Shown here: in pieces, positions 1 to 45,753 of the stretch
How positions within the stretch are numbered: position 1 is the first letter of the stretch
Layout of the letters: every line of letters begins with the position of its first letter
NCBI GenBank assembly: GCA_023150845.1
Contig: JAKLKD010000021.1
Coordinates: 1 to 45,753 of the forward strand
Origin: Myxococcota bacterium
GTDB lineage: Bacteria; Myxococcota_A; UBA796; CAJQPC01
DNA: 45,753 bases
Direction: 5' to 3'
Position numbers and translations under genes: made by a program
Notes under the pieces: model-generated
What the model saw: the letters and a program-made list of their open reading frames with translations, nothing else
Told to the model about the DNA's origin: nothing
The model's database searches: none

Positions 1-1586
1 GGCGCAGGGGCCGCGGGCTTCGGCGCCGGGGCGGGCGGCGCGGCCTGGCGGGGCGCGGCGGCCTGGAACACATCGGCGAAGAGGCCTCCGCCGCCGCCCA
101 GGTCGGCGCCGAAGGGATCCCCGGCGTCCCCGGCGTCCTCAAAGCTCGACCCGAAGGAGAGCCCCGGCGGCTCCGGCTCACTCGCCGGGAGGGTCTGCGC
201 CTCGGGCGGGGCGGTCTCTTCGTCGTCGATGAGCTCGTCGTCCTCAACGGGCGCGGGCGCGGGCGCGGCGGGCCGGGTCGGCGTGGCCGGGGGCGCGGTC
301 TCTTCGTCGTCGATGAGCTCGTCGTCGATGAGCTCGTCAGGCTCCAGCTCCACCGGGGCCGCCCCGGCGATGGCCGGAGGGGTGCCGCCCAAGGCGGTGA
401 TGCGGGCGGCGACCCGGGGACGCTCGTCGGGGCGCACGAGCTCAAACACCGTCGCGGCGTGCAGGCGCGCGGTCTCGTCGTCGCCCAAGGCGGCGGCGAC
501 TTCAGCGGCCCAGGCGAGCACGACGACGGAGCGTGGGCTCAGGGCGAGGGCGCGGCTCAGCTCGTCGGCGGCCCGCTGGGGCATCCCGTAGCGGGTGAAG
601 ACCTCGGCCCGGGCGGCGAGGCGCAGCTCGGTGTCGTCGGCGGGCTCCGCGGCGCGCAGGCGGTAGAGGCGGAACTCGGCCTCGTCGATGGCCGCCCGCA
701 CCTTTCGGCGCCGGGACTCGATCTCGCCGTCGGCGTCGCCAAAGCCCAGCGCGCGCTCCAAGGCGGCGAGCTCGGCCTTGGGCTGGCCGACGGCCTGGAG
801 CGCCGTGGCGAGGCGCAGGAGCGCCTCACGGGCCGCGCCGGGGTCCCCACCCTGCTCCTGGGCCTTGGCGAAGAGCTCCAGCACGCGGAGGTTGTTGGGA
901 TCGTTCGCCATGGCCGAGCGCAGGAGCTCAAGGGCCTCGGGGCGGGCGTCGGCGGCCAAGGAGGCCTCGGCGGCGTCGACGAGGAGGTCGGCGTCCCCCG
1001 GGCGCAGCGCCAAGGCGACACGGGCCACACGGGCGACCTCGCCGAGCTGCCCGCGGCGGCGGTACTCGTCGATGGCCTCGCGGTACCAGGCGTAGGCCGA
1101 CTCCGGCTTCGACGCCTTCACGACCTCGGCGAGCTTGAGGCGCAGGGCCACGTCGTCGTGTTTGAGCTTGAGGAGCTGCTGACCGACCTCGACGGCCTTG
1201 TTGGGCTCGGCGCCGAGATAACCCTCAAAGGCGGCCTCAAAGGCGGGGATCGACTCGGCGCGGAAGCCGGAGTTGTAGTAGGCCTCCCCCAAGGCCTGCT
1301 GCAGCTCGGGATCCGAGGGCTTGAGCGGCACGAGCTGCTTGTAGAGCGCCAAGGCCGCCCGGTGGTTGCCCGCCGCGGCGTGCAGCCGGGCCACCTCGGA
1401 GAACAGCTTAAACGCCTCGGCCTTCTTGCCCATCTTGGAGTACAGCTCGGCGAGCTTCTGCCGGGCGCGCACATCTCTGGCGTCTTTCTTGAGGATCTGG
1501 ACGTAACACTCTGCGGCTTTGTCGAGCTGCTCCCGCGCGACAAACTTGAGTGCCTGCTGCTCCAGCTCGTTTCGGTCGAAGGCCAC
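1..1586 (-). CDS. TPR-repeat protein, C-terminus cut by the window edge
   Basis: The leftward frame is open from a GTG at 1586 to the left edge with no stop, giving at least 528 residues. An AGGAG element sits about 8 bases before the GTG. The first ~400 residues are helical tetratricopeptide-type repeats (A-x-x-x-Y/L and G-x-x-x-A spacings; openings such as KAAECYVQILKKDARDVRAR). The visible C-terminal part is a Pro/Ala/acidic linker carrying DDELIDDEETAPP twice, encoded by a 32-base direct repeat (211-242 and 295-326). TPR arrays of this kind scaffold protein-protein contacts. No enzymatic domain or signal peptide is seen, so it is probably cytoplasmic. It follows accC by 110 bases on the same strand and may be read from its own promoter in that gap. 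The specific role is unknown, and more domains may lie beyond the edge. Confidence 0.8.
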   Translation of the reverse strand, partial: MAFDRNELEQQALKFVAREQLDKAAECYVQILKKDARDVRARQKLAELYSKMGKKAEAFKLFSEVARLHAAAGNHRAALALYKQLVPLKPSDPELQQALGEAYYNSGFRAESIPAFEAAFEGYLGAEPNKAVEVGQQLLKLKHDDVALRLKLAEVVKASKPESAYAWYREAIDEYRRRGQLGEVARVARVALALRPGDADLLVDAAEASLAADARPEALELLRSAMANDPNNLRVLELFAKAQEQGGDPGAAREALLRLATALQAVGQPKAELAALERALGFGDADGEIESRRRKVRAAIDEAEFRLYRLRAAEPADDTELRLAARAEVFTRYGMPQRAADELSRALALSPRSVVVLAWAAEVAAALGDDETARLHAATVFELVRPDERPRVAARITALGGTPPAIAGAAPVELEPDELIDDELIDDEETAPPATPTRPAAPAPAPVEDDELIDDEETAPPEAQTLPASEPEPPGLSFGSSFEDAGDAGDPFGADLGGGGGLFADVFQAAAPRQAAPPAPAPKPAAPA

Positions 1587-1696
1587 GACAGGGCTCCTGG
1601 GTGCGTCGTCATGCGCAGGGAGCGGCCCGACGCGCCAGCGCGCAACGGGCCCTCCATCGGCGACCTTATTCTACGCCACACCCGGTGGCCAAGGGG

Positions 1697-3079
1697 TCAA
1701 CCGCTCGTCGATCCCTCGGCGGCCCGCCGGGCCAGCCAGACCTCAAGGGTCTTCGTCGAGAAGCGCCCCGTGGCGAACTCCTCGCAGCGCAACAGCTCGC
1801 GGTGCAACGGCAAGGTCGTCTTCACGCCCTCGACGACGGCCTCGTCCATGGCGCGGCCGAGGCGCGAGAGCGCGATCTCCCGGGTGGGGCCCCAGGCGAT
1901 GATCTTGGCCACCATGGAGTCGTAGTAGGGCTGAATCCAGGCGCCCTCACAGACCGCGGAGTCGATGCGGATGCCCAGGCCGCCCGGGGCGTGGTAGCCC
2001 GTGATCTGACCGGGGCAAGGCGTGAAGCGCCAGGGATCTTCCGCGTTCACCCGCGCCTCAATTGCGTGGCCGTCCAGGCGCACGTCCTCTTGGCGCAGGG
2101 GCATGGGCTCCCCGGCGGCGAGGCGGATCTGGAGCTGGATGAGATCGATGCCGCTCACCTCCTCGGTGACGCAGTGCTCCACCTGGATGCGCGGGTTGAC
2201 CTCCAAGAAGAAGAACTCCTCGCCCTCGACCAGGAACTCGCAGGTGCCGACGGTGTGGTAGCCCGTCGAGGCGACGAGGCGCGCGGCGGCCTCGCGGATG
2301 CGCCCGCGCAAGGACTCGCTGAGCCCAGGGGCCGGGGCCTCCTCGATGATCTTCTGGTGGCGGCGCTGCATGGAGCAGTCGCGCTCGCCGACGTGAATCG
2401 CCGCGCCGTACTTGTCCCCGGCGACCTGGACCTCGATGTGCCGGGGCTCGCGCAGGTAACGCTCGATGAAGACGTCGCCGTTGCCGAAGGACGCCAGGGC
2501 CTCGGTGCGGGTGAGCTCAAAGATGCGGCGGAGCTGGTCGTCGTCCTCGACGACACGCATACCTTTGCCACCGCCGCCCGCCGCGGCCTTGAGGATGATC
2601 GGGTAGCCGACCTTCCGGGCGATGGTCAGCGCCTCGTCAATCGTCCCGACGGGACCCGGCGAGCCCTCCAAGAGCGGCAGCCCCGCGGCCCGGGCGGCGT
2701 CTTTCGCCGAGAGCTTGTCACCGAAGACCCGCAGGTTTTTGGTGTCGGGTCCGATGAAGGTCATGCCCATCTCGGTGACGGCCCGCGCGAAGTCGGCGTT
2801 CTCCGCCAAGAACCCGTAGCCCGGGTGCACGGCGTCCGCCCCGGTGATCTCCGCCGCGCTGAGCACCCGGGGGATGTTCAGGTAAGACTGCCGGGCCGCC
2901 GGGGGGCCGATACACACGGCCTCATCGGCGAAGCGCACATGCAGCGCGTTGGCGTCGCACTGGGAGTAGACGGCGACCGTCTTCACCCCCAGCTCACGAC
3001 AGGCGCGGATCACGCGGAGCGCGATCTCGCCGCGGTTCGCGATGAGGATCTTGCCGAAGGGGGGCGTCGAGGCGGACAT
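1697..3079 (-). CDS. accC: Acetyl-CoA carboxylase, biotin carboxylase subunit
   Basis: 460 residues, the usual length for AccC. It carboxylates biotin on AccB using ATP and bicarbonate, the first half-reaction of malonyl-CoA synthesis. Visible motifs are the N-terminal ILIANRGEIALRVIRA signature (from residue 11), the ATP-grasp glycine loop GGGGKGMRVV near residue 170, MQRRHQKIIEEAPAP, and the active-site stretch FLEVNPRIQVEHCVTEE. In E. coli the last motif reads MNTRIQVEH; the VNPR form here is closer to the pyruvate-carboxylase style. The ATG at 3079 lies 3 bases after the accB stop, so the pair is almost certainly co-translated. Pyruvate or propionyl-CoA carboxylase biotin-carboxylase subunits are alternatives, but the accB partner favours AccC. 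Confidence 0.95.
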   Translation of the reverse strand: MSASTPPFGKILIANRGEIALRVIRACRELGVKTVAVYSQCDANALHVRFADEAVCIGPPAARQSYLNIPRVLSAAEITGADAVHPGYGFLAENADFARAVTEMGMTFIGPDTKNLRVFGDKLSAKDAARAAGLPLLEGSPGPVGTIDEALTIARKVGYPIILKAAAGGGGKGMRVVEDDDQLRRIFELTRTEALASFGNGDVFIERYLREPRHIEVQVAGDKYGAAIHVGERDCSMQRRHQKIIEEAPAPGLSESLRGRIREAAARLVASTGYHTVGTCEFLVEGEEFFFLEVNPRIQVEHCVTEEVSGIDLIQLQIRLAAGEPMPLRQEDVRLDGHAIEARVNAEDPWRFTPCPGQITGYHAPGGLGIRIDSAVCEGAWIQPYYDSMVAKIIAWGPTREIALSRLGRAMDEAVVEGVKTTLPLHRELLRCEEFATGRFSTKTLEVWLARRAAEGSTSG

Positions 3080-3082
3080 GGG

Positions 3083-3538
3083 TCAGCTACGGACGCGGAA
3101 GAGGGGCTGACCGAACTGCACAGGCTGGCCGTTCTGCGCGAGGATCTCGACGACGACACCATCGACGTCGCTCTCGATCTCGTTCATCAGCTTCATGGCC
3201 TCGATGATGCAGAGCACCTGGCCCTTCCGCACCGAGGCGCCGATCTCGGCGTAGGGCGGTGCATCGGGCGAGGCCGACCGGTAGAAGGTGCCGACCATCG
3301 GCGAGCTGACGACGTGGCCCGGGGCCGGGGCCGGGGCCTGAGAGGCCGGAGAAGGCGCCGCGACGGGGGCCGCGGGCGCGGCGACCACGACGGGGGCCGC
3401 GGCGGCGGCGGGCACACCGCCGATCCGCAGGCTCAGGTTGACCTCTTCGTCTTCGTAGGTGAACTCGGAGACGTTCTTGGAGATGAGGAGATCCAGCAGC
3501 GTCTCGAGGCGCTGCAGGTCCAGACGATCAGCGGCCAT
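3083..3538 (-). CDS. accB: Biotin carboxyl carrier protein of acetyl-CoA carboxylase
   Basis: 151 residues from the ATG at 3538. A GTG two codons upstream (3544) would overlap the GGAG ribosome site, which is spaced 5 bases from the ATG, so the ATG is preferred. The N-terminal helical part (DRLDLQRLETLLDLLISKNVSEFTYEDEE) is typical of BCCP. An Ala/Pro-rich swinging linker follows (residues ~43-75), then the biotinyl domain with the EAMKLMN motif; Lys116 is the expected biotinylation site. The product carries carboxybiotin between AccC and the carboxyltransferase. It lies between aroQ (51-base gap) and accC (3-base gap) in the leftward operon. Confidence 0.95.
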   Translation of the reverse strand: MAADRLDLQRLETLLDLLISKNVSEFTYEDEEVNLSLRIGGVPAAAAAPVVVAAPAAPVAAPSPASQAPAPAPGHVVSSPMVGTFYRSASPDAPPYAEIGASVRKGQVLCIIEAMKLMNEIESDVDGVVVEILAQNGQPVQFGQPLFRVRS

Positions 3539-3589
3539 GGCCACTCCGCGAGGGGGAGAGAGGGGCTTTGGGGAATGCGCTGCGGCGCT

Positions 3590-4030
3590 CTATCGGGCTC
3601 GGCGCAGGCCGTCCACCAGTCCACGCAGCCCGAGCATGTAGCTGTCCGGGCCGAAGCCCATCACCTGCCCCCGCGCGATGTCCGCCAAGAGCGACTTGTG
3701 CCGGAAGGCCTCGCGGGCGTAGACGTTCGAGAGGTGGACCTCAACGAAGGGCAGGCGCGTCGCCAAGAAGGCGTCGCGCAGGGCGATGGAGGTGTGGGTG
3801 TAGGCGCCGGGGTTGATCAGCACGCCGTCCACCTCCCCCATCGCCGCGTGCAGGCGGTCGATGAGGGCGCCCTCGTGGTTCGACTGGAAGGTGTCGAGCT
3901 GCACGCCGAGGTCGATGGCCAAGGCCGTGAGGCGCGCCAGGATGGCGTCTAGGGAGTCCGCGCCGTAGACGCCGGGCTCACGCTGTCCGAGCAGGTTGAG
4001 GTTGGGGCCGTTGATGACGAGGATCTTCAC
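3590..4030 (-). CDS. aroQ: Type II 3-dehydroquinate dehydratase
   Basis: 146 residues, full length for the small dodecameric type II enzyme that converts 3-dehydroquinate to 3-dehydroshikimate. Family motifs are all present: [17 protein letters not shown] with the Tyr-containing lid (GVYG), [27 protein letters not shown], and [17 protein letters not shown] with the catalytic His. It sits downstream of aroK and aroB in the same leftward run, giving three shikimate-pathway steps in one cluster, with only a lipoprotein gene between aroB and aroQ. Confidence 0.96.
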
Positions 4031-4051
4031 GGGGCTCCAACGCCAGAGGGC

Positions 4052-4684
4052 TCAGTTCGCCTCGTCCGTCGCGATCTCGATGAGCTCGGTCGCGTAGGCG
4101 ATGCTGGCCGTGAGGTAGACCGAGCTAAACACCAGCTCGTCGCCGCTGATCGCGCCGTCGCCGTCGTCGTCCTCGGTGGTGTAAGGCATCGCGTCGAGCA
4201 GGCCGTAGAGCCGCACGAGGCCGCGGTTGTCCGTCGGGATGATCGCGTAGTTGGGACGGTAAGCGTCCTCGTTGCCCGCGCCGTAGTCGTTGGCGAGGGT
4301 GTAGTACTGGCCCGTGGAGATGTCGTACCAGGGGCAGGTGTTCTCGTCGAAGTTCTCCTCGCAGTCCCCCTCGGGTTCCGGCGGAGGATCGGCCACGCTC
4401 ACCGCACCTTGGGGCAGGAGCACGAGGCCGTTGTAGGACGACAAGAACTCCATCCGCACGCCGGAGAGCGGCACGCCGTCGGTGTCGAGCACGCCGAAGT
4501 CGAGCACGAGCATCAGGGCGTAGCCGTCGGCCTCCTCAGCGAAGGCGACGCTCGGCGAGACGGTGACGTCGGTGACGCCGGTGATCGACGCGCCATACGG
4601 CGCGGGGTAGCCCGTCTCGGGCACACAGCCCGTGGCCAGAGCGGCCAGGGCGAACAGAGAGGTCAGCGAAAGGGCGCGCGTCAT
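4052..4684 (-). CDS. Predicted lipoprotein inserted between aroB and aroQ
   Basis: 210 residues. The signal peptide MTRALSLTSLFALAALATGC ends in a lipobox (ATGC), so the mature protein should be a lipid-anchored, acidic envelope protein. The ATG at 4684 overlaps the aroB stop as ATGA, with GGAGGA just upstream inside aroB, so the two are translationally coupled. The mature part looks beta-rich (VTVSPSVAFAEEADGYALMLVLDFGVLDTDG and a later DDDGDGAISGDE stretch resembling a calcium-binding loop). No family is recognised. Its place inside an otherwise metabolic and pilus operon suggests expression with them rather than a shared pathway. Confidence 0.85.
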   Translation of the reverse strand: MTRALSLTSLFALAALATGCVPETGYPAPYGASITGVTDVTVSPSVAFAEEADGYALMLVLDFGVLDTDGVPLSGVRMEFLSSYNGLVLLPQGAVSVADPPPEPEGDCEENFDENTCPWYDISTGQYYTLANDYGAGNEDAYRPNYAIIPTDNRGLVRLYGLLDAMPYTTEDDDGDGAISGDELVFSSVYLTASIAYATELIEIATDEAN

Positions 4685-5778
4685 CGGTCCTCCTCGCGAG
4701 CGCTGATCACGAGGGCGGCCTCGTGCAGCTCTTCGGGCGTCACAGCATCCAGCCGAACCCGTCCACACTCGATGGGGTAAGCAACGCGGAGTGTACCATA
4801 CGCGCGCTTCTTGTCCATGCCCGTCGCCGCGACCAGCTCCGCCGCGGACAGGCTCGGGCAATCGACGGGCAGCCCCAGAGCGCGTAGCAGCGTGGTGATC
4901 CGCGCCCGGAAGGCGCCATCGGCCTCCCCGCGCAGCTCGGCGAGGCGGGCCTCGGCGACGATCCCGATCCCTACCGCCTCGCCGTGGCGGATCGCGCCGT
5001 AGCCGAGGCAGCGCTCGACGGCGTGGCCCAGGGTGTGCCCGAGGTTTAGGATGGCGCGCAGGCCCTCCTCCCGCTCGTCTTGGCTGACGATCGCCGCCTT
5101 CACCCGCACACACTCCGCCACGGCGCGGGCCGTCGCGACGGGATCCCGGGCCAACAACGAGGCGCCGTCCCGCTCCAGGCCGCTCAAGAGCGCCTCGGAG
5201 TCGATGACCCCGTGCTTGACGACCTCGCCGAGGCCGCAGCGCAGCTCGTCGTCGGGCAAGGTCGCCAGGGTGTCCATGGCGGCGTAGACGAGGACAGGCT
5301 GGTAGAACGCGCCGATGAGGTTCTTGCCCTCTTTGGCGTTCACCCCGGTCTTTCCGCCGACGCTGGAGTCGACCATCGCGAGGAGCGTCGTCGGCACCTG
5401 CACGAGCGGCAGCCCCCGGAGCGCGCTCGCCGCGGCGAACCCGACGACGTCGCCGGTCACCCCGCCGCCCAAGGCGATGATCGGGGTGTGGCGATCCACC
5501 CGCCGCGCCAGGAGCGCCTCGACGAGCCCCGACCAGACCGCGAGGGTCTTGTTCGCCTCGCCGTCGGGCAAGGTGAGCGTGGAGGGCGTGAAGCCCGCGG
5601 CGCGCAGGCTCGCCGCGGCGGCCTCGGCGTAGAGGGGGCCGACGACGTCGTTGGTGACGATGACGCAGGGCCCGAGGCGGCGGCGCTCGGCCAGGGCGGC
5701 GCCGAGGCCGCTGAGCGCGTCGAAGACGACGTCGTAGCTGCGATCGCCGAGGCGCACGGTCTGGGTCGGGACGATCAC
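4681..5778 (-). CDS. aroB: 3-dehydroquinate synthase
   Basis: 365 residues from a GTG at 5778 that overlaps the aroK stop (GTGA). Longer in-frame extensions only read through aroK, so this start fits both the coupling pattern and the family length. The enzyme makes 3-dehydroquinate from DAHP using NAD and a divalent metal. Motifs are the NAD loop ALGGGVTGD (~residue 101), VPTTLLAMVDSSVGGKTGVN, GLGEVVKHG with the metal-ligand Glu, and the metal-binding LNLGHTLGHA. All are intact. Its stop overlaps the following lipoprotein start. Confidence 0.96.
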   Translation of the reverse strand: MIVPTQTVRLGDRSYDVVFDALSGLGAALAERRRLGPCVIVTNDVVGPLYAEAAAASLRAAGFTPSTLTLPDGEANKTLAVWSGLVEALLARRVDRHTPIIALGGGVTGDVVGFAAASALRGLPLVQVPTTLLAMVDSSVGGKTGVNAKEGKNLIGAFYQPVLVYAAMDTLATLPDDELRCGLGEVVKHGVIDSEALLSGLERDGASLLARDPVATARAVAECVRVKAAIVSQDEREEGLRAILNLGHTLGHAVERCLGYGAIRHGEAVGIGIVAEARLAELRGEADGAFRARITTLLRALGLPVDCPSLSAAELVAATGMDKKRAYGTLRVAYPIECGRVRLDAVTPEELHEAALVISAREEDR

Positions 5779-6329
5779 GGGCGCTCCAAGGTGGCGACGA
5801 TGGCCCGGGCGAGGGCCTCGGGGGGCAGGCTGGCGTCGAGGATGAGCTCCGCCTCGGCGTAGCGCGGGGCGCGGGCGGCGGCCAGGGCCTCGACCCCCGG
5901 ACCCCACAGGGGCCTCCCCTCCCCCGCGCCGACCCGCGCCTGGAGCAGGGAGAGCGGCGCGCGGAGCCAGACGACGAGGCCCCAGGCGGTGAGGGCCTCC
6001 ATGGCACCAGGCTGAATCGGCGCCCCGCCGCCGCAGGCGAGCACGCAGGGCCCCGCCGCAAGCACACTCCGCAGGGCCTCGGCCTCACAAGCGCGGAACC
6101 CGGCCTCGCCGACCGAGGCGAAGAGGCTCGGGACGCTCTGGCCCTCGCGGCGCTCAACCTCGGCGTCGAGATCGACGAAGGGCAGGCCCAAGAGCGGGGC
6201 GAGGACCGCGCCGACGGTGGACTTGCCCGCGCCCATAAAGCCGATGAGCGCCACCCCACGGGGGGCGGCGCTCAGGGACGCGGCGCGGCTGGGCTCAGCG
6301 GGAGCGGTTGACGATTCGGGGAGTGACAA
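5775..6329 (-). CDS. aroK: Shikimate kinase
   Basis: 184 residues. It phosphorylates shikimate to shikimate-3-phosphate with ATP. Visible are the Walker A loop GFMGAGKST (residues 30-38, Lys36), the substrate-binding DLD (FVDLDAEVERREG), the GGG loop (LACGGGAP) and the lid region R-P-L-W. The predicted start overlaps the pilQ end by 35 bases and adds a Ser/Ala-rich stretch not typical of the family. A GTG at codon 26 is a shorter alternative but would leave only four residues before the P-loop. The pilQ-aroK-aroB order is widely conserved in Proteobacteria. Confidence 0.92.
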   Translation of the reverse strand: MSLPESSTAPAEPSRAASLSAAPRGVALIGFMGAGKSTVGAVLAPLLGLPFVDLDAEVERREGQSVPSLFASVGEAGFRACEAEALRSVLAAGPCVLACGGGAPIQPGAMEALTAWGLVVWLRAPLSLLQARVGAGEGRPLWGPGVEALAAARAPRYAEAELILDASLPPEALARAIVATLERP

Positions 6330-8670
6330 AGACGAGCATCTCGTTGCGCTCGATCGTCCGGGCGTAGTTCTTGAACAAGTAGCCGAGGAGCGGGATGCGG
6401 TGCAACAGGGGCACGCGGTTGTTGCTCACGGTCTCCGAGCTCGCGTAGACGCCGCCGATGACCACGGTGTCGCCGTCGTCGATGAGGAACTGGCCGTTCG
6501 CCTCCTTGATCTGGATGGCGGGCTGGCCCTGCACGGCCTGGGAGAAGTCGGGGCGGTTGTTCGTGATGCTCAGCTTCATGAACACCTTGCCGTCCGAGGT
6601 GATGTGCGGGGTGACGTTCATCTCCAAGGCCGCGGTGATGAACTGCACCTGGGTGCCGCCCGCCGAGGTCGAGAGGAAGGGGATACGCGCGCCCTGGGTG
6701 ATCTGCGCGGCGACGTTGTCCAAGGTGAGCACCTTGGGCGAGCTGATCACCTCGCCATACCCCTCACTCTCCATCGCCATGAGGCGCACGTCGATGTTGA
6801 TGAGGCCCGAGAGGCTGCCGAGGCTCAGCGCGAGAGAGCCAAACGACGCCGCCGAGGGCAGGTCCACGGCGAGGTTGTCCGTGCCCGGGTTGAAGAAGAT
6901 GTTGCGCGCGTTGCCCTGCTGCACGAACTCCTTGCCGCCGGAGACGCCCACGGAGTTCGGGAAGAAGAGGCCCGTGCCCGCGCCCGTCGTGCCCGAGGCG
7001 TTCAGCTCACCGCCCCACTGGATGCCGAGCTGCTTGGAGAAGCTGGAGGTGGCCTCGACCACCCGCGCCTCGATGAGCACCTGGGGCGTCGGCTTGTCGA
7101 GGTGGCGGATGAGCTCGCGGATCTGGGCGAGGCGCTCCTCGGTCTCTTGGATGATGAGCTGGTTCGAGCGGGACTCGACCTGCACGCTGCCACGAGACGA
7201 GACGAGCTCGGTGACCTGCTTGGAGAGGTCATCGGCCTGGGCGTAGTTCAGAGGCACGACGAGGAGCTTGAGCGGGGTGAGCTGCTCGATGCTCGCCTGG
7301 GCCTCGACGGCGGCCTGCTGCTCGGCCTTGATGATCTCGATCGGCGCGATGCGCACGATGTTGCCGAAGCGCTGGGCGCCGAGGCCCTTCGCCTGGAGGA
7401 TCGCTGCGAGGGCCTGATCCCAAGGCACGTCCTCCAGCCGCACGGTCACCGAGCCCTTCACGTCGTCGCCCGCGACGATGTTCAGGCGGCTGACGTGGGA
7501 GATGAGGCGGAAGACCGAGTGAATGTCGGCGTCCACGAGGTCGATGTTGATGCGCTGGCCGGTGAAGCCGCCCGTCGAGGCGCCGCCCGACTCGGACATG
7601 AACACGCCCGTGCCGCCCATGATCGACGCCGGGTCACCCGCGCCGCGGCCCGCGCCGAAGGCGGACTGGGGATCCGAGGTGCGCCCGGACTCGCCGATGA
7701 GCGTCTCCGAGGTGTAGGCGCCCTTGAGGCCGCCGCCGTCGTCGCCGCCCGGCGCCACCGTCGAGAAGCCCTGCTTGGCGACCGCGCGGTCCTGCTGCAT
7801 GTCCGCAGGCACGGCGAGATCGACGTAGAGCAGGTTGTCGGGGCCGGTGACGACCTTCCAGTCCGTCGTGCGCCGCAGGCTGATCGCCACACGCACGCCG
7901 TCGCGGGTGCGGTAGGCGCGCACCATGCGGACCGGCGAGATGAAGGAGCTGGCGTCGAGCACGCGCTCCAACGAGGTCGGCAGGGTCGCGCCGGGGAGGT
8001 CCACGACGATGAGGTTCGGCTCGGGCTGGCTGGAGGTGAAGTCCACCGCCGACGTGGTGCCGATGACCACGCGGGAGACGGTGTCCTTGTTCTCGAAGTC
8101 CAAAGAGGACATCGCCAGGCCGCTCACCGCGCTCGGGCCGGAGACCGCGCCCGCGGCGAGGCCGCGGTTCGCCTGGTCGTCGAGGCCCACGGAGCTCGTC
8201 GCGCCGCCCGCGCCGTCCGCGCCGGCCAAGGCCGCGGCGAGGGGATCGTCGCTCATGGCCCCGGCCTTGAGCCGCAGCTCCACGCCGTCACCACGCTTGA
8301 CGAGGGTGTAAGAGGCCTGCTCACGCAAGAGCACCCGGACGGTCGTGACCGAGCCGTCGGCGAGCTGCTTGACGTCGATGCTCTCGACGAGGGTGCTGGC
8401 CCCGCCCACGACCGAGCCCACGTCCCCGGCGTCGACGCCCATCATGTCGATCACGACCGTCGGCGGCGAGGCCGTCGAGAAGTCGCTGATGACAGCGGCG
8501 TCGAGGGATCCTTGGGTGCGGATCTGGACGACGGTGCTCCCGTCGGTGGCCGACACGGTGACAGCAGAGAGCGCAGGCGCGCCGTCCTGGCCAAACAGCG
8601 GCGGCGCCAGCAGGGCGATGCTCACGACAGCGGCGACGGCCAGGCTCCTCGCGATCCAGCGAATGCCCAT
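6295..8670 (-). CDS. pilQ: Type IV pilus secretin PilQ
   Basis: 791 residues from the ATG at 8670, which has a strong AAGGAG 5 bases upstream and opens directly into a signal peptide (MGIRWIARSLAVAAVVSIALL). A GTG at 8751 overlapping the pilP stop is in frame but would add 27 polar residues before the signal. PilQ forms the outer-membrane channel for the pilus. In order: two AMIN-like peptidoglycan-binding modules (~30-130 and ~200-300), a Gly/Ser-rich linker, the STN/N0 domain (INIDLVDADIHSVFRLISHVS), an N1 domain, and the secretin core (QVLIEARVVEATSSF; ISSPKVLTLDN; TPHITSDGKVFMKLSITNNRP; VPLLHRIPLLGYLFKN; VFVTPRIV). It is complete. Confidence 0.95.
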   Translation of the reverse strand: MGIRWIARSLAVAAVVSIALLAPPLFGQDGAPALSAVTVSATDGSTVVQIRTQGSLDAAVISDFSTASPPTVVIDMMGVDAGDVGSVVGGASTLVESIDVKQLADGSVTTVRVLLREQASYTLVKRGDGVELRLKAGAMSDDPLAAALAGADGAGGATSSVGLDDQANRGLAAGAVSGPSAVSGLAMSSLDFENKDTVSRVVIGTTSAVDFTSSQPEPNLIVVDLPGATLPTSLERVLDASSFISPVRMVRAYRTRDGVRVAISLRRTTDWKVVTGPDNLLYVDLAVPADMQQDRAVAKQGFSTVAPGGDDGGGLKGAYTSETLIGESGRTSDPQSAFGAGRGAGDPASIMGGTGVFMSESGGASTGGFTGQRINIDLVDADIHSVFRLISHVSRLNIVAGDDVKGSVTVRLEDVPWDQALAAILQAKGLGAQRFGNIVRIAPIEIIKAEQQAAVEAQASIEQLTPLKLLVVPLNYAQADDLSKQVTELVSSRGSVQVESRSNQLIIQETEERLAQIRELIRHLDKPTPQVLIEARVVEATSSFSKQLGIQWGGELNASGTTGAGTGLFFPNSVGVSGGKEFVQQGNARNIFFNPGTDNLAVDLPSAASFGSLALSLGSLSGLINIDVRLMAMESEGYGEVISSPKVLTLDNVAAQITQGARIPFLSTSAGGTQVQFITAALEMNVTPHITSDGKVFMKLSITNNRPDFSQAVQGQPAIQIKEANGQFLIDDGDTVVIGGVYASSETVSNNRVPLLHRIPLLGYLFKNYARTIERNEMLVFVTPRIVNRSR

Positions 8671-8747
8671 CTTGACTCCTTCAGCCCGCTCCGAGAGGTC
8701 GGGGCGGTGGGGGCGACTGTCCTGGGGTGCCTTCGAGGAGAGGTGGC

Positions 8748-9296
8748 TCACAGCGTCCCTCCTTCCTCGACGGGCAGGGCGATGACGGTCTGCTCGGTGA
8801 CGAGGTTTCCGTCCGCCTCTTTGTACTCTTCGGTGACGACAACACTCGTCCGCGAGATCTGCGTCACGCGGCCCCAGTGTTTGCCGACATAGGTGCCAAG
8901 CTCCAGGATGTGGCCGGTCTGCTCCGGATCCTGGACCATGGCGCGGGGGCTGTCGATGCCCCAGACCACGCCGACGAGCTTGTACTGCTCGATGTCAAAG
9001 CGCTGCAGGGGCGTAGGGTTGGGGATCTCGGTGTCCTCGATCGCCCGGAAGAACGACCGGAAGGGATCCCGCTTCCCGATGGGGTTGTAGGCGTACTCGC
9101 CAGGGGCCTCAGCCGCCTTCTCTTCAGCGGCCTTGGCCGGGTCCGCGGCGCCCGCGACGGCGGGGGCCACGGGCTTGGGCGCGGCGGGGGCCTCGCCGCC
9201 GATGTTGGCGCGCTGTCCGGTGTTCTCGGGATCACAAGCGCCCAGCGCCAGGGCGAAGGACATGAGCAGCACGGCGCGACTGCGGGGAGAGATCAC
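8748..9296 (-). CDS. pilP: Type IV pilus assembly lipoprotein PilP
   Basis: 182 residues starting at a GTG (9296) that overlaps the pilO stop. The signal peptide ends in a lipobox (ALALGAC), then an Ala/Pro/Lys linker, then the PilP beta domain with its hallmark KRDPF (residues ~74-78) and the conserved LVGVVWG and VGKHWGRVTQI strands. PilP is an inner-membrane lipoprotein that links PilN/PilO to the PilQ secretin. Position between pilO and pilQ confirms the call. Confidence 0.93.
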   Translation of the reverse strand: MISPRSRAVLLMSFALALGACDPENTGQRANIGGEAPAAPKPVAPAVAGAADPAKAAEEKAAEAPGEYAYNPIGKRDPFRSFFRAIEDTEIPNPTPLQRFDIEQYKLVGVVWGIDSPRAMVQDPEQTGHILELGTYVGKHWGRVTQISRTSVVVTEEYKEADGNLVTEQTVIALPVEEGGTL

Positions 9297-9931
9297 TTCT
9301 TGCCTCCCTTCTTCTTCCGGGCCTCATCATCGGCCTTCTTCTTGGCGATCTCTTCCTCGGTCAAGAAGCGGTAGGTCACCGCCTTGCCCGTGACGTTGAG
9401 GAAGACCTTGCCCGCGCGCTCCTCAGGCTTCTCCAGCTTGATGTCTTGCACCGAGACGATGCGGCCGAGCTTCGAGAGCGCGTCGAAGAAGACCGCGACC
9501 TCGTGGTAGCTGCCGGTGATCTCCAGGGAGACCGGCACCTCGGCGTAGTAGCTCATCGCCACCTCGGGGAGCGGCTGGAACTTCCGCATCTCCAGGCCCG
9601 CCTTCTTGCCCGCGGTCGAGATGCGCTTGAGCAGCTCGGGGATCTCGCGGTCATTGGGCAGCTCGCGGAGCGCGTTCTTGAGCGCCTCGGTCAGCTCCTC
9701 CAGCTCACGCTCGCTCTCGGCGCGGTTCGCGGCGCGGCGCTTGACCTCGTCACGCTTCGCCGTCTGCTCGGTGATCTTCGTCTCAAGCCCGGCCAGCTCC
9801 TCGCTGCCCGAGGACCAGACCAGGGTGTAGAACAGCGCCAGGATCAGCACACAGACGAGGCCGTAGATGGCCAGGCGCTGTGGGCGAGGCAGCGGCGCGA
9901 GCTTCTCCATGAGGTCTTGGAGGCGGTTCAT
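9293..9931 (-). CDS. pilO: Type IV pilus alignment protein PilO
   Basis: 212 residues. One transmembrane helix near the N-terminus (LAIYGLVCVLILALFYTLVW, residues 20-39) is followed by a periplasmic coiled coil (ELAGLETKITEQTAKRDEVK) and a ferredoxin-like PilO domain (AMSYYAEVPVSLEITGSYHEVAVFFDALSKLGRIV). The C-terminus is Lys/Glu-rich. PilO pairs with PilN to connect the cytoplasmic PilM ring with PilP. The ATG at 9931 overlaps the pilN stop by four bases (ATGA). Confidence 0.93.
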   Translation of the reverse strand: MNRLQDLMEKLAPLPRPQRLAIYGLVCVLILALFYTLVWSSGSEELAGLETKITEQTAKRDEVKRRAANRAESERELEELTEALKNALRELPNDREIPELLKRISTAGKKAGLEMRKFQPLPEVAMSYYAEVPVSLEITGSYHEVAVFFDALSKLGRIVSVQDIKLEKPEERAGKVFLNVTGKAVTYRFLTEEEIAKKKADDEARKKKGGKK

Positions 9932-10602
9932 CCTTCACCTCCCGGCGCGGGGGCCGGAGCCGGGGCCGCGGGAGCCTTGGCCTTGGCCTTGGCCTCCTTC
10001 TCGGCCTTGGCGGCCTCAGCCTTGGCCTTCTTCTCTTCCGCGGCGATCTCCTCGGGGGTCTTCGGCGCGGAGACCTGGGCGGTGATCTCGAAGGTCTTGT
10101 ACTTCTTGCCGTCCTTGTCTACGGAGTCGATGCCGACCAGGTAGACCTGGTCGAGCCACTCCGAGCGCTCCATGTTCGTGAGGAGCTGGGAGACGACCTC
10201 GTTGGACTGGGCGATGCCTTTGAGCTCCAGCTTGCCGCGCACCTCGGTGAGCTGGGTGAGGCTGACGGCCTCGGGGGCGGCCTCGGCGAGCTCATCGAGG
10301 AGGTGCACCGGGCCGGACTGGCTCTTCTTGAGCTCGGCGATGACCGCGAGCTTGGCGCTGAGGTCCTCGCGGATCTTGGCGATCTCGTCCACGCGGTCGG
10401 CGTCGGCCTTGAGCGCGGTGATCTCCTTCTCTAAGGCCGCCAGGCGGGCCTTGGCGTCGGAGACGGTGGCGGCCTGGTAGATCCCGAGGACAAGGCACAG
10501 CAAGATCACCGCGACGACCGCCATCGCGGCGTAGACCAGCTCCTGCTTGAGCGCCTCGACCTTCTTGGAGATGCGAACTGGAAGGAGGTTAATCTTGATC
10601 AT
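9928..10602 (-). CDS. pilN: Type IV pilus assembly protein PilN
   Basis: 224 residues. The N-terminus MIKINLLP is the conserved PilM-binding peptide (INLLP). A transmembrane helix (AAMAVVAVILLCLVLGIYQAA, ~25-45), a coiled coil and a periplasmic ferredoxin-like domain follow. The last ~55 residues form an unusual Lys/Ala/Pro-rich tail (KKAKAEAAKAEKEAKAKAKA) longer than in the best-known homologues. The ATG overlaps the pilM stop as ATGA. Confidence 0.93.
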   Translation of the reverse strand: MIKINLLPVRISKKVEALKQELVYAAMAVVAVILLCLVLGIYQAATVSDAKARLAALEKEITALKADADRVDEIAKIREDLSAKLAVIAELKKSQSGPVHLLDELAEAAPEAVSLTQLTEVRGKLELKGIAQSNEVVSQLLTNMERSEWLDQVYLVGIDSVDKDGKKYKTFEITAQVSAPKTPEEIAAEEKKAKAEAAKAEKEAKAKAKAPAAPAPAPAPGGEG

Positions 10603-11672
10603 GTGTCGCCGAGCCTCCTCAGGGCGAGGCCGGTGACCACGGCGGCCTGGGGCGCGATGTCATGGAGGAAGCGCGGGTTGAAGGCCCGCTCGTCCACCTC
10701 GACGCGGCGGAAGGGGTCCACCAGCTCGACGTCCGCGCCGCTGCGCCGCCCGATGGCCGAGGCGAGGCCCGGGGTGCGTGAGGCGCCGCCGGCCAGGTAC
10801 ATCTTCTGGATGCTCAGGCCGGGGGTTTGGGAGAGGTGGAAGTCGAGGCTGCGCTGAATCTCCGTGGCGAGGGTCTCGGAGACGTCGGAGAGGATGGACT
10901 CGATCTCTTCAGGCACAACGGCGTCGGCGTCGCGGGTGTCGCCGCCGACCTTGAGCAGCTCGGCCTCTTCATAAGAGATGTTGAGGTTCCGCTGGATCTC
11001 CTCGGTGAACTGGCGCCCGCCCTGGTTCAGGTCGCGGGTGAAGCTCGTGAGGCCGTCGTAGAGCACGTTGATGTTGATCGACGAGGCGCCGATGTTCAGC
11101 AGGCCCACCGCGCCCGGCGGGGGGTCGTAGTTGAGCGTGAACATGTTCTCGACGGCGAAGCAGTCGATGTCGATGACCGAGGGGGTGAGCCCGGCCTCTT
11201 GGATGATCGACTGGTACTCGTTCACCAGCTCTTTGCGGGCGGCGACGAGGAGCACCGACATCTGCCCCGCCTCATCGCCCTGGGCGTTGAGGATCTGGAA
11301 GGAGATGTTCACGTCGTTGGCGTCGAAGGGGATGTACTGCTCCGCCTCCCACTGAATCGACTCCTCCAGCTCCTCCTGGGACATCAAGGGCAGGTTGATC
11401 CGCTTGATGATGACGGAGTGGCCAGAGACCGAGGAGACGACGTCCTTCACCTTGATCTTGTGCTTGTTGACCAGCTCCTTGATGGCATCGACGATGACGC
11501 TGGCGTTCATCACCGCGCCGTCCACGATCGCCTCCGGGGGCAGGCGCACGAGCCCGAAGGAGCGCAGGCGCCACTTCGGATCCTTTTTGTCCTTCTCAAG
11601 CTCCATGACCTTCACGGCGCTGGAGCCGATGTCCAGGCCGATCGTTCTGGAGCTCCGGGAGAAGAGGCCCAT
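10599..11672 (-). CDS. pilM: Type IV pilus actin-like ATPase PilM
   Basis: 357 residues, full length. It is the cytoplasmic actin/FtsA-fold protein that anchors PilN. Visible are the phosphate-1 loop TIGLDIGSSAVKVMEL (from residue 10), SVSGHSVIIKRINLP, the WEAEQYIPFD signature, the second phosphate loop GLLNIGASSININV, and the adenosine motif MYLAGGASRTPGLA. The ATG at 11672 has AGGAG about 10 bases upstream. It is the first gene of the leftward pil-aro-acc run; a 317-base intergenic region with possible promoters lies upstream. Confidence 0.95.
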   Translation of the reverse strand: MGLFSRSSRTIGLDIGSSAVKVMELEKDKKDPKWRLRSFGLVRLPPEAIVDGAVMNASVIVDAIKELVNKHKIKVKDVVSSVSGHSVIIKRINLPLMSQEELEESIQWEAEQYIPFDANDVNISFQILNAQGDEAGQMSVLLVAARKELVNEYQSIIQEAGLTPSVIDIDCFAVENMFTLNYDPPPGAVGLLNIGASSININVLYDGLTSFTRDLNQGGRQFTEEIQRNLNISYEEAELLKVGGDTRDADAVVPEEIESILSDVSETLATEIQRSLDFHLSQTPGLSIQKMYLAGGASRTPGLASAIGRRSGADVELVDPFRRVEVDERAFNPRFLHDIAPQAAVVTGLALRRLGDT

Positions 11673-11870
11673 ATGTCTTCGCTCCTGCTCGCATCGCCCG
11701 TGGGAGGAGTGACCTACCTCACAAGCTGTCCATTCTTGGGACTGCCGACTGCTCTTCTACACCCAACGGGCGCGTTTTGGGGCGCACCTGTCTGGCTCTG
11801 ACCGGTTTAGACCGCGAGGTCCTCTTGGCTGGGGGATGTCGCCAGCCCTCTTGACCAGCGGTGACTTGTT

Positions 11871-11900
11871 GACTTACCAGAGCCGAAGGGGCGTGGTCAA
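11871..11900 (-). promoter_or_regulatory. Possible promoter for the pil-aro-acc run
   Basis: Read leftward, TTGACC (11900-11895) and TAAGTC (11876-11871) are separated by 18 bases. The start point would be near 11864, leaving a ~190-base leader before pilM. The rest of 11673-11989 holds no gene that I can support. Confidence is modest because only hexamer matches support it. Confidence 0.35.
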
Positions 11901-11954
11901 GCCACCCCCTGACCACAGCGCATAAATCATCAGCGTGTGAAGAAAATCGGAGGA

Positions 11955-11983
11955 TCAACATCGGCGCGGCGGCACGGTATGCT
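11955..11983 (+). promoter_or_regulatory. Possible promoter giving a leaderless mRNA
   Basis: TCAACA (11955-11960), 17 bases, then TATGCT (11978-11983). The GTG start codon at 11990 lies only 6 bases after the -10 box, where transcription itself should begin, and no ribosome site precedes it. This fits a leaderless transcript. Confidence 0.45.
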
Positions 11984-11989
11984 CGCGCC

Positions 11990-14900
11990 GTGAAGTCTCT
12001 CCTCGGCGCAGGTGTGCTCGCGGCGTGGGCCTGGAGCTTGGGCTCTGGGCTCGCGCTGCGCCTCGTGATGGACGGCGTCGGCGCCGCGCCCTGGGCCCAG
12101 GTCGCCGCGCTGGGGATCGTCTCGGCGGGCCTCGCCGTCGGGCGCGGCGCGCGCTGGCGCCCCTCACGCCGGGGCGATCGCCTGCCCCTCGCCCTCGGCG
12201 CGGCGTTGGCGCTCTGGGCGGCGCCGATCCTCGCCGGGCTGAGCCCGGGCCTCGCGCTGGTCGCGACGGCGGGGGCGCTCTTCACCTTCGGCTTCGGGCT
12301 CTCGCGCGCCTGCCCCCAAGGTCCGGGCGCGCTCGGGGCGATCACCGCCGCGCCGCTGATCTGGGTCGGCCTCAACCATCCTTTGACCGCCGGGGTGATC
12401 ACTCTGGGTCTGCTCGTGGCCCTCGACGGGCGCGCCGAGCCGGTGCGCAGCGCGCGGGAGCTCTCGAAGGGCCCGGGCTTTGTGCAGACCCTCGGCGACG
12501 CGGTGATCGCCGCTGCGGGGGCGGCGATCCTCGTCGGCGGCTGGTCGGCGAGCCGCGCCCTCTTGGATCCCACACCCTCGGGCCTCGCCGTGGCGGCGGG
12601 CGGCGGGCTCTCGGCTCTGGCCTTCGGGCTCCTCTGGCCCAAGCGCAGCCTGGGCGCGGTGGCGCCGTGGGCGGGCCTCGCCGCCCTCGTCACCTTGGTC
12701 GGCGTCGTCGCTCTGCCCTCCCGGGGCGTGGCGCTGATCCTGCCCCTGGCCGGAGGGGACGAAGATCCTCGCCGGGTGATCACGATCCTCATGGCGCTCC
12801 TCGGCGCGCCGGGCGGCTGGATCTTGGGGCGGGCGCTGCGCGGCGGGAGCGCCGGGGTGCTCGTGGCCTTGGCCGCCTTGTGGGGCGCGCGCCTGGGGCT
12901 CAACGCGGGGCCGGACAGCTTCGACCAGGCGCTCCTGCTCGCCGGGGGCCTGGGCGCCGTCGGGATCATCGGCGGCGGGCGCGTCGGCCCGCGCCTCGTC
13001 GGCGGCCTGTCCTTGGCCGGGGCCCTGGGCGCGCTCATCTGGCCTCTGCCTTGGCCGGAGCAGCTCCTCCTCACCTCCCCCGCCCTCCACCTGCGCAGCG
13101 CCGACGGGGTCACCCGGGCCAAAGAGGCGCTCAGGGGGCTCACCGCCGAGGCCGGGGGCTTCGGGCCGAACGGCGCGACCTTGGTGTGGTCGCGGCGCGG
13201 GGCCCTGGCGATGTCGGTGATCGACGGCGCGGAGCTGCCCGCCGAGGGCCGGGAGGCGGATCTGGAGCGCCTCGTCCCCGCCTTGGGCGCGGGGCTCACC
13301 CTCGGCCTGGACCACGCCGTCGTGCTCGGTGAGGTGCGTGGGCTCACCGTGGCCGGGCTCTTGCGCCAGGGGGCGGAGCAGGTCACCGTGGCGGTGAACG
13401 ATCCCGACTCGTTGCGCGCCCGCGCCGCGCTCGACCCGGCTCTGGCCACGGCGATGCTGAGCCCGAGCGTGCAGCTCCACCACCAGCCGACGGAGCTGCT
13501 CCTGCGGGCGGCCCCCCGGGCGGAGCTCATCGTCGAGCTGGCGCGCCTGCCGTGGCGCGACGGCGCCCAGGGCCTCCCCACGAGCCCCCAGCTCCGCCTG
13601 CGCCGTGACCGCCTCGGGCCCGACGGCGTGTACCTCCTCGTCGTGCCGCTCACCTGGATGGACGAGACGAGCCTCGGCGGACTCGTCACGGACCTCGCCG
13701 ATATTTTCCCCCAAGCGATGGCTTTTATGCCCGCGAACGGGGCGGACCATGTCGTGCTCGTGGGCTTCGCCTCCAAACGTGCGGCGCAGTGGCCGCGGAT
13801 GGTGCAGGCCGTCGCGCTCGGCGGGGACGAGCTGGCCGCGGTGCAGGTGCGCAGCGCCGTCGAGCTCGCCGACCGGGCGCTCACCGACACCGCGGGGCTC
13901 CGCGCCATCGGCCAAGGCGGCGCCCGACCCTCCCCGTACACCTTGCCCCCGGGGCTCACCCGCCGCCCGCGGATGCTCTTGCCGCGCTTCATCGAGCACC
14001 TCGTCCTCCCCGAGGCCTGGCTCGACCTCAGCGCCGAGCCCCAGCGCGCCGCCGAGCTCACCGCCCGGGTTGAGGTGACCCGGCGCCTGCTCTCGCTCCT
14101 CGACGACGCGAGCCGGGGCGACATGGAGGACGTGTTTGAGCGCTCCCGCCAGCTCCTCGACGCCCCCGGCGGCGCGCGGGCCCTGGATCCCCTCGTCGCG
14201 CCGATGCTCGCCCGAGCCCGGGAGGCCCTGGCCGAAGGCGTCGCCGAGGGGCCGCAGTCCCGGGCCTGGAGCCGCTGCCTCAGCGAGGTCGAGTCCGCGC
14301 GCCTGCTCAACCCCCGCGTGGCCGAGGCCTTCACCCTCGCCGGTCGCTGCCGCCTCGCCACGGGCGACAGCCGCCGCGCCGCCGAGGAGTTTGAGGGCGC
14401 CTTGGCCCTCGACCCGGCGGACCTCGACGCGCTCTTGGGCGTCGCCCAGATCCACGCCAGCCGCGGCGCCTTGACCGAGGCCGAGTCCCGGCTGCGCGAG
14501 GCCACCCGCACCAACCCGCGGGCCTGGCGGGCCTGGTACCACCTCGGCGCGCTGATGCTCGACCTCGGGCGCCTTGAGGACGCCGACCGCGCGCTCTCCC
14601 AGGCTCGGGCCTTGGCCGGGGAGTCCTCGGGCCTGCCCGCCGGGGCCATGGCCGACCTGGAGCTCCAGCGCGGCGACCCCAACGCCGCCCTCGTGCACGC
14701 CGAGCGCGCCGTGGGCCTCCAGCCCGTCGCCAAACACCTCCACCTGCGCGCCCTCTGTTACCTGGAGCTCGGCCAAGAGGCCCAGGCCGAGCGTGACCTG
14801 CGCGCCGCCATCTACGAGGATCCCGACTGGTGGCCCGCCCACGGCGATCTCGGCCGGGTGTTCGCCGCCCGGGGGGAGTACGCCCAGGCCATCGACGCCT

Positions 14901-15013
14901 TCAAGCGCGCCTTGACCTTGAAGCCCGACAATGTCCCCGCCGCCCAGAACCTCCGCCTCGCGGAGCAGCGGCTGGCCGAGGAGCGACGGGCCACCACTCC
15001 TCCACCCCGTTAA
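11990..15013 (+). CDS. Polytopic membrane protein with spermidine-synthase-like domain and C-terminal TPRs
   Basis: 1007 residues from a GTG. Residues ~1-360 are a series of about ten to twelve hydrophobic segments rich in Ala, Leu and Gly. Residues ~360-700 resemble the Rossmann part of membrane-fused spermidine-synthase-like (SpeE-type) proteins: the VLGEVRGLTVAGLLRQGAEQVTVAVNDPD stretch sits where the SAM loop normally reads GGGDG, but the glycine cluster and catalytic Asp signature are missing. Residues ~760-1000 are TPRs (EEFEGALALDPADLDALLGVAQIHASRG; YAQAIDAFKRALTLKPDN). It is probably an inner-membrane protein with a cytoplasmic TPR tail. Aminopropyl transfer is unlikely given the degenerate site; a scaffold or non-canonical role is an inference. 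Confidence 0.7.
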   Translation: MKSLLGAGVLAAWAWSLGSGLALRLVMDGVGAAPWAQVAALGIVSAGLAVGRGARWRPSRRGDRLPLALGAALALWAAPILAGLSPGLALVATAGALFTFGFGLSRACPQGPGALGAITAAPLIWVGLNHPLTAGVITLGLLVALDGRAEPVRSARELSKGPGFVQTLGDAVIAAAGAAILVGGWSASRALLDPTPSGLAVAAGGGLSALAFGLLWPKRSLGAVAPWAGLAALVTLVGVVALPSRGVALILPLAGGDEDPRRVITILMALLGAPGGWILGRALRGGSAGVLVALAALWGARLGLNAGPDSFDQALLLAGGLGAVGIIGGGRVGPRLVGGLSLAGALGALIWPLPWPEQLLLTSPALHLRSADGVTRAKEALRGLTAEAGGFGPNGATLVWSRRGALAMSVIDGAELPAEGREADLERLVPALGAGLTLGLDHAVVLGEVRGLTVAGLLRQGAEQVTVAVNDPDSLRARAALDPALATAMLSPSVQLHHQPTELLLRAAPRAELIVELARLPWRDGAQGLPTSPQLRLRRDRLGPDGVYLLVVPLTWMDETSLGGLVTDLADIFPQAMAFMPANGADHVVLVGFASKRAAQWPRMVQAVALGGDELAAVQVRSAVELADRALTDTAGLRAIGQGGARPSPYTLPPGLTRRPRMLLPRFIEHLVLPEAWLDLSAEPQRAAELTARVEVTRRLLSLLDDASRGDMEDVFERSRQLLDAPGGARALDPLVAPMLARAREALAEGVAEGPQSRAWSRCLSEVESARLLNPRVAEAFTLAGRCRLATGDSRRAAEEFEGALALDPADLDALLGVAQIHASRGALTEAESRLREATRTNPRAWRAWYHLGALMLDLGRLEDADRALSQARALAGESSGLPAGAMADLELQRGDPNAALVHAERAVGLQPVAKHLHLRALCYLELGQEAQAERDLRAAIYEDPDWWPAHGDLGRVFAARGEYAQAIDAFKRALTLKPDNVPAAQNLRLAEQRLAEERRATTPPPR

Positions 15014-15046
15014 GCTCGGGTCGGCTTGTCTCGCTCGGAGTGCATG

Positions 15047-16213
15047 ATGACGACGCCTTCGGCCACGACGGATCCCCTCTTGGACGTCCCGTTCTTGCGC
15101 CAGATCCCCCTCGTGGAGCTCAAGCGGTACGGAGACCTCTGGGTGCGTGTGGCCCTGCGCCCCGGCGAGAACATGTGGACCGAGGGCGGCCTCGCCGCCG
15201 AGCTCGGCGTGGTGCTCAGCGGAGAGCTCGCCGTGGTGACCGGCGGCGTCGAGGTCGGCCGGGTGCGCTCCGGCGAGATCGCGGGTGAGGCCAGCGCCTT
15301 CTTCCGGGGCGAGACCCGCACGGCCAGCCTGCGCGCCGAGACCCCCGCCGAGGTGCTCACCCTCTCCGTCCGCGACCTCATCCGCCTGCGCCGCGAGGGC
15401 AGCGTCATCTACGACGCGCTCCTGCGCCAGGCCCTCGTCACCCTCGTGCGGCGCATCCGGGCGACGGACCTGCGCATCGCGCAGCTCGCCCAAGGCGGTC
15501 GCGCCGCGCCGTCCCGGGCCGAATCGGGCCTGCTCAGCCGGGTCTGGCGCGCCCTGCGCCCCGACAGCCCCACGGGCCCGGCGCCGTCTCTGGAGCCCCT
15601 GCTCCGCAAGATGCCCGTGCTGCGCCCCGCCGACCCCGAAGACATCACCGAGCTCTCCCGGCTGTTCACCGCCGAGCCGATGAAGGAGGGCCAGGTCATC
15701 TTTATGGAGGGCGCGCCGGGCGAGGCTGCCTACATCGTCGCCGAGGGCAAGGTGGAGGTGCTGCGCCACGTTCGTGGCGAGCGCGCCGAGCTCCTCGCCA
15801 CCTTGGAGCGCGGCGATCTCTTCGGCGCGAACACCCTTGTCGAGTCCGGGGCGCGCACGGCGTCCTGCATCGCCGCGGAGCCGGGCTGGCTCTACCGCAT
15901 CGACGCCAAGGACTTCAACGCACCGTCAGCCCGGGCGGGCCTCTTGTGGCGGGAGGCCGTGCTCGCGGCCTTGGCGTCCCAGCTCCGCTCGGCGAACCTC
16001 GCGCTCAACCGCGCCATCGAGCTCAAGGCGAGCCTGCACGGCGACCACACCGACGCCACGGCGAGCGCCGACAACGAGGCGAGCTTCCGCGAGCTCCTGC
16101 GGGCCTCGGGCTTCTTGCAGGGCTCCCGCACCTCCGACGCCCACCTCGGCGTCATGGACAGCAAGGCCAGCGGCGGCGTGTCCTCCTCGCCCTACACGAA
16201 GAAGCGCGAGTGA
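15047..16213 (+). CDS. Protein with two cyclic-nucleotide-binding domains
   Basis: 388 residues from the ATG at 15047 (a second ATG directly before it and a TTG at 15026 are alternatives; GGAG is 6 bases upstream of the chosen one). Two CNB beta-barrels are visible. Domain 1 (~10-130) has the cassette GEIAGEASAFF...ETRTAS, and domain 2 (~190-310) has GDLFGANTLVESGARTAS. Both keep the Gly and the Arg that contact the cyclic phosphate. No HTH, kinase or cyclase domain follows, so it is a stand-alone sensor or adaptor. Its stop overlaps the Nudix gene by four bases. Confidence 0.85.
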   Translation: MTTPSATTDPLLDVPFLRQIPLVELKRYGDLWVRVALRPGENMWTEGGLAAELGVVLSGELAVVTGGVEVGRVRSGEIAGEASAFFRGETRTASLRAETPAEVLTLSVRDLIRLRREGSVIYDALLRQALVTLVRRIRATDLRIAQLAQGGRAAPSRAESGLLSRVWRALRPDSPTGPAPSLEPLLRKMPVLRPADPEDITELSRLFTAEPMKEGQVIFMEGAPGEAAYIVAEGKVEVLRHVRGERAELLATLERGDLFGANTLVESGARTASCIAAEPGWLYRIDAKDFNAPSARAGLLWREAVLAALASQLRSANLALNRAIELKASLHGDHTDATASADNEASFRELLRASGFLQGSRTSDAHLGVMDSKASGGVSSSPYTKKRE

Positions 16214-16734
16214 GCGCCCCCTCGGGCCGCCGGGTGATCTTTGAGCACCCGATCCTGCGCGCCGTCGGCAGCCCGGTCGTGACCGCCGAGGGTGTGCGGG
16301 AGTACATCCGCCTGGAGATCCCCGACTGGGTGAACATCGTGGCGCTCACCGCCGATGAGGAGCTCGTCCTCGTCCGTCAGCGCCGCCACGGCATCGACGC
16401 CGAGACCTTGGAGATCCCCGGCGGCTGCGTCGATCCCGGCGAGGCCCCGGAGACCGCCGCCGCCCGTGAGCTCCGCGAAGAGACGGGCTTCGGCGACGGC
16501 GCCTGGCGGAGCCTCGGCTGGGTCTGGTCGAACCCGGCGATTCAGAACAACCGCACCCACCTCTTCTTGGCCGAGGGCCTCCGTCGCCTGGGCCCGCCCC
16601 AGCTCGGCCCGGGTGAGGCGGACCTCCGCGTCGAGCTTCACCCCGCCGCCGGGGTCGCCGAGCTTCTGCGGAGCGGCGCGGTGCGCCACAGCCTCGCGGT
16701 GGTGGCGCTGCAGCGCTGGTTGTTGGGGGGCTGA
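16210..16734 (+). CDS. Nudix hydrolase, ADP-ribose pyrophosphatase-like
   Basis: 174 residues from a GTG overlapping the previous stop (GTGA). The Nudix box is complete: GGCVDPGEAPETAAARELREETGF matches G-x5-E-x7-R-E-x2-E-E-x-G-hydrophobic. The layout, with an N-terminal strand domain (VREYIRLEIPDWVNIVALTADEELVLVRQRRHGI) and the box near residue 75, matches ADP-ribose or NDP-sugar pyrophosphatases (NudF group). The substrate cannot be settled from sequence alone. A macrodomain gene, another ADP-ribose-linked family, lies 5.5 kb further on. Confidence 0.88.
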   Translation: MSAPSGRRVIFEHPILRAVGSPVVTAEGVREYIRLEIPDWVNIVALTADEELVLVRQRRHGIDAETLEIPGGCVDPGEAPETAAARELREETGFGDGAWRSLGWVWSNPAIQNNRTHLFLAEGLRRLGPPQLGPGEADLRVELHPAAGVAELLRSGAVRHSLAVVALQRWLLGG

Positions 16735-16767
16735 CCCCTCCCCCTGGCGCCCGCCGGGCCGCTGCCT

Positions 16768-16773
16768 TAGAAT
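16768..16773 (+). promoter_or_regulatory. -10 box directly before the NTPase start codon
   Basis: TAGAAT is followed by CGCGCC and then the ATG at 16780. The same six bases (CGCGCC) separate the TATGCT box from the GTG at 11990. No good -35 is seen at the expected distance. It suggests a separate, leaderless transcript for the NTPase-kinase pair. Confidence 0.4.
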
Positions 16774-16779
16774 CGCGCC

Positions 16780-18165
16780 ATGCCCGAGCCCAAAGACATC
16801 TGGGAGGCGCTGTACCGGCGCTTCGATCCCGACGAGCCCGCCCACAAGGGCCAGTGGCGCGCCGACCGGCGCTGGAGCCCCATCCCCTCGATCTCCGCCG
16901 GGCTCAAGCGGCCCTTCGGCGAGAAGCGTTACCTCGTCATGGGCACCGTCGGCACCGGCAAGACGACGGAGCTCCTGCGTGTGGCCGAGGAGCGCAGCGA
17001 GGACCACGTCGTCGTGTTCTTGGACCTCTGGCGGCACTTTGAGGAGGGTGTGGGTGACCCGAACGCCCTCCAGCACGTCCAGACCTGGGAGGTGCTGCTC
17101 CTCGTCGGCCTCGCGGTCTACCGCGCCGCCGAGGCCCGCTTCGGCCACGTCTGGTCCAAAGAGGACCTCAAGGATCTAGAGCGCGCCGCGGCGCGGTTCA
17201 CCGAGCGCCCCGGGGACACGAGCGGCGGCGGCAGCGTCGATCTCGCGCGGCTGGCGTCGAGCCTGCTCGTCTTCGCCGGGGGCCCCGTCGGTGTGCTCGC
17301 GGGCTCCGCCGCCGAGGCCGGGGTGAAGGCCATCGGGGAGGTCGCCCGGGCCTCACGCTGGGACTTCAAGATCGGCGTGAGCGGCCGCAAGAGCCTGCCC
17401 GACCAAGACGAGCGGGTGCAGGAGATGCTCGGCGCGGTGAACGCCCTCATCGGCACGATCCAGCACCAGTACCGGCGGCTCCTGTTGCTCGTGGACGGCC
17501 TCGATCGGATCAAGGTCGCCGAGACGACCCGCTCCTTGTTCGTCGAGAGCACGGTGCTCGGCAGCCTCTCCTGCGCCACGGTGCTCACCGCGCCCCTCGT
17601 GCTGCGGCGCAAGGGCCTCGCCGCCCAGGTGCGCCGCTTTGAGCCCAAGGTGCTCGCCAACGCGCCGGTCATCGACCGCCACGATCCCCACCGCGAGGGC
17701 GAAGGCATCGAGTTCTTGCTCGACGTCTTCCGCCGCCGCGTCGAGGACCTCCCCGCGCCCGCGGGCCTCGCCCGGGCGGCGGACTGCATCAACGAGGCCC
17801 ACCTGCGGCACCTCGCCTGGTGCAGCGGCGGCCGGGCCCGAGACTTCGTGCGGTTTATCCGGATGGTCGCCGAGCGCGCCTGGGACCACGGCGCCGCCAT
17901 CGCCCCGCCAGAGATCGTCAACGACGCCATCGACGAGCGCCGGAACGTGATGGAGATGGGCCTCAACAAGCGCCACATCGAGCTGCTCATCGAGGTGATG
18001 CAAGACCCCGAGCGGCTCTTGCCCGACGACGAGGCCATCGAGGCGCTCCTGGAGCAGTGGTGTCTGCTCCCCTACCCCAACGGAAGCGAATGGTATTTCC
18101 CCCACCCCCTGCTGACGCTCCGCCGAGTCCCGCTTCCCCCGAGAAAGGCTGGCTCGACCGCCTGA
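16780..18165 (+). CDS. P-loop NTPase (AAA/STAND-like) paired with the kinase fusion
   Basis: 461 residues. Walker A is GTVGTGKTT (residues 55-63, Lys61) and Walker B is LLLLVDGLDR (Asp239, Asp242). A sensor-like strand follows (LSCATVLTAPLVLRRKG), then an arginine-rich segment CSGGRARDFVRFIRMVAERA, which in AAA/STAND families marks the helical domain after the core. A winged-helix-like end comes last (NKRHIELLIEVMQD...EWYFPHPLL). The segment at ~165-190 (SSLLVFAGGPVGVLAGSAAEAG) is hydrophobic and could touch the membrane. The gene overlaps the next one by 76 bases. It most likely acts as a nucleotide-driven switch for the kinase protein; this is inference from the pairing. Confidence 0.8.
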   Translation: MPEPKDIWEALYRRFDPDEPAHKGQWRADRRWSPIPSISAGLKRPFGEKRYLVMGTVGTGKTTELLRVAEERSEDHVVVFLDLWRHFEEGVGDPNALQHVQTWEVLLLVGLAVYRAAEARFGHVWSKEDLKDLERAAARFTERPGDTSGGGSVDLARLASSLLVFAGGPVGVLAGSAAEAGVKAIGEVARASRWDFKIGVSGRKSLPDQDERVQEMLGAVNALIGTIQHQYRRLLLLVDGLDRIKVAETTRSLFVESTVLGSLSCATVLTAPLVLRRKGLAAQVRRFEPKVLANAPVIDRHDPHREGEGIEFLLDVFRRRVEDLPAPAGLARAADCINEAHLRHLAWCSGGRARDFVRFIRMVAERAWDHGAAIAPPEIVNDAIDERRNVMEMGLNKRHIELLIEVMQDPERLLPDDEAIEALLEQWCLLPYPNGSEWYFPHPLLTLRRVPLPPRKAGSTA

Positions 18166-21100
18166 TTCGGCCGCTCAAGCTGGCCGATCGTCAGGTGATG
18201 GTGCTCGTCGCTCAGGCGAGCCCCGCGGGCTTACGCCCGGCGCTGTGCCGCCTGCTCGCGGAGCTGGGTGAGGTGAAGGTGCGCCTGCGCGCGCCGGAGC
18301 TCGCGAGCCTCGCCCCGGGGGACGTCGCGCTGTTGCGGGTGGTGCCCGAGGACATCCTCTGGCTCAACTACAACCGCCCCTTGGTGAGCGAGCGCCGCCT
18401 CAAGCTCGTGCTCTGGGCCGAGGGTGAGGTGGCCTCGGCGATGCGCGCCCAGGCGCCGGACTTCTTCGACTGGATCAGCCACGTCTTGCCTTGCCCGCGG
18501 CTCACGCCGGGCTTCGCCGTCGCCGGGGTCAAGGCGCTGAGCCCCCGCTCCAGCGCCCGCTGGGACGGCGAGGGCCTCGTCGGGGCCCTGCAGAGCGCCG
18601 GCCAAGAGTCGATCGTGGTGTTTGAGGACAGCAGCCGCCACTACCGCTCCCTGCAGCGCGCCGCCCGCGGCGCCACCTCCGGCGTGGCCTGGACCGCCGT
18701 AGACCGCCCCCGCAGGCTGCACCGGGCGCGCTGGGCCATGGCCGAGGGCCGGGTGGACGGCCCCTGCCTGCTCCTCGACGCCGCCTTGCCGACGCCGGGC
18801 TGGGTGAGCCTCCACGCCCGCTGCCAAGACTGGGGGGAGGCCGCCGCCGCCTTGGCCGCCGCCGGGGTGGCCGAGCCCGCCCGGGAGGCCGCGCTCTTGG
18901 GCCTTGAGCCCGAGGCCATCCGCCTGCGCGTCGCCTTGTCGAGCGTCGGCGCCCCGCCGCCGCCCCCGCCCACCCGCGCCCCCCTCGCCGACGAGGGCGC
19001 CCGCCTCGCCGAGCACGCCGCGGCCCAGGCCGGGGTCAACGTCCCGGCGAGCCTCGCCCAGCGCGCGGGGCTGCCCCTGGCGGAGGACGCGCAGACCACG
19101 ACCCTCGATCGCCGGGTGACGGCCCTGGCCGAGGCCCTGCGGGTCGCTGAAGAGGCCAGCGCCGAGCCTTGGCTCAAGGCGAGCCGGGAGGCCCTCGACC
19201 TCGGCCACCCCGACGCCGCCTTGAGCTGGGCCCAGCGCGCCGCCCGCCTCGCCGACACCCCCGAGCGCATCGCCTTGGCCGAGCAGGCCCTCGGCCTCGC
19301 CCGCCTCGCCTTGGGCGACGTCTCGACCCAGCCCGACCCCTCCGAGCAGATCTCCCGGCCCCTGGCCCTGCCCGACCTCAGCGCCGCCGAGCGCGGCCGC
19401 ACCCAGCTCCACCTCGCCTTCGTCGCCTTGACCCGCGGTGACCTCCCCCGGGCCGAGGCCACCTTCCAGGAGCTCCTGCTCACCCTGGACGACGACGCCG
19501 AGCACCGGGGCCTCCGCGGCGCGGCGAAGGGCGGGCTTGGCCGCATCGCCTTGGCCCAAGGCGCCCTCCCCCTCGCCCGGACCTTGGCTGAAGAGGCGCT
19601 GGCCGCCTCCCCGGAGCCCCGCCGCGCCGACAGCGCCGCCGCTGGGCTCCTCGCCGAGCTCCTGCTCACCGAGGGCCGCGCCCAGGACGCCTTCCAGGCC
19701 GCCGACGCCCACCTCACCGCCGTCTCCGCCGCCTTGGGCGAGGAGCACCCCGCCGCGCTCCGGGCGCTCCGCCTGCGCGCCGAGACCCGCCACGCCGCCG
19801 GGGACGCCGCCGGGGCGCTCACCGACGCCCAGCGCGCCGTGCGCCTCGGCGACGAGGTCCAAGGCGTCGACCACCCCGACCTCGCCCGGGCCCGGGTGGC
19901 GCTCGGTCAGGCCTTCGCCCTGAGCGGCCGCCAAGACGAGGCGATCCGCACCATCGAGATGGCGATCTCCTCCGCCGAGCGCGCCTTGCCCGCGGACCAC
20001 CTGGAGCTGACCCGCGCCCGGGAGGCTCTGGCTGCTGCGCTGCAGCGTGAAGGGGCCCTGCTCGTGGCGCCCGCCGCGCCCCCCGCCGCCGAGCCCAGCC
20101 CCGCCTTGGACCTCGCCGACGAGCGCTCCGCCGAGTCTGTATCGGATGAGGACGAGGATGACTCCACACAGTCGTCGCGCCCCCTGCCGATCACCCGGGG
20201 GACCTTGTCCGCCGCGCCGCCGCCCGCCCCAGCCGGGCAGCGGACCTTGAGCAAGACCGAGAGTCTGTCCAGCTCCCCCAGCCTCGACGCCGTCAACCGC
20301 ACCCGCAAGGCGCTCAGCGCCCAGATGCGCGCCGCCTACGCCCAGCGCGACGCCTTGGTCGCCCAAGGCGCTGAGGTGGACCAGGCCGAGCAAGAGATCG
20401 TCACCCTGCGCAAGAGCCTGCGGCGGGGCCCCGTGCTCCAGGCCGGGGAGCTCCTCGGTGAGGGCCGCTACGAGCTCCTGGAGCGCATCGGCCAAGGCGG
20501 GTTCGCCGCGGTGTGGCGGGCGCTCGACCGCGAGACGAACAAGATCGTCGCGCTGAAGGTGCTGCACCCCCACTGGGCCGACCAGCCCTCACGCCGGGAT
20601 CGGTTCGTGCGGGGCGCCCAGGTGATGCGTACGCTAAAGCACCCCCACCTCCTGCGCGTGCTCAGCGACGCCCAAGAGGAGGACGGCTTCTGGTTCTTCG
20701 CGATGGAGCACCTGCCCGGCGGAGACCTCTCCCAGGCCCTCGCCGCCGGTCGCCTCGGCCCGAGCCGGGCCATCGACGCCGTGCTGGAGGTGGGTGAGGC
20801 CCTGGCCGAGGCGCACAAGGCCGGGATCATCCACCGCGACGTGAAGCCCGCGAACATCCTCTTTGACGCCGCGGGCGGCGCCTACCTCAGCGACTTTGAC
20901 CTCGTGGAGAGCCTGGAGCGCTCGGCCACCCTGAGCCTCGGCGGCATGGGCACCTTCCTCTACGCCGCGCCGGAGCTCCTCGACGCCGACCCGCGCCCCA
21001 GCCCCCGCGCCGACGTCTACAGCCTCGGCATGGTCGCCCTCACCTGTTACCGCGGCGGCCAAGACCCCCCGGCGCCTTCGGTCGGGATCCTGCGGGTGCT

Positions 21101-22115
21101 CGACGACACCAGCGCCCCGGCCCCGGTGAAGGCCCTGCTCCGCCAGGTGCTCTCGGCGGACCCCAGCCAACGCCCCGCCGACGCCGCGGCCTTCGTCGAG
21201 GACCTCCGCGACGCGCTGCACGACCACGACACGCCGAGCGCCGCCGAGGAGCTCTTTGTGCTCCCGCCGCCGCGTCCATCTGCCCCGGCCCAGGCGAGCG
21301 TCGGTGGCCGGGGGTCGTTGCCTTCTTGGCGCCGCCTCGCCTTGGTCGCCTCCACCCTGCTCGCCGCTCTGGCCGGTTGGGGCGTCGGCCGGGTGATGAC
21401 CGACCCCTTGCAGCTCGTCTCCGCCTTGCCGACGGAGCCCTCGGTGTCCCCGCTCGGGCCCTCCGAGGCGGCGTCCGACCCCGTGCCCTCGCCGGGCCTC
21501 AGGAGCGCCCAGACCTACAACGCGCCCTCCTTGGCGCTCACCGCGCCCCTGCTGTTCACCGAGATCAAGGCCGGAGAGACGCAGCTCTTGATGAGCGTCA
21601 CCGAGGTGACCAACACCCAGTGGGACGCCCTGCGCGACGACAACCCCTCGCTCAAGCCCAGCTCCCACCTGCCCGTCACCGGGGTGAGCGCCCAGGCGGC
21701 GATGGAGTACGCCAACGCGCTCTCGAAGGCCGAGGGCCTCACCCCGGCCTACATCATCGACGAGCAGGGCGCGGTGACACTCGACCCCACCTCCAACGGG
21801 TACCGCCTGCCGACCTTAGACGAGTGGGAGGCGGCGCGCGCCCAGACCTTGCCCGAGCGGGTGGAGACCTCGGGGCCGACCCGCGCCGTCCGCGTCGAGA
21901 GCCTGCCGGACCAGCCCGTTGGCATGGGCTCCAACGCCGCGGAGTGGGTGTGGACCGACGAGGGCCCCGCCTTGGCTGGCCGCTCGTGGATCAACCCCAA
22001 GGGGGAGCTGCGCCGCCCCAAGACGCCGCCTCGTGACGCCGGGGTGCGCCTCGTGCGCTCCTTGCCGAGCCCAGCGGCGCCCGCGCCTCGTCAGGTGACC
22101 GGGCCCACGCCCTGA
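18090..22115 (+). CDS. Ser/Thr protein kinase fused to TPRs and a formylglycine-generating-enzyme-like domain
   Basis: 1341 residues from the ATG at 18090 (GGAAG just upstream, inside the NTPase gene). Residues ~1-135 form an unassigned domain with DILWLNYNRPLVSERRLKLV and APDFFDW, resembling a segment I associate with bacterial STAND/TPR proteins. TPR-like helices occupy ~350-640, a Pro/acidic linker ~640-740 and a short coiled coil ~735-775. The Hanks kinase spans ~790-1047: glycine loop GQGGFAAV at 801, Lys823, HRDVKPANIL (Asp917) and APE are intact, but DFG reads DFD (935-937). A transmembrane helix lies at ~1081-1103. The FGE/sulfatase-modifying-like domain (~1150-1325) has GYRLPTLDEWEAA, NAAEWVWT and GVRLVRSL and would be extracytoplasmic. 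Catalysis by the FGE part is doubtful; it may be a sensor. Confidence 0.88.
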   Translation: MVFPPPPADAPPSPASPEKGWLDRLIRPLKLADRQVMVLVAQASPAGLRPALCRLLAELGEVKVRLRAPELASLAPGDVALLRVVPEDILWLNYNRPLVSERRLKLVLWAEGEVASAMRAQAPDFFDWISHVLPCPRLTPGFAVAGVKALSPRSSARWDGEGLVGALQSAGQESIVVFEDSSRHYRSLQRAARGATSGVAWTAVDRPRRLHRARWAMAEGRVDGPCLLLDAALPTPGWVSLHARCQDWGEAAAALAAAGVAEPAREAALLGLEPEAIRLRVALSSVGAPPPPPPTRAPLADEGARLAEHAAAQAGVNVPASLAQRAGLPLAEDAQTTTLDRRVTALAEALRVAEEASAEPWLKASREALDLGHPDAALSWAQRAARLADTPERIALAEQALGLARLALGDVSTQPDPSEQISRPLALPDLSAAERGRTQLHLAFVALTRGDLPRAEATFQELLLTLDDDAEHRGLRGAAKGGLGRIALAQGALPLARTLAEEALAASPEPRRADSAAAGLLAELLLTEGRAQDAFQAADAHLTAVSAALGEEHPAALRALRLRAETRHAAGDAAGALTDAQRAVRLGDEVQGVDHPDLARARVALGQAFALSGRQDEAIRTIEMAISSAERALPADHLELTRAREALAAALQREGALLVAPAAPPAAEPSPALDLADERSAESVSDEDEDDSTQSSRPLPITRGTLSAAPPPAPAGQRTLSKTESLSSSPSLDAVNRTRKALSAQMRAAYAQRDALVAQGAEVDQAEQEIVTLRKSLRRGPVLQAGELLGEGRYELLERIGQGGFAAVWRALDRETNKIVALKVLHPHWADQPSRRDRFVRGAQVMRTLKHPHLLRVLSDAQEEDGFWFFAMEHLPGGDLSQALAAGRLGPSRAIDAVLEVGEALAEAHKAGIIHRDVKPANILFDAAGGAYLSDFDLVESLERSATLSLGGMGTFLYAAPELLDADPRPSPRADVYSLGMVALTCYRGGQDPPAPSVGILRVLDDTSAPAPVKALLRQVLSADPSQRPADAAAFVEDLRDALHDHDTPSAAEELFVLPPPRPSAPAQASVGGRGSLPSWRRLALVASTLLAALAGWGVGRVMTDPLQLVSALPTEPSVSPLGPSEAASDPVPSPGLRSAQTYNAPSLALTAPLLFTEIKAGETQLLMSVTEVTNTQWDALRDDNPSLKPSSHLPVTGVSAQAAMEYANALSKAEGLTPAYIIDEQGAVTLDPTSNGYRLPTLDEWEAARAQTLPERVETSGPTRAVRVESLPDQPVGMGSNAAEWVWTDEGPALAGRSWINPKGELRRPKTPPRDAGVRLVRSLPSPAAPAPRQVTGPTP

Positions 22116-22128
22116 GCCCCATCCGTCG

Positions 22129-22167
22129 CATGATTTGTCGCATGCAATAAACGCGACAACCTGTCGC
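22129..22167. repeat. Cluster of TGTCGC hexamers in both orientations
   Basis: GTCGCATG occurs twice in direct orientation, followed by GCGACA-ACC-TGTCGC, a perfect 6-3-6 palindrome, all within about 40 bases after the kinase stop. It could be a hairpin at the 3' end of the kinase mRNA or a protein-binding site. No T tract follows on the plus strand. Confidence 0.45.
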
Positions 22168-22247
22168 AAAAAAGCTCTGGCGCGGGGCGGCGCCCTGAGG
22201 AGCATCCCGATCACGTCTCCTCGGCCCCTCCGCCTGCGCGCCAGAGC
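22168..22247 (-). terminator. Structured intrinsic terminator of the macrodomain gene
   Basis: Read leftward, an 11-base arm (22247-22237, GCTCTGGCGCG) pairs perfectly with 22184-22174, and the second arm is followed at once by six T (22173-22168). The 52-base interior carries a nested stem GAGGAG/CTCCTC and a further GGGC/GCCC pairing. This meets the rule for a rho-independent terminator, but the interior is unusually elaborate. The 147-base gap between the convergent kinase and macrodomain genes contains nothing coding. Confidence 0.7.
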
Positions 22248-22262
22248 GAACCCTGCCTGAGG

Positions 22263-22751
22263 CTAAACCTTCGGCTCCGCGGCCTTCTGCCCGGCGACGA
22301 AGTGTGTGTAGACGTAGACCGGCACGCCGAGGCCGCCGAGGTGATGCTCAATGAGGGGCTTCACCTCCGCCCAGTCCAAGCCGCCGACGCCCGTGGCGAG
22401 GCGGGGCAACGCGACGCTCGTGAAGCCCTCGGCCTCGATGAGCTCCTTGAGGGCGCGGAGCGCGTGGTTGACCTGCGCCGTCGTCGCCCGGCCCGGCGTG
22501 CCGCCCTCGTCTTCAGCGGGGGCCTGGGTGAGCAGACACACGATGTTCACGCCCGGCCCCGACCAGCGCCACACGCCGCCCGCCTTGGGGTGGTTCAGGT
22601 GGCACCAGTGGCGGAAGTCCTTGGCCATGGACGGCCAGCGCTCCCGCAGCGCGAGGGCGAGGCCGGTGGAGAGGTGATCGCCCGGCGCGACGCCATGCGC
22701 GATGAGGTGGGCCTCGCTCAGCAGCAGATCACCGGTCAGCTCGTGAATCAT
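22263..22751 (-). CDS. Macrodomain protein (ADP-ribose-binding)
   Basis: 162 residues, a complete stand-alone macrodomain. The N-terminal strand and loop HELTGDLLLSEAHLIAHGVAPG correspond to the adenine/ribose-binding edge of the family, and ALPRLATGVGGLDWAEVKPLIEHHL is the diphosphate-binding loop and helix (LATGVGGLDW). The layout is closest to the Poa1p/ALC1-type group that removes ADP-ribose or hydrolyses ADP-ribose-1''-phosphate. A DarG-like antitoxin is less likely because no DarT neighbour is present. The start is preceded by GGAG and, further upstream, by two stem-loops in the leader. It is oriented against both neighbours with its own terminator, so it is monocistronic. Confidence 0.87.
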   Translation of the reverse strand: MIHELTGDLLLSEAHLIAHGVAPGDHLSTGLALALRERWPSMAKDFRHWCHLNHPKAGGVWRWSGPGVNIVCLLTQAPAEDEGGTPGRATTAQVNHALRALKELIEAEGFTSVALPRLATGVGGLDWAEVKPLIEHHLGGLGVPVYVYTHFVAGQKAAEPKV

Positions 22752-22768
22752 GGGGGTCTCCGCGTCAG

Positions 22769-22823
22769 CCTGTGGGAGGTCGCACAGGCGCCTGGGTGTC
22801 TCCGCGCAGGCGCGTCACCCAGG
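22769..22823 (-). promoter_or_regulatory. Two tandem stem-loops in the macrodomain gene leader
   Basis: CACCCAGG/CCTGGGTG (22823-22816 with 22798-22791) and CACAGG/CCTGTG (22788-22783 with 22774-22769) are perfect inverted repeats lying 18 and 40 bases upstream of the ATG. They would fold as adjacent hairpins in the 5' leader and could tune translation or mRNA stability. No known riboswitch signature is recognised. Confidence 0.4.
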
Positions 22824-22952
22824 GAACCTGAGGGACACCAAGCCCACGCCGCGCCCGATTACAAGCAAGAACCGTGCCAGAAGATAATTCTGACCCCAAC
22901 ACCGGGGCGATCGCCCCCCAAAACCCGTCCGCCGCCCCCCTTGCGCCTGTGA

Positions 22953-22958
22953 TACACT
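22953..22958 (+). promoter_or_regulatory. -10 box before the VWA lipoprotein gene
   Basis: GATACACT contains TACACT, 7 bases upstream of the ATG at 22966 with no ribosome site between, again fitting a leaderless start. No convincing -35 is visible. Confidence 0.35.
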
Positions 22959-22965
22959 CCCCGCC

Positions 22966-23937
22966 ATGCAAGACGCAGCCCGCCTCCCCCTCCCTGGGTG
23001 GGCGCTCGCCTTGTTCACGCTGGGATGCGTGGACTATGAGGTCGAGCGACGCCCAAACATCGACTCCTGGACCCAGCCCTCTCGGGACTCCGGGGTCGAT
23101 ATCCTCTGGATCGTCGACAACTCCTGCTCGATGTCGGAGGAGCAGGAGCAGCTCAGCCTCCACGCCACGAGCTTCGTGAGCTTCCTGAGCAACGCGGCTG
23201 TTGACTTTCGCCTCGTCGTCACCACGACGGACCCCGACCCCAAGTCGCTCCCCTTCGACTACGACCCGGTGACGATGACCGGGGACACCGCGGACCTCGC
23301 GACGGTCTTCGCCCAGGCCGTCGAGGTGGGCACTGAAGGCAGCCGGGACGAGCGCGGCTTCGACTACGCCTTAGAGGCGCTCAACGAGCACGCCGACCTC
23401 CGAAAGGCCGCTGATCTGGAGCTCGTCTTCTTCTCCGACGAGGACGACTACTCCGAGATCGGCCCCATCGCCTTCGTGAACGAGCTGCAGGCGATGCGCC
23501 CGAACAAGGCCATCGCGGTCAACGCCGTTGTTGGCGACCTCCCCGAGGGCTGCGCGTCCCTGCTCGCCGCCGCCGACGCCGGGGAGCGCTACATCGAGGC
23601 CCAAGAGGAGAGCGGCGGCCTGCGGGAGTCCATCTGCTCCTCGGACTACGCCGCGCTCTTGGAGCGCATCGCGCTCAAGGTGCTCGGCCTGGAGCGCCGC
23701 TTCGCGCTCTCCGAGGTGCCCGAGCTCGACACCCTGGAGGTCCGCGTCGATGACGCGATCATCCCCAACCGTGAGCGCCACGGCTGGGTGTACGACCCAG
23801 GCAACAACTGGGTTGAGTTTGACGGCTACGCCGTGCCCCCGCCGGGCTCGACGGTCTCGTTGAGCTACTTCCCTTGGCTCGGCGACCTGAACGCCAGCGG
23901 AGACTCCGGCGCGGACTCCGGCTTGGAGACCCCATGA
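22966..23937 (+). CDS. VWA-domain lipoprotein
   Basis: 323 residues. A signal peptide ends in a lipobox-like TLGC (Cys21), then a von Willebrand A domain with a complete MIDAS: DNSCSMS supplies Asp51, Ser53 and Ser55 after VDILWIV. Other typical strands are FRLVVTTTDP and LELVFFSDEDDYS. The C-terminal ~90 residues (LSEVPELDTLEVRVDDAIIPN...WVEFDGYAVPPPGSTVSLSYFPW) match the beta-rich end common in myxobacterial VWA lipoproteins. It is probably an outer-membrane-anchored adhesion or scaffold protein. Its stop overlaps the next start (ATGA), making an operon with the next two lipoproteins. Confidence 0.87.
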   Translation: MQDAARLPLPGWALALFTLGCVDYEVERRPNIDSWTQPSRDSGVDILWIVDNSCSMSEEQEQLSLHATSFVSFLSNAAVDFRLVVTTTDPDPKSLPFDYDPVTMTGDTADLATVFAQAVEVGTEGSRDERGFDYALEALNEHADLRKAADLELVFFSDEDDYSEIGPIAFVNELQAMRPNKAIAVNAVVGDLPEGCASLLAAADAGERYIEAQEESGGLRESICSSDYAALLERIALKVLGLERRFALSEVPELDTLEVRVDDAIIPNRERHGWVYDPGNNWVEFDGYAVPPPGSTVSLSYFPWLGDLNASGDSGADSGLETP

Positions 23938-25595
23938 TGATCACCCTCTGGGCGCTCAGCGCCTGCACCGGCCTCGGCCCCGGCGGCGACGGGATCTCGA
24001 CCCGGGTAGAGGAGCTGTGGGTCGAGCCCACGGACCTCACCCTGACCGTCTCCGAGGGTGAGCCCCAGGAGCTGCAGTTCACGGCCTTCGCCCGCCTGGA
24101 GGGCGGCCTCGAGACCGAGATCACCCTGGTGAGCTGGACCTCGTCGAACCTCTCCGCCGGGGACATCAACGACGACGGCCTCTTCACCACCGTCGACACG
24201 AACGGCGGGGTCACCGAGATCACCGCCGCGCACCTCGGGCTCTCGGCGTCGGCGACCATCACCGTGGTGTTCGCCAAAGACATCGTGCAGAGCGGCCTCG
24301 ACGAGGGCCTGCCCGCGGCCTGGGCCAGCGCCGCGGAGCCAAGCGAGGGCGGGCCGAGCGTGCTCTACCCCCTCGACGGCGTCACCGTGCCCCGCAACCT
24401 CGAGGGCCTGACCTTCTTGTGGAGCAAGGCGGAGGGCGACGACGTGGTCTACCGCCTGCGGCTGCGCAGCGCGATCACCGACATCTCGCTCTACACCGAC
24501 CAGGACCGCTACACCGCCACCGCCGCGCTCTGGGAGCAGATCGCCGCGGCGAACCGCCAGGGTGAGGTCGAGGTGACGATCGAGTCCGCGCGCTGGTCCG
24601 GCGGCGTGCTCTCCGACCGCCGGGTGAGCACCCCGGCGAAGCTCTCGGTGAACCGCCTCGACGCCGACGGCAGCGTGCTCTACTGGTCCACCCAGAACCT
24701 CGGCATCATGCGTATCCCCTTCGGCGAGACCGTCGCCGAGCCCTTCTACAGCGGTGACCAGCCGGGCATGTGTGTCGGCTGCCACGCCGTCGTCGAGGAC
24801 ATCGACCGCATGGTGGTCACCCACGACGGCATCAACGGCGTGTTCTCGGTGATCAACATCTTTGATCCCGGAAACCCCACCGTCGTCGTGAACACGAACG
24901 ACTCCAACCGCTTCACGTTTAAGACCGTCTCCCCCGACGGGCAGTACGTCCTGGGCTCCATCTTCGGCAAGCTCAAGCTCTACAAGCTCAGCACCGGGGA
25001 GCTCATCAAGGACCTCACGCCCTCGGGGTACTACCTCGCCCAGCCCGACTGGTCTCCGGCGGGGGACGAGATCGTCGCCGTGAACGTGAAGGGCACCCAA
25101 GACGAGTTCCGCTTCACCGGGGGCGAGCTCGTCGTGATGGCCTGGGACGAGGCCAAACAGACCCTCGGCACCCCCGAGGTCGTGGTGCCCGGCGACGGCA
25201 CCTACAACTACTACTACCCGGCCTGGTCCCCCGACGGGGAGTGGATCGCGTACAACAGGACTGTTGGCGGTGGCTACGCCAGCGAGAAGGCCGAGGTGAT
25301 GCTCGTGAAGGGCGATGGCACCGTCGGCATGCGGCTCGACCAGGCGAACGGCGAGGGCGCCTTGCAGAACAGCTACCCCCGCTGGGGCCCCCTGCCCGAC
25401 TCCGACGTGCTCTGGCTCGCCTTCTCCTCCAAGCGTGACTACGCCCCGGCGGACTTCGGCCTGCCCCAGATCTGGGTCTCCGCCATCGACACCGCCAAGG
25501 CCGAGCAGGGCCTCGACCCCTCCAGCGCGCCCTTCTGGCTGCCCGGGCAGTCCACCAACTCCGACAACCACCTGCCGTACTGGTGGGGCAAGTGA
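23934..25595 (+). CDS. Lipoprotein with beta-propeller and one c-type haem motif
   Basis: 553 residues. The very short signal MMITLWALSAC carries a lipobox. An Ig-like/BIG domain follows (~20-115: LTLTVSEGEPQELQFTAFARLEGG), then a PulA/FnIII-like segment. CVGCH (Cys280, Cys283, His284) is a c-type haem attachment motif. The rest is a TolB/WD40-like propeller with repeated PDG blades (VSPDGQYVLGS; PDWSPAGDEIVAVN; PAWSPDGEWIAYN; FSSKRDYA). It would be anchored at the cell surface or outer-membrane inner leaflet. No distal Met ligand can be assigned with certainty. It is coupled to the VWA gene upstream and the small lipoprotein downstream. Confidence 0.82.
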   Translation: MMITLWALSACTGLGPGGDGISTRVEELWVEPTDLTLTVSEGEPQELQFTAFARLEGGLETEITLVSWTSSNLSAGDINDDGLFTTVDTNGGVTEITAAHLGLSASATITVVFAKDIVQSGLDEGLPAAWASAAEPSEGGPSVLYPLDGVTVPRNLEGLTFLWSKAEGDDVVYRLRLRSAITDISLYTDQDRYTATAALWEQIAAANRQGEVEVTIESARWSGGVLSDRRVSTPAKLSVNRLDADGSVLYWSTQNLGIMRIPFGETVAEPFYSGDQPGMCVGCHAVVEDIDRMVVTHDGINGVFSVINIFDPGNPTVVVNTNDSNRFTFKTVSPDGQYVLGSIFGKLKLYKLSTGELIKDLTPSGYYLAQPDWSPAGDEIVAVNVKGTQDEFRFTGGELVVMAWDEAKQTLGTPEVVVPGDGTYNYYYPAWSPDGEWIAYNRTVGGGYASEKAEVMLVKGDGTVGMRLDQANGEGALQNSYPRWGPLPDSDVLWLAFSSKRDYAPADFGLPQIWVSAIDTAKAEQGLDPSSAPFWLPGQSTNSDNHLPYWWGK

Positions 25596-26152
25596 CCCCC
25601 CGCCTGCTCCCCCTCACGCTGATCGTGTGCTGGGGCTGTGGTGACGGCGTCCGGGGCACGAGCGACGGGCTGCTCACCGCCGATTACAACGGGCTTGTTG
25701 ACGGTGCGACCTGGACCTGGCGGGATGACGTCTCGACGGACGAGCTGCCTGACGAGGCCGAGCTCCTGCGCGGGCGCTACGTCGGGGAGGGCGTCATCGA
25801 GATCCGCCGCGGCGAGCGCTTCGCCGACGCCGAGCCCTGGGGCTTCTTGGAGTTCGACACCAGCGAGGGCCTCGCGCTCGTCGCTTGGGAGCTCGGCGAG
25901 GTCACCGGCGAGGGCCGCACGCCGCTCTCCGGCGATCGGATCCTCGACGATCAGCTCAACGTCTCGGGCCGCGCCCAGTGTGTGGGCCAGACCTACATGA
26001 CCCACGACACCTTCTACGCCACCTATGACGCCGCCGTCCGGTTCGACTGCGCGGGCGGCGGGCTGCCTGGGGTGTACATCTTCTCCAAAGGTGTCGGCCT
26101 CGTCGCCTTACGCACAAACAGCGTCACCCTCGATCTTGTCGCGCCTTGGTGA
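25592..26152 (+). CDS. Small predicted lipoprotein of unknown function
   Basis: 186 residues from a GTG overlapping the previous stop (GTGA). Signal TPRLLPLTLIVCWGC ends at a lipobox-like cysteine. The mature protein is beta-rich with repeated W/D/E patterns (DGATWTWRDDVSTDELPDEAELLRGRYVGEGVIEIRRGERF) and two further cysteines. No family is recognised. As the third gene of the VWA/haem-propeller set it may belong to the same envelope complex. Confidence 0.75.
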   Translation: MTPRLLPLTLIVCWGCGDGVRGTSDGLLTADYNGLVDGATWTWRDDVSTDELPDEAELLRGRYVGEGVIEIRRGERFADAEPWGFLEFDTSEGLALVAWELGEVTGEGRTPLSGDRILDDQLNVSGRAQCVGQTYMTHDTFYATYDAAVRFDCAGGGLPGVYIFSKGVGLVALRTNSVTLDLVAPW

Positions 26153-26210
26153 CCGTCGGGGGGTCAGAGCCCAAGAACGCGGTTAAGCGAACGGCGCGCT
26201 GAGAGGCCCG

Positions 26211-28265
26211 ATGACCCGCCCGCCCCTGGATCCTGAGCTCGTAGAGGCCGCCCTGGAGCGTGTCGGCGAGGGCGTGATCCTCATCAACGCCAAGGCTGAG
26301 GTGCTCACCCTCAACCGGGCCGCCCGGGCGCTGTTCGCGACCTTAGGCATCCACGGCCCGGACGGCCTGCGGGATCACCACCAGGTCTTTGAGGCCGACG
26401 GCCGCACGGTGCGCCCCAGCGCCAAGAGCCCCCTGCGCCGCGCCTTGGGCGGTGAGTCCGTCGATGATGAGCTGGTGCTCGTCGGCCCTGGCGCCGAGGA
26501 TGGCCTCTGGCTCTCGGTGTCGGCGCGGCCCGTGCTCAACCCCGCCGGGGAGATCGTCGGCGCCATCGAGACCATCCGCGACGTGAGCGGCCAGCGCCGC
26601 CGCGCCCAGGCCCTCGCCGCGAGTGAGGCCCGTTACCGCGACCTCACCGAGCTTGTCGCAGAATTCAGCTATGAGATGCGACTGGATCAGGGTCGCCTCC
26701 GGCCGGTGTGGGTGACCGACCGTTTCCCCATGCTCACGGGCTGGCGCGCTGAAGAGCTCGACCAAGGCGGCGGGCTCCGCCGCTTGATGCACCCGGTGGA
26801 TCACCAGGTCTTGAAGGACCACCTGCGCACGATCCTCGCCGGGGGCACCCACGAGGCCGAGCTGCGCCTGCTCACCCGCGACGGTGAGACGCGCTGGGTG
26901 CGCGCCGTGGGCCGCCCCCTGCGGGACGACCAGACCGGCGAGATCATCGGGGTGCTCGGCGCCGCGCGAGATGTGACACATCACAAGCTCAGCGACCGGC
27001 TTACGGGGCTGCCCAACCACCGCGCCCTGCGGGATCGCCTGCAGGTCGCCCTCAAGCAGCTCCACCGCTGGCCCGACAGCCAGCTCACGCTGATGCACGT
27101 CGAGCTCGACCGCTTCATGACCATCAACCAGAGCCTCGGGTACGCGGCCGGGGACGTCGTGCTGCGGGAGAGCGCCCGCCGTCTCGTCGAGCTGCTGCCC
27201 AGCTCCGAGACCGTCGCGCACCTGCGCTCGGACGAGTTCGGCGTCGTACATCAAGGGCTCAAGCGCCCCTCCGAGGCGCTCAAGCTCGCGGAGGAGATCA
27301 TCCAGCGCCTCGGCGAGCCGCTCTCGGTGGAGGGGGAGACCCTCACACCTTCGGTCAGCGTCGGCGTCACCTTCGCCCGCAGCTCGACGGACCGCCCGGC
27401 GGAGCTGCTCCGGGAGGCCCAGACCGCGGCGCGCCGGGCCCGGGAGCTCGGCGGACGCCGGGGGGAGGTCTACGATCCCGAGCTGCAGCGCCTCGCCACC
27501 ACACGCCTCCGCCGGGAGGCCAAGCTCCGAGAGGCCATCCGGGAGGGCCGCATCGACGCCGTGATGCAGCCCATCCTGCGGCTCTCTGACGAACGAATCG
27601 TCGGTTTTGAGGCCCTCGCCCGCCTCGCCGAGCCCGACGGCGCGCTCGTGCCCCCCGACACCTTCGTGCCCATCGCCGAGGAGCTCGGCCTCATCGGCGC
27701 CATCAGCGACCGGGTGCTGCGCCGGGCCTTGATGAGCGTGCAGCGCTGGCGGGCCATCCCCGGCCACGGCGAGCTGACCGTCGCGGTGAACATCTCCGCC
27801 CAAGAGGTCAACTCGCAGGACGCCTTGCCCCGGGTGCTGCGCGCCTTGGCCGAGTCCGAGGCCCCCGGCGACGCCCTGCGTGTCGAGCTGACCGAGACGG
27901 CCTTGGTGCAGAGCCCCGACGCCCCGGCCATGCTTCGCCGCCTGCGCGAGCGCGGCGTGCGGGTCTGCCTGGACGATTTCGGCACCGGGCACTCCTCGCT
28001 CTCAACCCTCGCCCGCCTGCCCATCGACCAGCTCAAGCTCGACCGCGCCTTCTTGGCCCGGCTCGGCGAGGATCCCGCCGCAGACCGCTTCTTAGAGGCC
28101 GTGCTCGCCTTCGCCGAGGCTCTGGGGTTAGAGACCATCGCCGAGGGCGTCGAGCACGAGCGCCAGCGCATCACCCTGCGCCGCCTCGGCTGCCGCTACG
28201 CCCAAGGCTTCTTGTTGGGCCGCCCGATGAGCGTCGAGGCGGCGGAGGGGCTCTTGGGGGGGTGA
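26211..28265 (+). CDS. PAS-PAS-GGDEF-EAL protein, probable c-di-GMP phosphodiesterase
   Basis: 684 residues, soluble, no membrane segment. Two PAS domains (~8-125 and ~135-262; the second ends VLGAARDVTHHK) are followed by a GGDEF domain (~265-425) whose signature is RSDEF near residue 337, so cyclase activity is probably lost. The EAL domain (~440-680) is complete: FEALAR at ~464, NISAQEVNS, VELTETA, LDDFGTGHSSL, KLDRAF, IAEGVE and QGFLLGRP. This predicts c-di-GMP hydrolysis controlled by the PAS sensors, with the GGDEF part possibly a GTP-binding activator. It is expressed alone, 58 bases after the lipoprotein gene and convergent with the RNA ligase. Confidence 0.93.
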   Translation: MTRPPLDPELVEAALERVGEGVILINAKAEVLTLNRAARALFATLGIHGPDGLRDHHQVFEADGRTVRPSAKSPLRRALGGESVDDELVLVGPGAEDGLWLSVSARPVLNPAGEIVGAIETIRDVSGQRRRAQALAASEARYRDLTELVAEFSYEMRLDQGRLRPVWVTDRFPMLTGWRAEELDQGGGLRRLMHPVDHQVLKDHLRTILAGGTHEAELRLLTRDGETRWVRAVGRPLRDDQTGEIIGVLGAARDVTHHKLSDRLTGLPNHRALRDRLQVALKQLHRWPDSQLTLMHVELDRFMTINQSLGYAAGDVVLRESARRLVELLPSSETVAHLRSDEFGVVHQGLKRPSEALKLAEEIIQRLGEPLSVEGETLTPSVSVGVTFARSSTDRPAELLREAQTAARRARELGGRRGEVYDPELQRLATTRLRREAKLREAIREGRIDAVMQPILRLSDERIVGFEALARLAEPDGALVPPDTFVPIAEELGLIGAISDRVLRRALMSVQRWRAIPGHGELTVAVNISAQEVNSQDALPRVLRALAESEAPGDALRVELTETALVQSPDAPAMLRRLRERGVRVCLDDFGTGHSSLSTLARLPIDQLKLDRAFLARLGEDPAADRFLEAVLAFAEALGLETIAEGVEHERQRITLRRLGCRYAQGFLLGRPMSVEAAEGLLGG

Positions 28266-28275
28266 GGGTGACGCC

Positions 28276-28836
28276 TCAGGAGCGGTGTTTTGGCCCCGAC
28301 TTCACGAAGTCGCGGCGCTTGATCTTCACCATACGACCGTCGGGGTGATGCCAGACGACGCCCTCGATGCTGCTCGGCACGAGCGCCGCCTTGATCGCCT
28401 CAAAGCTGCGGGGGAAGTCGGGGAAGGTCTCGACGCCGTGGCGGATGAGCACATGGCGGTCGTAGCCCTCGGGGTTGCCCTGGACCTTGGGGCCGCAGAG
28501 CTCGTAGGTGCCGTCGCTGAGGCCCGGCGAGGCGTCCCAGGCCTCACGGAACCAGCGGTCCTCGCTGCCCGCGCCGACGGGCAGCCAGCCCGGCCAGTGG
28601 CCGGTGACCGGGTCGGGATCTTGGGCGGGCTCGAAGCCTTCAGGCGGCGCCTTGCCGGCCTTGGCGTCAAACCGTTTGTAGAGCACGCCGCCGAGCACCC
28701 GGCAGCAGGTTCCGTCAAACTTGCGGGTGGCGACGCCCTCCCCGGCGAGCACCCACTCCGCGCCGGGCACGACCTCGTCACGGACGAGGCGGTCGCCCTC
28801 ATAGTCGCGCTGGAAAAGCGACACGATCTTCTGCAT
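28276..28836 (-). CDS. RNA ligase of the small DUF5565/RNA-ligase-1 type
   Basis: 186 residues from the ATG at 28836, preceded by GAAGG 5 bases upstream; longer readings run into the next gene's tail. The nucleotidyltransferase core is visible: motif I RKFDGT with nucleophile Lys39 (K-x-D-G), motif III/IIIa region DGTYELCGPKVQGNP, motif IV EGVVWHH and motif V MVKIKRRDF. Such enzymes form a ligase-AMP intermediate and seal or repair RNA ends. No helix-hairpin-helix or OB domain follows, so it is a minimal ligase. A TAGACT box (28870-28865) about 30 bases upstream could drive it. Its stop lies 10 bases from the convergent EAL gene stop. Confidence 0.8.
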   Translation of the reverse strand: MQKIVSLFQRDYEGDRLVRDEVVPGAEWVLAGEGVATRKFDGTCCRVLGGVLYKRFDAKAGKAPPEGFEPAQDPDPVTGHWPGWLPVGAGSEDRWFREAWDASPGLSDGTYELCGPKVQGNPEGYDRHVLIRHGVETFPDFPRSFEAIKAALVPSSIEGVVWHHPDGRMVKIKRRDFVKSGPKHRS

Positions 28837-28885
28837 CTTGACCTTCGGCGGTGATTGTTGAGGGAGTCTAACACGATGAGCGGGC

Positions 28886-29353
28886 TCACCCCGTCCGCTG
28901 GGCCTCCCCCAAGGCCCGCCGGAGCTGCCGGTGGCGCCACCGAAAGAACAGGCGCACAAACCAGCCCACCAGGGCGCCGCCGAGCCTCGGCGTGAGCTCC
29001 AGCTCATCGGTCACCGTCGCGCCAAAGGGCGCGGGCGTGACGCGGCGGGTGTGCTGCCAGAGCCGCATCGTCCACATCGGCGAGCGCTCGACAAAAACCG
29101 ACCCTGGGGTGAGGGCGACGAGGGTGAGGGACGAACGATCGACGGGCAAGAGGCCGAAGAGCAAGAGCCAGCTCTCGCAGATCGGCCGCCCCAGCGGGGT
29201 CGCCTCGGTGAAGATCGGGTCCAGGCCCGGCGGGAAGGTCATCCGCATCAGGGGCCACATCTCGGCGGTGACACCCCGCTGGGAGACACACCACGCCCAG
29301 GCCCGCTCGGCGCTGACCTCCAGGTTTGAGCTCAAGGTGACTCGATGAACCAT
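28886..29353 (-). CDS. SRPBCC-fold (START/polyketide-cyclase-like) protein
   Basis: 155 residues. The opening HRVTLSSNLEVSAERAWAWCVSQRGVTAEMWPLMRMTFPPG is the typical first strand and helix of SRPBCC ligand-binding proteins. WTMRLWQHTRRVTPAPFGATVTDELELTPRLGG and a C-terminal amphipathic helix LVGWFVRLFFRWRHRQLRRAL follow. The long hydrophobic ligand pocket is characteristic, but the ligand cannot be told. The gene is 49 bases from the RNA ligase on the same strand and could be co-transcribed. A palindrome upstream (29395-29406) may be an operator. Confidence 0.75.
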   Translation of the reverse strand: MVHRVTLSSNLEVSAERAWAWCVSQRGVTAEMWPLMRMTFPPGLDPIFTEATPLGRPICESWLLLFGLLPVDRSSLTLVALTPGSVFVERSPMWTMRLWQHTRRVTPAPFGATVTDELELTPRLGGALVGWFVRLFFRWRHRQLRRALGEAQRTG

Positions 29354-29394
29354 TCGCCGCCAAGACGGCCCGAGGGCGGGCGCGCGAACATTGA

Positions 29395-29406
29395 TTGGTT
29401 GACCAA
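29395..29406. promoter_or_regulatory. Palindromic operator-like site
   Basis: TTGGT-TG-ACCAA is a perfect 5-2-5 inverted repeat, overlapping GGTTG-AC-CAACC, about 42 bases upstream of the SRPBCC gene. TetR-family operators often look like this. Apart from it, 29354-29658 contains no gene or structure that I can support. Confidence 0.4.
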
Positions 29407-29658
29407 CCTACGTTCACGACGCCCACCCCGAGGGCGCTTCAGATGTTGATTCACCGCCGGACACCGCCCGGCAGGGGCCTGATGTAGCTCAGGCGGCGGA
29501 GCTTCGCCCGGCCGCTGCGGGGTGGATTCATAGGCTCCCGGTGATCCGACGAGCTCACGGCGGCCCGGCGATGACGCTCGCGCCGCGACGTCGGGATGGC
29601 CACGACACGCCGCCGTCAATTTCGCCGGGGCCAGGCGGTGAACTCTGCGGGCCCGCGC

Positions 29659-29664
29659 TATGGT
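29659..29664 (+). promoter_or_regulatory. -10 box before the amidohydrolase gene
   Basis: TATGGT lies 7 bases before the ATG at 29672, matching the spacing at 11990, 16780 and 22966. Because it overlaps an in-frame upstream ATG (29660), it also bears on the choice of start. Confidence 0.3.
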
Positions 29665-29671
29665 GAAGCCC

Positions 29672-30685
29672 ATGATCACCCCGCTGATGCCCCTCCTCCT
29701 CCTCGGCTGCGCTGAAGAGGCCCCCGTGTACGGCGTGTCTTTTGGCGGCGAGCGCCTGCCCGTCGTGGACATGCACCTCCACCAAGGCGAGTGGAACCTC
29801 ATCCCCGAGTCCACCCGGGCCTTCTTGGCGAGCCGCTTCCCGGCGCCGCTTGGGCTCATCGCCGAGTCTACGGCGGAGTCGTCCTTAGACGCCGAGGGTG
29901 TGCTGGAGCAGCTCGACGAGGCCGGGGTGATTCAGGGCGCCTTGTTCGCGGTCTACGCCCCACGCACGGTCGGCGTCGCCACGAACGAGTACGTCGCGGA
30001 GCAGGTGCTCAAGGATCCCGAGCGCCTCTTCGGCCTGGGCTCGCTCCGCCTGGACGACTGGAACAACGACGCCGACGCCCAGCTCGCCGAGCTCGCCGCC
30101 ACCTTAGACAAGCCCGGCTTCATCGGCATCAAGCTCGCCCACGCCCACCAGCACGTCCGCCTCGACGACCCCCGCTTCGACGCCTTGTGGTCCCTCGCCG
30201 CCGCCACGGGCAAGCCGGTGTACCTGCACACGGGCTCAAGCCCCTTCCCCAACACCGCCCAAGACCCGGCCTACACCGATCCGGCCTACTTTGAGCCGAT
30301 CATCGCCGCCTACCCCGACGCGCAGTTCATCCTGGGCCACCTCGGCTACGACTTCATCAACAAGCAGGTCGGCGCCTTGGACACCTGCGTTGAGCTCGCC
30401 GCGCGGTACCCGAACGTCTGGCTGGAGCCCAGCGCCTTAGGCAGCGCCGGATCCGACCCCACCGGCGCGAACCTGCTCACGGCGTACTCGGCGATGAAGG
30501 GCGCGGGCGTGATCGACCGTGTCGTCTATGGCAGCGACGGCCCCCAGAGCCCCGGCTTCGTCGCCGAGTACCTGGAGCGCTCCTTGGCCGCCATGGAGGG
30601 CGCCGGGTACACCGCTGAAGAGGCCCGCGCCGTGCTCTCCCTCAACTTCGCCGCCGTCTTCGGCGTGGAGCCCGCGCCCCTGTGA
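29672..30685 (+). CDS. Amidohydrolase-family lipoprotein
   Basis: 337 residues from the ATG at 29672; the in-frame ATG at 29660 would add four residues (MVKP) and a positive charge. A short signal ends in LLLLGC. The TIM-barrel metal hydrolase (amidohydrolase-2 type) shows VVDMHLHQGEW (the H-x-H metal pair), GIKLAHAHQHVRLDD, KPVYLHTGSSPFPN, ILGHLGYDFIN and the late barrel Asp in VVYGSDGPQSP. These are the residues expected for a metal-dependent hydrolase or decarboxylase. An extracytoplasmic lipid-anchored member is unusual. The stop overlaps the next start as GTGA. Confidence 0.85.
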   Translation: MITPLMPLLLLGCAEEAPVYGVSFGGERLPVVDMHLHQGEWNLIPESTRAFLASRFPAPLGLIAESTAESSLDAEGVLEQLDEAGVIQGALFAVYAPRTVGVATNEYVAEQVLKDPERLFGLGSLRLDDWNNDADAQLAELAATLDKPGFIGIKLAHAHQHVRLDDPRFDALWSLAAATGKPVYLHTGSSPFPNTAQDPAYTDPAYFEPIIAAYPDAQFILGHLGYDFINKQVGALDTCVELAARYPNVWLEPSALGSAGSDPTGANLLTAYSAMKGAGVIDRVVYGSDGPQSPGFVAEYLERSLAAMEGAGYTAEEARAVLSLNFAAVFGVEPAPL

Positions 30686-31350
30686 GCCCGCTCTCTCTGC
30701 TCCTCGCCTTCGTCTTGGCGACGCCCGCCCTCGCCGAGCGCCCGCCACAGAACCCCGATCCCCGCCCGATGGGCCCGCCGGATCCCCACCTCGACGCCTT
30801 GGCCGGGGCTTCAGACCTCGGCGACTGGGCGGTCTCTCTGGAGGCCGGGTTCCCCTTCTTCGGCGTCCGGGGCCAGGTCGCGACGCCCTGGGCAGGGCTC
30901 AACGCCGTCGGCTCGGTCAACTCGGCCCTCTTCGCCGACACCTGGGCCTTAGGCGGCGTGTCGATGCGCTGGGTAGACACCCACCGGGTCGTGCTCAGCG
31001 GGGAGCTGCTCGTCGGCGGCACCGTGCGCACCGGCGACCTCAGCCGTCGTGGCCCCGCCGCCCAGACCACCCTGCGCCTCGCCCGCGGGCATGGCCGCGT
31101 CGTACCCGCCTTGACCTTGAGCTCGCGGCAGGTCCTGCTCACCGACGTACAAGTGAACCAGACCGCGGAGGGGGAGCTCATCGAGCGCAGCCGCGCGGTC
31201 GCCTGGAGCCCCGTGGCCTCCTTTGATGTGGGCGTCGGCGTCTGCCCCGGCTTCGCCGTCTCCGCCGGGCTCGATGTGCCCTGGTTTGACCCGCCGGGCT
31301 TCTCGCTGCCCGGGGCGCACCTGAACCTCATCGTCGGAGGCTGGAAGTGA
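30682..31350 (+). CDS. Secreted, barrel-like protein of unknown function
   Basis: 222 residues from a GTG overlapping the amidohydrolase stop. Cleavable signal peptide MSPLSLLLAFVLATPALA, a Pro-rich stretch, then alternating amphipathic strands (WAVSLEAGFPFFGVRGQVATP; VVLSGELLVGGTVRTGDLS; AVSAGLDVPWFDPPGFSLPGAHLNLIVGGWK). This is the pattern of a small outer-membrane beta-barrel, although the terminal residue is Lys rather than an aromatic. No family is recognised. Confidence 0.72.
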   Translation: MSPLSLLLAFVLATPALAERPPQNPDPRPMGPPDPHLDALAGASDLGDWAVSLEAGFPFFGVRGQVATPWAGLNAVGSVNSALFADTWALGGVSMRWVDTHRVVLSGELLVGGTVRTGDLSRRGPAAQTTLRLARGHGRVVPALTLSSRQVLLTDVQVNQTAEGELIERSRAVAWSPVASFDVGVGVCPGFAVSAGLDVPWFDPPGFSLPGAHLNLIVGGWK

Positions 31351-31787
31351 GCCGCCCCATGCTGCTGATGCTCAGCCTCAGCCCGCTCCTCGGCTGCGTG
31401 AACAGCCGCACCCAGTGGATTGAGGTCACCGTCACCACGACCCTCCTCGCTGAAGAGGGGCTCTCCGGCCCGGTCTACGGCGAGTGGAACCACACCTGGT
31501 CCGGCGAGGGGGAGCTGCGTGTGCCGCTTCTGCCCTTTGAGGACTTCACCGCTGAGGGCCCCGGCGTGAGCACATCGACCTTCCGCGCGCCGCTTGACGG
31601 CGTGGAGGGCCTCACGCTCTACGCCTGGATGGACCTCGACGGCGACGGCCTGCACTGCGCCCCCGGCGTCACCGACGAGCCCGCCGGGCTCGCCGAGGCC
31701 CTGCCTTACCCCGCGACCGAGGCTGAGGTCACACTCACCCTCGACGCCCCCTGCCTCGGCGCCGAGGCGCTCTGGGACGGGGGCTGA
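31347..31787 (+). CDS. Small predicted lipoprotein
   Basis: 146 residues from a GTG overlapping the previous stop. Signal RPMLLMLSLSPLLGC with lipobox, then a beta-sandwich-like region (WIEVTVTTTLLAEEGLSGPVYGEWNH) and AWMDLDGDGLHCAPG, an Asp-rich loop typical of calcium-binding surface proteins. Third gene of the amidohydrolase operon; unknown function. Its stop is 3 bases from the stop of the convergent gene, so no separate terminator fits between them. Confidence 0.75.
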   Translation: MSRPMLLMLSLSPLLGCVNSRTQWIEVTVTTTLLAEEGLSGPVYGEWNHTWSGEGELRVPLLPFEDFTAEGPGVSTSTFRAPLDGVEGLTLYAWMDLDGDGLHCAPGVTDEPAGLAEALPYPATEAEVTLTLDAPCLGAEALWDGG

Positions 31788-31790
31788 GGG

Positions 31791-32207
31791 TCACATACAC
31801 ACGGCCCAAGTAAAACACTCTGGATCGACGAGTGGATCGAGCTCGGGCGGGCACTCCGCAGCATAAGCGTAATTGGACGGATCCCCGATGTATTCGAACC
31901 AGTCGGCGGTTGACCCGGCCTCACACTGCTCCTCAGCGACCTCCAAGGCGGCCTCACATGACCAGATCGGATCAGATGGCTCGGCGTAGTAGGCTGGTGG
32001 GGGCGCGTGATAAAACCAGATCTGCCGTCTTGTCCAAGCACAGTGGACGCGCAGCGTCGTCGGATCATCGGGCTCACAGAGCTCGTCCGACAGCTCCGCG
32101 AGCACGACACAGTTGTCATAGGCGCTCTGGGCGTCGTTGGCACGTTTGACGGTGTCACAAGCGCCGAGGAGCCAAATCGCCAGGATCACCAAGGCTGGGC
32201 CACGCAT
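31791..32207 (-). CDS. Cysteine-rich predicted lipoprotein
   Basis: 138 residues. Signal GPALVILAIWLLGAC with lipobox. The mature part holds eight further cysteines spaced through an acidic, Tyr/Trp-containing sequence (DNCVVLAELSDELCEP; HCAWTRRQIWFYHAPPPAYY; ECFTWAVCM), which suggests four disulfides. Base composition is visibly less GC-rich than neighbouring genes and third positions are less biased, a possible sign of recent acquisition or weak selection. No family recognised. Confidence 0.75.
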   Translation of the reverse strand: MRGPALVILAIWLLGACDTVKRANDAQSAYDNCVVLAELSDELCEPDDPTTLRVHCAWTRRQIWFYHAPPPAYYAEPSDPIWSCEAALEVAEEQCEAGSTADWFEYIGDPSNYAYAAECPPELDPLVDPECFTWAVCM

Positions 32208-32218
32208 CCGCTGACCGG

Positions 32219-32740
32219 CTACTGCGCCAAGGCGGAGAGGCTGGCGTTCTGGGACTTCGCGATGCGCGGGCGGGCCTCATCCGCCAGCGGCCCCGCGAGG
32301 GCAGCCTGGGCGAGCTCCATGGCCAGGGGCTCAGGGAGCTGGTCGAGCTCGGTGAGCAGCATCAGCGCGAGGCCCTTCGCCGCGGGGTCGGCCATCCAGC
32401 CGAGGAGCTCGGCCTTGGCGGCCTCACCGTGGCCCATGGCCAGGCAGCGGGCGGCGCGGGTGGAGGCCCAAGGCGGCTGGTCGGCGTAGTTGGCCACGAA
32501 GAGCAGGTCCGCGACGGGCTCCGGCGTGAGCGCGGCGATCTCGGCGCACTCGGGCTCGGGATCCCGCACAGAGAGCGCCTTGTGTACGGCGGCCTGGCTC
32601 TCCGTCGGGTTGATGGTGGGGCCGGGCTGGCCCTCGACGGGCAGGGTCGGCGCCGCGTCGGGGGTGGCGGGCGCCTCGACGGTCTCGGCCTTGCGGCCGC
32701 CACAGGCGAAGGAGAGCAGCACAAGAGACAGGGTGAACAT
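32219..32740 (-). CDS. Predicted lipoprotein with helical repeat-like domain
   Basis: 173 residues from the ATG at 32740 (a GTG five codons upstream is an alternative). Signal MFTLSLVLLSFAC has a lipobox-like end, followed by a Pro/Ala linker, then an all-helical domain (EPECAEIAALTPEPVADLLFVANYADQPPWASTRAARCLAMGHGEAAKAELLGWMADP) resembling HEAT-type repeats. It is 11 bases upstream of the Cys-rich lipoprotein gene and 26 bases downstream of the protease gene, so probably one transcript. Confidence 0.72.
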   Translation of the reverse strand: MFTLSLVLLSFACGGRKAETVEAPATPDAAPTLPVEGQPGPTINPTESQAAVHKALSVRDPEPECAEIAALTPEPVADLLFVANYADQPPWASTRAARCLAMGHGEAAKAELLGWMADPAAKGLALMLLTELDQLPEPLAMELAQAALAGPLADEARPRIAKSQNASLSALAQ

Positions 32741-32766
32741 GTCGGGAAGCCTCACGTCGCGGAGCC

Positions 32767-33900
32767 TCAGAGGGCGCCAGTGTAAAGGTTCATGACCGCG
32801 CTCTGGTCGACGGTCAGGTTGCCCTGGGGCTCACAGTCCGAGAAGGAGCACAGAGGGTAAGGGAACATCAGGTTCTCGCCGAGCTGGTCCTCACACTTGC
32901 TCCAGCTCGTACACTCCACCGTGTCCTCCAAGGCGTCGTAGTAGTCATACGTCGCCTCGACGGGGTGGAACAGCCCGAGGTAATGCCCGACCTCATGGGC
33001 CATGGTCTCCCCGAGGAGCAGCACCTCGTACTCCTGGAACTCGCCGTCGCGGCCGGCGTTCGTGAGCCAAGAGATGTAGACCGCGGCGTTCGCCGTCGAG
33101 ATGAGGGTGCCGGGGATGCCGCCGGACTGGCCGTAGAGCCCGCGGGTGCCGTTGATCGTCTCGCCGATGATCACCGTGACGTCGTCGTCGTCGCCGCCGT
33201 AGTCCACCTCGTCGTTGGGGAAGGGCGCGACGCTGTCCACGGTCAGCTCGGGGTCGAGCTCAGAGCTGACCTCGGTGACCTCAATGGTGACGCCAGCGGC
33301 GCCCCAGACCTCCCGCCAGCGCTCCATCGCGCCCTCGACGGCCTGCTGCAGATCGTTCCGGGTGTCGAGGCCCTCGGCCCACACCAGCCGCACCTTGACC
33401 ACGGCGGACTCAAGATCCTCGTCGGTCTTGGTCTGCACGGTGTAGTCCACGAGCACGTCCTCGACGTAGTAGTAGTCCTCGTCGAGGGTGGTGAAACGCG
33501 CCGTCCAGGTCCCGGCGCTCAAGGAGCGGTCCACGTCGCGCACGGGCCAGTTCACGACGCTGTCGTAGCCGTAGACGTAGAACGCGCTGGTGAGGGACTC
33601 GGTGCTCTTGGCGCTCAGCCAGTCCTTCCAGTTCACCACCTCGTCGCCGTTCTCGTCGAGGATGGCCTCCAAGGAGATGAGGGTGTCGGTCTTCGCGGTG
33701 ACCATGAAGCTCACCTCGTCGCCGTCCAGCTCAACGGGGACCAAGACGCGGCCGCTCTGGTTGGAGAGCATCGAGCCGCGCTGGGTGGTGAGCGGCCCCT
33801 CGGTCACGGCCGTCTCGGTGTACGTCCGGTCTCCCTTGTCGCCGCTTAAGCAGGCGGTGAGGGCGAGCAGGACGGGGAGCGCGAAGAACGCGCGGTGCAT
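32767..33900 (-). CDS. Metzincin-like metalloprotease lipoprotein
   Basis: 377 residues from the ATG at 33900 with GGAG 5 bases upstream. Signal MHRAFFALPVLLALTAC with lipobox. A beta-rich N-terminal half is followed by a catalytic domain with HEVGHYLGLFHP: His302, Glu303, His306 and His312 match the HExxHxxGxxH zinc site. NLMFPYP about 33 residues later is a plausible Met-turn (Met345). Four cysteines cluster near the end. This predicts a lipid-anchored zinc protease at the cell surface or in the periplasm. No pro-domain cysteine switch is obvious. Confidence 0.83.
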   Translation of the reverse strand: MHRAFFALPVLLALTACLSGDKGDRTYTETAVTEGPLTTQRGSMLSNQSGRVLVPVELDGDEVSFMVTAKTDTLISLEAILDENGDEVVNWKDWLSAKSTESLTSAFYVYGYDSVVNWPVRDVDRSLSAGTWTARFTTLDEDYYYVEDVLVDYTVQTKTDEDLESAVVKVRLVWAEGLDTRNDLQQAVEGAMERWREVWGAAGVTIEVTEVSSELDPELTVDSVAPFPNDEVDYGGDDDDVTVIIGETINGTRGLYGQSGGIPGTLISTANAAVYISWLTNAGRDGEFQEYEVLLLGETMAHEVGHYLGLFHPVEATYDYYDALEDTVECTSWSKCEDQLGENLMFPYPLCSFSDCEPQGNLTVDQSAVMNLYTGAL

Positions 33901-33926
33901 AGGGGCTCCGGGGGGGCGATACGCCC

Positions 33927-34478
33927 TCACTGGGTGGACTCGTCGTCTCCGATCTCTTCGCCGCCCCGAGACGGGCGGAACTCGACGCTGACGTGCTGGA
34001 GGGCCGCGTGGACCTCCGACTCGGTGTAGTCGAGCATCTGGCGGATGAGCGCCTCGTTCGTCGCGCGCACGTCGCGCACGAGCTGCCGCGCGACCATGTA
34101 CTGGAAGGTGTACGCCGCGGGCGCCTGGGAGTTGTAGAGCTGCTGGAAGCGGCGCCGCGGCAGGCTGGCGACGACACACTCCCCCAAGGCGACGCAGCTC
34201 GCGCTGCGGGGCCCCTCGTCGATGAGCGCGAGCAGGCCGAAGAGATCCCCGGAGGCCATTCGAGCGAGTAAGGTGGCGCTGCCGTCTTTGGCTTTGCGTG
34301 TGGCGATGACCTCACCTTCGATGATGAGGAACAAGGAGTCGCCGGGCTCCCCTTCACGGATGAAGACGTGGCCGTCGCGGTAGACGCGCACCGTCATCGC
34401 CGCCTCGACGCCTTCGAGCTCGTTGGCGCTGAGGTTCTTGAAGTCCGGCGCGTTCCCGAGGGTGTGCAGCAAGCTCAT
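33927..34478 (-). CDS. Cyclic-nucleotide-binding domain protein
   Basis: 183 residues. One CNB domain (~10-125): VYRDGHVFIREGEPGDSLFLIIEGEVIATRK, then the phosphate-binding cassette SGDLFGLLALIDEGPRSASC with the conserved Gly and Arg. A long C-terminal helix (YTFQYMVARQLVRDVRATNEALIRQML) replaces the DNA-binding domain found in Crp-type regulators, so it is a sensor or adaptor, not a transcription factor. It follows a second CNB gene by 13 bases. Confidence 0.85.
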   Translation of the reverse strand: MSLLHTLGNAPDFKNLSANELEGVEAAMTVRVYRDGHVFIREGEPGDSLFLIIEGEVIATRKAKDGSATLLARMASGDLFGLLALIDEGPRSASCVALGECVVASLPRRRFQQLYNSQAPAAYTFQYMVARQLVRDVRATNEALIRQMLDYTESEVHAALQHVSVEFRPSRGGEEIGDDESTQ

Positions 34479-34491
34479 GGGCGGCTCGTGG

Positions 34492-35001
34492 TCATAGGAT
34501 CCCCTGGGCGTCGTCCGCCTCAGGGCGCGTGAGCTGCAGCGTGGTCGAGTCCAGGCGACGGATCACCCGGGCGTTGGAGCTGCGCAGGCGCTCGACGAGG
34601 GTCAACATCAGGGTGTGCAACATGCCGCTGGCCACCCGGGGGTGCTCCACGCGCAGGGCGCTGAAGGCGTCGTGGCTGAGCACGAGGAGGCCGCTGTCTT
34701 TCACGGTGCGGATACGCGCCGCGGCGATGCCCGGGCTGATGAGCGCGAGCTCACCGACCCAGCTCCCCGGCTTCACCTGTCCCAAGATGAGGCGCTGCCC
34801 CGACTCCGTGAGGTCCGTCTCCAGCTCGCCCGAGGCCAGAAGGTAGAGCGAGGTGCTGAGATCGCCACGCTCGATGAGCACCTCACCGGCGGGGAGGCGC
34901 AGGGGGTTGAGCAGGCGCAGGAGCGTCTCGGCGTCCTCCTCTTGACCAGAGGGGAACAACCGGGAGAATCGTCGGAGGAGCTGGGCGGGGGAGAGGGTCA
35001 C
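34492..35001 (-). CDS. Cyclic-nucleotide-binding domain protein (divergent)
   Basis: 169 residues. CNB fold with AGEVLIERGDLSTSLYLLASGELETDL and a cassette GSWVGELALISPGIAAARIR. The segment before the Arg is less canonical than in the downstream gene, so ligand binding is uncertain. The C-terminal helix (ASGMLHTLMLTLVERLRSSNARVIRRL) mirrors that of the neighbour, suggesting duplication or heterodimer formation. No HTH. Confidence 0.82.
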   Translation of the reverse strand: MTLSPAQLLRRFSRLFPSGQEEDAETLLRLLNPLRLPAGEVLIERGDLSTSLYLLASGELETDLTESGQRLILGQVKPGSWVGELALISPGIAAARIRTVKDSGLLVLSHDAFSALRVEHPRVASGMLHTLMLTLVERLRSSNARVIRRLDSTTLQLTRPEADDAQGIL

Positions 35002-35029
35002 GCTTGGGGACTCCAGGGCGCGCTATGCA

Positions 35030-35533
35030 TTATCGCCCAAAGAGGGCGCTGGCGGGGCGGGTCGCGAGCTCAAGCTGGATCCCCGTCATCAAACCGACGT
35101 GAACCGTGCCGACCGACCCGTCGGGCTCAACGACGACGGTGGTGGGGATCGTGTTCACGCCATACGCGCGCTGGGTGGCGGCGTCGGCCCGCAGCACGGG
35201 GTAGCTGATCCCGAGCTGCGCCGAGGCGGCGCGGAGCTCCTCTTCAGTGCCGTCGGTGGCGATCCCCAGCACCACGATGTCGGGGTTCTCCGTCGCGAAC
35301 TTGGAGAACCAGGGGATCTCCGTGCGGCAGGGCCCACACCAGGTCGCCCAGAAGTTGAGCACCACCGTCTTGCCCCGCAGCGACGAGAGGCTCACGGGCT
35401 CACCGCTCAAGGTCTTGAGCGCGAAGTCCGGCGCCTCGTCGGGCAGGCTCGGCGCGCGCAGCCAGCCCACGGCGAGGTAGATCAGCACGGCGAAGGCGAG
35501 GGAGATGCCCCAGTCGCGGAGCAGGCGGAGCAT
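35030..35533 (-). CDS. Membrane-anchored TlpA/ResA-like thiol-disulfide oxidoreductase
   Basis: 167 residues from the ATG at 35533, which has AAGGAGG 6 bases upstream; in-frame extension upstream lacks such a site. An N-terminal membrane anchor (ISLAFAVLIYLAVGWL, ~10-25) is followed by an AhpC-TSA/thioredoxin fold (APDFALKTLSGEPVSLSSLRGKTVVLNFWATWCGPC). The redox pair is Cys66/Cys69, and the cis-Pro loop is visible as NTIPTTVVV. It probably reduces or isomerises disulfides in secreted proteins or apocytochromes. That would suit the cysteine-rich lipoproteins and CxxCH proteins encoded nearby. Confidence 0.9.
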   Translation of the reverse strand: MLRLLRDWGISLAFAVLIYLAVGWLRAPSLPDEAPDFALKTLSGEPVSLSSLRGKTVVLNFWATWCGPCRTEIPWFSKFATENPDIVVLGIATDGTEEELRAASAQLGISYPVLRADAATQRAYGVNTIPTTVVVEPDGSVGTVHVGLMTGIQLELATRPASALFGR

Positions 35534-35620
35534 GTCGGGCCTCCTTGGGCGCCGGGGGGACACCCCCAACGTAAGCGCGTCGGGGCGGGGTGTCATGGGC
35601 CGGTCGTCGGGCGCCCCCGC

Positions 35621-36424
35621 TCACCAGGCCGGGACACGCACCCCGTCGGGGCGGACGATGTCGTAGTGGCCCGCGCGGTAGTGGCTCGGAGCCCGGGCGG
35701 CGAGCTCACCGACGTGCTCGATGAGCTCGTCTAAGGTGGAGAGCGCGTACTGCAGCACGAGCTCGTCGGGGATGTTGCCGCCGATGTCCGTACGCACCTG
35801 GTAGACGACGATCACGCCGCCCGCGGCGGGCACCAAGGTCCAGCCGCCCTCGTTCACCGGGGTCCAGAGGGCCTCGGTGGGGTTCGGCGCGCCGGGGGCG
35901 CTCAAGAAGCTGGGCGGCAGCTCCGCGATGGCTCCTTGCCCGGCGGGGTCGATGGCCCAGACACGCTCCCAGGCCTTGCCCGACGTGGCGGCGTGAAGCG
36001 CCTGGGTGTTCTGCACCCGGATCGCCCAGTGGCGGTCGTCGAAGGGCGCGGGCAGGTCGAGGTGCTGGTAGAGGCGCTTGGAGTGGGGCGTGGTGCCCGG
36101 CAGCCAGGTCTCGCTGAGGCCCTCGACGAGATCGTCGTGTACGTCGTCGAGGATGCCCACCCAGACCGCGTCGACGCCGTAGGGCAAGAAGCCCACACCG
36201 AGCGCCGCGTCGATGGCCCCGGCGCTCGGCAGGCGGCGCTTGAGGATCTCCCCCTCGGCGATCTTCGCCCAGTCGGCGTCGGTGAAGCTCGGCACGGTGA
36301 GCCGACCCTTCGCGCGGAGGTTCGGCTCGACCTCGACCCACGCCGCCCGGAGCGCGGCGGGGTCAGGGGACGCGGCGAGGGCGCGCGGCGCGAGGGCCAC
36401 GGTGAGGAGGAAGAGGTGCAGCAT
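35621..36424 (-). CDS. Secreted START-like lipid-binding protein
   Basis: 267 residues. Signal peptide MLHLFLLTVALAPRALA with an Ala-x-Ala-type cleavage site, then a START/SRPBCC-like fold: helical start, WVGILDDVHDDLVEGLSETWLPGTTPHSKRLYQHLDLPAPFDDRHWAIRVQNTQ in the middle, EGGWTLVPAAGGVIVVYQVRTDIGG near the floor, and the C-terminal amphipathic helix STLDELIEHVGELAARA that lids the pocket. It is likely periplasmic and binds a lipid or other hydrophobic ligand. The exact ligand is unknown. Confidence 0.78.
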   Translation of the reverse strand: MLHLFLLTVALAPRALAASPDPAALRAAWVEVEPNLRAKGRLTVPSFTDADWAKIAEGEILKRRLPSAGAIDAALGVGFLPYGVDAVWVGILDDVHDDLVEGLSETWLPGTTPHSKRLYQHLDLPAPFDDRHWAIRVQNTQALHAATSGKAWERVWAIDPAGQGAIAELPPSFLSAPGAPNPTEALWTPVNEGGWTLVPAAGGVIVVYQVRTDIGGNIPDELVLQYALSTLDELIEHVGELAARAPSHYRAGHYDIVRPDGVRVPAW

Positions 36425-36460
36425 CCTCCCAGGGTAGCGCGGCCTCCGCCCGACCGCCGC

Positions 36461-39337
<2,877 letters not shown>

Positions 39338-39475
39338 CTTGGCTCTCCGGTGGGCTATTCATTGAACAGATCTCATCTTAGCGGTTTCGATCTGGGCACG
39401 CATCGGTGTCTGTCCGAACGACCCGCCTACATCCCCTCGACGCACGGCGCCTCTGCGCCCCACGGAGCCCCTCTC

Positions 39476-40747
39476 ATGCGCTCAAACGCCTTGCTCCCCG
39501 CACTCCTCGCCGTGACGGCCGTCGCCTGTGACGGCAAGGAGGCCCCCCAGGACTCCTCGGCCGCCGCCGCGGTCACTTTTTACCGGGACATGGAGCCGGT
39601 GATCGTCGAGAAGTGCGGCTCCTGCCACTCTCCTGGGGGCATCGGCCCCGGCGAATGGACCAACCCGGAGACGGCCAAGACCAACGCCTTCTTGATGAAC
39701 GTCTACGTCCAGGCCGGGAAGATGCCCTACCCCGCCGCGGACCCGACCTGCCGCGACTACAACGGCAGCCACCGCCTGAGCCTCACCGACGCCGAGAAGG
39801 CCATGTTCCAGGCCTGGGTGGACGCCGACGCGCCCCTGGGTGACGAGGCCGACCGCACGCCCGGCCTGAGCGTCCCCGACCTGAGCCTCACCGACACCGA
39901 CATCACCCTCACCCCCTTCGAGTCCCACGAGGTCTCCGTCGGTGAGGACCGCAACGAGTACTGGTGTGTGGTCCTCGACAACCCGCTGACCGAGACCCGC
40001 TACGTCACCGGCATCGACGTCGACGTGGACAACCGCCAGGCCGTCCACCACATGCTCCTCGCCATCGACTACGGCGGCGACGCGGGCATCGAGTACGGCA
40101 CCGACGGCAAGCAGCGGTCCTTCGCGTGCCCTGACCCCATCGTCGAGTCCGACTGGATGCTCCTCCACGCCTGGGCGCCGGGCATGGAGGCCGTGGAGTT
40201 CCCCGAGGGCGTCGGCCTCAAGGTGGAGCCGGGCCAGCAGCTCGTCCTGCAGTACCACTACTACGACGATGACCCCGCCACGCCCATCGGCACGGACCAG
40301 TCCGGCTACCGCCTGCGCACGGCGCCGAGCGTGGACGTCGAGGCCCAGATGAGCGCCGTGGGCCCCACCAACTTCAACATCACCGCCGGGGACCCGGCCT
40401 ACAGCGCCGCGGACAAGATCCGCAACGAGTGGTCCGACATCACGATCTACGGGATCTTCCCCCACATGCACCTGCTCGGCAAATCGATGCGGAGCTGGAT
40501 CGGCAAGAGCGGTGAGGAGGACGTCTGCCTGATCGCCGGTGGTTACGACTTCGGCGCGCAGATGACCTACATGTACACCGAGCCGGTGACCTGGCCGCGC
40601 AACTGGAACCTCAACGTCGAGTGCACCTGGGACAACTCCGCGGAGAGCCCCTACCAGTACAACGATCCGCCCCAGAACGTGACCTTCGGCGAGGGCAGCG
40701 ACGAGGAGATGTGCTTCGCGCTCTTCTACTTCGCCTTCGCGGGCTGA
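39476..40747 (+). CDS. Copper type II (PHM/DBH-like) monooxygenase lipoprotein with cytochrome c domain
   Basis: 423 residues from the ATG at 39476 (GGAG 8 bases upstream). Signal MRSNALLPALLAVTAVAC with lipobox. An N-terminal cytochrome-c-like domain (~30-125) carries CGSCH near residues 46-50 and a GKMPYP loop offering a Met ligand. The rest matches copper ascorbate-dependent monooxygenases: the His pair in AVHHMLLAI (His190, His191), LQYHYY (His~260), FPHMHLLG (His~329, His~331) and DEEMCFALFYF with the candidate Cu-ligand Met (~411). All expected copper ligands seem present. The haem domain may feed electrons in place of ascorbate. Its substrate is unknown. Confidence 0.85.
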   Translation: MRSNALLPALLAVTAVACDGKEAPQDSSAAAAVTFYRDMEPVIVEKCGSCHSPGGIGPGEWTNPETAKTNAFLMNVYVQAGKMPYPAADPTCRDYNGSHRLSLTDAEKAMFQAWVDADAPLGDEADRTPGLSVPDLSLTDTDITLTPFESHEVSVGEDRNEYWCVVLDNPLTETRYVTGIDVDVDNRQAVHHMLLAIDYGGDAGIEYGTDGKQRSFACPDPIVESDWMLLHAWAPGMEAVEFPEGVGLKVEPGQQLVLQYHYYDDDPATPIGTDQSGYRLRTAPSVDVEAQMSAVGPTNFNITAGDPAYSAADKIRNEWSDITIYGIFPHMHLLGKSMRSWIGKSGEEDVCLIAGGYDFGAQMTYMYTEPVTWPRNWNLNVECTWDNSAESPYQYNDPPQNVTFGEGSDEEMCFALFYFAFAG

Positions 40748-40824
40748 GCCTCGGCGAGGCCCTGCTCTGATCTGGCCGATCCGTCAAGGACCAGAAGATG
40801 TCCGCCGAGGGGGCGATCTCTGAC

Positions 40825-40852
40825 TGGACACCCGTTCAGGTACTGTTAAACT
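40825..40852 (+). promoter_or_regulatory. Promoter of the CsrB-like RNA
   Basis: TGGACA (40825-40830), a 16-base spacer, then TAAACT (40847-40852). Each hexamer is close to the vegetative sigma consensus. Transcription would begin near 40859-40861, exactly where the first hairpin of the RNA starts. Confidence 0.65.
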
Positions 40853-40859
40853 GAGGGTG

Positions 40860-41213
40860 TGAAGAGGGCGCGCCAAGGACGGCACGCTCCCTTCTCCGGT
40901 CCAAGACGGAGGCCCCCCGCAGGACGCGAGGGCTTTACAGGACGGACCGCCCCTCACCCTTCGCCGCTGCTCAGGATGACGCGGCGAGGGGCGCAGGGAC
41001 CGCCCGGCTGGACGCCAGGCCCCTCAAGACGAGCCCGACGCCGGACGCGGCGGGCACCAGGACGGCGTGGCGCCTACAGGACGAGGCGCGTGGGCTCGGG
41101 ACGAGCCTCAGGATGAGTCGCGCCCAGGCAGACCAGGAGGTCGGCGTGGGTGACCAAGATGGTGAACGGGTAACAGCGCGCGGCGTAGGGCCGATCCTCT
41201 CGGGGGTCGGCCC
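40860..41213 (+). ncRNA. CsrB/RsmZ-like CsrA-sequestering RNA (candidate)
   Basis: From the predicted start, short stems present GGA in the loop one after another. Clear ones have loops at 40875 (AAGGAC), 40921 (AGGAC), 40968 (TGCTCAGGATGAC on a 6-bp CGCCGC/GCGGCG stem), 40994 (CAGGGAC), 41009 (TGGAC), 41042 (CGGAC), 41059 (AGGAC), 41076 (ACAGGACG on GCGCCT/AGGCGC), 41098 (GGGAC on GGCTC/GAGCC), 41110 (AGGAT) and 41135 (AGGA on GACC/GGTC). CAGGACG or CAGGATG occurs exactly six times (40920, 40938, 40972, 41058, 41077, 41109). The E. coli CsrB repeat is described as CAGGA(U/C/A)G. A GC-rich hairpin GGGCCGA/TCGGCCC (41188-41213) could end it, though no T tract follows. Total length of about 350 is similar to CsrB. 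No convincing ORF lies here. Confidence 0.8.
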
Positions 41214-41250
41214 TCGACCCGTTGGCGCGCAGCACGGCAGACCAGGCGGT

Positions 41251-42210
41251 CTACTCGGGCAGCTCACCCTCCTCGATGACCGGCGGGGTCTGATCCCCGG
41301 GCAACCACAGGGGCAAGATCCCCTGCAGCGCGTCGGGCAGAGACTCCGGCACCTGACCCGGGGGCGACCACCCCGGCGTGTCGTCCATCGGTCGAGCCGG
41401 GATCGGCCCGGCGTAGGCCCGGCGGCTCCAGTCCCGAGGCGCCGGGCTGCGGCCACCCACGGACACGCTCAGGCCGAGCTGCGGCATGTAGACCTCCGGG
41501 TCGAGGCGCGCGACGCCGGAGACCACGCCGACGCTCACCTCGGCGTAGTCGAGCACCATGGCCGCGCCGAAGCTCGCCTCCACCCACCACCAGGGCGGCG
41601 TGCCCTCGGGGTCACCCCCGGCGATGGGCACGATGGACGACCGGCTCAGGCGGAGCTGCGCGGGGAGCATCACCGCTCGTTTGGGGAAAAACACCGCCGC
41701 GACGCCGATGTGGGGCGCCAAGGTCGCGTAGCTGTACCTCCGCGGCTCCTGCACGGTGACCGAGCGGCCGTCGTCGTAGACCACCAAGGCGCCGTCATCG
41801 TAGACCTCAAGCTGGGCGGCGTACCCCGCCTCGCTGTAGGTGGCGCCGAGGCCACCCGTGGCGCGAATGAGGAGCTCGTCGCGGCGCAGAGCCGTGTAGG
41901 CGAGGGTCGCGCCGCCCAAGGGGCCGTCGGCCTGGGCGCCGCCGGAGAGCCGCAGGTCGAGGTCCTGGGTGAGGCCGACCCCGGCGTAGCCGCCGAGGGG
42001 GCGGGTGAGCCCGAGGCTCGAGTACTGCTCTGCTGGCGTCGCCCGCTGAATCGTCAGCCCGGCGCCGACCTGCCCCGCGTCCAGGGGCGTGACGAGCTGG
42101 GGGCCGGGGACAGGGGGTGGGTGGGCGAAGTAGATCGGCCCGCAGCCCGTGGCGATGGCGAGGTACACGACGGCGCCGAGGCGCATCGCGCTCCAAAGGG
42201 GGTGCAACAT
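41251..42210 (-). CDS. Outer-membrane-type lipoprotein of unknown function
   Basis: 319 residues from the ATG at 42210 (GGAG 5 bases upstream; a second ATG at 42186 is also well placed). Signal ends in AIATGC. The mature sequence alternates short amphipathic strands and Gly-rich turns (YAGVGLTQDLDLRLSGGAQADGPLGGATLAYTALRRDELLIRATGGLGATYSEAGY; WWVEASFGAAMVLDYAEVSVGVVSGVARL), as in small beta-barrel or lipid-binding outer-membrane proteins. The acidic, Pro-rich C-terminus ends beside the 3' end of the CsrB-like RNA, transcribed towards it. No family recognised. Confidence 0.75.
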   Translation of the reverse strand: MLHPLWSAMRLGAVVYLAIATGCGPIYFAHPPPVPGPQLVTPLDAGQVGAGLTIQRATPAEQYSSLGLTRPLGGYAGVGLTQDLDLRLSGGAQADGPLGGATLAYTALRRDELLIRATGGLGATYSEAGYAAQLEVYDDGALVVYDDGRSVTVQEPRRYSYATLAPHIGVAAVFFPKRAVMLPAQLRLSRSSIVPIAGGDPEGTPPWWWVEASFGAAMVLDYAEVSVGVVSGVARLDPEVYMPQLGLSVSVGGRSPAPRDWSRRAYAGPIPARPMDDTPGWSPPGQVPESLPDALQGILPLWLPGDQTPPVIEEGELPE

Positions 42211-42277
42211 GGCCACTCCAAGCGCCCTGCCCGGACACTGCTCCGAGCATAGCACGAGCCGCTCGCCGAGCGCCGGA

Positions 42278-44023
42278 TCAGCCGCAGGTGGCGGTGACGA
42301 TCGCCTCGTCGACGCCAAAGCGGCGCAAGAACTCCCGGCGCTCTCGGCGCATCCGCGCCACCCAGGCGTCATGGTCCGCCGCCCGGCCCTGGGCCACGAA
42401 GAGGCGGCGGGGCTGGAGGATCTCCGCGGGCACGATCTGGAGCAAGGCGGCGTTCTCCGGGGCGTCTACATCGACGACCTCGTAGCCGAAGTCGGGATCC
42501 TTCACCCAGCGCACCTGGCCGCTGAGCATGGCCTCCAGCATCGCGCTGGAGTGGTTGATCTTCACCTTGAGGCCGACGCCCTGCTTCACCGAGCGGCCGT
42601 CACCGCCGACGAAGCCCGTGTTCATCATCCACAGGTCCACGCCGGGCATGGTCTCGGCCAGGGCCGAGAAGCGCCGCGCCTGGAGCCCGTGGGACAGGGG
42701 GAAGAAGGGCTGGGTGAACGGAGAGCGGGTCTTGCCGGTCTCTTTGCCCGCGGCGGAGGTCTTCGTCGTCTCGCCGAGCATAAAGAAGCCCGCGGCCTGC
42801 TCCGGCGAGGTGAAACGTACGAGGCCCGGCGTGGCGGCGTCGGCGCCCTCGTCGCGGTTGAGGATGCCCATGCTGCGCACCGGGGGCAGGCGGGTGAGGT
42901 CCGCGGCGTCGTCCACGGCGGCGAAGGGGATGATCGAGCGGCCGTTCTCCGTCCACTTCACGAAGTCCCAGCCGTCCATCGGCGCGCCGCGTTCGTCGAG
43001 GAGCTCGTCGAGGTCGTGCAACCCGGCGGCGTAGGCCGCGACCTTCTCCGGGTCGGCGCCGGTCTTCACGAGCACGTCAGCGAGGCGCGCGACCTCCTCG
43101 GGGCTCAGCGCGCCCTTGGAGAAGTCCGCCACGCCGTCCTCGTCGAGGTAGACGTTCTCGGTCCAGGCCCGGGGGTCGAGGGTGCCGCGCCAGATGACGG
43201 GCTCCGTGGCCTCCGAGAGCCCGAAGGTCTTGGCGAAGCAGCCGTTCTCGGTGACGGAGAGCTCGCCGCCGGGCCACAGCGCGACCATGTCGTCCTGCAC
43301 GGGCTGGGTGAGGCTGCCCTGCTTAGAGAAGGTCGTCGTGGTCTTCCCGGTGCCAGAGAGGCCCATGATGGTCATGGTGACGTCGCGCTCGCCGACGTGC
43401 ACGAGCTTGGCCCCAGCGTGCAGGACGAGGCCGCCCTTGGCGTAGACCTGGGCGCAGAGCATCCGCAAGGCGCCCTTCTTGGACTCGCCGAAGTAGTCGG
43501 GGCCCAAGATGTAGGTGGTCATCTCGTCGAGATCGACGACGATGGCCTGCTCGCCGGGCATGCCCTCGGCGGCGCAGTCCGGGGTGTAGATCACCCGAAA
43601 GTCGGGGGTGAAGCCCTCTCCCGGGGTCTCGGCGGGGAACGCGAGCACCTGCTGCATCCCGGCGATGTTCGCGGCCTCGACGCTGTAGAGCCACTGCACC
43701 GACGCCGCCCGCGGCCCGATGCCCAGCCGCCCCTGAACCTCGATGACCTGCCCGCGGGCCTCCAAGAACGCCCGCTGCCGCTCGATGAGCGCCTGCGCCC
43801 GGGCAGGATCGATGAGCTGGGCCGAGTACCGCGCGGCGTCCTCCGGGGTGCCGATGACGTAGGTGTACTTGGCGACTCGGGACTTGTTCCGGCTCACCTT
43901 GTTGAGCGTGCCCGTCGACGAGCGCGCCACGGCGGGGGTGTGCGTCATCGCCAAGGCGCGCAGGGCGTCCTGATCGGGGTTCCGGTGGACCTTGATAGAC
44001 GGGGGCAGCGGGCGGTGGGGCAT
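42278..44023 (-). CDS. pckA: ATP-dependent phosphoenolpyruvate carboxykinase
   Basis: 581 residues from the ATG at 44023 with AAGGAG 5 bases upstream. It decarboxylates and phosphorylates oxaloacetate to PEP, the first committed step of gluconeogenesis. Visible are the kinase-1a loop MGLSGTGKTTTTF (ATP form), HVGERDVTMTIMGLSGTG, LHAGAKLVHV with metal ligands, QDDMVALWPGG (kinase-2 Asp pair) and WMMNTGFVGGDG near the C-terminal domain. It is somewhat longer than the E. coli enzyme (540) because of an N-terminal extension of about 40 residues. Gene product acts in the cytoplasm; PEP and glycogen metabolism are classical Csr targets in E. coli. Confidence 0.92.
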   Translation of the reverse strand: MPHRPLPPSIKVHRNPDQDALRALAMTHTPAVARSSTGTLNKVSRNKSRVAKYTYVIGTPEDAARYSAQLIDPARAQALIERQRAFLEARGQVIEVQGRLGIGPRAASVQWLYSVEAANIAGMQQVLAFPAETPGEGFTPDFRVIYTPDCAAEGMPGEQAIVVDLDEMTTYILGPDYFGESKKGALRMLCAQVYAKGGLVLHAGAKLVHVGERDVTMTIMGLSGTGKTTTTFSKQGSLTQPVQDDMVALWPGGELSVTENGCFAKTFGLSEATEPVIWRGTLDPRAWTENVYLDEDGVADFSKGALSPEEVARLADVLVKTGADPEKVAAYAAGLHDLDELLDERGAPMDGWDFVKWTENGRSIIPFAAVDDAADLTRLPPVRSMGILNRDEGADAATPGLVRFTSPEQAAGFFMLGETTKTSAAGKETGKTRSPFTQPFFPLSHGLQARRFSALAETMPGVDLWMMNTGFVGGDGRSVKQGVGLKVKINHSSAMLEAMLSGQVRWVKDPDFGYEVVDVDAPENAALLQIVPAEILQPRRLFVAQGRAADHDAWVARMRRERREFLRRFGVDEAIVTATCG

Positions 44024-44138
44024 AAGAACTCCTTCAAGCTCGCCATAGCGCAGGATCGGGGCGGCCACCAGCGGAGCGGCGGACCGGGCCCTGATCCAGA
44101 TCGCTCCTTGGTGTAGCCCTGGCCCTGGGGGGGGGTTC

Positions 44139-44167
44139 TTGACGGCTCCTGGCGCCTGCGGTAGCGT
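44139..44167 (+). promoter_or_regulatory. Promoter of the right-edge gene
   Basis: TTGACG (44139-44144), a 17-base spacer, TAGCGT (44162-44167), a near-consensus vegetative promoter starting near 44174. A run of nine G (44127-44135) ends 3 bases before the -35 box. The leader to the ATG at 44232 is ~58 bases. Confidence 0.6.
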
Positions 44168-44231
44168 GGTCAGCGATGGGCCGCCGACCAGAGACCAGGT
44201 CGGGCCCAAACATGAAGGTGCGCGCGGGCCG

Positions 44232-45753
44232 ATGCAGGAGGTTCTTTACAGCCCTGGGCATCAAGCGACATGGCATCACTACCTCCACGGCGATCAGTCC
44301 GATGAGGCGGTGGGCTGGCTGTGCCGACCTGAGCGGAGGCCCATCCTCGTCAACTCCGAGCACCTGCGCCACCTGCAGGAGCTCCTGGAGGTCTACGCCG
44401 GGGTCACCGTCTCCGATCGCCCCGCCTTGAGCGTCGCGAACCTCAGCCAGTCCGACCCGAACCTCCAGGCCGGCCAAGGCGCGCTCTGCGTCGCCGTACA
44501 CCTGCGTGTGCCCGCTGATGAGGGCACGCCGCCCCGGGTGGGTCACGGCCTGCTCACCGTCAAGCGCCAGCTCCGGCCCGCCGCGCTGAACGACACCCTG
44601 CGCACCTTAGCGACGCTCTCCGGGGCCTTGTCCCCCGTCGGCGCGCGTGGCCTGGAGGACGCCTACGTCCGCTACCTGGTCGCCGAGAGCCCCCAAGACG
44701 CCCGCTCGGCCTGGCTCGAGTACCTGAGCGCGTTCGACGCCGCTTTGCCCGTCGCGCCCATCAGCGACCCCGAGCACGAGTGGATCCCCCACGGGGACGT
44801 CCGGATGCCCGAGCGCATCGCCATCTTGGGCCGGGGCCCCGACGATCAAGGCCGCATCCTGGAGATCATGGCCGGCCTCGCCGCCGTGCTCTACCAGTCG
44901 AGCGTGCGCTGGGGAGAGCTGACCACCTCCCGCCGTGTGCCCGCCGACCGCGAGGGCCTCGTCGTCCAGCTCCTCGCGGACAGCGAGCCCGCCGCCTTGG
45001 TCGAGCGCGCCGTGCCCCTCGCCGAGCTTGAGGGCGACGTCGAGGACTGGATCGGCAAGCTCTTGCCCCTGCGCAGGACCCGCATCGAGAGCGCGAGCCC
45101 CTTCACTGACCAGAGCTGGTCGTCGAGCCGCCGCCGCGAGGTCGTGAACGTCCCCGAGATCAACCGGCCAAAGCCCCAGCGGGAGCGCCTGGAGCTGCCC
45201 CGGGAGCGCGTCGAGCTGCCAAGCACCCCGACGCCGGAGCCCCGCCAGCGCCCCCGCAGCGCCGTAGACGCCGTCGAGCTGCCCCTGCGCGCCCCGGATC
45301 CACCCCGGCCTGTCGCCCCGCCTCGGCCTCCCCAGGTTCAGCGCGCGGTGTCTCTGGATCCGCCGGTCACCGTCGCGCCCCTGCCCGTCTCGTTGCCGCC
45401 GCCGCGGACGCTGCCGCCGACGAACCCCGACGAGCTCGCCGCGCCGACGAACGTGCGCACGCCGTGGGACCCCTCCCTCTCCTTGCCCTTCACGCCGCCG
45501 CCGCCTGTGGTGAGCGAGGGCCCGATGGTGCGCTCGCCGAACCCCCGGCCGATGCCGCCCCCGGTCGCCGACTTCTTCGGCGGCGCCGCCGCGCGCCCGG
45601 TGGACGACGAGCAGGTCTTCGCCGGGGACGAGGACGTCTCCGAGGAGGTCTCCTCCCCCTCCGAGCCCGGCGCGCCGTCGGACCCGGGCGCGCCGTCGGA
45701 TCCGGGCGTCCCGTCGGAGCCTGGGCTGAGCGCCGCGCCCTTTGAGGCCCCCG
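44232..45753 (+). CDS. Uncharacterised protein with Pro-rich tail, cut by the right edge
   Basis: An open frame runs from the ATG at 44232 past the right edge (507 residues visible). A GTG at 44166 is in frame but overlaps the -10 box. No strong ribosome site precedes the ATG. Residues 1-~290 look like a folded domain with two similar halves (WLCRPERRPILVNSEHLRHLQELLEVYAGV; ERIAILGRGPDDQGRILEIMAGLAAVLYQSS). From ~300 the chain becomes Pro/Arg-rich and disordered, with ERLELPRERVELPSTP, and later a short P-S-D/E-P-G repeat (GAPSDPGAPSDPGVPSEPG). No signal peptide or known family is recognised, so it is probably cytoplasmic. Confidence 0.75.
   Translation, partial: MQEVLYSPGHQATWHHYLHGDQSDEAVGWLCRPERRPILVNSEHLRHLQELLEVYAGVTVSDRPALSVANLSQSDPNLQAGQGALCVAVHLRVPADEGTPPRVGHGLLTVKRQLRPAALNDTLRTLATLSGALSPVGARGLEDAYVRYLVAESPQDARSAWLEYLSAFDAALPVAPISDPEHEWIPHGDVRMPERIAILGRGPDDQGRILEIMAGLAAVLYQSSVRWGELTTSRRVPADREGLVVQLLADSEPAALVERAVPLAELEGDVEDWIGKLLPLRRTRIESASPFTDQSWSSSRRREVVNVPEINRPKPQRERLELPRERVELPSTPTPEPRQRPRSAVDAVELPLRAPDPPRPVAPPRPPQVQRAVSLDPPVTVAPLPVSLPPPRTLPPTNPDELAAPTNVRTPWDPSLSLPFTPPPPVVSEGPMVRSPNPRPMPPPVADFFGGAAARPVDDEQVFAGDEDVSEEVSSPSEPGAPSDPGAPSDPGVPSEPGLSAAPFEAP

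Follow-up and report, generated by a model that had tools for sequence, protein, structure and literature searches.

The promoters of the Pseudomonas RNAs RsmX, RsmY and RsmZ are controlled by GacA and carry an upstream box of the TGTAAG-N6-CTTACA type. For CsrB, the consensus of the repeated motif is CAGGA(U/A/C)G (PMC7652899). According to reviews, RNAs that sequester CsrA are essentially a gammaproteobacterial feature, and the antagonist described in other bacteria is FliW (PMC7652899, PMC13407953). The statement in an earlier note on this DNA that no CsrA-sponge RNA is known in Myxococcota is in line with the literature that we found, whose coverage is incomplete (PMC13407953, PMC7652899). 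Here we describe a unit within a window of 45,753 nucleotides (the whole stretch of DNA analysed) which, judged by its sequence, is very probably a CsrB-type, CsrA-titrating sponge RNA of this organism.

The unit occupies a gap that is flanked by a copper type II monooxygenase-like gene (39350-40747, plus strand) and by a lineage-specific gene on the opposite strand that ends at 41251 (Table 1). Its 5' end was inferred from the -10 box and its 3' end from the terminal hairpin, which is strong and conserved but lacks a T run, and an intrinsic-terminator scan gave no match at the unit. Elsewhere in the window, and two genes downstream of the RNA, an ATP-type PEP carboxykinase gene (PF01293) is found at 42278-44209 on the minus strand; in E. 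coli, gluconeogenesis is classically under Csr control, although any link between this gene and the RNA would be speculative. A large protein with many DxDGD-type repeats is encoded at 36461-39337 on the minus strand, with long, probably spurious open reading frames on the complementary strand.

Between 40859 and 41220 of the plus strand, CAGGA(C/T)G occurs in six exact copies (at 40920, 40938, 40972, 41058, 41077 and 41109) and NNGGAYG ten times in total, the remaining four being AAGGACG (40875), CTGGACG (41008), CCGGACG (41041) and CGGGACG (41097). This recount returns the six copies and four near-copies listed in the earlier note, and places them far above dinucleotide-shuffled sequences, namely, six CAGGAYG in 362 nt against a mean of 0.12 and a maximum of 3 (0 of 5000 shuffles reach six), and ten NNGGAYG against a mean of 2.05 and a maximum of 8 (5000 shuffles). 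The unit also holds three AGAYG near-copies (40902, 41025 and 41155) and one CCAGGAGG at 41133. The motifs were said to lie on the strand of a good promoter, and both points hold: the opposite strand has no heptamer at all, and a sigma-70 scan found one TGGACA-16-TAAACT arrangement with an extended -10 TG, compared with none in shuffled sequences. Plain GGA, in contrast, is not enriched in the unit (14 copies against 12.2 expected), so that it is the specific heptamer that stands out. When the whole window was scanned with a triple pattern, two clusters were obtained, both inside the unit, with 0 expected; the same pattern occurs four times in the 7.1-Mb genome, twice at this locus, and the reversed control gave 0.

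Loop placement of the motifs would require paired flanks, and we examined this by re-dealing the 3' flanks among the motifs. The observed pairing goes beyond permutation in the window (p = 7e-4) as well as in a relative of the same genus, G001 (p = 5e-4). Immediately closing stems of at least 3 bp flank six GGA motifs, against a shuffle mean of 1.0 and a maximum of 5, a count that 0 of 2000 shuffles reach, and the mean unpaired probability of GGA is 0.71 against 0.47 in shuffles (0 of 100 reach it). The earlier note had proposed about eleven small stems with GGA in the loop: their loop placement and their number of closed motifs exceed those of shuffled controls, but hardly any stem closes directly around the motifs at 40875 and 40938. 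Likewise, thermodynamic folding favours the exposure of GGA, although the total folding energy of the unit is ordinary for its composition (z -1.19). E. coli CsrB, included as a positive control, showed the same profile in each of the motif and loop statistics applied, more strongly.

The conservation evidence comes from two draft genomes, both of the same genus. In G001 (contig JAKLKE010000086.1, Myxococcota MAG.430) the unit is found at 87% identity in a matching gene setting. None of the 46 positions of the promoter block differ between the two genomes, compared with 6 of the 19 bp just upstream. The GGA cores changed at 2 of 39 sites, one being a GGA to AGA change in the first motif and the other lying in an AGA variant, whereas 7 of the 13 motifs differ in the base after the core, each exchange being between two of C, T and A; this base is the position left free in the CsrB consensus CAGGA(U/A/C)G (PMC7652899). 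All 60 pairs of the 12 hairpins, in whose drawing both sequences were consulted, persist in G001, two of them through a double (compensatory) change and one through a G-C to G-U change. Paired sites change less (5 of 120) than other sites (33 of 179; p = 1.7e-4). Covariation itself is weak, being reached by 121 of 500 shuffle controls, as two sequences cannot give strong covariation.

Table 1. Predicted features of the sponge RNA locus, in window coordinates.
Feature	Coordinates	Strand	Description and basis
Predicted non-coding CsrA-sponge RNA	40859-41213	+	~355 nt; motif enrichment, hairpin statistics, conservation pattern
Promoter block	40809-40854	+	TGGACA 40825-40830, 16-nt spacer, TG-T-TAAACT 40847-40852; sigma-70 scan and two-genome comparison
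GGA hairpin, loop AGGAC	40915-40932	+	Every pair kept in both species; folds alone
GGA hairpin, CAGGATG at tip	40962-40986	+	One G-C to G-U in relative; two-species pairs and folds alone
GGA hairpin, loop TGGAC (relative: AGGAC)	41004-41019	+	Two-species pairs; folding alone
AGA-variant mini-hairpin, loop AAGAC	41024-41032	+	2 bp, weak; two-species pairs
8-bp GGA hairpin, loop CGGAC	41033-41055	+	Identical in both species; folding alone
GGA mini-hairpin, loop AGGAC	41057-41065	+	2 bp, weak; two-species pairs
6-bp GGA hairpin, ACAGGACG loop	41070-41089	+	z -3.29 alone; two-species pairs
Two adjoining GGA hairpins, loops GGGAC and AGGAT	41093-41116	+	Two-species pairs; folding alone
GACC-AGGA-GGTC hairpin	41131-41142	+	A-U to G-C compensatory pair in relative; folding alone
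AGA-variant hairpin, loop AAGAT	41153-41163	+	3 bp; two-species pairs
11-bp terminal hairpin	41188-41213	+	Terminator-like, without T run; one compensatory pair; z -3.55 alone

A partner for such an RNA is encoded in the same genome, where the earlier note had advised looking for csrA. The single csrA found (G000:C271; PF02599, 48 bits) encodes a protein of 83 aa whose alignment with E. coli CsrA spans residues 1-44 and includes Leu4 and Arg44, both key RNA contacts. G001 has csrA in the same gene setting, which argues against bin contamination. The genome search found no fliW, and none of the fliW-positive genomes of our phylum sample belongs to this order. Position 55 of this CsrA is not Asn, the residue proposed for FliW contact (PMC13407953). 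In the csrA leader (L001, 1462-1506 of G000:C271) CAGGAT and AAGGAG are identical in both same-genus species, and they are missing from the family member G003, where no sponge was detected. Since the CAGGAT site is not in a loop in the minimum-energy fold, we limit ourselves to suggesting this leader as a candidate autoregulatory site.

The unit would thus encode a non-coding RNA of ~355 nt with about a dozen small hairpins, whose loops present (C)AGGAYG or close variants. This RNA may bind several copies of the single CsrA and, by titrating it, relieve its grip on mRNA leaders, with that of csrA itself as a likely target. Transcription is expected from the conserved promoter-like block, presumably in response to a signal driving this promoter.

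AGGA resembles the Shine-Dalgarno core, and the repeated GGA loops might belong to a structured RNA that serves a partner other than CsrA, be it as a ribosome or anti-Shine-Dalgarno decoy or through an Hfq-like or other RNA-binding protein. We regard this as improbable, because the repeated unit is CAGGA(C/U/A)G, free exactly where the CsrB consensus is free, its copies sit in loops, and csrA is present without fliW; in a ribosome decoy, the closing C-G and the free base that follows GGA would both be unnecessary. We give slightly less weight still to a long structured leader, trailer or repeat array devoid of a trans regulatory role. Such an element would fit an ordinary folding energy and a G+C content of 73%, which makes small hairpins cheap, but the downstream gene lies on the opposite strand, the invariant promoter block stands immediately 5' of the unit, and the unit, whose motif copies are not tandem repeats, is found a single time in the genome.

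Open frames do exist in the gap, namely, an 85-aa ORF (40859-41116, plus strand) and a 161-aa ORF (40971-41456, minus strand), and either could in principle be a short protein gene. However, in G001 the plus frame runs into a stop and is disrupted by single-base gaps, and such frame-shifting gaps run through the whole unit, which argues against coding; the irregular motif spacing also differs from that of in-frame coding repeats matched elsewhere. We consider a protein gene the least credible of these readings, with hardly any weight. As the earlier note maintained, the gap contains no credible gene, and the related genome preserves the hairpins and not an ORF.

Homologues of the proposed sponge RNA were sought well beyond the locus. 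In Rfam the unit has no match at the gathering threshold or at E <= 10 other than chance hits, the thresholds of CsrB, CsrC, RsmX, RsmY and RsmZ not being reached, and no GacA/UvrY box (TGTAAG-N6-CTTACA type) lies near the locus, even allowing 3 mismatches; assignment of the unit to the Rfam CsrB/Rsm families is therefore not supported. BLAST of the unit against 58 relatives returned one true homologue, of the same genus, and a close copy of the flanking monooxygenase gene, used as a synteny marker, is kept only in the same-genus genome. A covariance model of seven hairpins, run over 60 genomes of the order, singled out only G000 and G001 (E 1e-34 and lower); the next matches (E >= 6e-4, including G003) were rejected, as they lack GGA arrays. 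Pattern searches covered the order (CAGGAHG triple) as well as 13 csrA-bearing relatives and 41 csrA-positive members of the phylum without a fliW match (related patterns). Among the matches listed, most could be assigned either to repeats coded in frame (of QDG, thrombospondin type-3 and similar types) or to tandem arrays: L129 (G003), the best-scoring locus among relatives outside the genus, reads as such a coding repeat, and L196, promising at first, seems to code on the opposite strand for a cysteine-rich stretch. Neither BLAST nor the covariance model nor, among the matches listed, the motif patterns found a homologue outside the genus, and G003, which has csrA and no detected sponge, is only ~73% complete. 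Sponge RNAs can, we infer, drift fast in sequence, so a failure to find homologues is no proof that the function is missing elsewhere.

Two tandem arrays were recorded in csrA-positive, fliW-negative genomes of another family, the same for both. In L170 (G080:C68, ~1495-1615) a 25-bp unit with CAGGATG (GGCAGGATGCC) adjoins an RNase Z-like gene, and in L173 (G084:C15, ~1400-1860) a 34-bp unit contains CAGGATGGAATCGCC; in each array all three phases are represented among the copies.

The best reading of these results is a CsrB-type sponge RNA that evolved independently or diverged beyond recognition, as the earlier note had anticipated, and it fits the missing Rfam match and the confinement of detected homologues to one genus. 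We further think it likely that this lineage of Myxococcota, which retains CsrA in the absence of FliW, evolved a CsrA-sponge RNA of its own, separately from the CsrB/Rsm RNAs of Gammaproteobacteria, in which case RNA titration of CsrA would have evolved at least twice. Across 379 genomes of the phylum, csrA was found in 137 and fliW in 79; only two fliW genomes lack csrA among the matches listed, which leaves about 60 csrA genomes without fliW. A sponge RNA would explain, in a way open to testing, what keeps CsrA in check in such a lineage. The unit may also serve as a template for finding other sponge RNAs missed by Rfam models, and it would place a sponge-type regulator in a phylum for which we found no description of one in the literature.

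Compared with known sponge regulators, with which it is probably convergent, the unit comes closest to CsrB/CsrC of E. coli and other Enterobacterales. Both are intergenic and similar in length (~355 nt against 369 nt), with many CAGGA(U/C/A)G copies in hairpin loops and a terminal hairpin, and the unit has a predicted promoter of its own. It differs in its phylum, in having neither an Rfam match nor a T run after the terminal hairpin, in its G+C content (73% against 51%), and in its fewer copies of GGA (14 against 22) and CAGGAHG (6 against 9). With RsmX, RsmY and RsmZ of Pseudomonas, which titrate CsrA-family proteins, it shares GGA hairpins, but not the GacA box or an Rfam match. The FliW-CsrA antagonism of Bacillus, Campylobacter and Geobacter solves the same problem, that of restraining CsrA, with a protein antagonist that also occurs in many other Myxococcota and is absent from this genome.
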